Source: a bacterium (lineage in GTDB: Bacteria; Elusimicrobiota; Elusimicrobia; Elusimicrobiales; UBA9959). From it: a stretch of DNA of 64,000 nt. The first letter of the stretch is position 1. Each line of letters begins with the position of its first letter. Where the stretch lies: positions 62,001-126,000 of the forward strand of contig JAJYNO010000030.1 of NCBI GenBank assembly GCA_021786295.1. Direction: 5' to 3'. Below the pieces are notes generated by a model, which was not told where the DNA came from, searched no databases, and worked only from the letters and a program-made list of their open reading frames with translations. A program made the translations under genes and the position numbers. Positions 1-64,000 of this stretch are shown piece after piece.

Positions 1-771
1 GGCGGCCAGCACAGGAAGGAGGGATATCACCTCTGCGACAGCGAGCACTGCCAGGCCTACCACGGCAAGTACGGAGAGGCGAACACTACCACGCGCGCCG
101 TGATAGATACCGAGGGCGATATCCTGACCTACCACGGCCGCCCCGCTTACGCCTTCTACCACTCCAACTCGGGCGGATGGATACAGGCCTCCAAGGAAGT
201 CACCGGGTGGGGCGCCGTCCCCTACCTGGTCACCAAGCCGGACATCGCCCCCGGCACGACCGAGGCCCCGCTGGACCCGTGGCACTGGCACCTGTGGATA
301 ACCGGGGACCCGCCGGCCAACTGCAACTATCCCGGCTACGAACACGCCTCCAACTTCCGCTGGCTGAAGATCATCCGCGAGAAGGACATGACCTACCGCA
401 TCAACAGGGACTACAAGGTCGGAAAGGTGCTCAACCTGATCCCGCTGCGCCGAGCGCCGTCCGGCAACGTCAACTCGCTGCGCGTAGTGGGCAGTAAGCG
501 CACCATCGATATCGACAAGGAAAACCTAATACGCAACCTACTGGGCTTCAGCTCACTGAAGAGCACGCTGTTCGACCTTGAGGTGGACCGCTTCAAGGAC
601 GGCCGGATACGCAACTTCTGGATCTACGGCGGCGGCTGGGGCCACGGCGTAGGCCTTTGCCAGAGCGGCGCCGCCGGACTCGCCGGCAAGTACGGCCTGA
701 ACTACCGCCAGATACTCCGTTTCTATTTCCCCGGCACCCGCATCAGCCGCATCAAATACGTAAGGAAGTAG
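1..771 (+). CDS. SpoIID/LytB domain protein (5' truncated at window edge)
   Basis: Frame 1 is open from base 1 (GGQHRKEGYHLCDSEHCQAYHGKYGEANTTTRAV...), with C-terminal WGHGVGLCQSGAAGLA motif typical of SpoIID; ends at TAG 769-771. Confidence 0.88.
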   Translation, partial: GGQHRKEGYHLCDSEHCQAYHGKYGEANTTTRAVIDTEGDILTYHGRPAYAFYHSNSGGWIQASKEVTGWGAVPYLVTKPDIAPGTTEAPLDPWHWHLWITGDPPANCNYPGYEHASNFRWLKIIREKDMTYRINRDYKVGKVLNLIPLRRAPSGNVNSLRVVGSKRTIDIDKENLIRNLLGFSSLKSTLFDLEVDRFKDGRIRNFWIYGGGWGHGVGLCQSGAAGLAGKYGLNYRQILRFYFPGTRISRIKYVRK

Positions 772-798
772 GGACGCTGCTTCCTAACTTCCAAACTT
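765..798 (+). repeat. 34-bp inverted repeat, left copy (REP-like end of RAYT element)
   Basis: gaagtagggacgctgcttcctaacttccaaactt is the exact reverse complement of 1854-1887. Confidence 0.95.
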
Positions 799-1752
799 TT
801 TCAGCAGCGCCTTTCCTTTCGCCACCAGCTTGGATACGGCGCCGGAAGTCATTCCCAGTTCGCGCATCAGCTCGCTACCCCCAACGCCAGCGTCCCTGAC
901 GCTGAGATAGCAGTACGCAGCGCGCGCCTGCGCCGGGGCTTTTCCATGGCTATGGCTAAGGATCTCCATTCTGGACACCCCCGTAGACCTTTCCACCTCC
1001 GCCAGCACTTCCGCGCGGCTCTTAAATGCCGGAGCATCTTCCCCTGCGGCTTTCAGGACCGATTCCACGAAGTCACGTCCGCCAAGTATCCGCCGGTCCA
1101 AGGACTTTCGCCCGCCGTCCCCGGAGCCCTTTTGCCGTGAGGTTGAGCCATGCCCGGACGATGACACTGCGCCGCTGAGCTCCATGCTGCCGCTGTCCCC
1201 GGCCCTTTCAAGGACAGCCCGCAGGTAGGCATCCGCCGCCCCCTCCTCTTCCCCGCCGAAGCGGGAAAGGAGCTCATCCCTGTCCAGAATACCGTCACAC
1301 GCACCCGTGAGCGCCGCAGCGTGACCGCACCACCGGTAACCCTTGAGTTCTTCCGGGGTCGCCACCAACCCGCCGCGCAGTGGATTAAGATGTATGTAGG
1401 GGACAGCCTCTTGCAGATATCTTTCCTCACCGCAGATCACGGCCTTGTACCTGTTCTGGAACAGATGCCCGGCTCGCTTGTACTTCAGATTGAAGTGCAC
1501 AGCGTAGCCGGTCATGACGTGGCGCATGATTTCAGACAGCGGCCGCTCCCCGCGCAGCACCAACAGGTGGAAATGGTTCGGCATAAAACACCAGGCAAGG
1601 CATCTGGCGCCGGAATTTTTCAACCATACCGAGACCCTAGTCCGCAAATCTTCACAATCGGCCTCTTCCGAGAAGATGGCTCGACGCTCGATGCCGCGCG
1701 CCATTACGTGATATATCTGGCCGGGCATATCTATCCTGGCTTGTCTTGGCAT
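784..1752 (-). CDS. REP-associated tyrosine transposase (RAYT, Y1_Tnp / IS200-like TnpA family) with C-terminal HTH
   Basis: MPRQARIDMPGQIYHVMARGIERRAIF..., HUH motif in FMPNHFHLLVLRG, candidate catalytic Tyr in VPYIHLNPLRGGLV; HTH-like tail ELMRELGMTSGAVSKLV. Confidence 0.92.
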   Translation of the reverse strand: MPRQARIDMPGQIYHVMARGIERRAIFSEEADCEDLRTRVSVWLKNSGARCLAWCFMPNHFHLLVLRGERPLSEIMRHVMTGYAVHFNLKYKRAGHLFQNRYKAVICGEERYLQEAVPYIHLNPLRGGLVATPEELKGYRWCGHAAALTGACDGILDRDELLSRFGGEEEGAADAYLRAVLERAGDSGSMELSGAVSSSGHGSTSRQKGSGDGGRKSLDRRILGGRDFVESVLKAAGEDAPAFKSRAEVLAEVERSTGVSRMEILSHSHGKAPAQARAAYCYLSVRDAGVGGSELMRELGMTSGAVSKLVAKGKALLKKFGS

Positions 1753-1853
1753 ATACCCCCCTTTCCCGGGGATATCATAGCAGAGCACCCCGACAACTGC
1801 CTGTCGGGGTGCCGCGCTCTCTCAAGACCGGCCGTGGACAACGCCACAGCTTC

Positions 1854-1887
1854 AAGTTTGGAAGTTAGGAAGCAGCGTCCCTACTTC
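1854..1887 (-). repeat. 34-bp inverted repeat, right copy
   Basis: aagtttggaagttaggaagcagcgtccctacttc, perfect reverse complement of 765-798. Confidence 0.95.
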
Positions 1888-2879
1888 ATTTCCCAGGCGT
1901 CGGGGCCGGCGAGGAGGGTTTCGAGCTCGTGCTCCTTCGTGTCTCCGACGGCCTTCACGTGGTCGTAGTAGAGCTCCTCGTAGGAGGGCCTGCGCACGGC
2001 GCGCAGCACGCCCATCGGCACCGGGAATTCCGGCTGGGTCAGGCTGCTTACCAGGTAGGCCAGCCCGGGGTTGGTCTCGTCGTAAACAGCGACCTCAGGC
2101 GGCGCCTTGCCGGAGAAGGAGACGATCTCCGGCTTCATGTCCTTTATCACGATGCCCCTGTTCCTGTCCTTGCCGAACACCAGCGGCTTGCCGTGCTCCA
2201 CGCGCAGCAGCATATCATCGCGCAGGGCCTGGTCCTTCAGCGGCTCGAACTCCTTGTCCGAGAACGGCACGCACTTCTGCAGGATCTCAACGAAGGCCGT
2301 GCCTTCGTGCCTCGCCGCCCTCTCCAGTATAGCGGTGGTGCCGGCTATGTCGTTGTCCAGTCCGCGCGCGACGAACGTGCAGCCCAGGCCGACGGCGAAA
2401 CTGGCCGGGTTGAAGGGGTAGTCTATCGAGCCCAGCGGCGTGGTCTTGGTCTTGGTCCCCGGCTGGGTGGTCGGGGAGGCCTGGCCCTTCGTCAGCGCGT
2501 AGATGCGGTTGTTGAACAGCACGATCTTCAGCCCTATGTTGCGGCGTATCGCGTGCAGCATGTGGTTGCCGCCTATCGAGAGGCCGTCGCCGTCGCCGGT
2601 CACCACCCAGACCGCGAGCTCCGGATTGGCCAGCTTGACGCCGGTGGCCACGGCGGCCGCGCGGCCGTGGATCGAATGGAAGCCGTACGTGCTGACGTAG
2701 TACGGGAAGCGGCTGGAGCAGCCGATGCCGGAGATCACCGCGTACTTCTCGTGGGGCAGGCCCATGCCGGCCATCACCTTCTGCATCATGTTAAGGATGG
2801 CGAAATTGCCGCAGCCCGGGCACCACTTGACCGGGAGATTGGAGGAGAAATCCTTGGCCGTAAGCTTAGCGTTTTCCAT
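1881..2879 (-). CDS. korB: 2-oxoacid:ferredoxin oxidoreductase subunit beta (2-oxoglutarate type)
   Basis: NLPVKWCPGCGNFAILNMMQKV..., TPP-binding GDGDGLSIGGNH. Confidence 0.92.
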   Translation of the reverse strand: MENAKLTAKDFSSNLPVKWCPGCGNFAILNMMQKVMAGMGLPHEKYAVISGIGCSSRFPYYVSTYGFHSIHGRAAAVATGVKLANPELAVWVVTGDGDGLSIGGNHMLHAIRRNIGLKIVLFNNRIYALTKGQASPTTQPGTKTKTTPLGSIDYPFNPASFAVGLGCTFVARGLDNDIAGTTAILERAARHEGTAFVEILQKCVPFSDKEFEPLKDQALRDDMLLRVEHGKPLVFGKDRNRGIVIKDMKPEIVSFSGKAPPEVAVYDETNPGLAYLVSSLTQPEFPVPMGVLRAVRRPSYEELYYDHVKAVGDTKEHELETLLAGPDAWEMK

Positions 2880-2880
2880 G

Positions 2881-4734
2881 TCAGTTCCCTCTCAGGACCT
2901 CCTTTATCTTCTCGAGCACTTCGTCGGAGTTCAGCGGCTGGCCCTGCACCTTGTTCAGGCCAAGCGGTTCTACCATGTACTCCGAGCGCAAGAGCATGCG
3001 CAGCTGCCCGGTATTCTCCTCCGGCACCAGCACCTTCCGGAAACGGCGCATCGCGGCGCCAAGGTCCGGCGGCAGCGGGAAGATGTTGCGGATATGGACC
3101 GAGGACACGCTGATGCCCTCGCGCCTGGCCTTGGAGACGGCGGAGGTTATAGCCCCGTACGTCGAACCCCAGCCCACGACGAGCAGCTCGCCCTCCGGCT
3201 GCCCGTATATCCTGGTCTGAGGTATCTCCTTGACCACGCGGCGAACCTTCTCGGCGCGCAGCTGGGTCATCCTCTCGTGATTCTCGGCGTCGTAGCTGAT
3301 GGCTCCGGTAACGTCCTGCTTCTCCAAACCGCCTATGCGGTGCTCGTAGCCCTTGAGCCCCGGCCACACCCAGGGCCTGGCCAGCGTCTCCGGGTCGCGC
3401 ATGAACGGCTTATAGTCCCCCGGCCCGGGGCGCGGCGGCAGTTCGAACTTCGGCAGCTCCGAGAGCTTAGGGATGCGGAACGGCTCCGAGCCGTTGGAAA
3501 GGTAGGAGTTGGTCAGCACTACGACCGGCGTCATGTACTTGACGGCTATGCGCGCGGCCTCGAGCGTCGTATGGAAGCAGTCGGCCGGGCTGGAGGCGGC
3601 CAGCACGACCAGCGGGCTCTCGCCGTGGCGGCCGTAAACGGCCTGCAGCAGGTCCGACTGCTCGGTCTTCGTGGGCAGGCCGGTGGAGGGTCCGCCGCGC
3701 TGCACGTCCACTATCACCATCGGCAGCTCGGCTATCACGCCCAGCCCCAGGGCCTCCGCCTTAAGCGACAGGCCCGGACCGCTGGTGCCGGTGGCGGCCA
3801 GCTCGCCGGCGAAAGCGGCGCCTATCGTGGAGCAGACCGCGGCTATCTCGTCCTCGGCCTGGAAGATCACCACGTCGTTGGAGCGGTGCTTGGCCAGAGT
3901 GTGCAGGATCTCCGAGGCCGGCGTTATCGGGTAGGAGCCGTAATAGAGTTTCTTCTTGAGCAGCTTGGCCGCGGTGATCAGCGCGTAGGCCGCGGCCTCG
4001 TTGCCGGTGAGGTTGCGGTACTTGCCCGGGGTCACCGCGCTCTTTTTCGCCTGGAAGCGGGCGTCGAAGATCTCCGTGGTCTCGGCGTAATCGTAGCCGG
4101 CCTCCAGCACCTTGGCGTTGGCCGCCGCGATCTCCGGGGCCTTCTTGAACTTGTTCTCTATCCACTCCTTGGTGGACTCCAGCGGCAGGCCGTACATCCA
4201 GTACAGGATGCCGAGCATGTAGAAGTTCTTGCACTTGAGGACCTGCGGCTTGGGCAGGCCGGAGTCCTTCAGCGTGTTCTCCGTCATCGTATTGGCCGGG
4301 ACGGCTATCACGCGGTAATTGTCCAGCGTCCCGTCCTCGAGCGGGTTGGCGGCGTAGCCCGCCTTCTCCAGCGCGGCAGGCACGAAAGCGTCGGAATTGG
4401 CCACGATGATGGACCCCTTCTCGAGGCTCTTGAGATTGACGGCCAAGGCCGCCGGGTTCATGACCACCAGCACGTCCGGCCTGTTGCCCGGGGTAAGCAC
4501 GGACTCGTCGCCGAAGCTGATCTGGAAACCGCTGACGCCGGCCAGCGACCCGGCGGGGGCTCGTATCTCGGCCGGGTAGTCCGGCAGGGTGCTGAGCTCG
4601 TTGCCGGCCACGGCCGTGGCGTTGGCGAAGCGGCTGCCCACCAGCTGTATGCCGTCTCCCGAGTCTCCGGCAAAGCGCACTGTGACCGAGCTCAACTCGC
4701 TGACGTTCACGTTTCTGCTCTTTGGTTTGGTCAT
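2881..4734 (-). CDS. korA: 2-oxoacid:acceptor oxidoreductase subunit alpha (fused gamma-alpha)
   Basis: N-terminal gamma domain VRFAGDSGDGIQLVGSRFA; alpha domain YYGSYPITPASEILHTLAKH. Confidence 0.92.
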   Translation of the reverse strand: MTKPKSRNVNVSELSSVTVRFAGDSGDGIQLVGSRFANATAVAGNELSTLPDYPAEIRAPAGSLAGVSGFQISFGDESVLTPGNRPDVLVVMNPAALAVNLKSLEKGSIIVANSDAFVPAALEKAGYAANPLEDGTLDNYRVIAVPANTMTENTLKDSGLPKPQVLKCKNFYMLGILYWMYGLPLESTKEWIENKFKKAPEIAAANAKVLEAGYDYAETTEIFDARFQAKKSAVTPGKYRNLTGNEAAAYALITAAKLLKKKLYYGSYPITPASEILHTLAKHRSNDVVIFQAEDEIAAVCSTIGAAFAGELAATGTSGPGLSLKAEALGLGVIAELPMVIVDVQRGGPSTGLPTKTEQSDLLQAVYGRHGESPLVVLAASSPADCFHTTLEAARIAVKYMTPVVVLTNSYLSNGSEPFRIPKLSELPKFELPPRPGPGDYKPFMRDPETLARPWVWPGLKGYEHRIGGLEKQDVTGAISYDAENHERMTQLRAEKVRRVVKEIPQTRIYGQPEGELLVVGWGSTYGAITSAVSKARREGISVSSVHIRNIFPLPPDLGAAMRRFRKVLVPEENTGQLRMLLRSEYMVEPLGLNKVQGQPLNSDEVLEKIKEVLRGN

Positions 4735-4896
4735 TTCTAGGGAACCTCTCTGGCCTTAAAAGCGGGAAAATCCGGGCCCTTCGGGGCTGGACTTTACGTC
4801 CTGAATTATACTACAAATTATCTTAACGGGGTTCAAACCCGCGCCCGGCGCCGGACAAAGGGCGGGCTTTGGCGCCGCGGCAGACCTGGAGGACCG

Positions 4897-6057
<1,161 letters not shown>

Positions 6058-6061
6058 CGAC

Positions 6062-6970
6062 ATGTCCATACTTTTGAACAAGAAGACCAAACTGATAGTG
6101 CACGGTTTCACCGGCGCGCAGGGCTCCTTCCACGCCCAGCAATGCCTCGAGTACGGTTCCGACATCGTCGGCGGCGTCACGCCGGGCAAAGGCGGCGCCG
6201 AACACCTCGGCAAGCCGGTCTTCAACACCGCCCGCGACGCCGTCAAGGCCACCGGCGCCGACGCGTCCCTGATCTTCGTCCCTCCGCCTTACGCCGCGGA
6301 CTCGATACTGGAGGCCGCCGACGCCGGCCTCTCCGTCATCATCTGCATCACCGAGGGCATACCCGTGATGGACATGGTCCGCGTCAAGAAGCGCCTCACC
6401 GCCCTACGCAACGCAGGCCGCGACGTGACCCTTGTCGGCCCCAACTGCCCCGGCGTCATCACCCCCGGCGAGTGCAAGGCCGGCATCATGCCGGGCTACA
6501 TCCACAAGAAGGGCTCCGTGGGCATAGTCTCGCGCTCCGGCACCCTGACCTACGAGGCCGTCTGGCAGGTGACCAGCCAGGGCCTGGGGCAGAGCACCGT
6601 AGTCGGCATAGGCGGCGATCCCGTGCAGGGGATGAACTTCCTGGACGCGCTCAAGCTCTTCCAGGCCGACCCGCAGACAGAGGCCGTCATCATGATAGGC
6701 GAGATCGGCGGCTCCGCCGAGGAGGACGCGGCCAGGTACATCAAGAAGGAAATGACCAAGCCCGTCTTCGGCTTCGTCGCCGGCAAGACCGCGCCCCCCG
6801 GCCGCCGCATGGGCCACGCCGGCGCCATCGTGGAAGGCGGCTCCGGCACCCACGCCTCCAAAGTGGAGGCCCTGAAGAAAGCCGGCGTCACCGTGGTGGA
6901 CAACCTCTCCGAGATAGGCGGGGCGGTGGCCGCGAAGCTCAAGCCGAAGGCCAAGGCGGCTGGCAGGTAG
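6062..6970 (+). CDS. sucD: succinate-CoA ligase subunit alpha
   Basis: [71 protein letters not shown]. Confidence 0.95.
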
Positions 6971-7021
6971 ACGGGGAAAGGGAGGAGCCCGCGGGAGCAT
7001 CCGCGCCGGCGGGCCCTTTTG

Positions 7022-7945
7022 ATGATCACGAAATACCGCATCCGGGACCGCCGGCTCACGCCGGCGGAGGATGGCGCCCAGGTCTGGGTGGTGACAGCCC
7101 CGACCGAAGACGAGAAGAAGAGGCTGCTCGCCGACTTCAGCATCGACGAGCACACCTTCAGCTCCGCGTTCGACCCCGAGGAGCCGGCGCGTCTGGAGAC
7201 CGAGCCAGACCATCTCGCGCTGATCTTCAAGCGCCCCAAGAACTACTCCTCCAAGGACCATTTCCTGTTCAAGGTAACGTCGATGGGCCTGTTCCTGTTC
7301 GGGGACAGGCTGGTGCTGGCGCTGCCCGAGGACGTCAGCATGTTCTCGGGCAAGTACTTCAAGCAGGTCTCGGGCATACGCGAGGTGTTCCTGAAGCTGA
7401 TTTATAATTCCATCTTCCATTTCATGGAACACCTGAAGGTCATCAGCATGATCTCCGACGAGCTCGAGGCCAAGATCACCTACTCGATGGAGAACAAGCA
7501 CCTGATCAACATGTTCACGCTGGAGAAGAGCCTGGTCTACTACGTCAACGCGATCACCGCCAACACGGGCGTGATAGAGCGCCTCAAGCACGCGGCCGGA
7601 AAGGCAGGTTTCAGCCAGCGCAGCGTCGAGTTCATGGACGACATCATGATAGAGAACCAGCAGTGCTACAGGCAGGCCTCCATCTACTCCAACATCTTCG
7701 CGTCGCTCGTCGGCGCGCGCGCCTCCATCGTCAGCAACAACCTGAACATCCTGATGAAGAACCTCAACGCCGTCGTCATAGCCGTGGCCGTCCCGAGCTT
7801 CTTCGCCGGAGTGGGCGGCATGTCCGAGCTGTACGCGATAACCGGCATCCGCGACCCGAAGGTGGCCTATCCGGTCTTCCTGTTCGCGATGCTGCTGCTG
7901 GGGTGGATCACGTTCGTACTCATAAAACGCCTGGAGAAGCATTGA
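7022..7945 (+). CDS. CorA-family divalent cation transporter (GMS variant of GMN motif)
   Basis: CorA-like fold with C-terminal FFAGVGGMSELYAI and two TM segments. Confidence 0.85.
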   Translation: MITKYRIRDRRLTPAEDGAQVWVVTAPTEDEKKRLLADFSIDEHTFSSAFDPEEPARLETEPDHLALIFKRPKNYSSKDHFLFKVTSMGLFLFGDRLVLALPEDVSMFSGKYFKQVSGIREVFLKLIYNSIFHFMEHLKVISMISDELEAKITYSMENKHLINMFTLEKSLVYYVNAITANTGVIERLKHAAGKAGFSQRSVEFMDDIMIENQQCYRQASIYSNIFASLVGARASIVSNNLNILMKNLNAVVIAVAVPSFFAGVGGMSELYAITGIRDPKVAYPVFLFAMLLLGWITFVLIKRLEKH

Positions 7946-7949
7946 CGCC

Positions 7950-9275
7950 ATGCCTAAACTGTTCATCGTCTCGCTGGGCTGCCCGAAGAACCTTTCCGAT
8001 TCCGAGGTAATGGCCGGGGAGCTGGCCGCGGCCGGTTGGGAGCTGGTCCCCTCCGAGGAGGGCGCCGACGCCGCGCTGCTCAACACCTGCGCCTTTCTGG
8101 GCTCCGCGGTCGGGGAATCGGAGGGCGAGATACGCCGCCTGCTGCGCCTGAAGGCCCGCGGCAGGCTCTCCAAGGTCCTGGTGGCGGGCTGCCTGGTGGA
8201 GCGGGAGAAGGAGGCCCTGCTCGAGAAATTCCCCGGCATAGACGCGCTGGTGGGGGTCAACGCGCTTTCCATGGCCGCCGAGGCGATAGAGGCCGGCAGG
8301 AGCTGTATCCCGGCCTCCGCTACCCGCATAGACTCCCCGCGCGTGAAAGCCCGGCTGACCGCCCCCCACAGCGCCTACCTGAAGATAGCCGACGGCTGCG
8401 GGAACCGCTGCGCCTATTGCCTGATCCCGTCCCTGCGAGGCCCTTTCCGCTCCAAGCCGTTCGAGTCGGTCCTGCAAGAGGCCGCCCGGCTGGCCGAGAG
8501 CGGCGCCGTGGAGATCTCGCTGATAGCGCAGGACACCACCTCCTACGGCCAGGACCTCTACGGGAGGCCGCGCCTCGCAGGGCTGCTGAAAGAACTGGTA
8601 AAGATACAAGGCGTACGCTGGTGGCGGCTGATGTACGTCTACCCCGAGCGGGTGAGCAAAGAACTGATCGGGGTGATGAAGGCCAACAGGAGCGTCGTCC
8701 GCTACCTGGACATGCCGCTGCAGCATATATCCGACCCTGTTCTCAGGCGCATGAACCGCTCCTCCACCTCCGCCTCCATAAAAGCGAAGATCGAGGAGCT
8801 GCGCCGGGCCATGCCGGACATCGCGCTGCGCACCAATTTCATAGTGGGCTTCCCCGGCGAGACCGCGGAGGATTTCGAGGAGCTGGCGGCCTTCGTCAAG
8901 GAGGCGCGCTTCTCCGGGGTGGGCGTATTCAAGTACTCGCGAGAGAAAGGCACGCCCGCCGCGGACATGCCGGACCAGGTCCCCGAGAGGATCAAGACCG
9001 AACGGGCCGAGGCTCTGGTGCGCGTTCAGAGCGAGGTGGTGGACGGCATCAACGCCGCCCTGAAAGGGAAGACCGTGGAAGTGCTTATGGATTCCCCGAA
9101 GTTCGGCCGCACCTACCGCGATGCGCCCGACATCGACGGCCACGTCGAGGTGGAGGTCCCGGAAGGTTCACGTCCCCCGAAGGCCGGCGACATAGTGAAG
9201 GCCAGGATCACCGGCGCCGCCGGCTACCTGCGCGCAGGGACGCTGCTTCCTAACTTCCCAACTCGTCAAAGTTAG
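7950..9275 (+). CDS. rimO: ribosomal protein S12 methylthiotransferase RimO
   Basis: MPKLFIVSLGCPKNLSDSEVMAGEL; radical SAM CGNRCAYCLIPSLRG; TRAM-like C-terminus. Confidence 0.93.
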   Translation: MPKLFIVSLGCPKNLSDSEVMAGELAAAGWELVPSEEGADAALLNTCAFLGSAVGESEGEIRRLLRLKARGRLSKVLVAGCLVEREKEALLEKFPGIDALVGVNALSMAAEAIEAGRSCIPASATRIDSPRVKARLTAPHSAYLKIADGCGNRCAYCLIPSLRGPFRSKPFESVLQEAARLAESGAVEISLIAQDTTSYGQDLYGRPRLAGLLKELVKIQGVRWWRLMYVYPERVSKELIGVMKANRSVVRYLDMPLQHISDPVLRRMNRSSTSASIKAKIEELRRAMPDIALRTNFIVGFPGETAEDFEELAAFVKEARFSGVGVFKYSREKGTPAADMPDQVPERIKTERAEALVRVQSEVVDGINAALKGKTVEVLMDSPKFGRTYRDAPDIDGHVEVEVPEGSRPPKAGDIVKARITGAAGYLRAGTLLPNFPTRQS

Positions 9276-9290
9276 GAAGCGGAGCCCCTA
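9236..9290. repeat. Solo REPIN-like palindrome related to the RAYT inverted repeats
   Basis: agggacgctgcttcctaacttcc identical to 770-792; forms perfect 12-bp stem 9245-9256/9269-9280. Confidence 0.88.
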
Positions 9291-9644
9291 ATAAAGCCCT
9301 TTCTTTCGCAGTTCGTCGTCGTCCATGCCGAAATGGTGGGCGATCTCGTGCAGCAATGTGTGCCTTATGCGCCCCTCCACGGCGGCCTCCGAGGCGGCGC
9401 CGGCAGCAAGGTTATCCATGAAAAGCGTTATCTTGTCGGGCATGGCCCCGCTGTAGAACGGCCCGCGCTCTGTCAGAGGCACGCCCTCGTAGAGGCCGAG
9501 CAGGCCGGCGCCGAAGCGGCGCTCCTGCTCCGCAGTCGGGGCCCGCCTGACCGCGACCACGACGTTCTCCAGCCTGGCGCGGAACTCCTCCGGCAGGCCG
9601 CCCACGGCCTTCTCCGCCAGCCTTTCGAACTCTTCGTCGGTCAT
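9288..9644 (-). CDS. zincin-like metallopeptidase family protein
   Basis: HTLLHEIAHHFGMDDDELRKKG (HExxH). Confidence 0.85.
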   Translation of the reverse strand: MTDEEFERLAEKAVGGLPEEFRARLENVVVAVRRAPTAEQERRFGAGLLGLYEGVPLTERGPFYSGAMPDKITLFMDNLAAGAASEAAVEGRIRHTLLHEIAHHFGMDDDELRKKGLY

Positions 9645-9662
9645 AGCGCCGCCCCGCGCCGC

Positions 9663-10091
9663 CTACTTGGAGATGAAGTATATGCCGGCCGCGAGCAGCA
9701 GCGCGCCGGTCAGTTTGTTCAGCGTGAAACTTTCGTCCAGGAAGACCAGCGCCAGAGCGAACGTCACCAGCGGGTAGATGGAACTGAGCGGTACTATGCG
9801 GCTCGCCTCGCCCCCGGAAAGGGCCTTAAGATAGAAGTAAACGCCGGCCATCGACACGATCACGCTGGACACCACGAACACCGGCCCGAGCTTGTTCTCG
9901 GTCATTACCGCGTTCCTGGTCTCAGGATATTTCCAGATCAGCAGCGGCGCGAACAGCACCATGTTGGCCAGCGTGCGCAGATAGAAGGCGCCGGACGGGT
10001 CCATGTAGTTCAGCGAGACCTTGTCGAACAGCGCGCCGACACCCCAGCCCAGTATGGCCAGCGCCAGGAAGACCATGGTGGCGGCGGACAT
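9663..10091 (-). CDS. EamA/DMT-family transporter, half-size (142 aa)
   Basis: Four to five hydrophobic segments; SSIYPLVTFALALVFLDESFTLNKLTGALLLAAGIYFI. Confidence 0.85.
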   Translation of the reverse strand: MSAATMVFLALAILGWGVGALFDKVSLNYMDPSGAFYLRTLANMVLFAPLLIWKYPETRNAVMTENKLGPVFVVSSVIVSMAGVYFYLKALSGGEASRIVPLSSIYPLVTFALALVFLDESFTLNKLTGALLLAAGIYFISK

Positions 10092-10094
10092 GGG

Positions 10095-11294
10095 TCAGGG
10101 AGGAGGCATCTGCCCCGGCAACATGGCCGAGGTGAAGGGTTTCTTCAGGTAAGGGCCTATCGTCTCGGAGAAGCCCCACTCGTCCTTGTAGGACATGGCC
10201 TCCCGGTAATATTTTACGGCGGTGGCCCTGTCCCCGCGCAGGTCGGCCACGTTGCCCAGCCTGACTATGGCCCAAACCCCCCAGCGCGCGGGGTTGGCCG
10301 GGTCAGTCTTCAGCGCATCGACCGCCTTCTGGAAATATTCCACGGCCTTATCGTAGTCTTTCTGCACCAGGTATGTGGTGCCGATGGCCGTCAGGATGCG
10401 CGGCAGGTAGCGCCTGCGGTAGTTCGGCTTGCCGTCCTCCACGTCCTTGAGGTACTCCAGGCAGTCCTTGCGGCATTCGTCGTACTCCTTGTCCTCGAAC
10501 AGCGAGACTATCTCGACGAAATGCATCTGCGGATGGTCGGGGTATGCCTGGCGCAGCTCCCTGGACCATTTGACCGCCAGGGCGGTGTTCTCGTAAGGGC
10601 TGCCGGTGGTGGTATAGATCTCTATCAGCAGCAGCTTGGCCGCCAGAGCGTTGAAATAGCCCTTTTCCCTGCAGATGTTCAGCATCTCCAGGCCCTTCTT
10701 CGCGTCGCCGCGCATCAGGAAGTGGGCCAGTATCTTGACCACGCCTGACAGCGTGCCGGCGTAATACTCGTACATGCCGAGGCCGAGATAGGCGTCGTAC
10801 ATCTCCGGGTCCAGCTTGAGGGACTTGCGGGTGGCCGCCAGCGCCTTCCTGCCGGTGAAGTAGGCCGTTATCCAGCGGTGCTGCAGCACGGCCAGGCGCG
10901 CCCTCAGGCCGTACATGCCGCCCAGCACCAGATAGGCCGTGGCGTCGCCGGGGTGCTTCTTTATCCAGGCGTTCCCGACATCTATGGCCTCGTCCGTCAG
11001 CTTCCCGTACTGCTGCTCCAGTTTAGGGTCCGACTCGTCCTCCAGATATTCCAGCTGCGCCCACTTGGCCATGGCTATGCCGAAATGCGGGATCGGGTGG
11101 TCAGGGTACTTTTGCAGGGCCTCGTTGAAGTACTTCTCGGCCGCCGGGATATCCACAGCGTAAATGGAGTCCATGCCCTCCTTGGAGAGGGTCCTGAGGT
11201 CTTCGGGAAGAGGCTCGTAGGCGGGCAGGGCCCTGACGGGAACGGAGGAGGACAGGACCGGGAGCAGAAGCGCCGCTATCGCCAGTTTTTTCAT
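10095..11294 (-). CDS. TPR-repeat secreted protein
   Basis: MKKLAIAALLLPVLSSSVPVRA signal peptide followed by TPR-like repeats; ATGA overlap with serS stop. Confidence 0.75.
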   Translation of the reverse strand: MKKLAIAALLLPVLSSSVPVRALPAYEPLPEDLRTLSKEGMDSIYAVDIPAAEKYFNEALQKYPDHPIPHFGIAMAKWAQLEYLEDESDPKLEQQYGKLTDEAIDVGNAWIKKHPGDATAYLVLGGMYGLRARLAVLQHRWITAYFTGRKALAATRKSLKLDPEMYDAYLGLGMYEYYAGTLSGVVKILAHFLMRGDAKKGLEMLNICREKGYFNALAAKLLLIEIYTTTGSPYENTALAVKWSRELRQAYPDHPQMHFVEIVSLFEDKEYDECRKDCLEYLKDVEDGKPNYRRRYLPRILTAIGTTYLVQKDYDKAVEYFQKAVDALKTDPANPARWGVWAIVRLGNVADLRGDRATAVKYYREAMSYKDEWGFSETIGPYLKKPFTSAMLPGQMPPP

Positions 11295-12559
11295 ATCGAG
11301 AGCCTGTCGGTGCCGGTATATTTGCGCAGGACCTCCGGCACCAGCACGGAGCCGTCCGCCTGCTGCAGCTGTTCCAGTATCGCCGGGAAAAGCCTGCTGG
11401 TGGCGAGGCAGGAGCCGTTGAGAGTGTGCACGAACTCGTTCTTGCCGGTGGCCGCGCGCTTGAAGCGCATGCTCCCGCGGCGGGCCTGGTAGTCGTGGGC
11501 GTTGGAGACCGAACTGACCTCCTTGTAGGCGTTCATGCTCGGGATCCAGACCTCTATGTCGCAGGTGCGGGCCATCGAAGCGCTGCAGTCCCTGGCGGCC
11601 AGTTTGACCAGCCGGTAATGCAGGCCCAGCTTCCGCATGACGCCCTCCACGGCCTCCACCATCGAATCGAAGGCCGCAGGCGAATCCTCCGGCCTGGTGA
11701 ACTGGATCAGTTCCACCTTGTTGAACTGGTGGCCGCGGATCATGCCGCGCTCGTTGGCGCCGTAGCCCCCGGCCTCCCTGCGGTAGCAGGGGGTATAGGC
11801 GAAGTACTTCTTCGGCAGCTCGTCCTCTTTCAGCACCTCGTCCCGGTGCAGGCTGATCAGCGCGGTCTCCGCCGTGGGCAGCAGGAACTGCACCTTCTCG
11901 CCGGCGCCGGCTATATGGAAGACGTCGTCCTTGAACTTGGGGAACTGGCCCGCGGTATAGCCGCACTCGTAGTTCAGGATGTGCGGCGGCAGCGTGAACG
12001 AATAGCCCGCCGCCAGGTGCGTCTCGACGAAGAGATTGATCAGCGCCCATTCGAGGCGCGCGCCGAGGTCGCGATAGACCCAGAAGCCGGCGCCGCCCAG
12101 CTTGGCGCCGCGCTCATAATCGACGAGCCCCAGGTCCCTGGAGAGCTCGAGGTGGCCCTTCGCGGCGAAACCGAACTCCGGCTTCCCGCCCCATTCGCGC
12201 AGGACCGCGTTGTTCTCCTTGCCGCCGGCCGCCACGTCGTCCGCCGGCATGTTCGGGAGCTCGGCCATCAGCGAGTTCAGCCTTTCCTCCACCGAGGCCA
12301 GCTCGGCGTCCAGGCCCTTTATCCTAGCCGCTATCTCCTTCATCTCGGCGAAGACCGCCTGCTGCTCCTCTTTGGGCAGCCTCTTCACCCCGGCCGAGGC
12401 GGCGTTCTTCTTCATCTTCAGCGCGTCGCCCTCGGTCAGCAGTTCGCGCCGCCTGCGGTCCAGCTCCAGGATGGGCCCGAGGTCCACGGAATCGAGTTTC
12501 TTTAGCAGGGCCGCCCTGACCTTCTCCGGCTCGGTCCTGATGAGGTTGATATCAAGCAT
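11291..12559 (-). CDS. serS: seryl-tRNA synthetase
   Basis: MLDINLIRTEPEKVRAALLKK; class II motifs TPCYRREAGGYGANERGMIRGHQFNKVELIQF. Confidence 0.96.
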   Translation of the reverse strand: MLDINLIRTEPEKVRAALLKKLDSVDLGPILELDRRRRELLTEGDALKMKKNAASAGVKRLPKEEQQAVFAEMKEIAARIKGLDAELASVEERLNSLMAELPNMPADDVAAGGKENNAVLREWGGKPEFGFAAKGHLELSRDLGLVDYERGAKLGGAGFWVYRDLGARLEWALINLFVETHLAAGYSFTLPPHILNYECGYTAGQFPKFKDDVFHIAGAGEKVQFLLPTAETALISLHRDEVLKEDELPKKYFAYTPCYRREAGGYGANERGMIRGHQFNKVELIQFTRPEDSPAAFDSMVEAVEGVMRKLGLHYRLVKLAARDCSASMARTCDIEVWIPSMNAYKEVSSVSNAHDYQARRGSMRFKRAATGKNEFVHTLNGSCLATSRLFPAILEQLQQADGSVLVPEVLRKYTGTDRLSI

Positions 12560-12594
12560 GTTGTGCTCCGTGCGTCATGCCGCGCAAGGCGGCC

Positions 12595-13122
12595 TTATGG
12601 TCTGACCATGTCCAGAACGGACTCGCTCATGATGGAGGAGGGCTCGTCGCCCCTGCGGGGGCTCAGCATGATCTGCAGCTTGATGGCCACCGGGCTGAAG
12701 CCGCTGCCCCGCAGCCTGGCCAGCTGGTTCTGAAGCTCGAAACGTATCACCCTGGCCTGCAGCTCGGCGGCCGGGGCTATCCGGGAGACGCGCACCTCCT
12801 CGACGAAGAACGGCACGCCCCAGAAGGCCTTGTCCGCCGGTTCCCCGTCCTTCAGCAGGCGCAGCGTCAGCGCGTAACGCAGGATAAGGCCCTCGGCCGG
12901 GCTCTGCGAGAAATTGTGCAGCGTGACCAGCGCGCGCAGCCTGTCGGCGAACTTCCCGTCAGCCGAGAGCTTCAGGCTCTCCACCTTCTCGAAAGGCAGG
13001 CGCTGCTTGCCGGCATGCCGCGAGACCTGCCAGTCTATGCCGTTCACTCCGACCTGCGGGAACGCCCGTACGGAGAGGGCCGTCATCAGGGCGAGGACTA
13101 CGGGGATGGTTCTTCTGATCAT
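12595..13122 (-). CDS. hypothetical secreted protein
   Basis: Signal peptide MIRRTIPVVLALMTALSVRAFPQ; no family recognised. Confidence 0.6.
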   Translation of the reverse strand: MIRRTIPVVLALMTALSVRAFPQVGVNGIDWQVSRHAGKQRLPFEKVESLKLSADGKFADRLRALVTLHNFSQSPAEGLILRYALTLRLLKDGEPADKAFWGVPFFVEEVRVSRIAPAAELQARVIRFELQNQLARLRGSGFSPVAIKLQIMLSPRRGDEPSSIMSESVLDMVRP

Positions 13123-13163
13123 ATCTCCTCTCTCAGCTCTCAGCTCGCTTGCCAGCGCGCTCC

Positions 13164-13760
13164 TCAGGGCTCCAGAGCGGCCAGTTCCGCCTCCATGGCG
13201 GGAGGGATAAGGGCCAGGACTTCCACGCCTGTAACGGCATCGCCGCAGCGCAGGTCCAGTTTAACCGTGACCAGGCCGCGCTTGTCCGTAGGCTCCATCG
13301 AGGACCAGAGGGCCTCCAGCAGAAAAGGGATCTCCCCCTTCACGCACTTGGGGGCCGAGGGAATGAAGGGGCGTCCGACGGCCCCGGAAAGCGCGTTCAG
13401 CAGCGAGTTCAGGATGATGTTGCCCAGTTCAGAGAACAGCAGCTCCTGCGCCTGGCTCAGGTCCGGCAGCTTGAGGATCGGCCCGCCGAGGAAGCCCCTG
13501 GCCAGTACGCCTATATCCTCCGGCCTGAAGACGACCATCGAAGTGAACGGATGCTCCCCCGTGACAGTGAAATACACTGCCGCGCCCGAAGCGCTGCCTG
13601 AAGCGGGATAGTCCCCGATCAGCTCCCGCATCGTGCGCAGGGAAACCCGGAAAGCGGAGACCGTCCATTGCCCGCCGGAAACGCGCGAGAGCCTGGAGGC
13701 GCATTTTCCCAGGCTCTCCGAGGCTATTCTTTCCAGCGTTTTTCCGGCTTTCGGGTCCAT
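13164..13760 (-). CDS. CheC-like chemotaxis phosphatase family protein
   Basis: ELGNIILNSLLNALSGAVGRPFIPSAPKC resembles CheC helices. Confidence 0.7.
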   Translation of the reverse strand: MDPKAGKTLERIASESLGKCASRLSRVSGGQWTVSAFRVSLRTMRELIGDYPASGSASGAAVYFTVTGEHPFTSMVVFRPEDIGVLARGFLGGPILKLPDLSQAQELLFSELGNIILNSLLNALSGAVGRPFIPSAPKCVKGEIPFLLEALWSSMEPTDKRGLVTVKLDLRCGDAVTGVEVLALIPPAMEAELAALEP

Positions 13761-13761
13761 A

Positions 13762-14115
13762 TCAGGCAAGGCTCTTCATCAGCGTCTTGAAATCCTCGAA
13801 CGAGAAGGGTTTGCGCAGTATCGCGTTCACGCCCTTGTCGGAAAGGCGCCTGTCTATCTCGTCCTGCTCCACCGCCGTGACCACCACCACGCGCGCGGCC
13901 GGGTCGAGCGCGCGCAGGTCGCCGAGGATCTCCACTCCGGAACGTCCCGGAAGTATCAGGTCCAGGAAGACCACGTCCGGCCTGTGCTCGCGGTAGCATT
14001 TAACCGCCGCCTGGCCGTCCTCGGCCTCTGCCACCACCTCGTGACCGAGCTTCTCCAGCAGGGTCTTTATCGTGTAGCGCGTCAGCGCGTTGTCTTCAAC
14101 CAGCAGTACTTTCAT
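13762..14115 (-). CDS. CheY-like response regulator
   Basis: MKVLLVEDNALTRYTIKTLLEKLGHEV... DVVFLDLILPGRSG ... KPFSFEDF. Confidence 0.9.
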   Translation of the reverse strand: MKVLLVEDNALTRYTIKTLLEKLGHEVVAEAEDGQAAVKCYREHRPDVVFLDLILPGRSGVEILGDLRALDPAARVVVVTAVEQDEIDRRLSDKGVNAILRKPFSFEDFKTLMKSLA

Positions 14116-14179
14116 ATTCTCCCCCCTCGGATACGGCGCGCCGGGAGCGGACCCCCTCCGTTTCCCGGCGCGGCCAGGG

Positions 14180-15376
14180 TCAGCAGCAGCAGGAGCACTC
14201 CACCTTGGGAGCGCCGGCGGCCTTCTTCGCCAGCGCCGCCGCCGAATCGGTCTTCTCCCACGAGAAGCCTGGGCGGCCGAAATGGCCGTAGGCGGCGGTC
14301 TTGCGGAACACCGGCGCGCGCAGCTTAAGCGCGTGGATGATGCCGCGAGGCGTCAGGTCGAAGCTGGACCTGACGATCTGCGCCAGCTTCTCGTCGGCGA
14401 TCTTCCCGGTGCCGTGCGTGTCGACGTACAGGCCGACCGGCTCGGCCACGCCGATCGCGTAGGCCAGCTGCACGGTGCACTCGCGGGCGAGCTTCGCCGC
14501 GACGATGTTCTTGGCTATATAACGGGCCATGTAGGCCGCCGAGCGGTCCACCTTCGTGGAGTCCTTGCCGCTGAACGCGCCGCCGCCGTGCGGGGCCACG
14601 CCGCCGTAGGTGTCCACGATGATCTTGCGGCCCGTCACGCCGGTGTCGGACTGCGGGCCGCCGACGACGAACTTGCCGGTGGGGTTGATGTAGATCTTCG
14701 TGTTCTTGTCGATCATCCGCTTGTCGATGACCGGGTCGATGACGGCCGCGATGATCTCCCGGCGGCTCTTCTCCGTGATCTGGTGGCCGCTCTTGTCGAG
14801 GATCTCCTCGGTGTGCTGCGAGGACACGACGATGGTCTCGATGCGGACAGGCTCGCCGTCGTCGTACTCCACGGTGACCTGCGTCTTGCCGTCGGGGCCG
14901 AGGTAGGGCAGGATGCCCTTCTTGCGGACCTCGGTCAGGCGCATCGACAGGCGCTGGGCCAGCTGCAGCGGCAGCGGCATCAGCTCCGGCGTCTCGTCGG
15001 AAGCGTAGCCCACCATCAGGCCCTGGTCGCCGGCGCCGCCGACGTCCACGCCCTGGGCGATGTCCGGGCTCTGGCGGCCGATCACGTTGATGACAGCGCA
15101 GGTCTCGTAGTTGAAGCCGTACTTGCTGTGCGTGTAGCCTATGTCCCTGATGACCTGGCGCGCCAGCGTGTCCACGTCGACGTAGGTCTTCGTGGTGATC
15201 TCGCCGCCCACCACCACCATGCCGCGGGTGATGAAGGTCTCGCAGGCCACGCGGCCCGCCGGGTCTTTCTTCATGATCTCGTCGAGTACCGCGTCCGAAA
15301 TCTGGTCGCACACCTTGTCGGGATGCCCCTCGGTCACCGACTCGGAACTGACGAACCTTTTTCCTTTGAAGTTCAT
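14180..15376 (-). CDS. metK: S-adenosylmethionine synthetase
   Basis: [51 protein letters not shown]. Confidence 0.96.
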
Positions 15377-15426
15377 AACGCTTGCCCTCCTGAATTATCT
15401 TTAAATTATAGCAATTTTATCCGTTT

Positions 15427-16836
15427 TTACTTCTCGATCAGCTTGCCCGCGAGGTCCAGGAACCTCCTCGTGTTCTCCGGGGTATCGGTCTCCGCGTACG
15501 TGCGCAGCAGCGGCTCGGTGCCGGACGGGCGCATCAGCACCCACCAGTCGTTGTCGAGCACTATCTTCAGACCGTCTATCGTATTGGTCTCGGTTATCTT
15601 GCGGCCGAGCAGCAGCTTGGGCAGCTTCTTCTTTATCTTGACCGCGAACGAGTGCTTGTTGGGAATGGGCTTGTCCAGCTCGAAATCCCGGCGGATGAAG
15701 GCGGACTTGCCGTACTTCTTCTCTATCTCGGCGTAAAGGGCGGACACGGGCTTGCCGGTCTTCACCGCCATACCCATAACGAAGAGCGCCGTCAGAGCCC
15801 CGTCGCGCTCCGGCAGGTTGCCTTTCCAGGCATAGCCGCCGGACTCCTCCGCCCCGAACGCCACGTCCTCGGAGAGCATCTTCTCCGCTATGTACTTGAA
15901 GCCGACCAGCGTCTCCTCGAACGGCAGCCCGGCCGCCCGCGCGATGCGCTTGGTCAGGTAGCCCATCGACACGGCCTGCGCCACCTTGCCCCTGTACTTG
16001 CCGCCCGCCAGCAGGTAGTCCAGCAGCAGCGGCGCGGTCTGGCAGGGCGTGAAGTACTGGCCCTTGTCCGAGACCAGCGCGAAGCGGTCCGCGTCGCCGT
16101 CGAGCGCCACTCCGAAGAGAGCCTTGTTCTTCCTGACCGCCTCCACCAGCGGCTGCAGATTGGACTCCACCGGCTCCGGGGCGACGCCGCCGAACAGCGG
16201 GTCGTGCTCTTCCCGGATCCTTATGACGTTCTTCGAATCGAAGAGCCCGGCCATCTCGGCGCCGGCGCCGTGCATGAAGTCCACCACGACCTTGCCGGGG
16301 AGCTTGGCCAGCAGCTTCGAGGTGCCGCCCGCCCTGGAATCGAGGTAGTCCCCGTAGATTTTCCTGAAGTCCTTCACCTCCACGCTCGCCCCGGCGGCCT
16401 TGACCGGCACGGCCTTGCCGATGTAGTTCTCTATGTCGGCCGTCACCGCCGGAGGGGCGGAGCGTCCGTTCAGTTTGACCTTGATGCCGTTGTAAAAATG
16501 CTTGTTATGGCTGGCGGTTATCACCACGCCTATGCCGTAACCCTTCGTCGTCAGCAGGCTTACGGCCGGGGTGGGCAGGGGGGTTGCGGAAAGGGTGACG
16601 GCCAGGCCGTTGGCGGCCAGGACCTCGGCCAGCGCGCGCGCGAAGCGGTCCGACATGAAGCGCCGGTCGTAGCCCACGGCGATGGAGGGCTTTTCCGTCC
16701 GCATGTACTTGTAGGCGATATAGTCGGCCATGCCCTGGGCGGCTTTTCTGACCACGTCGTACGTGAAGTCCCGCGCTATGACGCCGCGAAAGCCGTCGGT
16801 GCCGAACGAAATATGGTTTGCCTGGTGGGAGCTCAT
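15427..16836 (-). CDS. phosphoglucomutase/phosphomannomutase family protein
   Basis: FGTDGFRGVIA, VVITASHNKHFYNGIKV, LDGDADRFALVS, MRPSGTEPLLRTYAE. Confidence 0.93.
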   Translation of the reverse strand: MSSHQANHISFGTDGFRGVIARDFTYDVVRKAAQGMADYIAYKYMRTEKPSIAVGYDRRFMSDRFARALAEVLAANGLAVTLSATPLPTPAVSLLTTKGYGIGVVITASHNKHFYNGIKVKLNGRSAPPAVTADIENYIGKAVPVKAAGASVEVKDFRKIYGDYLDSRAGGTSKLLAKLPGKVVVDFMHGAGAEMAGLFDSKNVIRIREEHDPLFGGVAPEPVESNLQPLVEAVRKNKALFGVALDGDADRFALVSDKGQYFTPCQTAPLLLDYLLAGGKYRGKVAQAVSMGYLTKRIARAAGLPFEETLVGFKYIAEKMLSEDVAFGAEESGGYAWKGNLPERDGALTALFVMGMAVKTGKPVSALYAEIEKKYGKSAFIRRDFELDKPIPNKHSFAVKIKKKLPKLLLGRKITETNTIDGLKIVLDNDWWVLMRPSGTEPLLRTYAETDTPENTRRFLDLAGKLIEK

Positions 16837-16912
16837 TTTAAACCTCTCGATCTCGTATCCGCGGACGCGGGAAAGCCGCGTTCCGCAGGGTATACATAAT
16901 AATAAAATCGGC

Positions 16913-18037
16913 CTATGAACTCAAATCCCGGCGGCGGCGGACGCCCAGCAGGGGGGACAGCCCCCCGGCGACCGCCGCCTCCAGCGCCGCGGGCGGCGAG
17001 GGAAGCCGACCGGCCTCGATCACCAGAGAAACCCCGCGCCGCCGCAGCGAGGCCGCCGAAAGCCCGGAGACGCCGCACGCCACCGCGACGGGCTTTCCGG
17101 CCCGCCTGGCGGCGGCGATGGCCGCCCCCGGGGCCTTGCCGTAGAAGGTCTGCGCGTCGAAGCTCCCCTCGCCGGTGATGAGCAGGTCGGCCGCGGCGAG
17201 TTTCCTGTAGAACCCGGTCCGCTCCAGCACGAAGGCCGCCCCGTCGTCCAGCTCCGCCCCGAAGAAAGCCGCCAGACCCGCGCCGAGCCCGCCGGCGGCG
17301 GCGCCCCCGCGCAGGCTGGCTATCTCCACGCCCGCGCATTCCCGCACCACGCGGGCGTAGTTCAGCAGCGCCCTGCCGATGAAGTCCACCTCACGCGGTC
17401 CGGCTCCCTTCTGCGGTCCGAAGACCCGCGCGGAGCCCATAGGGCCGCAGAGCGGGTTGCGCACGTCGGCCAGCCCGGTCACGCGCACCCCCTTTAGCAG
17501 CCGGCGCGCGGCGCCGGGGAACACGGCCGCGAGCGAGGCCAGCCCCCTGGCGCCCGGCTGCACCGGACGGCCGCGGCTGTCCACGAGCGAGAAGCCGAAG
17601 GCCTGGGCGCAGCCAGCGCCCCCGTCGTTGGAGGCGCTGCCCCCCAGGCCCACCACTATCTCCCTGGCCCCGCGCAGCGCGGCCTCCGCCATCAGCTGCC
17701 CTACGCCCCGGGTAGAGGCGTCGAGAGGGCGCAGCCTAGCGCCTTTCAGGCGCCGCAGGCCCGCCGCCTCGGCCATCTCTATCACCGCGGTGCGGCCGGC
17801 CAGCAGCCAGCGCGCCTCCAGGGGCCGGCCGAGCGGCCCCTCCACCCGGCTCCTGACCAGCTTGCCGCCGAGCGCCGGCAGCAGCGCCTCCAGCAGCCCG
17901 TCCCCGCCGTCGGCGATCGGCAGCACGTCGACGCGCGCCGAGGGCGCTATTTTTTTCACGCCCCTGGCGGCGGCCTCGGCGGCTTCGGAGGCCGTAAGGG
18001 TCCCTTTGAAGGAATTGGGCGCTATCAAAATTCTCAT
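16913..18037 (-). CDS. glycerate kinase (GlxK/GarK type)
   Basis: MRILIAPNSFKGTLTASEAAEAAARGV, VLPIADGGDGLLEAL, GLGGSASNDGGAG. Confidence 0.92.
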   Translation of the reverse strand: MRILIAPNSFKGTLTASEAAEAAARGVKKIAPSARVDVLPIADGGDGLLEALLPALGGKLVRSRVEGPLGRPLEARWLLAGRTAVIEMAEAAGLRRLKGARLRPLDASTRGVGQLMAEAALRGAREIVVGLGGSASNDGGAGCAQAFGFSLVDSRGRPVQPGARGLASLAAVFPGAARRLLKGVRVTGLADVRNPLCGPMGSARVFGPQKGAGPREVDFIGRALLNYARVVRECAGVEIASLRGGAAAGGLGAGLAAFFGAELDDGAAFVLERTGFYRKLAAADLLITGEGSFDAQTFYGKAPGAAIAAARRAGKPVAVACGVSGLSAASLRRRGVSLVIEAGRLPSPPAALEAAVAGGLSPLLGVRRRRDLSS

Positions 18038-18091
18038 CCCTAAATGATAGAATAATAAGAAGCGCGGCTGAAGACCGCACGGGGATTTTTT

Positions 18092-18748
18092 ATGCAAGCA
18101 CACAAACCCAAGATAGTCTACCGCTACGGGGAGGGCCTTTACGTCAACCTCACCAACAGCTGTCCCACGTCCTGCGTCTTCTGCATCAAGAACACGTGGA
18201 AGATGGACTACCGCGGCAACGACCTGAACCTGGCCGGCCTCGAGCCGGCCCCGTCGGAAGTAGTAGCCGCCGCGAAGGCGGAATGGGCGGCCGCCCCGTT
18301 CAGGGAGCTGGTCTTCTGCGGCTACGGCGAACCCACGATGCGGCTGGAGGCGCTGCTGACCTGCGCGCGCCTGGTGAAGTCGGGCCGCGCCGCCCCCATC
18401 CCCCCCTCGCTGCGCGTGCGGCTCAACACCAACGGTCTTGCCAACGCCGTCTGGGGGCGGAACGTGGTGCCGGAAATGAAGGGGCTGATAGACGCCGTGC
18501 ACGTCAGCCTCAACACGGCTGACCCGGTCCAGTGGCTGGAGCGCATGCGCCCGATGGAGCCGTGGAAAGACACCGGTTTCGAGAAGGTCAAGGAATTCAT
18601 CAGGGAAGCGGCGCTGCTGCTGCCGGAGGCCGTGGCCACCGCGGTCGAGGACGATACCGTGGACATGGCGAAGTTCCGGAAGCTGGTCTCGGACCTCGGG
18701 GCCGAGGTGCGCCTGCGCCCGCGCCTGGAAACGGAGGAGCGCGCCTGA
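18092..18748 (+). CDS. radical SAM protein, TatD-linked type
   Basis: GLYVNLTNSCPTSCVFCIKNTWKMDYRGNDL (CxxxCxxC); LVFCGYGEPTMRL. Confidence 0.85.
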   Translation: MQAHKPKIVYRYGEGLYVNLTNSCPTSCVFCIKNTWKMDYRGNDLNLAGLEPAPSEVVAAAKAEWAAAPFRELVFCGYGEPTMRLEALLTCARLVKSGRAAPIPPSLRVRLNTNGLANAVWGRNVVPEMKGLIDAVHVSLNTADPVQWLERMRPMEPWKDTGFEKVKEFIREAALLLPEAVATAVEDDTVDMAKFRKLVSDLGAEVRLRPRLETEERA

Positions 18749-19209
18749 TGGAACGCAGATCGGTGCTGCTGCTGCTCGCCGCGGCGGGCCTGGTCCTGGT
18801 GAGCGTCCCCAGCGTGATCTTCAACAACGCGATACACAAGTACTTCAATTTCCTCGGGCACTGGGACGTGGCCGGCATAAAGCCTTCCGGCACCGGGGTG
18901 ATCCCGCAGTTCCGCCCCCGGCCGGACCGCATCCCCGAGCCGCCGCAGCCGGTGCTGCGCTTCGTCAAGTTCACCGTCACGATAAAAGGCGCCAAGAGCG
19001 TGAAGATAGCCGGAGACTTCAACAAGTGGGACGCGGATTCGCTGGAGCTGGTCAAGACCGGCAGGAAGACCTGGGAGGCGATAGTCCCGCTGCCGCCGGG
19101 CCGCTACAAGTACGTCTGCGTGATAGACGGGCAGGAGACGCTGGACCCGCTGAACCCGGATACGGACACGGAGGCCGGCCGCAAGGTGTCGGTACGGACC
19201 GTAAAATGA
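18748..19209 (+). CDS. membrane-anchored protein with CBM48/AMPK-type glycogen-binding domain
   Basis: N-terminal TM; VKIAGDFNKWDADSLELVKTGRKTWEAIVPLPPGRYKYVCVIDG; ATG overlaps the preceding TGA. Confidence 0.85.
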   Translation: MERRSVLLLLAAAGLVLVSVPSVIFNNAIHKYFNFLGHWDVAGIKPSGTGVIPQFRPRPDRIPEPPQPVLRFVKFTVTIKGAKSVKIAGDFNKWDADSLELVKTGRKTWEAIVPLPPGRYKYVCVIDGQETLDPLNPDTDTEAGRKVSVRTVK

Positions 19210-20927
19210 AGTTAAAAAGAACGCTGCTCTCCGCGCTGGCCGCCGTCCTGCTGGCGGAAGGAGCCGCCTCGGCCGCGGGCCGGGCCATACTCTGGGTGCC
19301 GGTGCGCGACGCCGGGATAGGGGAGATACTGGATATCCTGGAAAAAGGCAAGGACCTGCGCCTGACGGCCGCCTTCCCCGAACCTCCGAAAGGCTTCGAA
19401 GCCCGCGTGAAGAAACTGGCGAAAGAAGGCCGCCTGGAGCTGGCCGCCCGGCCTGAAGGCGATCCGCCGCTCCCGCTTATCTATTCGCCGGACAGGCCGG
19501 AGGTTAAGTGGAACGGCAAGCCGGCTTCCGTTCCGGAACCCCAGAACGCGGCCTACTTCCTGCCGCTGAGGCTCTCGATGGCCAGGGACGCTGCCGTCAG
19601 GGAGGACGGCGCCCCGCCGGCCGGCCTGGTCTCCCCCCCGGGGGGGCTCTCTCCTGATTATTTCCCCCTGGCCAGGTCCCTGGGCATGAAATGGATAGCC
19701 TGCGGCCCGCTGATATCCACGGCAGCGGCGATGGAGGCGGACGGCGTCTACGCCGTGCCCTTCGTGAAGTTCTCCACCTCGGTCCCCGACTACGAAGCCC
19801 CCTCGTTCATGCTGTTCGACGAGACCTCCGCCGGCGACCCCGCGGCCCTGCGCGCCCAGCTCGCCGCCGAGCTCAGGGCGCCGTCCGCCTACAGGCTGAG
19901 CACCGTTTCAGGGGCGCTGGAGGGCGTCGTCGCCGAGTCCACCGCCGCGGCGGCCGTCTCCGCCGCGGCCTCGCCCTGGAGCGGGGACTACACGCCATGG
20001 GCCGCCGCCCGCCTGCAGGCGGGGGCGCTCGCCGCTCTGGCCCAGACCCGCGGCGACCTGATGCTCTATCTTAACTCACTGCAGGGGGATTACCGCAGGG
20101 CCGAGCCGGCCTTCCGCCAGTACTTCGCGGCCGAGGAAGGCGACAACCTCGCCGTCCTGGCTTCCAGCGCCTCCGCCTCCGACGCGGACCTGGAACTCCG
20201 CAACACGCTGGCCAACGCCTACCGACTGATGGGCAAGCCGCCCCCGCCCTGGGCGTTCACCACGCTGGCCGACGCCGCTTCCGGCGGAGACCAGGAGGAC
20301 AGGGTCTCGGTGTCCACCGTTCCCGGAGGCTTCGAGCTGACCAACTCGGGCCGCAGCCCGCAGCTGCCGGACTCCACCCCCGGCCTTCCGGCTGGCGCCG
20401 ACCCTTCGCGCATCTGGAAGCTGCAGGCGATCCAGGTCTCCACGTCGGATGCCGGCATACTGTTCCGGTTCGAGCCCGGGGCCATAGACAACACCCCCGG
20501 CGGCCCCTACGGCTTCAGCCACATAACGCTGGACCTCTATATAGACATAAACCACCGCGTCAACGCCGGCATCACGCGGCCCCTGGACGGCAGGCCGCTG
20601 CGCATCTTCCCGAACGACGCCTGGGAGTACGCTCTGGAAGTTTCCACGGGGGGCGCCTCCTTCTACCAGATAACGCCCGACGGCCCGAAGAGGACGGCCG
20701 TGCTTGCGCCCTCGGTACAGGACGGCTGGATAAGCGTGCTGGTACCCGCCTCCTACATCCGCGGCACACCGGAGCTCTGGAGCTACGCGGCGCTGCTGCT
20801 GTATCCGAAGGACGGCGGCTACGCGATAGCCGACTACATCGCCGACCAGATCGCCGACGGCTACATCTACGCCTTCCGCCCGGAGCCGAAGTCGGAGGCC
20901 CCGCTGCTGCAGGACGGCATATTCTGA
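19206..20927 (+). CDS. secreted protein with glucodextranase C-terminal-like domain; N-terminal region faintly GH57-like
   Basis: Signal peptide MKLKRTLLSALAAVLLAEGAASA; C-terminal FEPGAIDNTPGGPYGFSHITLDLYIDINHR...WEYALEVS; ATGA overlap with upstream gene. Confidence 0.65.
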   Translation: MKLKRTLLSALAAVLLAEGAASAAGRAILWVPVRDAGIGEILDILEKGKDLRLTAAFPEPPKGFEARVKKLAKEGRLELAARPEGDPPLPLIYSPDRPEVKWNGKPASVPEPQNAAYFLPLRLSMARDAAVREDGAPPAGLVSPPGGLSPDYFPLARSLGMKWIACGPLISTAAAMEADGVYAVPFVKFSTSVPDYEAPSFMLFDETSAGDPAALRAQLAAELRAPSAYRLSTVSGALEGVVAESTAAAAVSAAASPWSGDYTPWAAARLQAGALAALAQTRGDLMLYLNSLQGDYRRAEPAFRQYFAAEEGDNLAVLASSASASDADLELRNTLANAYRLMGKPPPPWAFTTLADAASGGDQEDRVSVSTVPGGFELTNSGRSPQLPDSTPGLPAGADPSRIWKLQAIQVSTSDAGILFRFEPGAIDNTPGGPYGFSHITLDLYIDINHRVNAGITRPLDGRPLRIFPNDAWEYALEVSTGGASFYQITPDGPKRTAVLAPSVQDGWISVLVPASYIRGTPELWSYAALLLYPKDGGYAIADYIADQIADGYIYAFRPEPKSEAPLLQDGIF

Positions 20928-20967
20928 AGCGCGCCGGCCGGGCTCCGGCGGGCGCGGGGGAGGTTGG

Positions 20968-21723
20968 ATGGCGGACAGGGACAAGATCGTTTCATTCGTG
21001 GACTCCTACCTGGGCTCGGCGGACGTGAAGGACGCCTCGCAGAACGGGCTGCAGGCCGAGGGCCGGCCAGAGGTGGAGAAGATAGCCTTCGGGGTCTCGG
21101 CGTCCCTGGAGTGCATTAAGCGGGCGGCGGACTGCGGGGCGGACATGCTGATAGTTCACCACGGCCTGCTGTGGGGCCGCTCGCAGCCGTTCACCGGCCC
21201 GCTGAAGCGCAAGCTGGAGACCCTCTTCAGGGGCGGCCTGTCGCTGGCCGCCTGGCACCTGCCGCTGGACAGGCACCCCGTAGTCGGGAACAACGCCCGC
21301 CTGCTGGCGCTGCTGGGAGCGAAAGGCCTGAAGCCGTTCGGCTCCCACGACGGCCAGACGATAGGCTTCAGAGGGACGCTGCCCAGACCGCTGGCGATAG
21401 GCGACATAGCCGCCAGGCTGGCCCTAAAGCTGGACGCCGAGCCGCTCTGTTTCCGCTTCGGGACGGAGCGGATCCGTTCCGTCGGCGCGGTCAGCGGCGG
21501 CGCCGCCCGCATGTTCGAACAGGCCCCGGCCGCCGGCCTCGATCTCTACGTCACCGGCGAGACCGGAGAGTTCGTGCAGGAGTACGCCCGCGAGACGCGC
21601 TCCAATTTCATAGCGGCCGGCCACTACAACACCGAGAAGCCCGGCGTGCAGGCGCTGGCCGGGCTGCTGGAGAGGAAGTTCCGCGTAAAGACGGAGTTCC
21701 TGGACATCCCCAACCCCTCCTGA
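20968..21723 (+). CDS. Nif3-like dinuclear metal center protein
   Basis: NGLQAEGRPEVEKIAFGVSASLECIKRAADCGADMLIVHHGLLWG; GHYNTEKPGVQAL. Confidence 0.92.
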   Translation: MADRDKIVSFVDSYLGSADVKDASQNGLQAEGRPEVEKIAFGVSASLECIKRAADCGADMLIVHHGLLWGRSQPFTGPLKRKLETLFRGGLSLAAWHLPLDRHPVVGNNARLLALLGAKGLKPFGSHDGQTIGFRGTLPRPLAIGDIAARLALKLDAEPLCFRFGTERIRSVGAVSGGAARMFEQAPAAGLDLYVTGETGEFVQEYARETRSNFIAAGHYNTEKPGVQALAGLLERKFRVKTEFLDIPNPS

Positions 21724-21742
21724 CGGGAGAGAGGAGAACGAG

Positions 21743-22720
21743 ATGGAAACGCGGAACCTGGCGATAATGCTGACCGACATAAAGGGCTTCACGTCCAAGA
21801 CGGCCGGCTTCTCCCGCGCGCAGACCCAGGAGCTCCTCTCGCGGCACCGCGAGCTGGTGCTGCCTGTCATAGAGAAGTTCCGCGGCCGCCTGGTCAAGAC
21901 GATCGGCGACGCGTTCCTGGTGGCCTTCGACAGCCCGACCGACGCCGTCATCTGCGGCGTGGAGATACAGAACGTCCTAAAGGCGCACAACGCGGAGCGG
22001 GCCCAGCAGGACCGCATAGAGATACGCATAGCCATAAACTCCGGAGAGGTGGCCGTGCACGACGACGGGGACGTCTACGGCGACCCCGTCAACATCACGT
22101 CGCGGCTGGAAAGCATAGCCGAGGCCGGAGAGGTGTTCTTCACGGAGGCCGTCTACCTGGCGATGAACAAGCGCGAAGTGCCCTCCAGCGAGATAGGCTA
22201 CCGCCAGTTCAAGGGCGTGCCGGAAAAAATAAAGGTCTTTCGCGTGCTGCGGGAGGTGCCGGTGGGCTCTCAGCCCCCGGGGGAGGAGGCGGCGGCCGAA
22301 CCGCGGACGTCTCTCGCCGCCGCGGCAGCCCCGGGAGCCCCCGCCGGCATCCGGCCGAGGGCGCTCTCGCTGCTGCTGGACCTGCTCATCGCCGCGGTTG
22401 CGGCCGCCCTGCTGCACGGGAACTTCTTGGCGGCCCCGCTGATGCCGCTGTACATCGTCTCCCCTGGGCATCTCCTTCTCTGGGTGCTCTACATTTCCAT
22501 CTTCCTGAAGCGCAAGGGCGCGACCCCGGGCATGATGATAATGAAGCTGAAGCTGGTGGACGCCTCCACCGGCCTTCAGCCCAAGAGGACCTTCTGGCGC
22601 TCCGTCATGGGCGTGGTCTCGGCGGCGCCGCTGGGGCTGGGCTATCTCTGGGCTTTCTGGGAGAAGGACGCCCTCACCTGGCACGACCTGGTCGCGGGTA
22701 CCCGGATAGTGCGGGCCTGA
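21743..22720 (+). CDS. class III adenylate/guanylate cyclase domain fused to RDD membrane domain
   Basis: IMLTDIKGFTSKT, VKTIGDAFLVAFDSP, YGDPVNITSRLESIA; C-terminal RPRALSLLLDLLIAAVA...KRKGATPGMMIMKLKLVD...DLVAGTRIV. Confidence 0.88.
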   Translation: METRNLAIMLTDIKGFTSKTAGFSRAQTQELLSRHRELVLPVIEKFRGRLVKTIGDAFLVAFDSPTDAVICGVEIQNVLKAHNAERAQQDRIEIRIAINSGEVAVHDDGDVYGDPVNITSRLESIAEAGEVFFTEAVYLAMNKREVPSSEIGYRQFKGVPEKIKVFRVLREVPVGSQPPGEEAAAEPRTSLAAAAAPGAPAGIRPRALSLLLDLLIAAVAAALLHGNFLAAPLMPLYIVSPGHLLLWVLYISIFLKRKGATPGMMIMKLKLVDASTGLQPKRTFWRSVMGVVSAAPLGLGYLWAFWEKDALTWHDLVAGTRIVRA

Positions 22721-22738
22721 CCGGGGCGGCGGGCGCTA

Positions 22739-22767
22739 AGGACGGCGGCCGTCCTCCTGCCTTTTTT
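22739..22767 (+). terminator. Rho-independent terminator between convergent genes
   Basis: aggacgg-cgg-ccgtcct hairpin followed by cctgcctttttt. Confidence 0.65.
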
Positions 22768-24002
22768 CACGCCCCGGCCGCGTATTCCACCCTGGGGATG
22801 ACCAGCGCCAGGAAGGAGAGGGCCAGCACGGCAGAGGAGTCCAGCGCTATGCAGAAGCCCACCGAGAAGCGCTCCGCCAGGAGCCCCGTGACCATGAAGG
22901 CCAGCGGCAGCACGGCGTAGGCCAGCGTGGTCAGCACGGAAAAGAAGCGCCCCTTCACGGCGTCCGGCACCACAGTCTGGAACAGCGTCAGCAGCACCGC
23001 GTTGCCGGCCCCCAGCGCCCCGCCGGCCGCGAAGAGCAGGGCGCAGACCGCGTACCTGTCCGAGGCGAAATAAAGCCCGCCGAAAGCCGCCCCCACCGCC
23101 AGCAGCGAGGCGAAGAACCAGCCGTAGACGTTCCCGTACGACCGCTTGAAGCTCAGCGCCGCCGCCAGCGCCGCCGAGCCGGCCGCGAAGAAGGTCTCGA
23201 AAACGGCCAGCCAGGTTACGGACGCCTTAAGAGTGAACTTCACTATCATAGGGATCAGCAGCATGATAGGTCCGACGAAGAAGTTGAAGAGCGTGAACGT
23301 GAGGATCAGCACCAGCAGCGGCCTGTTGCCCAATATGTAGGCCAGCCCCTCCCGGAACTCCGCGACGAAGGAGCTCCCGGTCCTGGCCTCCGGGGCCAGC
23401 GGCGTGCGGATGCCGAGGATGGCCAGGAACGAGGCCGCGTAGCCGGCGGCGTTGAACAGGAAGGCCCCCGCCACTCCGGCCGCGGCCATCAGCACGCTGC
23501 CCAGCGCCGAGCCTATCACGTTGGAGAGCTGCAGGATCGAGGAGTCGGCGGCCACCGCCTGCGGCATTTTCGCCTCGGACGTGAGCCGCAGAATGGAGGC
23601 GGCCTCGGCCGACTCGAACAGCGGGCCGAAGCCGGCTATGCAGAAGCAGAGCGCGTAGAGCAGCGGCAGCGTCAGCCTGCCCTCCAGCAGCAGACAGGCC
23701 AGGGCCAGCACCAGGGCCGCGCGGGCGGCGTCCGCCGCCAGCATGACCCTGCGCTTGTCGGAACGGTCGGCCAGCGTGCCCAGCAGCGGGCCGAACACCA
23801 CCACCGGCAGCACGTTCATCCCCATGATCAGGCCCAGGTGGAATTTGGACCTGCCGCCGCCGGACGAGAGGACCCACCAGGCTATGGCTATCGAGAAGAA
23901 CTTGTCCCCGACCGCGGAGACCGTGCGCCCGGCGAACATGCGCCTGAAATCCGGGAACAGCGCCAGCGGATGCTCCCGCGCACCCTTAACTATTCCGCGC
24001 AT
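22767..24002 (-). CDS. MFS transporter
   Basis: 12 TM-like; FPDFRRMFAGRTVSAVGDKFFSIAIAWWVLS, GPLLGTLADRSDKRRVM. Confidence 0.88.
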   Translation of the reverse strand: MRGIVKGAREHPLALFPDFRRMFAGRTVSAVGDKFFSIAIAWWVLSSGGGRSKFHLGLIMGMNVLPVVVFGPLLGTLADRSDKRRVMLAADAARAALVLALACLLLEGRLTLPLLYALCFCIAGFGPLFESAEAASILRLTSEAKMPQAVAADSSILQLSNVIGSALGSVLMAAAGVAGAFLFNAAGYAASFLAILGIRTPLAPEARTGSSFVAEFREGLAYILGNRPLLVLILTFTLFNFFVGPIMLLIPMIVKFTLKASVTWLAVFETFFAAGSAALAAALSFKRSYGNVYGWFFASLLAVGAAFGGLYFASDRYAVCALLFAAGGALGAGNAVLLTLFQTVVPDAVKGRFFSVLTTLAYAVLPLAFMVTGLLAERFSVGFCIALDSSAVLALSFLALVIPRVEYAAGA

Positions 24003-25738
24003 TTCGCCCCCTTCCTCGAGCAGAGTTTCTCAAGCCCGCCCACGAAACCGGCCAGTTCCGAGTTCAGGGCCGCGTCGCCTGGGTGGCTCCTTTCGAAGAC
24101 GCCCAGCTCCCTGCGCAGCCCGGAAAGCGGCAAGGCCCCGGCCAGCGCCGGCGCCTCCAGGCTGGGCAGATCTCCGGGACGCAGGTAGCGCAGTTCGTGC
24201 GCCTTCAGCCAGTCCGGCCGGACCGCCGAGCGCCGCACCAGCGCCGCCGAGCCGCGGTCCCAGTACACGACGGCCCAGTCCGCCGCCGGCAGGTAGAACA
24301 GATAGGCCGGGCGCCGGAAGACCCTCTCGCTGCCGTCCGGCAGCCGCTGCCGCACCGGCACTTCGGGCCAGCCCGCCTTCAGCAGCATAAGTCCGAAGCC
24401 GTACCTCTCCGTCAGCCGGCGCCAGTTGGCGGCGCTTACGTCCAGCCCCGCCATCTCCTCTATCCTGCCGTGGAACAGATAGCGGCCGTCCATGAAAGTC
24501 CTGTAGTCCGGCCAGAGCTTCCACTCCAGCCAGCCTCCCCAGCCCCAGGGATTGTAGAGCCTGAGCCCGGAGAGCTCCTTTTTTTCCGAGCGCAGGAAAG
24601 AAGCCAGGCCAGGCGAGCCCCATTTGTCCAGGCGCGGCGCGGACGAATACTGGGGCAGGGCGAAGACCGCCCAGAACCACAGCAGCAGGGCGGCGGCCGG
24701 GACCGCGGCCCAGGCCAGAGCGCGGCGGGCGCGCGGCCCCGGGGAGGCCCATGGCAGAGCCAGCGCGCAGACCGGGGCCGTTATCATGAAGAACGGGATG
24801 TTGCGGCCGTAGGAGAGGGAGAGCCAGCCGAAGAGCAGCAGCGTCCCGGCGTGGTGCCAGACGACGCGCCGGCGGCGCAGCGCGAAAAAAAGGACTGCCC
24901 CGAGAGCGCCGGCCAGCGCCAGCGCGTACGGCCACTGATACGGATCGCCGGGAGAGAAAGGCGCCCATTCGCGGATATGGGCGCTCAACGCGGCGCTGTA
25001 GCGCGCGTGGTTCAGGACCACGGAATATACCCGCCAGCCGTAGGGGGTGGCGAAGCTGGCCGCCAGGCCTGCGGCGAAGACCTTGAGATAGTCCGCCGCG
25101 GCCGGCGGCCGGCGGAAGGGGGCGCGGCCGCGCAGATACGGGAGAAGGGCTTCCGCGAACTCCCCGGCGGCGTAAATGCCGGCCAGGGCCAGGCCGTACA
25201 GGAAGCCGGCGTGCAGGTTGGCCCAAAGAGCGAAGAAGGCGAAGGCCGCAGCGGCGCCCGGCCCTTTCAGGTCCTCCCCTGCGAGCCTGCGCTTCTCCAG
25301 GAAATAGAACGTGGCGGCGAAGAACAGCAGCGTGAAGTTCTCCGGCCTCAGGTCGCAGTTGGAGAGTATCCCGAGCGCGAAGAACGGCAGCAGCAGCGGC
25401 AGCGCGGCCCGGCGGCCGTGCAGCAGCACCGTACGCCTGAAGACCAGCAGCGTCAGCGCCAGCAGCAGGGCCTTGAACAGCTGCAGGGCCCGCCAGCCTC
25501 CCGCCAGCCAGAGCAGGTAGTAGACCGCCTGCGACAGCCATTCGAAGTCGGTCCAGCGCCTGCCGGCCATGGTCCAGGAAAACACATCGCGCCTGGGCGG
25601 GGCCAGATGGGCGAGGGCGTACTTCCCCGCCGCGAGGTGCCAGTAGATGTCGGGGTTGACTATCGGCAGCAGGAATGCCGAACAGGCAAGGGCGAAGGAG
25701 ACCCAGCCGAGCGCGTTGAGGAGCCTGCCGCGTTGCAT
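23990..25738 (-). CDS. GT-C-like polytopic membrane protein
   Basis: NPDIYWHLAAGKYALAHLAPPRRDVFSWTMAGRRWTDFEWLSQAVYY then multiple TM helices. Confidence 0.7.
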   Translation of the reverse strand: MQRGRLLNALGWVSFALACSAFLLPIVNPDIYWHLAAGKYALAHLAPPRRDVFSWTMAGRRWTDFEWLSQAVYYLLWLAGGWRALQLFKALLLALTLLVFRRTVLLHGRRAALPLLLPFFALGILSNCDLRPENFTLLFFAATFYFLEKRRLAGEDLKGPGAAAAFAFFALWANLHAGFLYGLALAGIYAAGEFAEALLPYLRGRAPFRRPPAAADYLKVFAAGLAASFATPYGWRVYSVVLNHARYSAALSAHIREWAPFSPGDPYQWPYALALAGALGAVLFFALRRRRVVWHHAGTLLLFGWLSLSYGRNIPFFMITAPVCALALPWASPGPRARRALAWAAVPAAALLLWFWAVFALPQYSSAPRLDKWGSPGLASFLRSEKKELSGLRLYNPWGWGGWLEWKLWPDYRTFMDGRYLFHGRIEEMAGLDVSAANWRRLTERYGFGLMLLKAGWPEVPVRQRLPDGSERVFRRPAYLFYLPAADWAVVYWDRGSAALVRRSAVRPDWLKAHELRYLRPGDLPSLEAPALAGALPLSGLRRELGVFERSHPGDAALNSELAGFVGGLEKLCSRKGAKCAE

Positions 25739-25786
25739 CAGGGTATTAATTCTATAAAATCAGGACCGCCCTGGCCCGGGCCGGCC

Positions 25787-27685
25787 TCAGCGCGAGGGGG
25801 CGGAAAAGGGCGTAAGAGAACGGGCCGCGGAAGCCCTGGCTCGCACGGAGGCCGCCTCGTTGCGCCGGCCCAGGTGGTCCAGCAGCTCGGCCAGCGCGCG
25901 CGAGGCCTCGGGATAGTCCGGTTCCAGCTCCAGCGCCCGGCGCAGCAGTTTCTCGGCCGCGCCCGGAGGTTCCCCGCGCACCAGTTCCACGGTGGCCAGC
26001 GCCAGCAGAGCGGAGGGGAAATCCGGCACCGCCGCCAGGGCCGAGCGCAGGTCCTTCTCGGCGCCCGCCATGTCCCAGACCTTTATTTTGACCAGGGCCC
26101 CGGCGTAAAGGACGAAGGCCCCGTCCCAGCCCGCGGGCAGCTCCACCTTGTACACGGCGGTCCGCTCCCCGTCCTCGACATGGAGCAGCCGGAAGAGACG
26201 GGGATGCCCGGCTATCCAGCCGCGTTCCAGACTTTTCTGGAGCCCCTGGTCGTTCTCGAACGAGCCCTTTGGGGAAAGGATCTTCCGGTCGGTCACCAGC
26301 GCGTAGTCTATGCGCGACCGCGAGAGGCGCTCCAGGAACATGTCCAGGTCGCGCGCGCCGAAAAGCCCGTCCCCCCCGCGCCCGGTGTAGAGCGCCACCA
26401 GCGGGGACTCCCCTACGAAGCGGCTGGCTGGAGGGGTGTTGAGCCGTATCCATTCCATCGTGCGCGCGGGCAGCATGTTCTCCCGGCGCGGCGACCTGTG
26501 CAGCGCGGCCGCTATCTGGGCGCTGTGCACGGCGAAACCCGCAGCCAGCAGCGCCAGCAGCGCGCGGCCGGCCGCGGGTCTGGCCCGCCAGGAGGCGCGG
26601 ACGCCGGCCGCGAAGAAGAGCAGGGCCAGCGGGAGCATCGGCAGCGCGTAGCGGTCGGAATAGACCGTCCAGACTGACATTACCAGCCCCTGCGCGAACA
26701 GCAGCGCCGCCGCCGCCAAGGCGGCGGAACGCCCCGGGCCCTCGCCGGCGAGGAGCCGCCCCATGCCCTTGAAAAGGAAGTAAAGCACCCCGGCTATGAC
26801 GGCGGAGCCGGAGAGGTCCCAGAGGCCGCCTCGCGGCCAGCCCACGCCCAGCCCGCAGTACAGCACGAAATCGTGGAACAGCCCGTAGGCCCGCGGCCAC
26901 AGCGGCTGCCCCCCCAGCGCGGCCAGCCCGTGCAGCAGATAGCCTACATAGTCGGTAGGAGAGCTTCGCTTCAGCAGGAAATATACCGCCGCCGCGGCGC
27001 AAGGCAGCCAGAACCACAGCAGCAGCCGGCGCAGCGGCCGGCGGCCGGCCGGCCCCGCGGCCGCCAGACCCGCCGTGAGCGCGGCCGGGAGGAGCGCCCC
27101 TATCGGCTTGCTGGCCGGCGCCCAGAACGAAGTCCCGATCAACAGGACCCAGGCCAGGGCGCCTCCCCGCTCCAGGACGAGGCGCAGCCCCAGCAGCCCG
27201 TAGACGAACAGGAAGGTCAGGAAAGGGTCCGCCATCACTATCCCCGAGTCCACCAGGAACAGCGGGTGCACGGCGTAGAGCAGCACGGCCCAGCGTCTGT
27301 CCTCGTCGGGAAGCCAGCCGTCCAGCAGCAGCCACAGGCCCAGGACGGTCAGCAGCGAAAGCCCGGAACTGGTCCAGCTCAGCCAGGCCCAGTGCGGCGC
27401 GAAGGCCGCGGCGAAAGGCAGCAGGAAAAGCGGGTAGCCCGGCAGGAAATGGGAGAAAGCCCCGCCGAAGCCGAGGCCGGAAAGCTCGCGGAGATGCTCC
27501 CAGAGCGAGCGGGCCAGCAGCACGAAGGAGGCGTCGTCGTTGAAGTACCCGACGTAGTACATCCGGTTCAGCGCGGCCGCGCCGGCGGCCGAAGCCGCCA
27601 GGACCAGCCGGATGAAAAGCCGCGCCGGCACCCGGGCTAAAAAGGACCCGCGCTCCGCCGCCCCGGTTTCAGGTCTTCCTTCCAT
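25787..27685 (-). CDS. glycosyltransferase family 39-like membrane protein with C-terminal TPR
   Basis: NRMYYVGYFNDDASFVLLARSLWEHL ... multiple TM helices ... C-terminal EKLLRRALELEPDYPEASRALAELLDHLGR. Confidence 0.75.
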   Translation of the reverse strand: MEGRPETGAAERGSFLARVPARLFIRLVLAASAAGAAALNRMYYVGYFNDDASFVLLARSLWEHLRELSGLGFGGAFSHFLPGYPLFLLPFAAAFAPHWAWLSWTSSGLSLLTVLGLWLLLDGWLPDEDRRWAVLLYAVHPLFLVDSGIVMADPFLTFLFVYGLLGLRLVLERGGALAWVLLIGTSFWAPASKPIGALLPAALTAGLAAAGPAGRRPLRRLLLWFWLPCAAAAVYFLLKRSSPTDYVGYLLHGLAALGGQPLWPRAYGLFHDFVLYCGLGVGWPRGGLWDLSGSAVIAGVLYFLFKGMGRLLAGEGPGRSAALAAAALLFAQGLVMSVWTVYSDRYALPMLPLALLFFAAGVRASWRARPAAGRALLALLAAGFAVHSAQIAAALHRSPRRENMLPARTMEWIRLNTPPASRFVGESPLVALYTGRGGDGLFGARDLDMFLERLSRSRIDYALVTDRKILSPKGSFENDQGLQKSLERGWIAGHPRLFRLLHVEDGERTAVYKVELPAGWDGAFVLYAGALVKIKVWDMAGAEKDLRSALAAVPDFPSALLALATVELVRGEPPGAAEKLLRRALELEPDYPEASRALAELLDHLGRRNEAASVRARASAARSLTPFSAPSR

Positions 27686-27791
27686 AGACGCAACGACAAT
27701 GATACAAAATCCGCGGCGCGGCGCTTTCTTTGCCGCCGCCCGTTTTAATATAATTTCCACCGGGAGTTGCGGACCGGGGATTACAGGATAC

Positions 27792-29123
27792 ATGTCCTAC
27801 TACAACAAGCTCAGGAAAGACCTGGACGGGGCAGCGGCGGACGGCCTCATCACGCAGGAGCAGGCCGGGAAGGTCTGGGAGCGGGCCTACGCCGCCCGCC
27901 TCACAGCCGGGTGGAAGGCGTCCTACATCATCGCCGCCTTCGCCGGGCTCTTCATGGCCATAGGCGTGGGCCTGATAGTGGCCCACAACTGGGACAAGCT
28001 CGGGGTCATGGCGAAGATCGGCGCTTTCCTGCTGCTCTTCGCGGCCGCCGGCCTGGCGGCGCTGCAGTTCGAGGAGAGGACGGCGGTGGCCGTGCCGGCC
28101 GAAGTCCTCTGGTTCTTCATGCCGGCCATAGGCATAGGACTTTACGCGCAGATCTTCCAGCTCAGCGGCGACCCGGTGAAGCCCTACCTGGTCTGGGGCG
28201 CCCTGGTGCTGCCGCAGGCCCTGCTGTCGAGGCGCAAGCTTACGGCCACGCTGACCGTGATCCTGCTCTTCGCCTGCCTTTTCATGGGCACCTTCCAGGC
28301 TGGCAATCTGCTCTCGCTGAGCGCGGGCAGCAGTTACAACAACCCCAACCCCGTCCCGCCGCCGTGGTGGCACTGGGCGCTGGCCCTGGCCGTGCTGGGC
28401 GCCGCCGCCGGCGCGGCCTTCTACCGGCGCTGCCACAGCCCGATGCGCGTGCTGGGCGCGGTCCTGGCCTGGGTGGTGCTGCTGCTGTTCGCGCGCACCC
28501 CGCTGCAGCTCTCCAGCACCGCCCCGCTGACGCTGGCCGTTTCGGCGGCGGCCGCGTTGTGGATCATCTGGACCCCGGCCGGGGAAAGGCTGGAGAGCCG
28601 CCTGCCGCACCTGGCCTGGCTGCTGGCCGTTTATTCAATGACCTTCTTCTGGCATACGCTGCCCAAGTCCTCGATGGACAGCCCCGGCGGGCTTGCGCTG
28701 GCCTGGGTGCTGGCCGCAGCGGCCGTCCTCTCGGCCGTTTTCGGACCGGCAGCCGGCCTGACCGACGGCCGCTGGAAGACGGCTTTCAGGGCCGCGCTTA
28801 TCGCGCCGGTGGCGGCCTCGCTGCTGCTGTTCAACCCCACCGAAACGGGCGCCAGATCAGTGGCCCTCGCGGCCAATTTCATAATCATAGCGGCCGGGCT
28901 CGGGCTGATCTGGAACGGCGCGCGGGAGAACCTTGAGAAGCGCATCAACACCGGCGTGTTCTTCATAGCGCTGATAGTGCTCACCCGCTTCTTCGACCTT
29001 TTCGGCGGCATGCTGTCCAGCGGCCTCGGCTTCATAGGCACGGGGCTGGCCTTCGCCGGGCTGGCCTGGGGCATCAACAGGGGCCGCAAGGCCATAATAC
29101 AGGCCGCGGGGGAGCCGAAATGA
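27792..29123 (+). CDS. DUF2157 domain membrane protein
   Basis: ITQEQAGKVWERAYAARL..., multiple TM helices, VGLIVAHNWDKLG. Confidence 0.85.
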   Translation: MSYYNKLRKDLDGAAADGLITQEQAGKVWERAYAARLTAGWKASYIIAAFAGLFMAIGVGLIVAHNWDKLGVMAKIGAFLLLFAAAGLAALQFEERTAVAVPAEVLWFFMPAIGIGLYAQIFQLSGDPVKPYLVWGALVLPQALLSRRKLTATLTVILLFACLFMGTFQAGNLLSLSAGSSYNNPNPVPPPWWHWALALAVLGAAAGAAFYRRCHSPMRVLGAVLAWVVLLLFARTPLQLSSTAPLTLAVSAAAALWIIWTPAGERLESRLPHLAWLLAVYSMTFFWHTLPKSSMDSPGGLALAWVLAAAAVLSAVFGPAAGLTDGRWKTAFRAALIAPVAASLLLFNPTETGARSVALAANFIIIAAGLGLIWNGARENLEKRINTGVFFIALIVLTRFFDLFGGMLSSGLGFIGTGLAFAGLAWGINRGRKAIIQAAGEPK

Positions 29124-29638
29124 GCCGCCTGAAATACGTGCTCGCCGCGCAGCTGCTGATCTTCGCCGGCTGGGCGGGCTGGCTGCTGAACGCCAGGAAC
29201 TCCCCGGCGCAGGAATTTTACCTGGACACCGCGCCGGTGGACCCGCGCGACGTGCTGGCCGGGACCTTCGTGGCCCTCAACTACGGGATCAGCAGCCCCG
29301 GCACCTGCGCCGACCTGCTGAAGAACGACGCCTACTCCGGTCCGCTCTTCGTGAAGCTGGAGTACAAGGGGCGCAAGGCGGCGGCCGGAGGGGCCGAGGC
29401 GCAGATCTACGAGCCGGCGGCCTGCGCCGGACAGCCCGGCAAGGACGGCCTGTGGGCCCGCGGCGTCCTCGTCCGCGGCCACTACGCTTTCGCCGACAGG
29501 ATAGAGTACGGCATAGAGCGCTTCTACCTGAACGAGCACGACGCCCGCAAGGACGCCCGCAGCGGCTCCGTGCTGGCCAAGGTCAGGCTTGGACGCGACC
29601 ACCGGCTCTCCCTGGTGGACCTGGTAAAAAAAGACTGA
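29120..29638 (+). CDS. GDYXXLXY domain protein
   Basis: N-terminal TM; PVDPRDVLAGTFVALNYGIS; partner position directly after DUF2157 gene with ATGA overlap. Confidence 0.85.
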   Translation: MSRLKYVLAAQLLIFAGWAGWLLNARNSPAQEFYLDTAPVDPRDVLAGTFVALNYGISSPGTCADLLKNDAYSGPLFVKLEYKGRKAAAGGAEAQIYEPAACAGQPGKDGLWARGVLVRGHYAFADRIEYGIERFYLNEHDARKDARSGSVLAKVRLGRDHRLSLVDLVKKD

Positions 29639-29727
29639 ACCGCCGGCCGGCGCTCGCGCGCCCAGCGAACCGCCCGCCGGCGCGGACCGCCGGGGCGGTC
29701 CGCCTCATGCGGACCCAAGGAGACCTC

Positions 29728-30789
29728 ATGCAGAGAACGCAGGAGATGACCAGCGTGCAGCCGGACTGGGAGAACTTCCTTCCCCGCCCCGTTTCCGAAA
29801 AAGTGCCCTACTTCAACAAGGACGGCCGCATCTACGACTGCCTGTTCGCGCAGCAGTTCAACCGCGACCTGCTGACGCTGCTCTTCCGCACGGCCGACCG
29901 CCTGCGCGAGGTGACGCAGCACAAGGACGGCGCCGACTACGTCTCCGGCCTGCTCTCCGACAAGCGCGCGATGCTCTACTTCGCGCAGCCCTCCACCCGC
30001 ACGTTCATGTCGTTCCTGAACGCGTGCCACATCATGGGCCTGAAGACCAGCGAGATCCGCGACACCTCCACCTCCTCCGAGGTGAAGGGCGAGACGCCGG
30101 AGGACACCGTGCGCACGTTCTCGAGCTACGTGGACATGATCATCATGCGCCATCCCGCGCCGGGTTTCGTGGAGAAGACCGCCTGGCTGATGAACCGCAC
30201 CGGCCGCCCGGTGCCGATCATCAACGGCGGCTCCGGCAAGGACCAGCACCCGACGCAGGCCCTGCTGGACGTCTACACCCTCTACCGCAGTTTCAACGGC
30301 GACCTGGACGACAAGCACATCGTGATGGTGGGCGACCTCAAGCGCGGCCGCACGGTGCGCTCGCTGTCCTATCTGATGAAGAACTACAGCAATATGCGGC
30401 TGACCTTCGTCTCCCCGGAGCAGTTCAAGATGGAGCCCGACATCCTGGACTTCCTCAAGAAGCACAACATCCCTTACGAGGAAACGGAGAACTTCAGGAG
30501 CGTGATGAAGACCGCCGACGCCATCTACATGACGCGCATCCAGGACGAGCACGACAAGGCCGGCGAGAGCAAGGCCGTGGACTACTCTCCGTTCTACTTC
30601 AGGAAGGAGCACCTGAAGGACATCAAGAAGACCTGCGTGATCCTGCACCCGCTGCCGCGCCGGCACGAGATAGAGGTGGCGGTGGACGACGACCCGCGCG
30701 CCGTGTTCTGGAGGCAGGAGCGCAACGGCATGTGGGCGCGCGCGGCTCTGATAGCCTACGTCTTCGGAGTGGACGGCCAGATAAGATAG
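29728..30789 (+). CDS. pyrB: aspartate carbamoyltransferase-like protein
   Basis: QPSTRTFMSFLNAC, VKGETPEDTVRTFSSYVDMIIMRHP, HPTQALLDVYTL, VGDLKRGRTVRSL, LHPLPRRHEI; AAGGAG upstream of ATG. Confidence 0.85.
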   Translation: MQRTQEMTSVQPDWENFLPRPVSEKVPYFNKDGRIYDCLFAQQFNRDLLTLLFRTADRLREVTQHKDGADYVSGLLSDKRAMLYFAQPSTRTFMSFLNACHIMGLKTSEIRDTSTSSEVKGETPEDTVRTFSSYVDMIIMRHPAPGFVEKTAWLMNRTGRPVPIINGGSGKDQHPTQALLDVYTLYRSFNGDLDDKHIVMVGDLKRGRTVRSLSYLMKNYSNMRLTFVSPEQFKMEPDILDFLKKHNIPYEETENFRSVMKTADAIYMTRIQDEHDKAGESKAVDYSPFYFRKEHLKDIKKTCVILHPLPRRHEIEVAVDDDPRAVFWRQERNGMWARAALIAYVFGVDGQIR

Positions 30790-30805
30790 GCCGGCAAAAA
30801 GGCGC

Positions 30806-30841
30806 AAAAAAGCCCGCCGGAGTTCCCGGAGGGCTTTTTTG
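30806..30841 (+). terminator. Rho-independent (bidirectional) terminator
   Basis: aaaaaagcccgccggagttcccggagggcttttttg hairpin with T tract. Confidence 0.85.
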
Positions 30842-30856
30842 TTGCCGGACCCCGGC

Positions 30857-33136
30857 TCAGTCGGTCAGTTCCGCGGGGTCGGCGAACCGGTTCTGCATGT
30901 CGGTCACGTCCGAGATGGTCTTATCGAAGCTGTTGTCGCGGCCGTTGAAGAAGTTATAGGTCTGCGTCACGTCGGCTTCGCCTTTCACGCGCTTGTCGGT
31001 GTGCACGTACACCGCGGCCGAGACTTCCTTCGGGTCCACCAGCTGCACCACTACCTTCAGGAAGTCCTCGTATGAGAGGCGGCTCTTGGACTTGCCGGCC
31101 GCAACGTCGGAGAGCCGGTCGGACTGGGCCTTCCAGCCGCCGGCGTTCCGCACCGACATGATGTCCCTTATCACCTGGGTGGCCGAATAGGCCAGGTTCC
31201 TCACTATGTCCAGCGGGTTGGTGCCGCCGTCCTGGATGCCGGCGGAGTCATAGCCGAGGCGTTTCGCGGCGGCGCTGTAATCGTAGTCCACCTCTCCCTT
31301 CTTGTTTATCGTGAAGAGGTCCATCACCTTGTCCACGATGTCGGCGTTGACCTCGCGGGCCACGTTCATGAAGGCTTTCATGATAGCGTCGGCCGGGGCG
31401 AAGATGATCTCCTGCACGCCGCGCTGGCTGACCATCAGCTTGAAGCTCATCAGGGCGGCCTTGTAGGTCTTGGAGGGCTGCGCATAGGAATCGCCGTCGG
31501 GGCCGTTCTGCTCCTGGGGAGGCAGCGGCGGGAAGATCTCGGTCGCGGGGAGCGTGTTGCCGTCGTCGGTGCCGTTGCCGTGCGTGCCGACGTACTTCAG
31601 GACGCCGTTGGCCTTGTCTATCATGTAGCGGGCGGTGCCGTCGCCCTCCTTCACGAAACCCTCGTACTGCTGGTAAAGCAGGGCCGGCTGCGTGACGCTG
31701 CCGTCGGTGTTCTCCTTGTTGATCACGTAGACGTTCTTCTGCGAGTCGTACTTGACCACGGTCCCGACGAACGGGATATTGAGCGAGTTGCCGTTGGAGA
31801 CGCGCTGGCGCTGCTGCACGTGTATCGTCTCGCCGTCCTTGTCCAGCGACTGATAGCGGTTGTAGGAAGAGGTCCAGGTCGTGTCGTGGGAGTGCAGCAC
31901 CGGGACCACGATGTGGAAGCTGTTGGAATGGCCGTGGTAGATGTCGCTGCCGGCGAAGCTGGGGTTGGAGTCGAGCGCGTTGCCGGTCTGCTCGGCCACG
32001 CCGGAGATCTCGCCCGCGCCGCTGGAGGCCTGGTCTTCCTCCGAGAAGTGGTTGAAGTGGAGGCCCATCTCTATGAAGCGCTTCAGGATGCCGAAGTCGC
32101 CGTTCATGAACCTGACCAGGTTCTGCATCTGCTCGGGGTTGTTCGGGTCCAGCAGGAACTCCACCAGCAGCTTCCTGCCGAAGGTCTGGGTGTGCCCGAA
32201 AGAGAGCTGGAAGGAGATGGCCTTGTTGATCTGGTCGAAGATGGCGCCGTTGAGCTGCCTGTTGGCGGCCTGGGCTATCATGTTCGTGCCGCTGATCAGG
32301 CCCAGGTCCGTCATGGGGATCTGGACGGTGGAGGCCGAGGCGCCGACGCTGCGGGCCACGACGCGGTCCAGGCGCAGGCGCAGCCGCAGCGTGTTGGCGT
32401 CCATCCTGTAGAGGGTCACGGAGGGCTTGGCTTCGCGGGTCTCACCGGCGGAGACGGAGACGTTTACGATATTGTCTATCGTGGCGCCCGCGCCAAGGCC
32501 GAAGCCCATGTGGAGGATAAAAGGCATCTTCCAGATCTCGCCGACGGTCATGTTCCGCAGGCGGCTAACGGTGACCGGCAGAACGGTCTTGACCTGGTAG
32601 AGCTTCGCCAGGGTCCCCAGCTCCCGGCAGTATTTGTCGCTCTCGAGCGGGCGCACGACCCAGGAATCGCCCTCCATGCTGCCGGAAAGGCTGACGTTCA
32701 GGGACCCGGCGCCGGGGATGGCCACCACGGAATGGCCGATGTTGCCGCCCACGTTAACCCCCACCACGTCTATCAGGGCCACCCGGTTGTCGGGATACTT
32801 CCTCATATAGCGCTGGAATTTGCCGCCGACGGCTATGGCGTCCCCGGCCAGTTTGCCGTCCTTATTGAGCTTTATCTGGGCGTTCTTGCAGAGGCCGTCC
32901 ATCGTACCGTCCTTAAGGTTCTCCCAGAAGTGCTCCAGCTGGCTGGTCTCCGCGTTCTGGGTGGAAACCGTCGGGGTCCTCATCTCCGAGGAGCGCGTCT
33001 GGATGGACGCCACCATGTCGGACAGGGAGCCGGAGCCGGCGGCGCCGTCGAAGTCGAGCGCCGCCGCGCCGGAAGCCATTACCGCCAGGGAAAGGATGAC
33101 CGCGGGGACGGAAACGATTTTTTTGGTGGATCTCAT
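30857..33136 (-). CDS. large secreted protein of unknown function (759 aa)
   Basis: Signal peptide MRSTKKIVSVPAVILSLAVMASGAAA; no family recognised. Confidence 0.75.
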   Translation of the reverse strand: MRSTKKIVSVPAVILSLAVMASGAAALDFDGAAGSGSLSDMVASIQTRSSEMRTPTVSTQNAETSQLEHFWENLKDGTMDGLCKNAQIKLNKDGKLAGDAIAVGGKFQRYMRKYPDNRVALIDVVGVNVGGNIGHSVVAIPGAGSLNVSLSGSMEGDSWVVRPLESDKYCRELGTLAKLYQVKTVLPVTVSRLRNMTVGEIWKMPFILHMGFGLGAGATIDNIVNVSVSAGETREAKPSVTLYRMDANTLRLRLRLDRVVARSVGASASTVQIPMTDLGLISGTNMIAQAANRQLNGAIFDQINKAISFQLSFGHTQTFGRKLLVEFLLDPNNPEQMQNLVRFMNGDFGILKRFIEMGLHFNHFSEEDQASSGAGEISGVAEQTGNALDSNPSFAGSDIYHGHSNSFHIVVPVLHSHDTTWTSSYNRYQSLDKDGETIHVQQRQRVSNGNSLNIPFVGTVVKYDSQKNVYVINKENTDGSVTQPALLYQQYEGFVKEGDGTARYMIDKANGVLKYVGTHGNGTDDGNTLPATEIFPPLPPQEQNGPDGDSYAQPSKTYKAALMSFKLMVSQRGVQEIIFAPADAIMKAFMNVAREVNADIVDKVMDLFTINKKGEVDYDYSAAAKRLGYDSAGIQDGGTNPLDIVRNLAYSATQVIRDIMSVRNAGGWKAQSDRLSDVAAGKSKSRLSYEDFLKVVVQLVDPKEVSAAVYVHTDKRVKGEADVTQTYNFFNGRDNSFDKTISDVTDMQNRFADPAELTD

Positions 33137-33307
33137 ACCTAAAGTATACGGGAAAGCGCCGGCGCTCATAAGAGGCCAAGTGCCCATCCCGCCGCGGTTT
33201 TATTGCCTACGCCGGCCCGGGGCCGGGCGGGTCCGCGGAACTGGGTCCTTGGGTCCCTGGGCCTGGGCCCCCCGCCCCCGGTCCCAGGACATGTATAAAA
33301 GATAACA

Positions 33308-33337
33308 TTGAAATATCCGCCCGGTCTGCTATAGTAT
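33308..33337 (+). promoter_or_regulatory. Candidate sigma70 promoter
   Basis: TTGAAA 33308-33313, 16-18 nt spacer, TATAGT/TAGTAT at 33330-33337, upstream of response regulator. Confidence 0.45.
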
Positions 33338-33415
33338 ATTCTGGCGGGACAGGCCCGTTCCGGCAGGCGGCGGACTTATCCGGTTTGCGGCGGCCGGCGG
33401 CAGTAAGGGGGGCTT

Positions 33416-33859
33416 ATGGACTCGGTTTTTTCCCGTCTAAAACTGCTTATCGTCGACGACAGCGAGGACGACGTCCTTATGGTGCGCTCGGTGCTCTCCG
33501 CGCTGGACGCCCGGCACGCTCTGGACGCGGCCTCCAGCGCGCCGGAGGCCCTGGACTATCTGCGCGGCACCGGCAAATACGCGGGCAAGCGGCCGGCTCC
33601 GCCAGACCTGCTGCTGCTGGACGTGAACATGCCCGGGATGGACGGCTTCTCCCTGCTGAAGGAGCTGAAGTCCGACCCGGAGCTGAGGAAGATCCCGGTC
33701 ATCATGCTCTCCGCGTCCGACTCCCCTCAGGACATCCACAGGTGCTACGACTGCGGCGCCGCCTCATACCTGGCCAAACCGGGCTCGGCAGAAGGCTTCA
33801 GGGAGATCCTTGGGGGGCTTCTCTCCTACTGGCGCACCGTCTCCGCGCTCCCGGAATAG
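33416..33859 (+). CDS. response regulator (Rcp1-like receiver domain)
   Basis: LKLLIVDDSEDDVLMVRSVL, PDLLLLDVNMPGMDGFSLL, KIPVIMLSASDS, YLAKP. Confidence 0.92.
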   Translation: MDSVFSRLKLLIVDDSEDDVLMVRSVLSALDARHALDAASSAPEALDYLRGTGKYAGKRPAPPDLLLLDVNMPGMDGFSLLKELKSDPELRKIPVIMLSASDSPQDIHRCYDCGAASYLAKPGSAEGFREILGGLLSYWRTVSALPE

Positions 33860-34020
33860 CCGCTCCTTCCGTTCCAGGCCGCGACGCCGCCGCGCCCCCC
33901 GGTCCCGGCGCGGCCCGCTTTTGACTTCCAGGCCAGATATTGTCAGAATATACAGGCCGTACCGACCGATCGACCATGAGGAACATCGCCGCGCAGCGCC
34001 TGCTTCCAGGGACCGCAACC

Positions 34021-34959
34021 ATGAACGCGCATAAACATAACCGTGAAATAGTCGTTTTGGGCCTGCCCCCCGTCACGCCCGAGGTAAAGGGCATGTGGCA
34101 CAAGGGCTACCCCGTCCACAAGGGCGAGACCGAGACCAGCGTCAATTTCGCCACGCTCTACGCCAAGGAGCACGGCATAGTCCCCGACCAGGACCTGCTG
34201 CGCCGCGAGTGGCTCAACTTCGTGGACACGCTGCTGCTGGCGGGCTTTCACCTGCACATCTTCCCGTTCCCCGAGCAGCTCAACCGCCCGGACAGCCTCT
34301 ACCACGACGCGGTCTTCATCCGCGACGGCGGCATGATCTTCCGCAGCATCTGGATCAAGGGCCGCTTCAGCGTGAAGGACCGCATCACCGAGGGCGAGTT
34401 CCACACGCAGCTGATCTCCTCCAAGCTCAAGAAGACCGTCATCGACACGCCGAAGGACGCCTTCCTCGAGGGCGGCGACATCAACTTCCTGAAGACCGCG
34501 GACGGCAGCTACTATTTCGGAGGGCTCTCGCGCTCGTCGAAGAAAGGCCACGACTTCGTGCGCGACATCGTGCGCCCCGACCACTACGTCCTGGTGGAGT
34601 CGGAAGGCTACCACCTCGACACGGTCTTCACGCCGGTGGTCTCGGCGGACAACAAGCTGGCCGCGCTGATCATAGCCTCGGGCAGCATCAAGCCCGGGAG
34701 CATGGCCAGGATCCGCGCGCTCAAGGTGCCCGTCATCGAGGTCACCGCGCGGGACTCCTCCGGCACCGGCGGCGAGCTGGGCGACTACGCCGTCAACGCG
34801 CTGATAGCCCCCGGCGTCATGGTCAACTGCAGCCGCTTTTCCACGCCCGGCGTGGAGGAGAAGCTGAGGAAACTGGGCATCGAGCGCTACGTCGCCCCGC
34901 TGACCAGCTTCCGCTACGCCGGCGGCTCCGTCCACTGCCTCACCAACGAGGTCTTCTGA
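34021..34959 (+). CDS. amidinotransferase / dimethylarginine dimethylaminohydrolase-like protein
   Basis: YHDAVFIRDGGMIFRS, FLEGGDINFL, C-terminal GGSVHCLTNEVF with catalytic-type Cys; start uncertain (33976 possible). Confidence 0.82.
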   Translation: MNAHKHNREIVVLGLPPVTPEVKGMWHKGYPVHKGETETSVNFATLYAKEHGIVPDQDLLRREWLNFVDTLLLAGFHLHIFPFPEQLNRPDSLYHDAVFIRDGGMIFRSIWIKGRFSVKDRITEGEFHTQLISSKLKKTVIDTPKDAFLEGGDINFLKTADGSYYFGGLSRSSKKGHDFVRDIVRPDHYVLVESEGYHLDTVFTPVVSADNKLAALIIASGSIKPGSMARIRALKVPVIEVTARDSSGTGGELGDYAVNALIAPGVMVNCSRFSTPGVEEKLRKLGIERYVAPLTSFRYAGGSVHCLTNEVF

Positions 34960-34967
34960 CCGGACAT

Positions 34968-35003
34968 AAAAAAAGACCGGCCCGCCCGGGCCGGTCTTTT
35001 TCG
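34968..35003 (+). terminator. Rho-independent terminator
   Basis: aaaaaaagaccggcccgcccgggccggtcttttt. Confidence 0.88.
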
Positions 35004-35014
35004 CGCCGCCGTCC

Positions 35015-36019
<1,005 letters not shown>

Positions 36020-36346
36020 CTATTTCGCCAGCCTTGCCTTGTCGGCCAGGAAGGTGGAGTTGAACGAGTAAGACTTCACCTTGCCCGCCGCGTCGAAGCG
36101 CAGGTAAAGGTCCTTCTCCTCCTGGTACTTGCGGAACACGCCCACCTTGGAATAGAGGTAGGTCCAGGTGACGTCGCCGTCGTCAACCCCCACGCGGTCA
36201 GGCTCGCCCAGCATGGAGCGCAGGTCCGCCTGCGTGGTGACGCCGTCCTGTATCCGGGCAGTTATGCCGGAGTCGAAATTCCTTCCCAGAGTGGCGCAAC
36301 CCGCCGCCAGCAGAGCCACTCCCGCCGCGAACACTATCTTCTTCAT
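36020..36346 (-). CDS. SmpA/OmlA-like (BamE-like) lipoprotein
   Basis: MKKIVFAAGVALLAAGCATLG lipobox; IQDGVTTQADLRSMLGEPDRVGVDDGDVTWTY. Confidence 0.75.
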   Translation of the reverse strand: MKKIVFAAGVALLAAGCATLGRNFDSGITARIQDGVTTQADLRSMLGEPDRVGVDDGDVTWTYLYSKVGVFRKYQEEKDLYLRFDAAGKVKSYSFNSTFLADKARLAK

Positions 36347-36449
36347 ACTCGCCTCCTGTCGGGGTCCCGCCCCTCGGACAGATTCTATACCATGCCTCTC
36401 CCCGCGGTCAACACCTTCCGGCGTCTTTCCGGGGCGGGGCCGGGAAAGT

Positions 36450-36719
36450 TCATTTCCGCACGGCCTTTTCCGCCATCTCCTCCGCCAGCTCGGCCTTCAT
36501 CTGCGCGTCCGAGTAGTCTTTCCGCATATCGCTTTTTATCGCCTCGTCCAGCAGGGCATCGGCCATGGCCATCTCCTTCCGGGCGTACGTTCCGGCGCCG
36601 GCCTTGTCGGCCGACGCGATCGCGGCCCTGGCCAGCTGTATGGACCTGGCAGCTGTCTTATCCAGGCACGCGAAAAAGGTGACGGAAACCGCGAGCAGCG
36701 AGAGCCTGAAGATCTTCAT
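36450..36719 (-). CDS. DUF4398-like small exported protein
   Basis: Signal peptide; IQLARAAIASADKAGAGTYARKEMAMADALLDEA. Confidence 0.6.
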   Translation of the reverse strand: MKIFRLSLLAVSVTFFACLDKTAARSIQLARAAIASADKAGAGTYARKEMAMADALLDEAIKSDMRKDYSDAQMKAELAEEMAEKAVRK

Positions 36720-36782
36720 GTTCAATACCGCCGCGGGAAAAGCACGCGAAACGTCCCCGGATCCACGCTATCAGCGATAAGA

Positions 36783-36808
36783 AGCTCCCCGGGGTTCCGC
36801 CCGGGGAA
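36783..36808 (-). terminator. Candidate terminator hairpin
   Basis: agctccccggggttccgcccggggaaca; downstream of the minus-strand gene ending at 36811, weak T tract. Confidence 0.4.
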
Positions 36809-36810
36809 CA

Positions 36811-37323
36811 TCAGGTGGTAGCCTTGGCTTTCCCGGCCGCCGCCGAACGCTTCCCGGTTTTTTTAAAAACGGAGATATGTATCTTGTACGCTTCGTTCCC
36901 GGAGACCATCAGTCTGACATGCTCCCCGGGCTTCAGGCGGCTCAAGGTCACGGCCTTGTAGTTTCCGCCCATGGTGAGCACCGGGGCGGGAGCTATAGTG
37001 AAGGTATGCGTTTTCCCATGCAGGTCTTTCACCAGCAGTTCTGAGCCGCGCTGCTCCAGCGCCCCGACTATTCCATAGAACCTGACAAGCTTCGGGGGCT
37101 CGGTCTGCGCAGACGCCTGGGCGGCGGCGGCCTCCCGATAAGCAGGGGGGGCGGGCGGCAAAGGGGCCGGAGGCCGCTGCGCCTCCGGCGCCTTTTTTTG
37201 CGCCTGCAGCCGCGGCACTTCCACCGCCGCCGTTTTTACATCGTGCCGGCCGCCGCAGGCCGACAGGCCGCCCAAGACGAGCGGGATGACGGCGGCAAGG
37301 ACCGCGTGTTTGGTAGTGATCAT
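36811..37323 (-). CDS. hypothetical lipoprotein
   Basis: MITTKHAVLAAVIPLVLGGLSACGGRHD lipobox; Pro/Ala-rich linker then small beta-like domain. Confidence 0.6.
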   Translation of the reverse strand: MITTKHAVLAAVIPLVLGGLSACGGRHDVKTAAVEVPRLQAQKKAPEAQRPPAPLPPAPPAYREAAAAQASAQTEPPKLVRFYGIVGALEQRGSELLVKDLHGKTHTFTIAPAPVLTMGGNYKAVTLSRLKPGEHVRLMVSGNEAYKIHISVFKKTGKRSAAAGKAKATT

Positions 37324-37422
37324 ATTATTCGTTCTTCTCCGTTACTGTCCTTCGCCATCCGTCACAGGCCGCCAGGATAACGGCAGTCGCTTTGACCCGG
37401 CCGCTCGCTCTTTTCCATGACG

Positions 37423-38064
37423 CTATGCCTCGAACAAATGCCGGAAACGCCGCTCGTAATACATTACCGCGAGGCTGAGGATGGCGAAATCGTCGAGATA
37501 CCCGATACCCGGAATGGCGTCCGGAATAAGGTCGAAAGGCATGATCAGATAGAACAGGGCGCCGTAGGCGACAAGTTTATCCACCAGGGTCAGTTTTCTG
37601 GAGCGTATGACCTTCATGGTCCCGGAAATGCACCGTTTCCAGCTTTCCCCCCAGGACTGGAACGACAGGATCTTGACTATGGACCCATGAACTTTCCGGC
37701 GGTTTTCCGGTTTCGCGCCTATCTGAGAAAGCCCCGCGACCAGGATATCGGAATTGTTCGCCGCCTTGCTCAGGAAATCCGGCGGAAGCCCCAGCGTCCT
37801 GTCCACCGAATGTCCGAAGACCGCGGGCTGCCCGTGCGCCAGGACCGCCAGCGCCGTTTCCGAATCGGCGGCTATTCTGCCTTCTGCTATCAGCCGGTGC
37901 GCCATACGGACGGCGGCGTCGCAATAGAATCCCGGCAATTCCGCGCCGGATGGCCTGGCCCGCCACCGGCGAAGCGTCATTCCGGAGATCCCCATATATT
38001 CGGCGGCCTTCTCGGGGGAAATGCCCGCCTCCCTGACCAGTCTTAACAAATGTGAATACTTCAT
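37423..38064 (-). CDS. HTH domain fused to DUF1232/YkvA-like domain
   Basis: N-term ISPEKAAEYMGISGMTLRRWRARP; C-term LVDKLVAYGALFYLIMPFDLIPDAIPGIGYLDDFAILSLAV. Confidence 0.82.
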   Translation of the reverse strand: MKYSHLLRLVREAGISPEKAAEYMGISGMTLRRWRARPSGAELPGFYCDAAVRMAHRLIAEGRIAADSETALAVLAHGQPAVFGHSVDRTLGLPPDFLSKAANNSDILVAGLSQIGAKPENRRKVHGSIVKILSFQSWGESWKRCISGTMKVIRSRKLTLVDKLVAYGALFYLIMPFDLIPDAIPGIGYLDDFAILSLAVMYYERRFRHLFEA

Positions 38065-38118
38065 GAACTTATTATAGGCATACGCGCCGGCCTTGTCAAC
38101 AGGCCGGGGACGCGCCCG

Positions 38119-38153
38119 GAAAAAAGAAAGGGCCGGCTTCGCCAGCCGGCCCC
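38119..38153 (-). terminator. Rho-independent terminator
   Basis: On minus strand GGGGCCGGCTGGCGAAGCCGGCCCTTTCTTTTTT. Confidence 0.85.
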
Positions 38154-38175
38154 TCTCCGGGACTTATCGCCCGGA

Positions 38176-38877
38176 CTATTTCTGCCCCGTTATCAGGGGA
38201 CTGCCCGCGGCCGTGGGACTGCACGGCGTGGAGATCGGGCCCACCCACGGGTTCGGCGACGGTATCGTCGGGAACGGATTGGGGTTGGTGATGTAGCTGC
38301 CGTCCTTGCAGCGGTAGGTGCAGAAATGGCCGTCGTCCATGGCCAGATAGCAGACGTTCTGCGCCGTGGCCGACTTGGCGGCGGCCGGCTGGACAGGCCC
38401 CTGAGGGGTTATCCTGAACACGTCCAGCACGCGGTTCACCGTGTACTTGTACACCGTGGAGACCGGCTTCATGCTGAGGAAAGAGCCCCACAGACAGACC
38501 TCGAAGGTCTCGGCCTGGCCCGGCTTCAGCTCGCGCGGCTGGGTCACCACTATCTGCGCGTCGGCGCTGTAGTCGCGGAAGGACGGGGTGCAGATCTGGC
38601 CGACCGGAGCGCCCATGTTCTGGCAGTCCTGGTCCTCTTCCCGGCTGCGCAGCGGCACCACGGCCGAGGTCAGCGGGTCGGAAGCTCCGAAGGTTATCTT
38701 TTTGCAGTCGCGGGTTATGTCCACCGGCGTGGCGAACCGGGCGGCAGGGGCCTTAACTCCGGAGGCTTTGGCCTCGCTGATCGCGGCTTTCACGTCCACT
38801 CCCCCGTCGAAATTAACCCCGGCGGACGCGAACTGACCCATGGCGGCCAAAATAGCTATTGCGGCGATATTCCTCAT
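38176..38877 (-). CDS. hypothetical secreted Cys-containing protein
   Basis: Signal peptide MRNIAAIAILAAMGQFASAG; no family recognised. Confidence 0.65.
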   Translation of the reverse strand: MRNIAAIAILAAMGQFASAGVNFDGGVDVKAAISEAKASGVKAPAARFATPVDITRDCKKITFGASDPLTSAVVPLRSREEDQDCQNMGAPVGQICTPSFRDYSADAQIVVTQPRELKPGQAETFEVCLWGSFLSMKPVSTVYKYTVNRVLDVFRITPQGPVQPAAAKSATAQNVCYLAMDDGHFCTYRCKDGSYITNPNPFPTIPSPNPWVGPISTPCSPTAAGSPLITGQK

Positions 38878-39119
38878 CGTTCCCTCCTGGAGAACACGGT
38901 ATTTCTATACATATTGTACGAAACTCCGGCAGGGTAGATAAGAGTCTTTGGGCCTAAGCCATGGCAGGCAAAAGTCCCGGAAAGCCCGGAAAAGCTATAA
39001 CCTTCGGAGAAGCCCGAGGGGCTGGAAAACAGGGCCGTATTTATGTATAACACCCTTACAGGGCGGCCCCTCAACGGGGGACGCCGCATCAAGTCAAGAA
39101 CACCAGAAGAGAGGCTTCT

Positions 39120-39719
39120 ATGAAGAAATTCCTTTTCCCAGTCGCGACCGCCATAGTTCTGGCCTGCGGCGTTTCGCTCGCCGCGGCGGCGCCAGCGCAG
39201 ATAATCCTGATCCGCCACGGCGAGAAGCCGGCCCACGGCAACCAGCTCGACGAGCAGGGCTTCGCCAGGGCCAGGGCCCTGGTCGGATACTTCAAGACCA
39301 ACCCCGCCGTGACCGCCTACGGGACCCCGGTCGCCATCTACGCCATGAAGCCCAAAGGCCCCAACGGCTCCGTGCGCCCGATACAGACCGTAACCCCGCT
39401 GGCAGAGGCTCTGAATCTGCCGGTTATATCGGACTTCCTGAAGGACGATGCCACCGGGCTGGTGACCGCAATACTCGGGAACAAGGCCTATGACGGGAAA
39501 ATGGTCCTGATTTGTTGGGAGCACAACGCCATCCCCGACATCGTCTCCGCCCTGGCCTCCGCGGCAGGCACCGCCGACGGGGTCCAGGACGCGCTGCCCG
39601 GCAGCTGGGACGGCGACGCCTTCGACCGCACTTGGATACTGGACTTCTCCCCCGACGGGAAGATCGTCTCCTTCAGGGACCTCCCCCAGCGCCTTCTCCC
39701 CGGCGATTCCGCCGAATAG
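39120..39719 (+). CDS. secreted histidine phosphatase superfamily protein
   Basis: Signal peptide; IILIRHGEKPAHGNQLDEQGFARARAL; later CWEHNAIPDIV. Confidence 0.8.
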   Translation: MKKFLFPVATAIVLACGVSLAAAAPAQIILIRHGEKPAHGNQLDEQGFARARALVGYFKTNPAVTAYGTPVAIYAMKPKGPNGSVRPIQTVTPLAEALNLPVISDFLKDDATGLVTAILGNKAYDGKMVLICWEHNAIPDIVSALASAAGTADGVQDALPGSWDGDAFDRTWILDFSPDGKIVSFRDLPQRLLPGDSAE

Positions 39720-39733
39720 CGCCGGCATAACGG

Positions 39734-39762
39734 AAAAAAGGCCATCCGCCAGGATGGCCTAA
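39734..39762 (+). terminator. Candidate terminator
   Basis: aaaaaaggccatccgccaggatggccta hairpin downstream of 39719. Confidence 0.55.
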
Positions 39763-39778
39763 TAACTCAGATCTTTGG

Positions 39779-39849
39779 AGCGGGCGAAGGGAATCGAACC
39801 CTCGTCTCAACCTTGGCAAGGTCGCGTTCTACCATTGAACCACGCCCGC
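39779..39849 (-). tRNA. tRNA-Gly (anticodon GCC)
   Basis: GCGGGCGTGGTTCAATGGTAGAACGCGACCTTGCCAAGGTTGAGACGAGGGTTCGATTCCCTTCGCCCGCT folds as cloverleaf; anticodon loop CTTGCCA. Confidence 0.96.
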
Positions 39850-39955
39850 GTTGCCTGTACTGCGCGCCTGAACTAAAGGCGCGTTATTATTTTATCAAAA
39901 AATCGGCCTTTTGACAAAACGGCCGGGCCCCAGAGCCCGGCCGCGGCCGCCGGCC

Positions 39956-41563
39956 TCAGTAATGCGCGGGCGCGTGCCCTTCGCGCACTTCCCTGGTGAA
40001 CGAGAGGACGAACAGCAGCGCGGCCAGCGCCACATAGCCCAGCGTGAACTGGTACGGGACCTGGTTGGCCGGGGCCTGGAGCGTCCACGGGAAATACATG
40101 TCCCCGTTAGGCATGGCGGAGTGGATGATGCCGAAGAAGGTCAGCGCGGCGCAGGCCAGCAGGTAGCCGGCGGCTGAGCGCACCTGCCTGTCTATCAGCT
40201 TGGCGAGGAAGGCCCCCCACAGCATGCCGGTGAGGATGAAGCCGTTGCCCAGAGCCACCGTCACCAGCAGGTCCGGCAGGGCCTTGCCGGTCTCGACCAG
40301 CTTGCGGGCGAAGACGGCGGCCGGCACGAGGCTCGGGTCCGAGAGCTTTATCTGGATGAGCCTGGCCACGGTCGGGAAAAAGGCCAGAGCCACGGCTGGC
40401 GCGTGCTTCCGGGGGCAGGCGTGGAAGGCCTGGCAGGTTATGTCCAGACCCACGAACACGAGGATGGGCGCTATGACCGCCTGCGGGATAAGCTGCACTA
40501 TGAACCCGACGTAGCCGAGAAAGCCGCCCAGGCCGATGAAGATGCCGGTCAGCAGCGTGTAGCCGGCGCGGGCGTCCATGGCCTTGTAGGCCGGCTGGCC
40601 GATGTAGGGCGTGCTCTGCGCCACGCCGCCGCAGAAGCCGGCTATCAGCGTGGCCACGGCCTCGGTCAGCAGGATGTCGCGCGTGCGGAAGTCGTCGCCG
40701 GCCACGCGGGCGCTTTCGGTGACGTTGATGCCGCCCACCACGGTGAGGATCGCGAACGGGATGGAGATGGGCAGGTAGCGCAGCGCCTCGTGCATGCCCT
40801 TCAGGAAGTCCAGCGTGGGCACCGGAAGGCCGAACTGCAGCTGCGCGGTAAGACCCTGGTAGGTGCCGCCCGCCAGGCCGTGCGGCGCCAGCAGGTAGTA
40901 GAGGACCGTGCCTATGACCACGGCGCCCAGCACGCCCGGGACCCGGCGCGGCAGCTTTATGCCGGCAACCAGCGTGTAGATGATCAGGCCGAAGGCTATG
41001 AGGCCCACTATCGGCATGCCGAAGATCTCGGCTATCGGACCGAAGGCTATCAGCGCCAGGCCTATGCCGGCCAGCGAGCCCAGGAGCCCCGCCTGCGGCA
41101 CCAGCTTCTGCAGCCAGCCGCCGACGAACGAGAACGCGAACTTGAAGACTCCGGTCAGCACCATCGTGGCCATGCCGAGGTACCAGGTCATCATGGCCGC
41201 GTCGTGCTCCGGCATGCCGGCGGCCTTGAAGCTCAGGAACGCCGGCCCCAGTACGGCCAGCGCAAGGCCTATGGTGGAGGGCGCGTCCAGGCCCAGCGGC
41301 ATGGCCGTAACCCTGGGATTGCCGGTCTTCCTGGCCAGCCTGAAGGCCATCCAGGTATAGACCAGGTCGCCGAACAGCACGCCGAAGGCGGTGCCGGGGA
41401 ACATCTTTTTATAGACGATGTCGGCGGGGAAGCCGAAACCGAAGATGAGTATGCCGGCCAGGAAAGAGATGACCGTCATGTTGTCGAACATCAGGCCGAA
41501 GAAGCCGTTGATGTCGCCCATCGTGAACCATTCGTATTTGAAAGGTTTATTGGTCTCCGCCAT
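39956..41563 (-). CDS. NCS2-like (xanthine/uracil-type) permease
   Basis: Polytopic; GDINGFFGLMFDNMTVISFLAGIL, GGINVTESARVAGDDFRTRDILLTEAVATLIAGFCGG. Confidence 0.8.
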   Translation of the reverse strand: MAETNKPFKYEWFTMGDINGFFGLMFDNMTVISFLAGILIFGFGFPADIVYKKMFPGTAFGVLFGDLVYTWMAFRLARKTGNPRVTAMPLGLDAPSTIGLALAVLGPAFLSFKAAGMPEHDAAMMTWYLGMATMVLTGVFKFAFSFVGGWLQKLVPQAGLLGSLAGIGLALIAFGPIAEIFGMPIVGLIAFGLIIYTLVAGIKLPRRVPGVLGAVVIGTVLYYLLAPHGLAGGTYQGLTAQLQFGLPVPTLDFLKGMHEALRYLPISIPFAILTVVGGINVTESARVAGDDFRTRDILLTEAVATLIAGFCGGVAQSTPYIGQPAYKAMDARAGYTLLTGIFIGLGGFLGYVGFIVQLIPQAVIAPILVFVGLDITCQAFHACPRKHAPAVALAFFPTVARLIQIKLSDPSLVPAAVFARKLVETGKALPDLLVTVALGNGFILTGMLWGAFLAKLIDRQVRSAAGYLLACAALTFFGIIHSAMPNGDMYFPWTLQAPANQVPYQFTLGYVALAALLFVLSFTREVREGHAPAHY

Positions 41564-41596
41564 TTTTTCTCCTAATCCCGGGCAAGTTAACGTCCG

Positions 41597-42580
41597 TCAG
41601 AACCTGTAGGCCAGCTGCGCGCCTACGCCGCCGTAAGGCGACAGGTAGGGCGCGAAACTGAGCGCCTGTTTTTCCCGCGCCCCGGGCACGCGGCGGGCGG
41701 CGGTGCGGCCGTGCGAAGATATCGCCTTGCCGATGCCGTAGCCCACGGCGAAGCCCAGCGGGTAGTCGCCCGCCCAGTGCACGCCGTTGTTCATCATCTG
41801 GAAGCAGAGCCCGGCCATCAGCGTATAGCCTATGGGCTTTATGTACCTGTTGTCCGGGTAGTTGTCGGCCAGTATGGTCATGGTCATCGTGTAGCTGGCC
41901 AGGTGCCCGGACGGGAAGGCGTCATAGCTGGGGCGGTGCTTGATGTACTCGCCCAGGCCGGGGAACATGCGCCAGACGCCGCCCTTGCCGGTCTCGCGCT
42001 CGGGGGTTTCCCGGCCGGCTATGTTCTTCATCAGCTCCGTGACGAAGCCGGTGGCGATGAGGCCCTCGCCCAGCTGGTTGGCGGTCTGGGAGGCGCGCCA
42101 GTCGTGCTCGAAGAGGTTGTAGATCTTCAGGTAGCCGAACGTGCCTATCGTCACCCAGCCGTCGCCTATGAAGTACAGGGCCGAGCCCAGGTCGCTGGGT
42201 CCGCGGAACAGGGCCACGCCCCCCACGGTGACGTAGGTCCGGGTCTTGTCCTTGCTGGAGATGCTCAGTTTCCGGCCCGTCTTCCGCGCGCCGTCGTAGA
42301 TGGCCTGGTCGTAGTGTATCAGGATGAGCGTGGACGCGGTTATAGCGCCCAGCCACGGCAGGCTGTCCTTCGTGAAGCTGTCCTTGACGAAGGTGCCCAT
42401 GTCCGAAGGCATGGAGCCCATCGTGCGCCAGAAGCCCGGCTCCTGGTAGACCAGCTGAGAGCCGTCCCTGAGAGCGTAGGTCCTGGTGGAGGCCTCCTGC
42501 GCGCGCAGCGGCGCTGAGCAGAGGCCGGTGAGGAGAAGCAGCGAAGCGAACAGAGATGTCAGCCGCGGATGAGTTTCCAT
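41597..42580 (-). CDS. PAP2-superfamily phosphatase
   Basis: AFPSGHLASYTMTMTILADN...AGDYPLGFAVGYGIGKA. Confidence 0.9.
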   Translation of the reverse strand: METHPRLTSLFASLLLLTGLCSAPLRAQEASTRTYALRDGSQLVYQEPGFWRTMGSMPSDMGTFVKDSFTKDSLPWLGAITASTLILIHYDQAIYDGARKTGRKLSISSKDKTRTYVTVGGVALFRGPSDLGSALYFIGDGWVTIGTFGYLKIYNLFEHDWRASQTANQLGEGLIATGFVTELMKNIAGRETPERETGKGGVWRMFPGLGEYIKHRPSYDAFPSGHLASYTMTMTILADNYPDNRYIKPIGYTLMAGLCFQMMNNGVHWAGDYPLGFAVGYGIGKAISSHGRTAARRVPGAREKQALSFAPYLSPYGGVGAQLAYRF

Positions 42581-43971
42581 TTAGTACCTTGTGGTGTATC
42601 CTCTATGAGCACGCCTTTTTCCGCGAGCGTCTTGCGCAGCTCGTCGGACATCTTCCAATCCTTCGCCCTGCGGGCGGCCTCGCGCTCCTTTATCAGCGCC
42701 TCCAGCTCCGGAGGCAGGGCGGCGGCTTCCGGGGCCCTGAACAGGTCCAGAGCGGTCACTTCCTCGGCCGCCCTGGCGAAGGCAAGCCGGCGCGCGGCCG
42801 GGATGGAGCCGTCCCGGAGCGTCTCCCAAAGCACGGCGAGGGCGGCGGGCAGGTTGAGGTCGTCGGCCAGCGCCCCGGAGAAGTCCTTGAAATACTTCTC
42901 CTCGCGCTCGACCGGCGGCACGGGACCGGCCGCCTCCTCCCGTACCTTGAGAGCGAGGGCCCGCAGGCCGTCCAGGCCGCGGGCGGCGGCCTCCACGCCC
43001 TCCCAGCTGAACTCCAGCTGCTTGCGGTAATGCGTCAGCAGGCAGTAGTAGCGGTAGGCCAGCGGGTCGTAGCCGCGCTTGGTCACGGAGGCCAGCGTCA
43101 GGAACTCGCCGGAACTCTTGGACATCTTGCCGGCGTCGCCGGTGACCAGGAAACGCACGTGCACCCAGTAGTTGGAGAAGGTTTTGCCGGTGGCACCCTC
43201 GGACTGGGCTATCTCGTTGGTGTGGTGCACGGCCACGTGGTCCTCGCCGCCGCAGTGCACGTCTATGGTCTCGCCGAGGTGCTTCATGGCCATCGCCGAG
43301 CACTCCATGTGCCAGCCCGGGAAGCCGCGGCCCCACGGCGAATCCCACTCCATCTGGCGCCTCTCCCCCGGCGCGGCGAACTTCCAGACGGCGAAATCGG
43401 CGGGATGGCGCTTTCCCGCCACCGTCTCAACGCGCGCGCCCTCCTTTATGCCCTCTATGTGGGCTTTACCCGCCAGCTTGCCGTAGTCCGGCAGCTTCGA
43501 CGTGTCGAAATAGACGCCGTCGCCCTCTATCGGGTACGTGAAGCCTTTCTTCTCCAGCGCGGAGCCAAGGTCTATCATCTCCTTGATATAGCCGGTGGCG
43601 GGGCAGACCACGTCCGGCTTGGCGCAGCCGAGGGCGTAGTAGTCGCTGAAGAAGGCCTCGGTGTAGAACTTCGCTATATCCCACGCGCTCTTGCCCTCCC
43701 GGCGGGCCCCCTGCTCCATCTTGTCCTCTCCGGTGTCGGCGTCGGAGACCAGGTGGCCGACGTCGGTGATGTTCATGACGCGCTTGACCTTGAAGCCAAG
43801 GAAGCGCAGCGCGCGCACGAGGCCGTCCTCTGCTATGTAGCTGCGCATGTTGCCGATGTGCGCGTAGTGATAGACCGTCGGGCCGCAGGTGTAGATGCCG
43901 GCCTCCCCTTCCCTCAGGGGCTTGAAGAGCTCCTTCTGCCTGGTCATCGTATTGTAAAGTCTGAAGTTCAT
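42559..43971 (-). CDS. cysS: cysteinyl-tRNA synthetase
   Basis: IYTCGPTVYHYAHIGNMRSYI, GWHMECSAMAMKHLGETIDVHCGGEDHVAVHHTNEIAQSE, KMSKSSGEF. Confidence 0.96.
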   Translation of the reverse strand: MNFRLYNTMTRQKELFKPLREGEAGIYTCGPTVYHYAHIGNMRSYIAEDGLVRALRFLGFKVKRVMNITDVGHLVSDADTGEDKMEQGARREGKSAWDIAKFYTEAFFSDYYALGCAKPDVVCPATGYIKEMIDLGSALEKKGFTYPIEGDGVYFDTSKLPDYGKLAGKAHIEGIKEGARVETVAGKRHPADFAVWKFAAPGERRQMEWDSPWGRGFPGWHMECSAMAMKHLGETIDVHCGGEDHVAVHHTNEIAQSEGATGKTFSNYWVHVRFLVTGDAGKMSKSSGEFLTLASVTKRGYDPLAYRYYCLLTHYRKQLEFSWEGVEAAARGLDGLRALALKVREEAAGPVPPVEREEKYFKDFSGALADDLNLPAALAVLWETLRDGSIPAARRLAFARAAEEVTALDLFRAPEAAALPPELEALIKEREAARRAKDWKMSDELRKTLAEKGVLIEDTPQGTKWKLIRG

Positions 43972-43981
43972 GGCGTCCTCG

Positions 43982-44419
43982 TCACCGCTTGCCGGCCAGC
44001 GCCTTCCCGAGCCGCGCGTCCAGGGCGCCGAAGAAGACCGCGCAGAGCTCCGGCCCGCGCCGGTCCGCGTACCTGCGCTGCACTATGCACGAGACCTCCA
44101 CCTCGGAGAACGGGTAGATCGCGCCGCGCGGGGACAGGGAATACGTGAAGCCGATGTCCCTGGCGCCGGCGGGGAGCGCGGCCATCGCGTCGTCATGGCT
44201 GGCCGAGAGTATCCCCTCCAGCGCCATCTCCAGGTCCGGGTCCGGAGTCTTTGAAAGCTGGAATACCCGCTTCTCCACCACGTCGGCCGAAGCCGGTCCG
44301 CTGGGGGCGGCGGCCGGAACGGCGGAAGGCCTGCCGGAGGGGACGGCGCACGCGGCGAAGAGCGGCAGCAGCGCCAGCAGCAGCGCCGGAGGCCTCGCCG
44401 CGGTTCCCCCGCCGGTCAT
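43982..44419 (-). CDS. hypothetical lipoprotein
   Basis: LLLALLPLFAACAVPSG lipobox; ATG overlaps ispDF stop. Confidence 0.6.
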   Translation of the reverse strand: MTGGGTAARPPALLLALLPLFAACAVPSGRPSAVPAAAPSGPASADVVEKRVFQLSKTPDPDLEMALEGILSASHDDAMAALPAGARDIGFTYSLSPRGAIYPFSEVEVSCIVQRRYADRRGPELCAVFFGALDARLGKALAGKR

Positions 44420-45594
44420 TTCAGGACGCTCGCGGCGGCGAAGCACATGATGGCCTCGCCGTGGCCGACCTCGCCCAGGCCTTCGCGGCTCTTGGCCTTG
44501 ACGCTGACCTCGTCCTTCTCCAGCCTCAGGATGCGCGCCACCGAGTCGCGGATGGCCTCGTAATGGGGCTTGAGCTTTGGCTCCTCGGCGACGATCGTGG
44601 CGTCCACGTTGATGATGCGCGCCTTGCGGGAGGCCAGCACCTCCAGCGTCTTTTCTGCGATCGCGGAACTGGAGATGCCCATGATGGTCAGGTCGGTCGG
44701 CGGGAAATAAACGCCTATCTCGCCGGCGGAGATCGCGCCGAGCAGCGCGTCACAGATGGCGTGCAGCACCACGTCCCCGTCGGAATGCCCGAGCAGGCCT
44801 TTCGGATGGTCTATCTTCACGCCGCCCAGCACCAGCGGGCGGCCCTCCACCAGGCGGTGTATGTCGTAGCCGAAGCCGGCGCGCGCCAGCGGCGCGCGGG
44901 AGCGGGAAGTCACGGCCTTTGTCTCTTTCATGAACGCCTCCGCTATCAGGATATCCTCGGGCGTGGTCACCTTGATGTTGCGGTAGTCCGAGGGCACCAC
45001 CGCCGCCTTGATCCCCAGCTGTTCCAGCACCTGCGACTCGTCGCTGTAATCCTTCTCCGCCGCCGCGGCCAGCAGGTCCGCCAGCACCCGGCGCCTGTAA
45101 CACTGCGGCGTCTGCACCGCCATCAGCGAGGCCCGCGGCGGCGTGCTCTCGAAGAACTTGCCGTCGGCCGAGACGGCCTTGACGGTGTCCTTCAGCGGCA
45201 CCGCCGGCACCGCGGCGCCCGCGCTGGCCGCGGCCAGCAGGCAGGCCTCGATCAGGGCGGGGGCGACCAGCGGCCTCGCCCCGTCGTGCACGGCGACCAG
45301 GCCGGCCCCAGGGCTCACCAGCCGGAAGGCGCTGCGCAGGGACTCCATGCGCGTGGCGCCCGCCGGGGCCGTCCGGACCCCGGCCTTCTCCCAGGCGGGG
45401 CCGTGCTTTTTAAGGTTCTCCGGGGCCAGCGCCAGTATCACGCCGGAGAACAGCCCGCTGGAGACAAAGGCCTCCACGGTCCGCTCTATCATCGGCCGGC
45501 CGGCAAGCGGCAGATACTGCTTCTCCCGCCCCATGCGGACTCCGGAGCCGCCGGCCAGTATTATGGCCTCGTTGTTAAAGTTTTCCAGGGGCAT
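44416..45594 (-). CDS. ispDF: bifunctional IspD/IspF
   Basis: IILAGGSGVRMGREKQYLPLAGRPMIERTVEAF; C-terminal GFGYDIHRLVEGRPLVLGGVKIDHPKGLLGHSDGDVVLHAICDALLG. Confidence 0.95.
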   Translation of the reverse strand: MPLENFNNEAIILAGGSGVRMGREKQYLPLAGRPMIERTVEAFVSSGLFSGVILALAPENLKKHGPAWEKAGVRTAPAGATRMESLRSAFRLVSPGAGLVAVHDGARPLVAPALIEACLLAAASAGAAVPAVPLKDTVKAVSADGKFFESTPPRASLMAVQTPQCYRRRVLADLLAAAAEKDYSDESQVLEQLGIKAAVVPSDYRNIKVTTPEDILIAEAFMKETKAVTSRSRAPLARAGFGYDIHRLVEGRPLVLGGVKIDHPKGLLGHSDGDVVLHAICDALLGAISAGEIGVYFPPTDLTIMGISSSAIAEKTLEVLASRKARIINVDATIVAEEPKLKPHYEAIRDSVARILRLEKDEVSVKAKSREGLGEVGHGEAIMCFAAASVLK

Positions 45595-45625
45595 AGGCGG
45601 AGGAGGTTTTGTCTCCCGCGGCCCT

Positions 45626-46633
45626 TTACGGCTGCTTTGGCCCCTGCTGGACCGCCTTGCCCTTGACCTTCGTGAAGATGATTCGGCCCTGGGAGGTCTG
45701 CAGGATGGACTGCACTACGGCGTCCACCTTCTTGCCGATGTACTCGCGGCCTTCCTCGATGACGATCATCGTGCCGTCGTCGAGATAGCCGACTCCCTGC
45801 TCCTTCTCCTTGCCCTCCTTCATGACGAAGACGCTCATGTCCTCGCCGGGCAGGACCACCGGCTTCAGCGCGATGGTCAGGTCATTGATGTTGAGCACGG
45901 TAATGTTCTCGAGCGCCGCAAGCTTGTTGATGTTGAAGTCCGTAGTGATGATGGAGGCGCCGAGCTCCTTGGCTATAGTGACCAGCTTCATCTGGTCGTC
46001 GGCCGCGTCGCGGAGGTCGCGGTCTATCACGCGGAACGGTATGTCGCGGGATTCCTGCAGGCGCGCGAGGATGTCCAGGCCGCGGCGGCCCTTGGCGCGG
46101 TCGATATGGTCCTTGCTCTCGGCCAGCGTGTGCAGCTCCTGCACTACGAAACGGGGCGTGATGATGCCGCCGGTGATGAAATGCGTGTCGCAGATGTCCA
46201 GCACGCGCCCGTCCACGATGGCCGAGAGGTCCAGCACCTTCATGTTCTTCCCGCCCTTGCGCCCGGCGGACAGGATGTTCTTGTCCAGGTCGTCGAGCTC
46301 CGGGATCTTCTTGATGCTTATCACCATGCCCAGCAGCGCCAGCGCGTAGCGCACGATGATGTTGTAGCGCAGCCAGATGTCGCTGAACTGGTCGTTGCCG
46401 ATCTGGAACACGGTGTAGTCCAGCAGCTTGGCGATGATGATGCCGACCACGGCGCCGATGATGCCGATGATCAGAGAGAACAGGCTGACCGTCTCGAAGA
46501 CGTACTCTATGCCGATTATGACCAGGCCGATCAGCACGCCGAACGCCAGGCCCTTGAGGTCCTTGGAGACCGTGAGCCAGGTGAGAACCGGGGTGCCCAG
46601 CAAGGCCACCGCCCTGAAGATCCATAATATCAT
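45626..46633 (-). CDS. PIN/TRAM domain integral membrane protein (YacL-like)
   Basis: N-term TM helices; KVLDLSAIVDGRVLDICDTHFITGGIITPRFVVQELHTLAESKD; TRAM tail. Confidence 0.9.
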   Translation of the reverse strand: MILWIFRAVALLGTPVLTWLTVSKDLKGLAFGVLIGLVIIGIEYVFETVSLFSLIIGIIGAVVGIIIAKLLDYTVFQIGNDQFSDIWLRYNIIVRYALALLGMVISIKKIPELDDLDKNILSAGRKGGKNMKVLDLSAIVDGRVLDICDTHFITGGIITPRFVVQELHTLAESKDHIDRAKGRRGLDILARLQESRDIPFRVIDRDLRDAADDQMKLVTIAKELGASIITTDFNINKLAALENITVLNINDLTIALKPVVLPGEDMSVFVMKEGKEKEQGVGYLDDGTMIVIEEGREYIGKKVDAVVQSILQTSQGRIIFTKVKGKAVQQGPKQP

Positions 46634-46636
46634 GCT

Positions 46637-48055
46637 TTAGCTCCTTAGTTCCGCTTTTTCCGCCTTCGCGGGGATGAATTTTGAAAGCGCGGCGTACAGC
46701 GCGCCCATGTCCCGCACCACCTCTAGGCGGAGGCCCTTGAAGCGCCCCTCGTCCTTCTTCGGCGGCCTCGGGACGAAAGCCGTTTTGAAGCCGAGCCTTT
46801 CGGCCTCGGCCAGGCGCCGGTCCAGGAAGCCCGGGCTCGACGCCTGCGCCAGGATGCCCACCTCTCCCATGAACACGCAGTCGGGCGGCAGCGGGATGTC
46901 CTTGGCGGAACTGATCAGCGCGGCGCAGAAGGCCAGGTCCAGCGCCGGGTCCTTCAGCCTGATGCCTCCCGCGAGCGAGGCGAAAACGTCCATCTCGTCG
47001 AAGCGCAGCCCGACGTTCTTCTCGAGCGCGGCTATCAGCATCTGCGCCCGGTTGAGGTCCAGGCCGGTCACGGTGCGCCGCGGGTAAGGCAGGTAGGACT
47101 TGCTGGCCAGCGCCTGGATCTCGGCCAGCATGGGCCGGGCGCCCTCGAAGGCCACGGCGAAGGCGCGGCCCGCCAGCGCGCGGTCGCGGTCGCTCTCGGC
47201 CAGCAGCAGCCCGGCGTCGTCCACCGAGCGCAGCCCCTTGGAGGTCATCTCGAAGATGCCGGTCTCGTCCACCGGGCCGAAGCGGTTCTTGTGCGGGCGC
47301 AGCACGCGGAAGGCGTTGTTCTTCTCCGCGTCGAAATAGAGGACGGTGTCGACGATGTGCTCGAGCACCTTGGGACCGGCGAGCGACCCTTCCTTGGTGA
47401 CGTGCCCCAGCAGGAACAGCGGGGCGCCCGCGGCCTTGGAGACCTTGAGCAGCTCGGAGGCGCACTCGCGGATCTGGCCGACGGAGCCGGGCGAGCCGAC
47501 GAACTCGGGGTGGTAGACGGTCTGGATGGAGTCTATTACGAGGAAGGCCGGCTTTATCTTGCGGAACTCCTCGACGATGCGGGCGAGGTTGGTCTCGGCC
47601 ATCAGGTAGACGTTGTCGGGCCGGGCGCCGAGGCGCTCCGCGCGGGAGCCCACCTGCGAGAGCGACTCCTCGCCGGAAACGTAGAGCACCTTGCCGGCCC
47701 GGTAGGCGCCGGCAGCGAGCGCGGCGCAGCTCTCCAGCGTCAGCGTGCTCTTGCCTATGCCGGGCGGGCCGGCGAGCAGCACCACCTGCCCTTTCACCAG
47801 GCCGCCGCCGAGCGCGCGGTCCAGCTCGGCTATGCCGGTGGCGGCGTGCTCGGCCTTCATGGCCCTGGCCTCGGACAGCTTTACGGGCGGCTCGGAAAAA
47901 TCGGTGAGGCCGCGGCTCCTGGCGGCGGCCTTGGTCATGACCTCCTCGGCCTCCTCCGCCAGCGTGTTCCAGCCGCCGCAGGACGCGCACTTGCCGGCCC
48001 ACTTGGGGTAGGCCTGGCCGCACTGCTGACAGCGGTAGACGGTCCTGAGCTTCAT
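46637..48055 (-). CDS. radA: DNA repair protein RadA
   Basis: YRCQQCGQAYPKWAGKCASCGGWNTL zinc finger; LLAGPPGIGKSTLTL; KNRFGPVDETGIFEM. Confidence 0.96.
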   Translation of the reverse strand: MKLRTVYRCQQCGQAYPKWAGKCASCGGWNTLAEEAEEVMTKAAARSRGLTDFSEPPVKLSEARAMKAEHAATGIAELDRALGGGLVKGQVVLLAGPPGIGKSTLTLESCAALAAGAYRAGKVLYVSGEESLSQVGSRAERLGARPDNVYLMAETNLARIVEEFRKIKPAFLVIDSIQTVYHPEFVGSPGSVGQIRECASELLKVSKAAGAPLFLLGHVTKEGSLAGPKVLEHIVDTVLYFDAEKNNAFRVLRPHKNRFGPVDETGIFEMTSKGLRSVDDAGLLLAESDRDRALAGRAFAVAFEGARPMLAEIQALASKSYLPYPRRTVTGLDLNRAQMLIAALEKNVGLRFDEMDVFASLAGGIRLKDPALDLAFCAALISSAKDIPLPPDCVFMGEVGILAQASSPGFLDRRLAEAERLGFKTAFVPRPPKKDEGRFKGLRLEVVRDMGALYAALSKFIPAKAEKAELRS

Positions 48056-48056
48056 G

Positions 48057-49349
48057 CTAGTTGGAGGAACTCCTCCCCTTGACGCCGGCCGAGCCGAAAC
48101 TGATCAGGCCGAACAGGTAGGAGATGTCCTTGTCCTCGAAGGCCACGCGTGCGGTATAGTCGACCATCTTGGTCTCGGTGATGTCGTTGAGACGCATCCC
48201 GACCGAGGCGTACTTGTTGAACCAGTAATAGGCGCCGGCGTCGAAGCGCGGGCTGTTGAAACGGCGGCCCTTTATATAGCGGTTCCGGTTCAAATCGGAG
48301 CCCTCCGCCAGCAGTTCGATGCGGTCCCAGGAAGAATTGTAGAACGGGCGCCAGCGCAGGCCGCCGCCGCCGCTGCCCCGCAGGATGCCGGCGTAGAGGT
48401 CGAAAGCCCCGACGTCCCAGCCGAGCAGCGCGTCCACGCTGTTATTGACCTCGTAGTCCGTGCCGCCTATCTTATTGTTGGTGTTTATGATATTGTCGGC
48501 CCCGAGATAGTAGTAGCGGTTCTCGCGAGGATAGATGCGCAGGCCGAAATTGTTCTTGGACGCGCCGGAAAGCGGCTCGTAGTTGTAATCCCAGTTCCAG
48601 TACGTGCGGAAGCCGTTGATCCGGCCGAGCACGTCCTTGACCGAGGCGCTGGCGTCCTTGAGGTTGGAGACGGCCGCGTGCACGTCGTCCTTCATCTTGG
48701 AGTCGGTCAGCAGCGCGCCGGCCACTCCCTGGCCGCTGTCGAGCTTGGAGGCTATATCGTCCATCTTGGTGCTGATGGAGTCCAGTTTGGCCATCAGGTT
48801 CTCGGCGTGAGGCTGGCCGTTCGATATGATCTCGTTGAGGTTGGCCGTTATGCCGCGCAGGTTATCCAGGATCTGCTGCAGGCTGTCGGCGGTCCTGCCG
48901 TTGGCGCGCATGTCGCTGGCCAGGCCCTGGATGCTGTCGAGGGCCTTGGCCACGGCCTTCTCCAGGGAGACCGGCTCCTCGCCATGCACGGTATCCCCGG
49001 CCTTTATAAGGCCGAGGGCGGGATCCCCCTGGTCTATCTCCAGGAACTTGGAGCCTATCACGCTGGTGGAGCCGACGGAGAATTTGGCGCCGCGGTAGAT
49101 CCTGACGCCGGTCAGGATGTCCAGCTGGACTATCACCTTGTCGCGCTTGAGATATATCCGGTGTATCTTGCCGACCTCGACCCCGGAGAGCTTGACGGCC
49201 GCCTTGTCCGGCAGCCCCGACACGTCGGAGAACTCCGCTTTGACCGGGTAGTAGCTCTTGAACGAATAGTCGCCAAGCATGAAGAGCGCCACGCCGATGA
49301 GTATGGCGCCGGTCAGCACGAACACCCCGACCTTCATTTCACTGCTCAT
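48057..49349 (-). CDS. MCE/MlaD-family protein
   Basis: N-term TM; VKAEFSDVSGLPDKAAVKLSGVEVGKIHRIYLKRDKVIVQLDI. Confidence 0.9.
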   Translation of the reverse strand: MSSEMKVGVFVLTGAILIGVALFMLGDYSFKSYYPVKAEFSDVSGLPDKAAVKLSGVEVGKIHRIYLKRDKVIVQLDILTGVRIYRGAKFSVGSTSVIGSKFLEIDQGDPALGLIKAGDTVHGEEPVSLEKAVAKALDSIQGLASDMRANGRTADSLQQILDNLRGITANLNEIISNGQPHAENLMAKLDSISTKMDDIASKLDSGQGVAGALLTDSKMKDDVHAAVSNLKDASASVKDVLGRINGFRTYWNWDYNYEPLSGASKNNFGLRIYPRENRYYYLGADNIINTNNKIGGTDYEVNNSVDALLGWDVGAFDLYAGILRGSGGGGLRWRPFYNSSWDRIELLAEGSDLNRNRYIKGRRFNSPRFDAGAYYWFNKYASVGMRLNDITETKMVDYTARVAFEDKDISYLFGLISFGSAGVKGRSSSN

Positions 49350-49450
49350 GAAATCCTTTTTCGCGGCCGCACCTGTTGATATCTATATTCGATATCAATT
49401 ATATAAAAGTTAAAGGCCGGTTTGGCGCAAAAGGCGCCCGGAAGGGCGGC

Positions 49451-50206
49451 TCAGATATGCCGGCGTCCGTCGCGCGAGAGGTGGGAGATCTCCATGAACT
49501 CCCGCACGGCCTTGTTCTCGGAATTGCGGAACGCGGCCGGCTCCGAGACCTCGACGAACTCGCCGCCGTAGAGCATGGCCACGCGGCTGGAGATGTCCAG
49601 CGCGAGCTTCATGTCGTGCGTGACCACTACCGATGTCACGCCCAGCTTGGCGCGCATGTCGGTTATCAGGTCCTTGACCATGCCGGTGGTCACGGGGTCG
49701 AGGCCCGTGGTCGGCTCGTCGTAGAGGATGTACTTCGGCTCGGCCGCTATCGAGCGCGCGAGCGACACGCGCTTCTTCATGCCGACGGAGAGTTCGGCGG
49801 GCTTCAGGCGCTCCACGTCCCTGAGCCCGACGAGGGCCAGCTTCTCCCTCACGATGCGCGGGTACTCGCTCTTCGGAATGTCGGTAAGGTACCTGAGGCC
49901 GAAGGAGACGTTCTCGAAGACCGAGAGGGAGTCGAACAGCGCGCCCTCCTGGAACAGGTAGCCGAAGCTGCGGCGCACGCGGGCCAGCGTGAACTCGCTC
50001 TTAGTGGAGGCGATGTCCTGGCCGTCCACGACGATGCTGCCGCTGTCCGGGGTCAGGAGGCGGATGACGCACTTGATGAACGTGCTCTTGCCTATGCCGG
50101 ACGGGCCTATGACGCTGAAGAGCTCGCCCTCCTTTATGTCCACGGAGATGTCCTTGAGGACCGCCTTCTCCCCGAACGCCTTATTAAGCTTCCTTATCTC
50201 AATCAT
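49451..50206 (-). CDS. ABC transporter ATP-binding protein (MlaF-like)
   Basis: MIEIRKLNKAFGEKAVLKDISVDIKEGELFSVIGPSGIGKSTFIKC; LSVGMKKRVSLARSIAAEPKYILYDEPTTGLDPVT. Confidence 0.93.
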   Translation of the reverse strand: MIEIRKLNKAFGEKAVLKDISVDIKEGELFSVIGPSGIGKSTFIKCVIRLLTPDSGSIVVDGQDIASTKSEFTLARVRRSFGYLFQEGALFDSLSVFENVSFGLRYLTDIPKSEYPRIVREKLALVGLRDVERLKPAELSVGMKKRVSLARSIAAEPKYILYDEPTTGLDPVTTGMVKDLITDMRAKLGVTSVVVTHDMKLALDISSRVAMLYGGEFVEVSEPAAFRNSENKAVREFMEISHLSRDGRRHI

Positions 50207-50244
50207 GCTTCCCCCAGGAGCGGGAGCGGGTTGGGTCCGGAGGG

Positions 50245-50349
50245 TCGTCACGGAAGCCGAGGCTTGCATCGCGACGAGGCCGAGTGACGAGGGGCGACCA
50301 CGGGGTGGTCGACCCCGTGCCCGACGGAGCCAAGCCGATAACGCTCCGT
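50245..50349 (-). other. Structured intergenic element with three consecutive inverted repeats
   Basis: TCGTCAC/GTGACGA (50245-51/50284-90), CACGGGGT/ACCCCGTG (50299-306/50312-319), ACGGAGC/GCTCCGT (50324-330/50343-349). Confidence 0.5.
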
Positions 50350-50356
50350 TCCGCCC

Positions 50357-51145
50357 TCATATCCCCACCGCCACGAGCGCGGCGCTGATGAAGTAGTCCA
50401 GGACCATCACCAGCACCATGCTGGTCACCACGGCCTCGGTGGTGGACTTGCCCACGCCCTCGGCCCCTCCCTTGGTGGCCATGCCCTTATAGCAGGAGAC
50501 GGTGGCGATCATGAAGGCGAAGAAATAGGTTTTCAGGAAGCCGTGCATGAAATCCGAGATCGTGAGGTAGGTGAGGATGTCCGACTTGTACACCGTCACG
50601 GGCACGCCCAGTTTCACCACCGCCACCAGACAGCCGCCCAGCACGCCGATGAAGTCGGCGAAGACCGTGAGCAGCGGCAGCATGACGATGAAGGCGAGGT
50701 AACGCGGCACCAGCAGGTAGCGCGTGGGGTTGGTGCCCAGCGTGTAGAGGGCGTCTATCTGCTCCGTCACCCTCATCGTGCCGATCTCGGCGGTGACCAC
50801 CGCGCCGGCGCGGCCCGCCACCACTATGGACGTCAGCACCGGCCCCAGTTCCTTCAGCATCGAGAACGCGACCATGGTCCCGACGTACATCGGCTCGTTG
50901 AAGAGGTTCTTCATCGAGTGGCCCATCTGCAGGGCCAGCACCATGCCGGTGAAGAAGCTGGTCAGCGCGGTGACCGTAACGGAGTCCACGCCTATCTTGA
51001 CCGCCTGCTTGACGACCTCCCCGGTCTCCAGCTTCGACCGGAACAGCCAGAAAACCACGGACTTCAGCATCAGCGCGGCCGACCCCAGCATTTCAGCCAG
51101 GTCCATGACCTTGCGCCCGAGCGTTTCCAGACCGAGGCTTCTCAT
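50357..51145 (-). CDS. MlaE-family ABC transporter permease
   Basis: TSFFTGMVLALQMGHSMKNL...ELGPVLTSIVVAGRAGAVVTAEIGTMRVTEQIDALYTLGTNPTRYLLVPR. Confidence 0.95.
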   Translation of the reverse strand: MRSLGLETLGRKVMDLAEMLGSAALMLKSVVFWLFRSKLETGEVVKQAVKIGVDSVTVTALTSFFTGMVLALQMGHSMKNLFNEPMYVGTMVAFSMLKELGPVLTSIVVAGRAGAVVTAEIGTMRVTEQIDALYTLGTNPTRYLLVPRYLAFIVMLPLLTVFADFIGVLGGCLVAVVKLGVPVTVYKSDILTYLTISDFMHGFLKTYFFAFMIATVSCYKGMATKGGAEGVGKSTTEAVVTSMVLVMVLDYFISAALVAVGI

Positions 51146-52239
51146 GGCGTGTAGACGCGCGGCACGCGCGCCGTTATCAGCGTCACTATCTCGTAGGTTA
51201 TCGTGCCGGCGATATCGGCCAGCTCGGCCGCGGTTATTTCCTCTCCGCCCTGGCGCCCCAGCAGCACGGCCTCGGAGCCGACCGAGACGTCCCTAACCGC
51301 GGTCACGTCGGCCATAGTCATGTCCATCGTCACGTTGCCGAGCACGCGGCAGCGCCGGCCGCCTATCAGCACGTCGGCCCTGTTCGAGAAGCGCCTTAGA
51401 TAGCCGTCCCCGTAGCCGGCCGGCAGCGTGGCCACCGTCATCGGCCGGTCCGCCCTGAAGGTCTTGTTGTAGCTGATGAAGGCGCCCTCGCGGACGTTCT
51501 TGACGAAGACGACGCGCGTCTTGAGCTCCATCGCCGGCTCGAAGCCCTCGGCCAGGCCGTAGGCGGCTATGCCGCAGCGCACCAGGTCCAGGCGGGCCTC
51601 CGGGTAGCCCATCGCCGCGCAGGAATTGGCGGCGTGCAGCAGCAGGCGGGCGCCGCGCTGCTCCAGCTCGGCCGCGGTCTCGCGGAAGATGGCCAGCTGG
51701 CGCCGCGTATACTCTGGATCGGTGTCGGCGCTGGAGAAGTGGGTATAGAGCCCGGCCGCAGAGACCGCGCCCGAGGCGGAAAGTTCGTCGTAGATCTTCA
51801 GCACGGCCGGCTTGCGCGCGCCTATCCGCCCCATGCCGGTCTCGAGCTTGATATGGCACTCCGCCTTCTTCCCCGCGCGGCGGGAGGCCTCTATCACCTG
51901 GCGCGCGGCGTCCAGACTGGCTATCGTCACGATCATGCCCGCGTTAATGGCCTCGACGAAGCTCTCGAACGGGTAGAGGCTGCCGAGCACCAGCACCGGG
52001 CTCTTTATGCCGGCCTCCCGCAGCGCCAGCCCCTCTTCCACGCAGGACACGCCGAAGCCCCAGGCCAGTCCCCCGCTCTCGGCCAGGCGCGCCAGTTCCA
52101 CCGCGCCATGGCCGTAGGCGTTGGCCTTCACGACGAAAAGCAGCCGCGCGGGCGCGGCCGCGGCCCTGAGCTTGTTAAGGTTGTTCCTTACGGCGGAGAG
52201 CCGTATCTCGGCGCAGGTCGGGCGGAAGGTCCGGGCCAT
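51142..52239 (-). CDS. alr: alanine racemase
   Basis: LLFVVKANAYGHGAVELARLAESGG; GYGDGYLRRFSNRADVLIGGRRCRVLGNVTMDMTMADV. Confidence 0.96.
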   Translation of the reverse strand: MARTFRPTCAEIRLSAVRNNLNKLRAAAAPARLLFVVKANAYGHGAVELARLAESGGLAWGFGVSCVEEGLALREAGIKSPVLVLGSLYPFESFVEAINAGMIVTIASLDAARQVIEASRRAGKKAECHIKLETGMGRIGARKPAVLKIYDELSASGAVSAAGLYTHFSSADTDPEYTRRQLAIFRETAAELEQRGARLLLHAANSCAAMGYPEARLDLVRCGIAAYGLAEGFEPAMELKTRVVFVKNVREGAFISYNKTFRADRPMTVATLPAGYGDGYLRRFSNRADVLIGGRRCRVLGNVTMDMTMADVTAVRDVSVGSEAVLLGRQGGEEITAAELADIAGTITYEIVTLITARVPRVYTP

Positions 52240-52246
52240 GCCGCCC

Positions 52247-53626
52247 CTAGAAGACCGCTTCTTCCGCCATCGGTTCTACCGGGGTCACGGCGGGATTGTC
52301 GAAGCGGGTATACTCGTGGAAGAATGCCAGCGGCACGTCGCCTACCGGGCCGTTGCGGTGCTTGGCGACTATCAGCGTGGCCTGGTTCTTTACCGTAGGG
52401 TCCTCGCGCTTGTAGTACTCCTCGCGGTGTATCATCGCGACGAAATCGGCGTCCTGCTCTATCGAGCCGGAGTCGCGCAGGTCGGAAAGCTGCGGCCTGT
52501 TGTCGGCGCGCCCCTTGTCCTCGCTGCGGCGGTTGAGCTGCGACAGCGCGACCAGGGGCAGCTGCAGGCTGCGGGCCAGGTCCTTCAGCAGACGGGAGAT
52601 CTCGGCCACCTCCTGCTGGCGGCTCTCGGTCCTGCCCGCTCCGCGGATCAGCTGCAGGTAGTCTATCACGACCAGTCCGAGCTCCTTGTTCTCGTTCTTG
52701 AGCTGCATCATCAGCTTGCGGGTGCGGTTGCGGATATCCAGTATGTTGAGGCCGGGCGTATCGTCTATGTAGAGCGGCGCCTCGGAGACTACGCCGGTGT
52801 AGCGGGTCAGCTGCGGCCAGACCTCGCGCGAAAGCTTGCCGTTGCGCACGCCGCTGAGGTTGGCGCGGGCGGCGGAGCAGATCAGGCGCTGCATGATGGA
52901 GGTGGCGTCCATCTCCATCGAGAAGATCGCGGTCGGGATCTTCTTTTCGACGCAGGCGTTGTAGGCGATGTTCAGCGCCAGCGCGGTCTTGCCCATCGAA
53001 GGGCGGGCCGCGATGATGATCAGGTCGGATTTCTGGAAGCCGCCGGTCATGTCGTCCAGCCTGGTGAAGCCCGTCGGGACTCCGGTGACCGGAGAATGCT
53101 GCGAGAAGACCTTCTCCATGCGGCCGAGCGTCTGGGCCGCCAGCGTGGAGGCCGAAGCGAAGCCGTGGTCGGTGTTCTTCTGGGCCACGGAGAGGATCTG
53201 CTCCTCGGCGAAGTCCATGATCTTGTCCACGCTCTCGGCGCCCTCCTGCGTCTTCTCGACGATGGAGGTGGAGACGCGGATCAGCTCGCGCATCAGGGCG
53301 CGCTCCCGGACGATGTTGGCGTAGGCCTGCGTGTGGGCGGCGGTGGAGACCTTCTCCATCAGGTCCGCCAGGTACTTCTGCCCCCCCAGTTCGTCCAGGC
53401 GGCCGGTCTTCCGCAGTTCCTCGGAAAGTGTCACCACGTCCACCGGCATGCCGCGCTGGCGCATGTCCAGGACGGCCTCGTAGATCCTGCGGTGGATATC
53501 GCTGTAGAAATGCTTGGGCTGCAGGACCTCGGTTATGCCGTCTATGACCTCTTTGTCTATCAGCATGGCCCCGAGCACGGCCATTTCCGCCTCGTTGGAA
53601 TGCGGAGGAACCTTGTTATAGGTCAT
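52247..53626 (-). CDS. dnaB: replicative DNA helicase
   Basis: PPHSNEAEMAVLGAMLIDKEVID; IIAARPSMGKTALALNIAYNACVEKKIPTAIFSMEMDA. Confidence 0.97.
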   Translation of the reverse strand: MTYNKVPPHSNEAEMAVLGAMLIDKEVIDGITEVLQPKHFYSDIHRRIYEAVLDMRQRGMPVDVVTLSEELRKTGRLDELGGQKYLADLMEKVSTAAHTQAYANIVRERALMRELIRVSTSIVEKTQEGAESVDKIMDFAEEQILSVAQKNTDHGFASASTLAAQTLGRMEKVFSQHSPVTGVPTGFTRLDDMTGGFQKSDLIIIAARPSMGKTALALNIAYNACVEKKIPTAIFSMEMDATSIMQRLICSAARANLSGVRNGKLSREVWPQLTRYTGVVSEAPLYIDDTPGLNILDIRNRTRKLMMQLKNENKELGLVVIDYLQLIRGAGRTESRQQEVAEISRLLKDLARSLQLPLVALSQLNRRSEDKGRADNRPQLSDLRDSGSIEQDADFVAMIHREEYYKREDPTVKNQATLIVAKHRNGPVGDVPLAFFHEYTRFDNPAVTPVEPMAEEAVF

Positions 53627-53737
53627 AACCCTAACCCTGCCTTGAGATTAAGATGGGGGCGCGGCGCCGCCTGCGCCGGAAAACGGCCCGCCGGACCCGC
53701 GCGGATGAGGAAGCGCTGCGGCCCGGCGGGCGGTCGG

Positions 53738-54187
53738 TTACTTGCTCTGGGCCGAAATGGCCACTTTCACCTTGGCGGCGATGTGCGGCTTGAGAGCTAT
53801 CTCGACCTCGAACGTCCCGACGGCCTTCAGCGAGGCCGGGAGCCGTATCATGTCCTTGTGTATCTCTATGTCGGCGGCGGCCAGGTTCTTGATTATGTCG
53901 CTCTTGGCCACGGAGCCGTACATCACGCCCTCCTCCGAGACCGGGCGGGAGAACGAAAGCGTGATGGCGTCCAGACGCTTGGCCAGTTCGACCAGCGCGG
54001 CGTCCTCGGAAGCCACGCGCTTGGCGCGCTTCTCCGCGGAGTTCTTCCAGGCGCGAAGCGCGCCGTCCGTGGCCTGCTCGGCCAGGCCGCGCGGCATCAG
54101 GAAGTTGCGGGCGTAGCCGTCCTTGACGGTCTTGACCTCGCCGGAGCGGCCCAGTTTGTAGATGTCTTTCTTGAGTATTACTTTCAT
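53738..54187 (-). CDS. rplI: 50S ribosomal protein L9
   Basis: MKVILKKDIYKLGRSGEVKTVKDGYARNFLMPRGLA. Confidence 0.96.
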   Translation of the reverse strand: MKVILKKDIYKLGRSGEVKTVKDGYARNFLMPRGLAEQATDGALRAWKNSAEKRAKRVASEDAALVELAKRLDAITLSFSRPVSEEGVMYGSVAKSDIIKNLAAADIEIHKDMIRLPASLKAVGTFEVEIALKPHIAAKVKVAISAQSK

Positions 54188-54199
54188 GGTATCGCTCCG

Positions 54200-54493
54200 T
54201 CAGCCGTTATAGGGCAGCACAGAAAGGTTGCGGTTGATCTTCACCGCGCGCATGATCTGGCGCTGGTGCCTGGCGCACGCGCCGGTGATGCGGCGGGAAA
54301 GGATCTTGCCGGTGTCGGTGCAGAAGCTCTTGACTATCTGTACCTGCTTGTAGTCCACGTGGTCGATCTTTTCGGCGCAGAGCCTGCAGACCTTCCGGCG
54401 CGGCGCGAACCTGCGCGGCCGGCGGGGCGCCATCTGCGGGCGCTGGGGCTGCGCGGCTTCCGCCGGCTTGGGGGTGTTCTCTTTGTTCTCCAT
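54200..54493 (-). CDS. rpsR: 30S ribosomal protein S18
   Basis: KVCRLCAEKIDHVDYKQVQIVKSFCTDTGKILSRRITGACARHQRQIMRAVKINRNLSVLPY. Confidence 0.95.
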   Translation of the reverse strand: MENKENTPKPAEAAQPQRPQMAPRRPRRFAPRRKVCRLCAEKIDHVDYKQVQIVKSFCTDTGKILSRRITGACARHQRQIMRAVKINRNLSVLPYNG

Positions 54494-54523
54494 AAGTATT
54501 CGCTCCTGCTAGACGTTAAACTC

Positions 54524-54958
54524 TCAGAAAGGCACTTCCTCTATTCCCGAGGAATCGCCCTTCGGCTCGGCCTCAGCCTCTTCCCTGGCCGGGCGGGCCG
54601 CGCCTTCCGCGCTGTCGAAGGACATCAGCTGCACGCGGTTGGCGGTGACCTTCATCTCCTTGCGCTTCTGGCCGGCCTTGTCGGTGTACTCGGACATCGT
54701 CAGGCGGCCCTCCACCAGCACCGGCGAGCCCTTGCGCATCTTTTCCTTGCAGCGCTCTGCCGCCTGGCCCCACACGGTGACGGACACGAAAATGGTGTCG
54801 TCCTTCCATTCCCCGGAGGATTTGTCCTGCACGCGGCGGTTGACAGCCAGGCCCAGCGTGGCGACCGCCATCTGGGACTGGGTGTAGCGCACCTCGGGAT
54901 CGCGGGTCAGGCGACCCGCCAGCATCACCGAGTTTATCTCCGGGATCCTTAATTCCAT
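54524..54958 (-). CDS. ssb: single-stranded DNA-binding protein
   Basis: INSVMLAGRLTRDPEVRYTQSQMAVATLGLAVNR; acidic tail ...GIEEVPF. Confidence 0.94.
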   Translation of the reverse strand: MELRIPEINSVMLAGRLTRDPEVRYTQSQMAVATLGLAVNRRVQDKSSGEWKDDTIFVSVTVWGQAAERCKEKMRKGSPVLVEGRLTMSEYTDKAGQKRKEMKVTANRVQLMSFDSAEGAARPAREEAEAEPKGDSSGIEEVPF

Positions 54959-54966
54959 GGGTCCGT

Positions 54967-55272
54967 TCAGGCCTTCTTGACCGGTTCGGCCGCGGCCTTC
55001 ATCAGCATGGCGCGCAGCACGGTCTCCTGCAGTTTCAGGTTGTGCAGCAGGGGCCTCACGCTCTCCGGCAGGGCCTTGACCTTCATGTAGACGTAATAGC
55101 CGTCGCGGTTCTTGCCGACTGAGTGGGAGAACTTCTTCCTGCCGATCCTGTCCTCGGCCAGCACCTCGCCCTTCTCGTCGGTGAGGGTCTTCTTGGCCTT
55201 CTCCACGGCCTCGCCGATCTCCGTGTCGGTGAGCTGCGGATTGATTATCAGCATTAACTCATAGGTATTCAT
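54967..55272 (-). CDS. rpsF: 30S ribosomal protein S6
   Basis: MNTYELMLIINPQLTDTEIGEAVEKAKKTL...GRKKFSHSVGKNRDGYYVYMKVKAL. Confidence 0.94.
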   Translation of the reverse strand: MNTYELMLIINPQLTDTEIGEAVEKAKKTLTDEKGEVLAEDRIGRKKFSHSVGKNRDGYYVYMKVKALPESVRPLLHNLKLQETVLRAMLMKAAAEPVKKA

Positions 55273-55304
55273 AGTAGGTTAATAGTAGCAAATACGGGGC
55301 GGGT

Positions 55305-56075
55305 TTACAACGGCGAACAGACAAGGACCTGCCTGGGGGAGTCCGGCCCGAAGGGGCGGCGGCGGAAGTCGCCGTAGCGCCGCAGCGTTCCGAACCCGTT
55401 GCAGCGCACCAGCGCCAGCAGCTCCTCGGGGAAAAAGCACCGCAGATTCAAGGCTTTTTTCAGGGTCCTGCCGTCCTTTTCGCGCCTGTAATACCAGGTT
55501 ATCCTGGACACCTGGGCCCGCTTGTCGTAGCTGTAGCTCTCGTTGACCAGCATCTTCCCTCCGCCAGCCGGGTCGTCGTAATAAGCCACGGGCAGCAGTT
55601 CCTCCGGATCGCGGCTCAGGTAGCGCGGGTCCGGATTGAAGACGTCGAAAACGAAGCGCCCGCCCGGGGCCAGCGCCCCCCTGACGGAGCGGAAAAGCCC
55701 CTCCAGGTCCTCCCTGCGCCCCAGGTGCTGCAGCGAATTGAAGGCCATGAAGACCAGCTTGAACCTGCGCCGGAACGAGAACCTCCTGGCGTCGCCCCTG
55801 ACCAGCGGCAGCTCCACCCCGGCCTCCCGCGCCTTTTCCCCGGCCCGGGCCAGCATAGGGCCGGAGAAGTCCAGCCCCGTCACGTCCACGCCGGCCTTTT
55901 TCAGCGGGATGGAGAGCCGGCCGGTGCCGCAGGCCAGCTCCAGCACCGGCCCCCGGGCCCGGCGGCATTCTGAAAGGTAGAATCCGTAGTCGTCCTCGTA
56001 AGGCGCGTTGAAAGCGTCGTACTGCGCCCCGTCCCAGTAGACTTCGGAACCGTCGGAAAGCCTGGACATTCCCAT
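55305..56075 (-). CDS. class I SAM-dependent methyltransferase
   Basis: GPVLELACGTGRLSIPLKKAGVDVTGLDFSGPMLARA. Confidence 0.9.
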   Translation of the reverse strand: MGMSRLSDGSEVYWDGAQYDAFNAPYEDDYGFYLSECRRARGPVLELACGTGRLSIPLKKAGVDVTGLDFSGPMLARAGEKAREAGVELPLVRGDARRFSFRRRFKLVFMAFNSLQHLGRREDLEGLFRSVRGALAPGGRFVFDVFNPDPRYLSRDPEELLPVAYYDDPAGGGKMLVNESYSYDKRAQVSRITWYYRREKDGRTLKKALNLRCFFPEELLALVRCNGFGTLRRYGDFRRRPFGPDSPRQVLVCSPL

Positions 56076-56134
56076 ATTCTATCTTTTTGAGGCCGCCGCG
56101 GGGGGAGCGGGCATGGACTTGGTATAATCTCTGC

Positions 56135-57898
56135 GTGACCGGGACGACGGATTGGAGGAGGCTGGCGGCGCCGGCGGGAATACTGCTGGCGGCCTTCCTG
56201 GCCTTCGGCCAGACGCTGCGGGTGGGCTTCATGTGGGACGATCACCGCATGATAGAGCAGAACCCGCATATAGCGCTGAGCGCCGCCGATCTGGAGCGGG
56301 CGTTCAAAGGCGATCCTTTCGACGAGGGCCTGAACTACTACCGCCCCCTGCAAACGGTCAGCGACATGGCCGATTTCGCAGTCTGGGGCCTGCGCCCCGC
56401 CGGCTACCACCTAACCAACCTCCTCTTTCACGCCGCCGCGGCCCTCCTGTTCTTCTACCTCGCGCTGGAGCTCGGCTTCCCGCGGCCCGCCGCTTTCTGG
56501 GCCGCCGTTCTGCTGGCGGCGCACCCGGCCGCCGTGGAGCAGCTGCTGGTGGTGGCAGGGCGGGCGGAGCTGGCCTCGTCGGCCTGCCTGCTGGCCTCGC
56601 TGCTGCTGTTCCTGCGCGGGGGCGACGCGCTCTCTTTCGTCCTCTTCCTGGCCGCGATGGGCTTCAAGGAGAACGGCGTGGTCACGCCGGCGCTGGCGGC
56701 GCTCTCCCTCTGGTACCTGAAGCGCCCGAAGGCGGAATACCGCAGGCTGATCCCGTTCTTCGCCGCTATCCCGCTCTATCTGCTGGCCAGGCACGCCGCG
56801 CTCGGCATGGGCATTTTCTCCAGGGGTTTCCAGCCGGTGCTATCCGGCCTTTTCCTTAAAGTGCCGCAGACGGTGCTGGTCTATCTGAAGGAGGCAGTGC
56901 TGCCTTTCGATATGCACTCCCACCGCATGGAGCCGCAGTCCGCCCTGCTTAACTGGACGGCCCTGCCTGCCCTGGCCGCGGCGGCCTGGCTGCTGTTCAG
57001 GCGCGGCTCCAGGACGGGGCTTTTCTGCGCGGGCTGGTATCTGCTTAACCTCTCGCCGAAGATGCCGCTGCTGGCCGCCAACGACCTGATGCTGGACCAC
57101 TGGGTGTACCTGGGCAACGCCGGGCTCTTCGTCTGGGCCGCGGCGGCCCTGTATCCCCGCCCGCGCCTGCGGCCCCTGCTGCCGGCGGCGGCCGCCGCTC
57201 TGGTCCTGGCCTCGGCCTTCAACATACCGAAGCGGAACGGCGACCTGAAGAACTACGAATACTCCGCCCTTTACTCCTCCTCGAAGCCGATGCTCTACAA
57301 CCTGGCGCGGGAATACTACTCGCGCGGGGCCTTCCTCAAGAGCGAGGTGCTGCTCGAACGGATCTGCGCCCAGGCGCCCGACGATCCGCTCTATCTCAAC
57401 GGCCTGGCCCTCGCGCGCTGGAAGACAGGCGACGTGCCCGGCGCGCTGAAGGCGCTGGACGCCGCGCTGGCCCTGCGGCCCGGCGACCCCGACACCCTCT
57501 TCAACCGCTACTCGGTGCTGCGCGGCGCCGGCAGGGACTCCGAGGCCGCGGAGACCGTGGCCGGGATACTGCGGCTTAAGCCGGACTATATCCCCGCCCA
57601 GCTGGCGCTGGCGCGCTCGGCCGCCGCGGACGGCGGGGACGGCAAGGCGGAGGGCATCTACGAAAAGGTCCTGGCGGAGGACCCGGTTAACCTGGAGGCG
57701 CTCAACGATTACGGGATACTGCTGGCCAGGCGCGGGGACCTGGCCGGGGCAGAGAAGCTTTTCAGGAAAGCGCTGGGGATCGCGCCGGGGCTGCACAGCG
57801 CGGCGGAGAACCTGCGCCGGCTGCAGGAGATCAGGGCCGGGGGCGTTCCCGCGGCGGAGCGGAAGGTCAGCGGCGCAGTCCGGCCTGGAACTCCCTGA
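56135..57898 (+). CDS. TMTC-like membrane protein with C-terminal TPRs (start uncertain, GTG)
   Basis: FMWDDHRMIEQNPHI...YYRPLQTVSDMADFAVWGLRPAGYHLTNLLFH; C-terminal TPR repeats. Confidence 0.82.
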   Translation: MTGTTDWRRLAAPAGILLAAFLAFGQTLRVGFMWDDHRMIEQNPHIALSAADLERAFKGDPFDEGLNYYRPLQTVSDMADFAVWGLRPAGYHLTNLLFHAAAALLFFYLALELGFPRPAAFWAAVLLAAHPAAVEQLLVVAGRAELASSACLLASLLLFLRGGDALSFVLFLAAMGFKENGVVTPALAALSLWYLKRPKAEYRRLIPFFAAIPLYLLARHAALGMGIFSRGFQPVLSGLFLKVPQTVLVYLKEAVLPFDMHSHRMEPQSALLNWTALPALAAAAWLLFRRGSRTGLFCAGWYLLNLSPKMPLLAANDLMLDHWVYLGNAGLFVWAAAALYPRPRLRPLLPAAAAALVLASAFNIPKRNGDLKNYEYSALYSSSKPMLYNLAREYYSRGAFLKSEVLLERICAQAPDDPLYLNGLALARWKTGDVPGALKALDAALALRPGDPDTLFNRYSVLRGAGRDSEAAETVAGILRLKPDYIPAQLALARSAAADGGDGKAEGIYEKVLAEDPVNLEALNDYGILLARRGDLAGAEKLFRKALGIAPGLHSAAENLRRLQEIRAGGVPAAERKVSGAVRPGTP

Positions 57899-58268
57899 CG
57901 GCGGCCAGTATCTCGAGTTCCCGCTCGGCCATGGCCTTCAACGATTCCTTGTATTCCGGCTTGTTCAGGCTGCGGGCCAGCGCAGCGTAGACCGAGGCAG
58001 CCTCCCCGGCGCGGGCAGCGCGGGAGCGCAGCGCTGCCTCGACGGAACGTGAAGGGGCGCTCTTCCGCTGGCGGAAACCGGTACCCTCCCTGAAGATCCT
58101 GCCCAGTTCCTTGAGACGCTCCCGCTTCTCTTCCGCCAGCCTGCCGAAGAACTCCCCCATCCCCGGGGCGCCGGGAACGGAGGCGAACAGCCCCGCGTCG
58201 TCCCCGCAGGCGGAGATGTCCTCCATCTCGCCCGTGAGAGCGGAGCGCACCAGTTCTTTGAAGGTCAT
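57867..58268 (-). CDS. ferritin/rubrerythrin-like helical protein
   Basis: FFGRLAEEKRERLKELGRIFREG; helical pattern with C-terminal AERELEILAAVREFQ. Confidence 0.55.
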   Translation of the reverse strand: MTFKELVRSALTGEMEDISACGDDAGLFASVPGAPGMGEFFGRLAEEKRERLKELGRIFREGTGFRQRKSAPSRSVEAALRSRAARAGEAASVYAALARSLNKPEYKESLKAMAERELEILAAVREFQAGLRR

Positions 58269-58717
58269 ACGGCCACCTTTATCACTATCTTCAGCACCCG
58301 GCCCGGCGCTCCGGCCGCCAGGCGCGGCGCGTGCGCGTCCTCCGGGAACAGCACGGCCAGCTCGCCCGCCCGCAGCAGGACCGGGGTCCAGTCCGACGCG
58401 CGGCCAAAAGCTATGTCCTTCTTTTCATCGTAAGCTTCCAGCTCGCGGAAACGTCCCGCCGGCGCCCAGCCTATGACCTCGGCCCCGGCGGCCACGAACT
58501 GCACGTCGGCGTATCTCCTGTGCACCTCGAAGCGGGGCTCCGCCGCCGGCGACGTGCCGTAGCGCTGGACTATAGCGTAGACGCGCCGGCCCTCGAGCTC
58601 GTACTCGCCGTCCGCGAGCCCGGCCAGGCCCGGCCTGCGCAGGAACTCCAGCGCCCCGGCCAGGCCCGGCAGGCCCGGCAGGCGGGCCGCGGCGTCCGAG
58701 AGGGAGGCCGCTATCAC
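58265..58717 (-). CDS. YhcH/YjgK/YiaL (NanQ-like) family protein
   Basis: GEYELEGRRVYAIVQRYGTSPAAEPRFEVHRRYADVQFVAAGAEVIGWAP...VLFPEDAHAPRLA. Confidence 0.88.
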   Translation of the reverse strand: MIAASLSDAAARLPGLPGLAGALEFLRRPGLAGLADGEYELEGRRVYAIVQRYGTSPAAEPRFEVHRRYADVQFVAAGAEVIGWAPAGRFRELEAYDEKKDIAFGRASDWTPVLLRAGELAVLFPEDAHAPRLAAGAPGRVLKIVIKVAV

Positions 58718-59418
58718 CGCCCCTCCTCCGCCGCCGCGCGCAGCCTGACCGACTCCAGGCGCTCCAGGTCCCCTATGTCGCTCCAGAACGGGGACTCGTC
58801 GACAAAGCCGTTTATCTTCCGGCCCGCGGCGGCCAGCCGCAGGTAGACGTCGGTGACCGAGAAGACCCCCTCTTCCGTCATTTCGGGGAAGATCTCCGGA
58901 GAGACCACCTGCACGCCGCCGAAGGCCAGCGCCCTCAGCCCGGCGGCTGGGCCCCCCTCGCGCCCCCTGAGCCGCAGTTCCTCGTCGAAAAGCAGCCTGC
59001 GGCGCGACGGGCGGTCGCGCACGGCCAGCGTGGCCAGCGCCCCCGAGGACAGATGGGCGGAATAGAGCGCTTTCAGGTCCGTCTCGGACCAGACGTCGGC
59101 GTTGTACGCGAAGAACGGCTCCCCTCCGGAGAGGAAGGGGGCGGCCTTCTTGAGCCCGCCGCCGGTCTCGAGCGGACGCTCCTCCTCCAGCGACAGGCGC
59201 GTCCCCAGGCCGAAGCCCCCGGCGGAGAGGTAATCGGCTATCTTCCCGCTGAAATGGTGCGCGTTGACCACGGCCTCGGTGACTCCGGCCTCCGCCAGGC
59301 GGCGCAGCACTCGGCCGAGCATCGGCACGCCGCCGACCTCGACCAGGGCCTTGGGCGCGCGGTCGGTGAGCGGGCGCAGACGCGTGCCCAGCCCCGCGGC
59401 AAAGACCATAGCCTTCAT
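58714..59418 (-). CDS. MurU-like sugar-1-phosphate nucleotidyltransferase
   Basis: MKAMVFAAGLGTRLRPLTDRAPKALVEVGGVPMLGRVLRRLAEAGVTEAVVNAHHFSGKI. Confidence 0.9.
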   Translation of the reverse strand: MKAMVFAAGLGTRLRPLTDRAPKALVEVGGVPMLGRVLRRLAEAGVTEAVVNAHHFSGKIADYLSAGGFGLGTRLSLEEERPLETGGGLKKAAPFLSGGEPFFAYNADVWSETDLKALYSAHLSSGALATLAVRDRPSRRRLLFDEELRLRGREGGPAAGLRALAFGGVQVVSPEIFPEMTEEGVFSVTDVYLRLAAAGRKINGFVDESPFWSDIGDLERLESVRLRAAAEEGR

Positions 59419-60896
59419 TTCCCCGGCCCCGGCAGCTCCCGGTGGGAGAGCTCCACGCGCACGCCGTACTTCTTCCTGAGCCTGGCCGCCAGGGACTCGG
59501 CGCAGTAGACCGAGCGGTGCAGCCCGCCGGTGCAGCCGAAATTGACCATCAGCGAGGTGAAGTTGCGCGACAGGTAGTTCTCCACGCTCATCTCGACCAC
59601 CGCGAAGACGTTCCCGAGGAACTTCTCGACCTCCGGCTCCTTTTTCAGGAAGTCGGCGACCTGCCTGTCCCTGCCTGAGAGGCGCGCGTACTCCGGGTGG
59701 CGGCCCGGGTTGGGCAGCGCGCGGCAGTCGAAGACGAAGCCGCCGCCGTGCCCTTTGTCGTCGAGCGGCAGGCCGTTCTTGAAAGAGAAACTGGTTATGC
59801 GCACGGTCAGCCCCAGCCTGGTCTTGCCGAACTGGCGCAGATAGGAGGAGGCGGCTATGCGCTTGAAGCAGGCGGTCAGCTCCGGCACCTTCACCTCCAG
59901 TTCCGCCCTGCGCAGCAGCCACTCTATATTGCGCACGGCGTAGGGCACGCTGTTCAGGAAATGGGTCTTGCCTTCGTAGAAGCCGCGCAGGCCGTAGGCG
60001 CCCATAGCCTGCATGATGCGGATGTAGACGAACGCGGGATAATAGCGCAGGAAGGAGGCGCGGTCCTGGCCTGAGACCGAGAGATAATAGTCCCGCAGCC
60101 CGGTCCTCTCCTCCGGCTGCAGATCGGCCTTGGCGTCGTAGAGCAGCGAGGCCAGGTCGTACTGCGCCGCGCCGCGCCGGCCGCCCTGGTAGTCTATGAA
60201 CCACGGCTCGCCGCCGCGCAGCATGACGTTGCGGCTCTGGAAGTCGCGGTAAAGAAAATAGCCGGAAGGGGCTTCCGTCAGGAAATCCGCGAAGCGGGAG
60301 AAGTCCTCCTCCAGCTTGGCCTCGTTGAACGGTATCTTGGCCAGCTTGAGGAAGTAGTACTTGAAGTAGTTCAGGTCCCACGTTATGGACTGCCGGTCGA
60401 AGGCCGCGCGCGGATAGCAGTACTTCAGGTCCATCCCCTCGCGCACCCGCGCCTGGAAGCGCGGCAGCCAGTCCAGCGTCCTTTTATAGGCGGCAAGGAC
60501 CTGCGGGGGCAGCTCCGGCCCTTTGCGCTCGGAGACGAGGTACTCGAAGAGCGTTACCTGGCCCAGGTCCTCCTCCAGGTATATCCCCTGAGGCTGGTCC
60601 TCCGCGTAGATCTCCGGCACGGGCAGGCCCGCGGCGCGGAACTGCCGCGAGAAAGACAGGAAAGCGCGGTTCTCCTCCCTGTCGGGACCGAAGGCGCCTA
60701 TGACGGAGCGGTCCCCGCCGCGCAGGCGGAAAAGCCGGCGGGCGGAGCCGTCGGCCTTGAGCGGCTCGAAGGCCTCCGGCCCGCGGCCGAAGGTCCTGCG
60801 GTAAAGGTCCCTGAGGGCGGGCTCGTGGCCGGAGCGGAGCTCCCCGGCTTCCTTCTCCCTGTTCTTTAAGGGCATAAAATGGATTATACAAAACAC
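59415..60896 (-). CDS. APH-family (AmgK-like) kinase domain fused to RapZ C-terminal domain
   Basis: APH: FLYRDFQSRNVMLRGGEPWFIDYQGGRRGAAQYDLASLLYD; RapZ-C: ITSFSFKNGLPLDDKGHGGGFVFDCRALPNPG...FGCTGGLHRSVYCAESLA. Confidence 0.9.
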   Translation of the reverse strand: MFCIIHFMPLKNREKEAGELRSGHEPALRDLYRRTFGRGPEAFEPLKADGSARRLFRLRGGDRSVIGAFGPDREENRAFLSFSRQFRAAGLPVPEIYAEDQPQGIYLEEDLGQVTLFEYLVSERKGPELPPQVLAAYKRTLDWLPRFQARVREGMDLKYCYPRAAFDRQSITWDLNYFKYYFLKLAKIPFNEAKLEEDFSRFADFLTEAPSGYFLYRDFQSRNVMLRGGEPWFIDYQGGRRGAAQYDLASLLYDAKADLQPEERTGLRDYYLSVSGQDRASFLRYYPAFVYIRIMQAMGAYGLRGFYEGKTHFLNSVPYAVRNIEWLLRRAELEVKVPELTACFKRIAASSYLRQFGKTRLGLTVRITSFSFKNGLPLDDKGHGGGFVFDCRALPNPGRHPEYARLSGRDRQVADFLKKEPEVEKFLGNVFAVVEMSVENYLSRNFTSLMVNFGCTGGLHRSVYCAESLAARLRKKYGVRVELSHRELPGPGK

Positions 60897-60916
60897 CGGC
60901 GCGCAAGCCGGGACGA

Positions 60917-62152
60917 TCAGTCGGCGGAGAGCGCTTCGAGGGCCGAGCGGAGCGGTCCGAGAAAGGAGGAGGCCCGCAAGTCGTGCTCCTCGTCGTTCCA
61001 GACCGCGGCGAGGCAGAACTGCCCGGACCCGGCGTTGCTGAGCAGCCAGACCGCCGAGTAGAGCCCGGGGAAGCCGCCCCCTCCGCCGCCGGCGTAAAGA
61101 TAGCCCCCCGGCACCTGGACGGGCGGACGGCCCAGCTCCAGCAGGCCCAGCGCCGGCTCGTCGCCACGGCCGGCGAAGAAGGCCATCAGCCTGCAGAGAT
61201 CGGCCGGGGAGGCGGCCCAGCCTATTTTATCGAGTCCCAGCGCGCCGCGCCCAAAAGCCTTCGCCGTCAGAGGTTCGCGGGCCAGGCCGTCCAGGAAGCC
61301 GTAGCGCTCGTCCCGCGGCAGGTTGATGTATTTCAGCGCCTCCCCGGTGGAAGCCTGAAGCCTGAGCGCCTCCGAGGTCTTTAAAAAAGGCTCAAGGAGA
61401 CCCGGGGCGGAATGACCGAGGGCGGTCAGATCGTGTTCCACCGAGCGCCTGCCCAGCGCGCGCAGCAGCGCGTCAGAGGCGGTATCGTCCCCCTCCGCCA
61501 GCGTCAGCGCGGCCAGGGTATGCACGGTCAGCGGCGAGCCTGCCGGCCAGCGGTTCAGAGGGCCTGGGGGCGCGGACCTGTCCGAGTCGCGCAGCTTCAC
61601 GATCCTCTCCCAGGGCGCTCCCTGCCTCAGGACCTCGCCCAGCAGGTAAAGCCTGTAGGCGGGCCCGGCGGCGAGCTCCTCGTCGGGATTCAGGGCCTCC
61701 AGCGGTTCGGCGTCCTTGCCGAGCCGCATGATCAGCAAAGCCTTGCGCCCCGGCAGAGCGGAGATCCGCTCCTTCACCTCCGCCAGGGCCGGGTCCAGCC
61801 GGTAGGCAGGGCTGAAGAAGATGCCGTCTATCAGGCCGCTGTCCCGGTCCAGGGACAGGGCCACCGGGATGCGCCAGCCGGAGGCGGTGTCGAAGAAAAA
61901 ATGCCCGGTGAAGGGGCCGGAACTCATCAGCACCGTTTCCGACACGGCGCCGTGCGCCGCGTAGAGGCCGCTGAAGACGGCGTTCAGCTGCCTGAGCGAG
62001 ATCTGCCTGAAGAAGGACGCGGAGAAGAGCCGCTCCGTCCCGGCCGGCTCCGCCGCCACGAGCGCGGCCGCTTTGCCTGCCGCCTGCTCCACCCCCGCCG
62101 AGGACGCGGCGGAGAGCAGCGCCAGCAGGGCCGTGACCAGCAGCGATCTCAT
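60917..62152 (-). CDS. class A beta-lactamase-fold (ORF12/LpqF-like) secreted protein, catalytic motif degenerate
   Basis: Signal peptide MRSLLVTALLALLSAASSA; N-terminal domain then ELAAGPAYRLYLLGEV (expected SxxK position), LAEGDDTASDALL. Confidence 0.75.
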   Translation of the reverse strand: MRSLLVTALLALLSAASSAGVEQAAGKAAALVAAEPAGTERLFSASFFRQISLRQLNAVFSGLYAAHGAVSETVLMSSGPFTGHFFFDTASGWRIPVALSLDRDSGLIDGIFFSPAYRLDPALAEVKERISALPGRKALLIMRLGKDAEPLEALNPDEELAAGPAYRLYLLGEVLRQGAPWERIVKLRDSDRSAPPGPLNRWPAGSPLTVHTLAALTLAEGDDTASDALLRALGRRSVEHDLTALGHSAPGLLEPFLKTSEALRLQASTGEALKYINLPRDERYGFLDGLAREPLTAKAFGRGALGLDKIGWAASPADLCRLMAFFAGRGDEPALGLLELGRPPVQVPGGYLYAGGGGGGFPGLYSAVWLLSNAGSGQFCLAAVWNDEEHDLRASSFLGPLRSALEALSAD

Positions 62153-62207
62153 GATAAAATTATACAATTAAGGACCGCGGCCCAACGCTCGCACGGAGGC
62201 AGGGACT

Positions 62208-62990
62208 ATGGAACAGCTGGTACTGAAAGATATCAGGGAAGGGATAGGGGTGCTGACCCTCAACAATCCCGCCCGCCGCAACGCGCTGAGCATGGAACTC
62301 TGCAGGCAGCTCTCCGCCGCGCTGGAGGACTTCGGCAGGCAGAAGCTCCCGGTGGCCGTGCTGCGCGCCGAGGCCGGCGCCAAGGTCTGGTCCGCCGGCC
62401 ACGACATCACGCAGCTGCCGAAGGTTCACAACGAACCTCTTTCCTACGACAGCCCGATGGAGGCGGCCTTCCGCTCGATCCAGGACTATCCCGGTCCGGT
62501 CATAGCGATGATACAGGGCAGCGTCTGGGGCGGCGCCACGGACCTGGCCGTCACCTGCGACATCGCGGTGGGCGACGAGACCTCCTCCTTCGCGATCACC
62601 CCGGTTAAGATGGGGCTGCCCTACAACGCCTCCGGCATCATGCACTTCATCAACAGGGTCGGCATCAACGTCGCGCGCGAGATGTTCTACACCGCTGAGC
62701 CGGTTAAGGCCGAACGCGCCTATCACGTCGGCATCCTGAACCACCTGATAAGCTCCCGGGAGATCGAGGACTTCACGATGGAGCTGGCCAGGACGATAGC
62801 CTCCAACTCCCCGCTGGCGGTTTCCGTGGTGAAGGAGCAGTTCCGGATACTCTCCGAATCCTACCAGATAACCCCCGAGTCCTTCGAGCGCATACAGGCG
62901 CTGCGCCGCAAGGTCTACAACAGCTCCGATTACGCCGAGGGCATAAAAGCCTTCCTGGAGAAGCGCAGGCCCGAGTTCAAAGGCCATTGA
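62208..62990 (+). CDS. methylmalonyl-CoA decarboxylase / enoyl-CoA hydratase family
   Basis: GVLTLNNPARRNALSMEL...WSAGHDITQLP...MIQGSVWGGATDLAVTCDIAVGDETSSFAITPVKMGLPYNASG. Confidence 0.9.
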   Translation: MEQLVLKDIREGIGVLTLNNPARRNALSMELCRQLSAALEDFGRQKLPVAVLRAEAGAKVWSAGHDITQLPKVHNEPLSYDSPMEAAFRSIQDYPGPVIAMIQGSVWGGATDLAVTCDIAVGDETSSFAITPVKMGLPYNASGIMHFINRVGINVAREMFYTAEPVKAERAYHVGILNHLISSREIEDFTMELARTIASNSPLAVSVVKEQFRILSESYQITPESFERIQALRRKVYNSSDYAEGIKAFLEKRRPEFKGH

Positions 62991-63099
62991 GACTCCGGGC
63001 GCGGGGCCATTGGTCCCAGGCGCCGAAGGGTCATAATTTCACTTTTTTTTAGGCCTTTGGCCTCTTAAGGGCGGCCTTTCAGGTTCATATACTCTTACT

Positions 63100-64000
63100 A
63101 TGGACCAAAAGATATTCGGCCGGAGACTCTACCCGGCGGCTTTCCTTATAATATCGGCTTCACTCCCGGCTGCGGCTCAGCCGTCGGCCTACGGGGACCT
63201 GGCGGCAAGGGCCGGGGCCCTATCCATCCCCGTCACGGCCGTGGCGGTCCCCGTCCCCGGCCTTCCTTCCAGGATCCCGGCCCCGAAGGTCGACACCGGG
63301 GACCCTCGCGCCATAGCCTCCCTTGACGAAGGACAGCTTGCGGCCGCTACCCCCGAGCAGAGGCTGGCGATGCTGCGGACCCTGATAAAATGGTCCCATC
63401 CCGACCAGAACAACCAGGACAGCTACGGTTCCGACCAGAAGAGCTACGAGGACGCCATCCTGAACATACTGCGCTCCTCTCCGGACGCGGCCTCCTTCGA
63501 CAGGCTTTACTACAACGTGGACGAATCCGCGCTGCTCAATTCCGTTCCCTGGGCCGGCGACATAACGGACCTGCGCAAGAAGTTCCTGGCCGCGACGACG
63601 CCCGGGGACTGGAAAGGGCTGGACAGCTACATCGACGTCGTAGACGGGACCACCAGCGCAGGCAGGAACCATATAGAATTCATGGTGGACGGGGCCAACG
63701 TGATGCCCAAGGCGGTCGCCGCGATCAAGGGCGCGAAGAGCTCCATCGACGTGGAGGTCTACCAGCTCGAGGGCGACGACATAGGCTGGGCCTTTACGAA
63801 GCTTCTGGCGCAGAAGGCGAAGGAGGGCGTGCAGGTACGCCTGGTAATAGACAAGTACGGCTCGGACCTGAAGAACGTGCAGGAGGTCGGCAAGATGCTC
63901 GCCTACCTCAACCAGAACGGGGGCGAGGCCATCCCGAACAAGGCCAGCCTGACCGGCCGCCGCGACCACCGCAAGGTGATGGTGATAGACGGCAGGATAG
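63100..64000 (+). CDS. phospholipase D-family protein, 3' truncated at window edge
   Basis: MDQKIFGRRLYPAAFLIISASLPAAAQ signal peptide; KAVAAIKGAKSSIDVEVYQLEGDDIG...RRDHRKVMVIDGRI (HxK motif). Confidence 0.88.
   Translation, partial: MDQKIFGRRLYPAAFLIISASLPAAAQPSAYGDLAARAGALSIPVTAVAVPVPGLPSRIPAPKVDTGDPRAIASLDEGQLAAATPEQRLAMLRTLIKWSHPDQNNQDSYGSDQKSYEDAILNILRSSPDAASFDRLYYNVDESALLNSVPWAGDITDLRKKFLAATTPGDWKGLDSYIDVVDGTTSAGRNHIEFMVDGANVMPKAVAAIKGAKSSIDVEVYQLEGDDIGWAFTKLLAQKAKEGVQVRLVIDKYGSDLKNVQEVGKMLAYLNQNGGEAIPNKASLTGRRDHRKVMVIDGRI

Follow-up and report, generated by a model that had tools for sequence, protein, structure and literature searches.

How did a conserved enzyme come to have its last codons and its stop within a transposon-derived palindrome? 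The question is raised by the junction between rimO and a convergent gene for a zincin-like metallopeptidase (PF06262; 9288..9644, minus strand) in the window, the 64,000-nucleotide stretch of DNA from an uncultured Elusimicrobiota bacterium analysed here. The rimO gene (7950..9275, plus strand) encodes a protein of 441 amino acids that scores 437.9 bits against TIGR01125 (cut-off 356.95) and contains the radical SAM CxxxCxxC motif as CGNRCAYC. The reading frame crosses the palindrome to a TAG at 9273-9275 and gives the C-terminus ...GYLRAGTLLPNFPTRQS, as the original prediction had read it. The last 12 residues, GTLLPNFPTRQS (residues 430-441), are encoded by the element, with GTLLPNF coming from its left arm and PTRQ from its spacer.

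The element, AGGGACGCTGCTTCCTAACTTcccaactcgtcAAAGTTAGGAAGCGGAGCCCCTA, occupies positions 9236-9290 between the two converging genes and is assigned to neither strand. Its left arm (9236..9258, plus strand), AGGGACGCTGCTTCCTAACTTCC, encodes RimO G430-F436, is an exact match to 23 nt of the left terminal repeat of a RAYT gene in the same window, and occurs twice on the plus strand. The inverted right arm (9269..9290, minus strand) gives both the RimO stop (TAG 9273-9275, plus strand) and the zincin stop (TAG 9288-9290, minus strand). Within the arms, GCTTCCTAACTT (9245-9256) pairs base for base with AAGTTAGGAAGC (9269-9280). Both the predicted perfect 12-bp stem and the 23 nt of RAYT identity are confirmed; the loop or spacer between the paired stretches covers 9257..9268 (plus strand). 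The window holds 4 copies of the arm 12-mer at up to one mismatch, where 0.13 would be expected, and none of 100 shuffles reaches 4. Folded as RNA, a 66-nt stretch yields -27.2 kcal/mol (z -4.2) and beats 200 of 200 shuffles. Both the match count and the folding energy exceed chance. Rfam returned no match at the element. Downstream, in the window's genome and in its nearest relative G009 alike (L018 and L169), a second palindromic repeat, GGGGACAGGCTACTTTTT...AAAAAGTAGCCTGTCCCC, adjoins the element and fits the published GGGGWSAS motif.

The same repeat flanks the RAYT gene (784..1788, minus strand), an IS200-type Y1/HUH transposase matching PF01797 at 4.3e-12. The protein scores 71.8 bits against the REP_Tyr_transpos model NF047646, below the cut-off of 80, and the HUH motif is visible as HFH. 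Related transposases give weak, sub-threshold C-terminal matches to the Bac_DnaA_C and HTH models. The gene is flanked by 37-nt inverted repeats that are 97% complementary. The one on its 3' side (762..798, plus strand) ends the open frame 100-771 with a TAG stop, and the one on its 5' side (1854..1890, minus strand) does so for the open frame 1881-2879(-), which we tentatively call korB from its TPP-enzyme domain and position. These repeats begin (T)AGGGACGC, the counterpart in the congener G014 being AGGGGACGC, and come near the GGGGWSAS motif without matching it exactly.

A search with the 20-mer core of the repeat, allowing up to three mismatches, found 26 matches in the window's genome against one for the reversed control, and several of the 26 are paired, in pairs 52-111 nt long. 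G009 has 21 arm matches. With a 24-mer pattern, matches were found in 15 of the 33 genomes searched, every one of the same genus, and G014 alone has 40, mostly as near-identical pairs. The copies are dispersed at unrelated loci, mostly extragenic and in inverted pairs. Most G014 copies read AG, then GGGACGC...GCGTCCC, then CT, with variable outside bases and flanks that are not duplicated. The original prediction was right that the element is a non-autonomous pair of inverted repeats akin to the ends of the RAYT. The label "REPIN-like" needs refining: by inspection a single arm is not self-complementary and so forms no hairpin, no constant GTAG stands ahead of it, and the bases outside A(G) vary, so the family is better described as TIR type than as classical REP. 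By analogy with known systems, the RAYT presumably moves these copies in trans. The orthologous RAYT in G009 (L182/L201, G009:C50:63517-64474) sits at the same korB junction; it is covered by two overlapping matches (query 8-244 and 245-334), and the gene appears frameshifted. Other inverted pairs, such as GGGACGCTGATGACTATATGACTATT, lie upstream of rimO in other congeners (L045 and L064); several repeat families of the same build therefore coexist in the genus.

The RimO tail itself is peculiar to one genome. In about 27 congener RimOs read from DNA, the protein ends in GYLR, GYVR or GYMR, a few differing residues and a stop, the sole exception being L051, whose frame is disrupted shortly before its end. 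The tail GTLLPNFPTRQS is absent from all of those examined and is known only from the window's genome, a metagenome-assembled genome (MAG; 79% complete, 2.3 Mb, 37 contigs, with the window in contig 3). The expected lineage-specific tail after GYLR was found, and a search among orthologs without the palindrome did not find it there. The new end, GYLR-A-G-T-L-L, is close to common ends in the genus (GYLRRGxLL, e.g. GYLRRGELL and GYMRRGKLL). An AlphaFold model of RimO (mean pLDDT 90) places the last strand at 427-432, including the element-encoded G430-L432, while residues 437-441 fall below 50. In this model the element-encoded residues probably complete the last strand of the TRAM domain. That its first residues resemble the native C-terminus of the genus and probably finish this strand would explain why the rewritten tail was tolerated, and RimO with the new tail would then be a working enzyme.

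An order of events is suggested by the nearest relative, G009, which is 86% identical and carries a longer copy of the element at the same rimO-zincin junction. Its RimO is intact and ends GYLRKAKLS, with a TAG stop formed by TA and the first G of the GGGACG of the element. The far end of the G009 copy is the TAG stop of the zincin gene, and in both species the copy abuts that stop. The junction reads GCGCAAGGCAAAACTCAGTTAG followed directly by GGACGCTGC... in G009 and GCGCGCAGGGACGCTGC in the window; aligned, they show a gap of 14 nt immediately before the element and further gaps inside it. Both copies have the 9-nt spacer word CTCGTCAAA (9262-9270 in the window), a match that shuffling the G009 spacer 20,000 times reproduced in 43 cases. 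On the basis of its arms, its folding and the longer orthologous copy, we class the window's copy as a miniature inverted-pair element (REPIN/TIR type) that is internally shortened. "Solo", the word used for it in the original prediction, holds in that it has no transposase gene, and fails in that the element is two-armed and was shortened inside relative to G009. The expected absence of the element from relatives holds for four, in which the rimO and zincin stops overlap with no element between them, and not for G009. In other congeners the gap between the two genes holds a G+C-rich, terminator-like hairpin (L041, L055, L059, L064 and L085) or the stops overlap.

We propose that a TIR-type element with the ends AGGGACG...CGTCCCT inserted between the 3' ends of rimO and the zincin gene in the common ancestor with G009. 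The longer copy at the same place beside an intact RimO indicates that the insertion was ancestral and spared both convergent genes. It would have cost neither gene because the outermost bases of the element would have formed a TAG stop for each. Later, in the lineage of the window, a net loss of 14 nt immediately upstream would have taken away the native end of RimO, represented in the sister species by K-A-K-L-S-stop. The resulting frameshift would have led translation into the element, where it yields GTLLPNF from the left arm and PTRQ from the spacer before it reaches the TAG in the right arm. An ancestral insertion that spared both genes, followed by a net 14-nt deletion that rewrote the RimO tail, is the best explanation of these observations, with a probability of about 0.78. 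The single ancestral insertion, the sequence of the two events and the tolerance of the new tail are the steps that we infer. The original prediction that the insertion rewrote the C-terminus is right in that the tail is element-encoded; the insertion itself was probably not the cause, as the G009 copy lies beside an intact RimO.

The same end product would arise if an element had inserted independently into the last rimO codons in the window's lineage and rewritten the tail in one step. Elements are indeed found repeatedly at gene ends, and the korB gap is occupied by the RAYT in two genomes and by a two-armed copy in G014; the spacer word is moreover short and the arms are conserved throughout the family, so that independent insertions at a favoured spot, for which the korB gap is a precedent, could happen. 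We nevertheless regard this reading as unlikely, because the spacer word and the right-hand junction are the same as in the G009 copy, and because displaced native codons would be expected downstream of the element, whose right end instead abuts the zincin stop directly. Still less probable is that the 14-nt loss is an assembly or sequencing artefact and that RimO in fact ends normally. The genome is a MAG with 37 contigs, and long hairpins favour local misassembly; against this, the frame stays open to a plausible end, the arms and flanks read cleanly, and the gap lies outside the hairpin. A palindrome that is mainly a host hairpin (an mRNA 3' end or a bidirectional terminator) would suit the strong fold, the site between convergent genes and the terminator-like hairpins of several relatives there, but is very improbable, since an intrinsic terminator search found none at the element, no T-run is present, and the sequence belongs to a repeat family dispersed at unrelated loci.

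The ancestral insertion followed by deletion would be one instance of a wider pattern in which element ends serve as the stop codons of neighbouring genes. With open frames of at least 120 codons standing in for genes, the boundary TAG is the stop of an open frame at 12 of 26 arm ends in the window's genome and at 10 of 21 in G009, and no other offset within 60 nt of the arm ends has more than three stops. With shared sites counted once, 15 of 33 ends supply a stop in these two genomes, against 4 of 44 in G014, G016 and G020 (cut-off of 110 codons in part of this set), where the copies are more uniform and presumably younger; the difference (Fisher P 0.0004) is a lead, as the test treats sites as independent and the comparison was made after seeing the data. 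Stop capture is found at 9 of 14 ends common to both species and at 6 of 19 unshared ends (P 0.085). Where korB meets the open frame 100-771, the window's genome and G009 have the RAYT. In G014 the place is taken by an 80-bp element with two arms and a TAG stop at each end (L212), and the congener G001 has two facing TAG stops a few nucleotides apart and no element (L206).

Two readings suit these counts, insertion near stops and selective retention of the copies that supply a stop. A TA target-site duplication, an idea prompted by the overlapping rimO and zincin stops in relatives, was dropped: in G014 the A(G) is constant at most ends and the flanks beyond it vary and are not duplicated, and at the korB junction of G001 the two TAG stops are separate. 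Targeting of insertions to stop codons would suit two loci (L155 vs L172, L028 vs L170), where the orthologous stop in the other species already contains TA and has no element beside it; with one comparable flank at each, they fit selective retention as well. The comparison of the window's genome with G009 yielded no two-sided empty site. Tentatively, and at odds well below even, one may imagine a retention ratchet, in which stop-capturing copies could not be lost without altering a protein, so that old populations would become enriched in them and their decay would rewrite protein tails.

The system is closest to the TIRtron/TIRYT elements, described together with TIR repeat families of which many have the GGGGWSAS motif (PMC3733652), and to subclass 2.1, with a related architecture and an HTH/DnaA-like C-terminal domain (PMC6006769). 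It shares with them a Y1 transposase, long inverted repeats of the GGGAC/GGGGAC kind and dispersed related pairs; the DnaA-like/HTH C-terminal matches of the related transposases here are weak and below threshold. Its repeat starts (A)GGGACGC, not exactly GGGGWSAS, and the likeness rests on architecture. As in REPINs mobilised by RAYTs (PMC3116915), a RAYT-associated repeat forms inverted pairs, and their movement is presumably in trans; a single arm here is no palindrome and the copy number is low, with the 26 arm matches in the genome. GTAG-tagged REPs likewise provide TAG stops and decorate ORFs (PMC3733652), so that element termini act as stops and ORF ends are element-encoded; in the RimO case, unlike those, a sister species gives the change its polarity, and a deletion after the insertion is its proposed cause. 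Rickettsia palindromic elements in ORFs, also described in PMC3733652, are similarly translated within conserved proteins, but their sequence is unrelated and the RimO case is a C-terminal replacement.

RAYT/TIRYT elements, REPs as stop codons and REP-encoded peptides have thus already been published. What is new is a well-resolved case in the Elusimicrobiota, a phylum that a term search did not find in the main texts of PMC3733652 and PMC6006769. The conversion of a transposon-derived repeat into the last residues and stop of a conserved enzyme, the ribosome-modifying RimO, is followed here at the level of single bases and with a polarity. The example is small and clear, and the kind of event is known. 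The coincidence of element ends with gene stops is a countable pattern that could help explain the persistence of such repeats.
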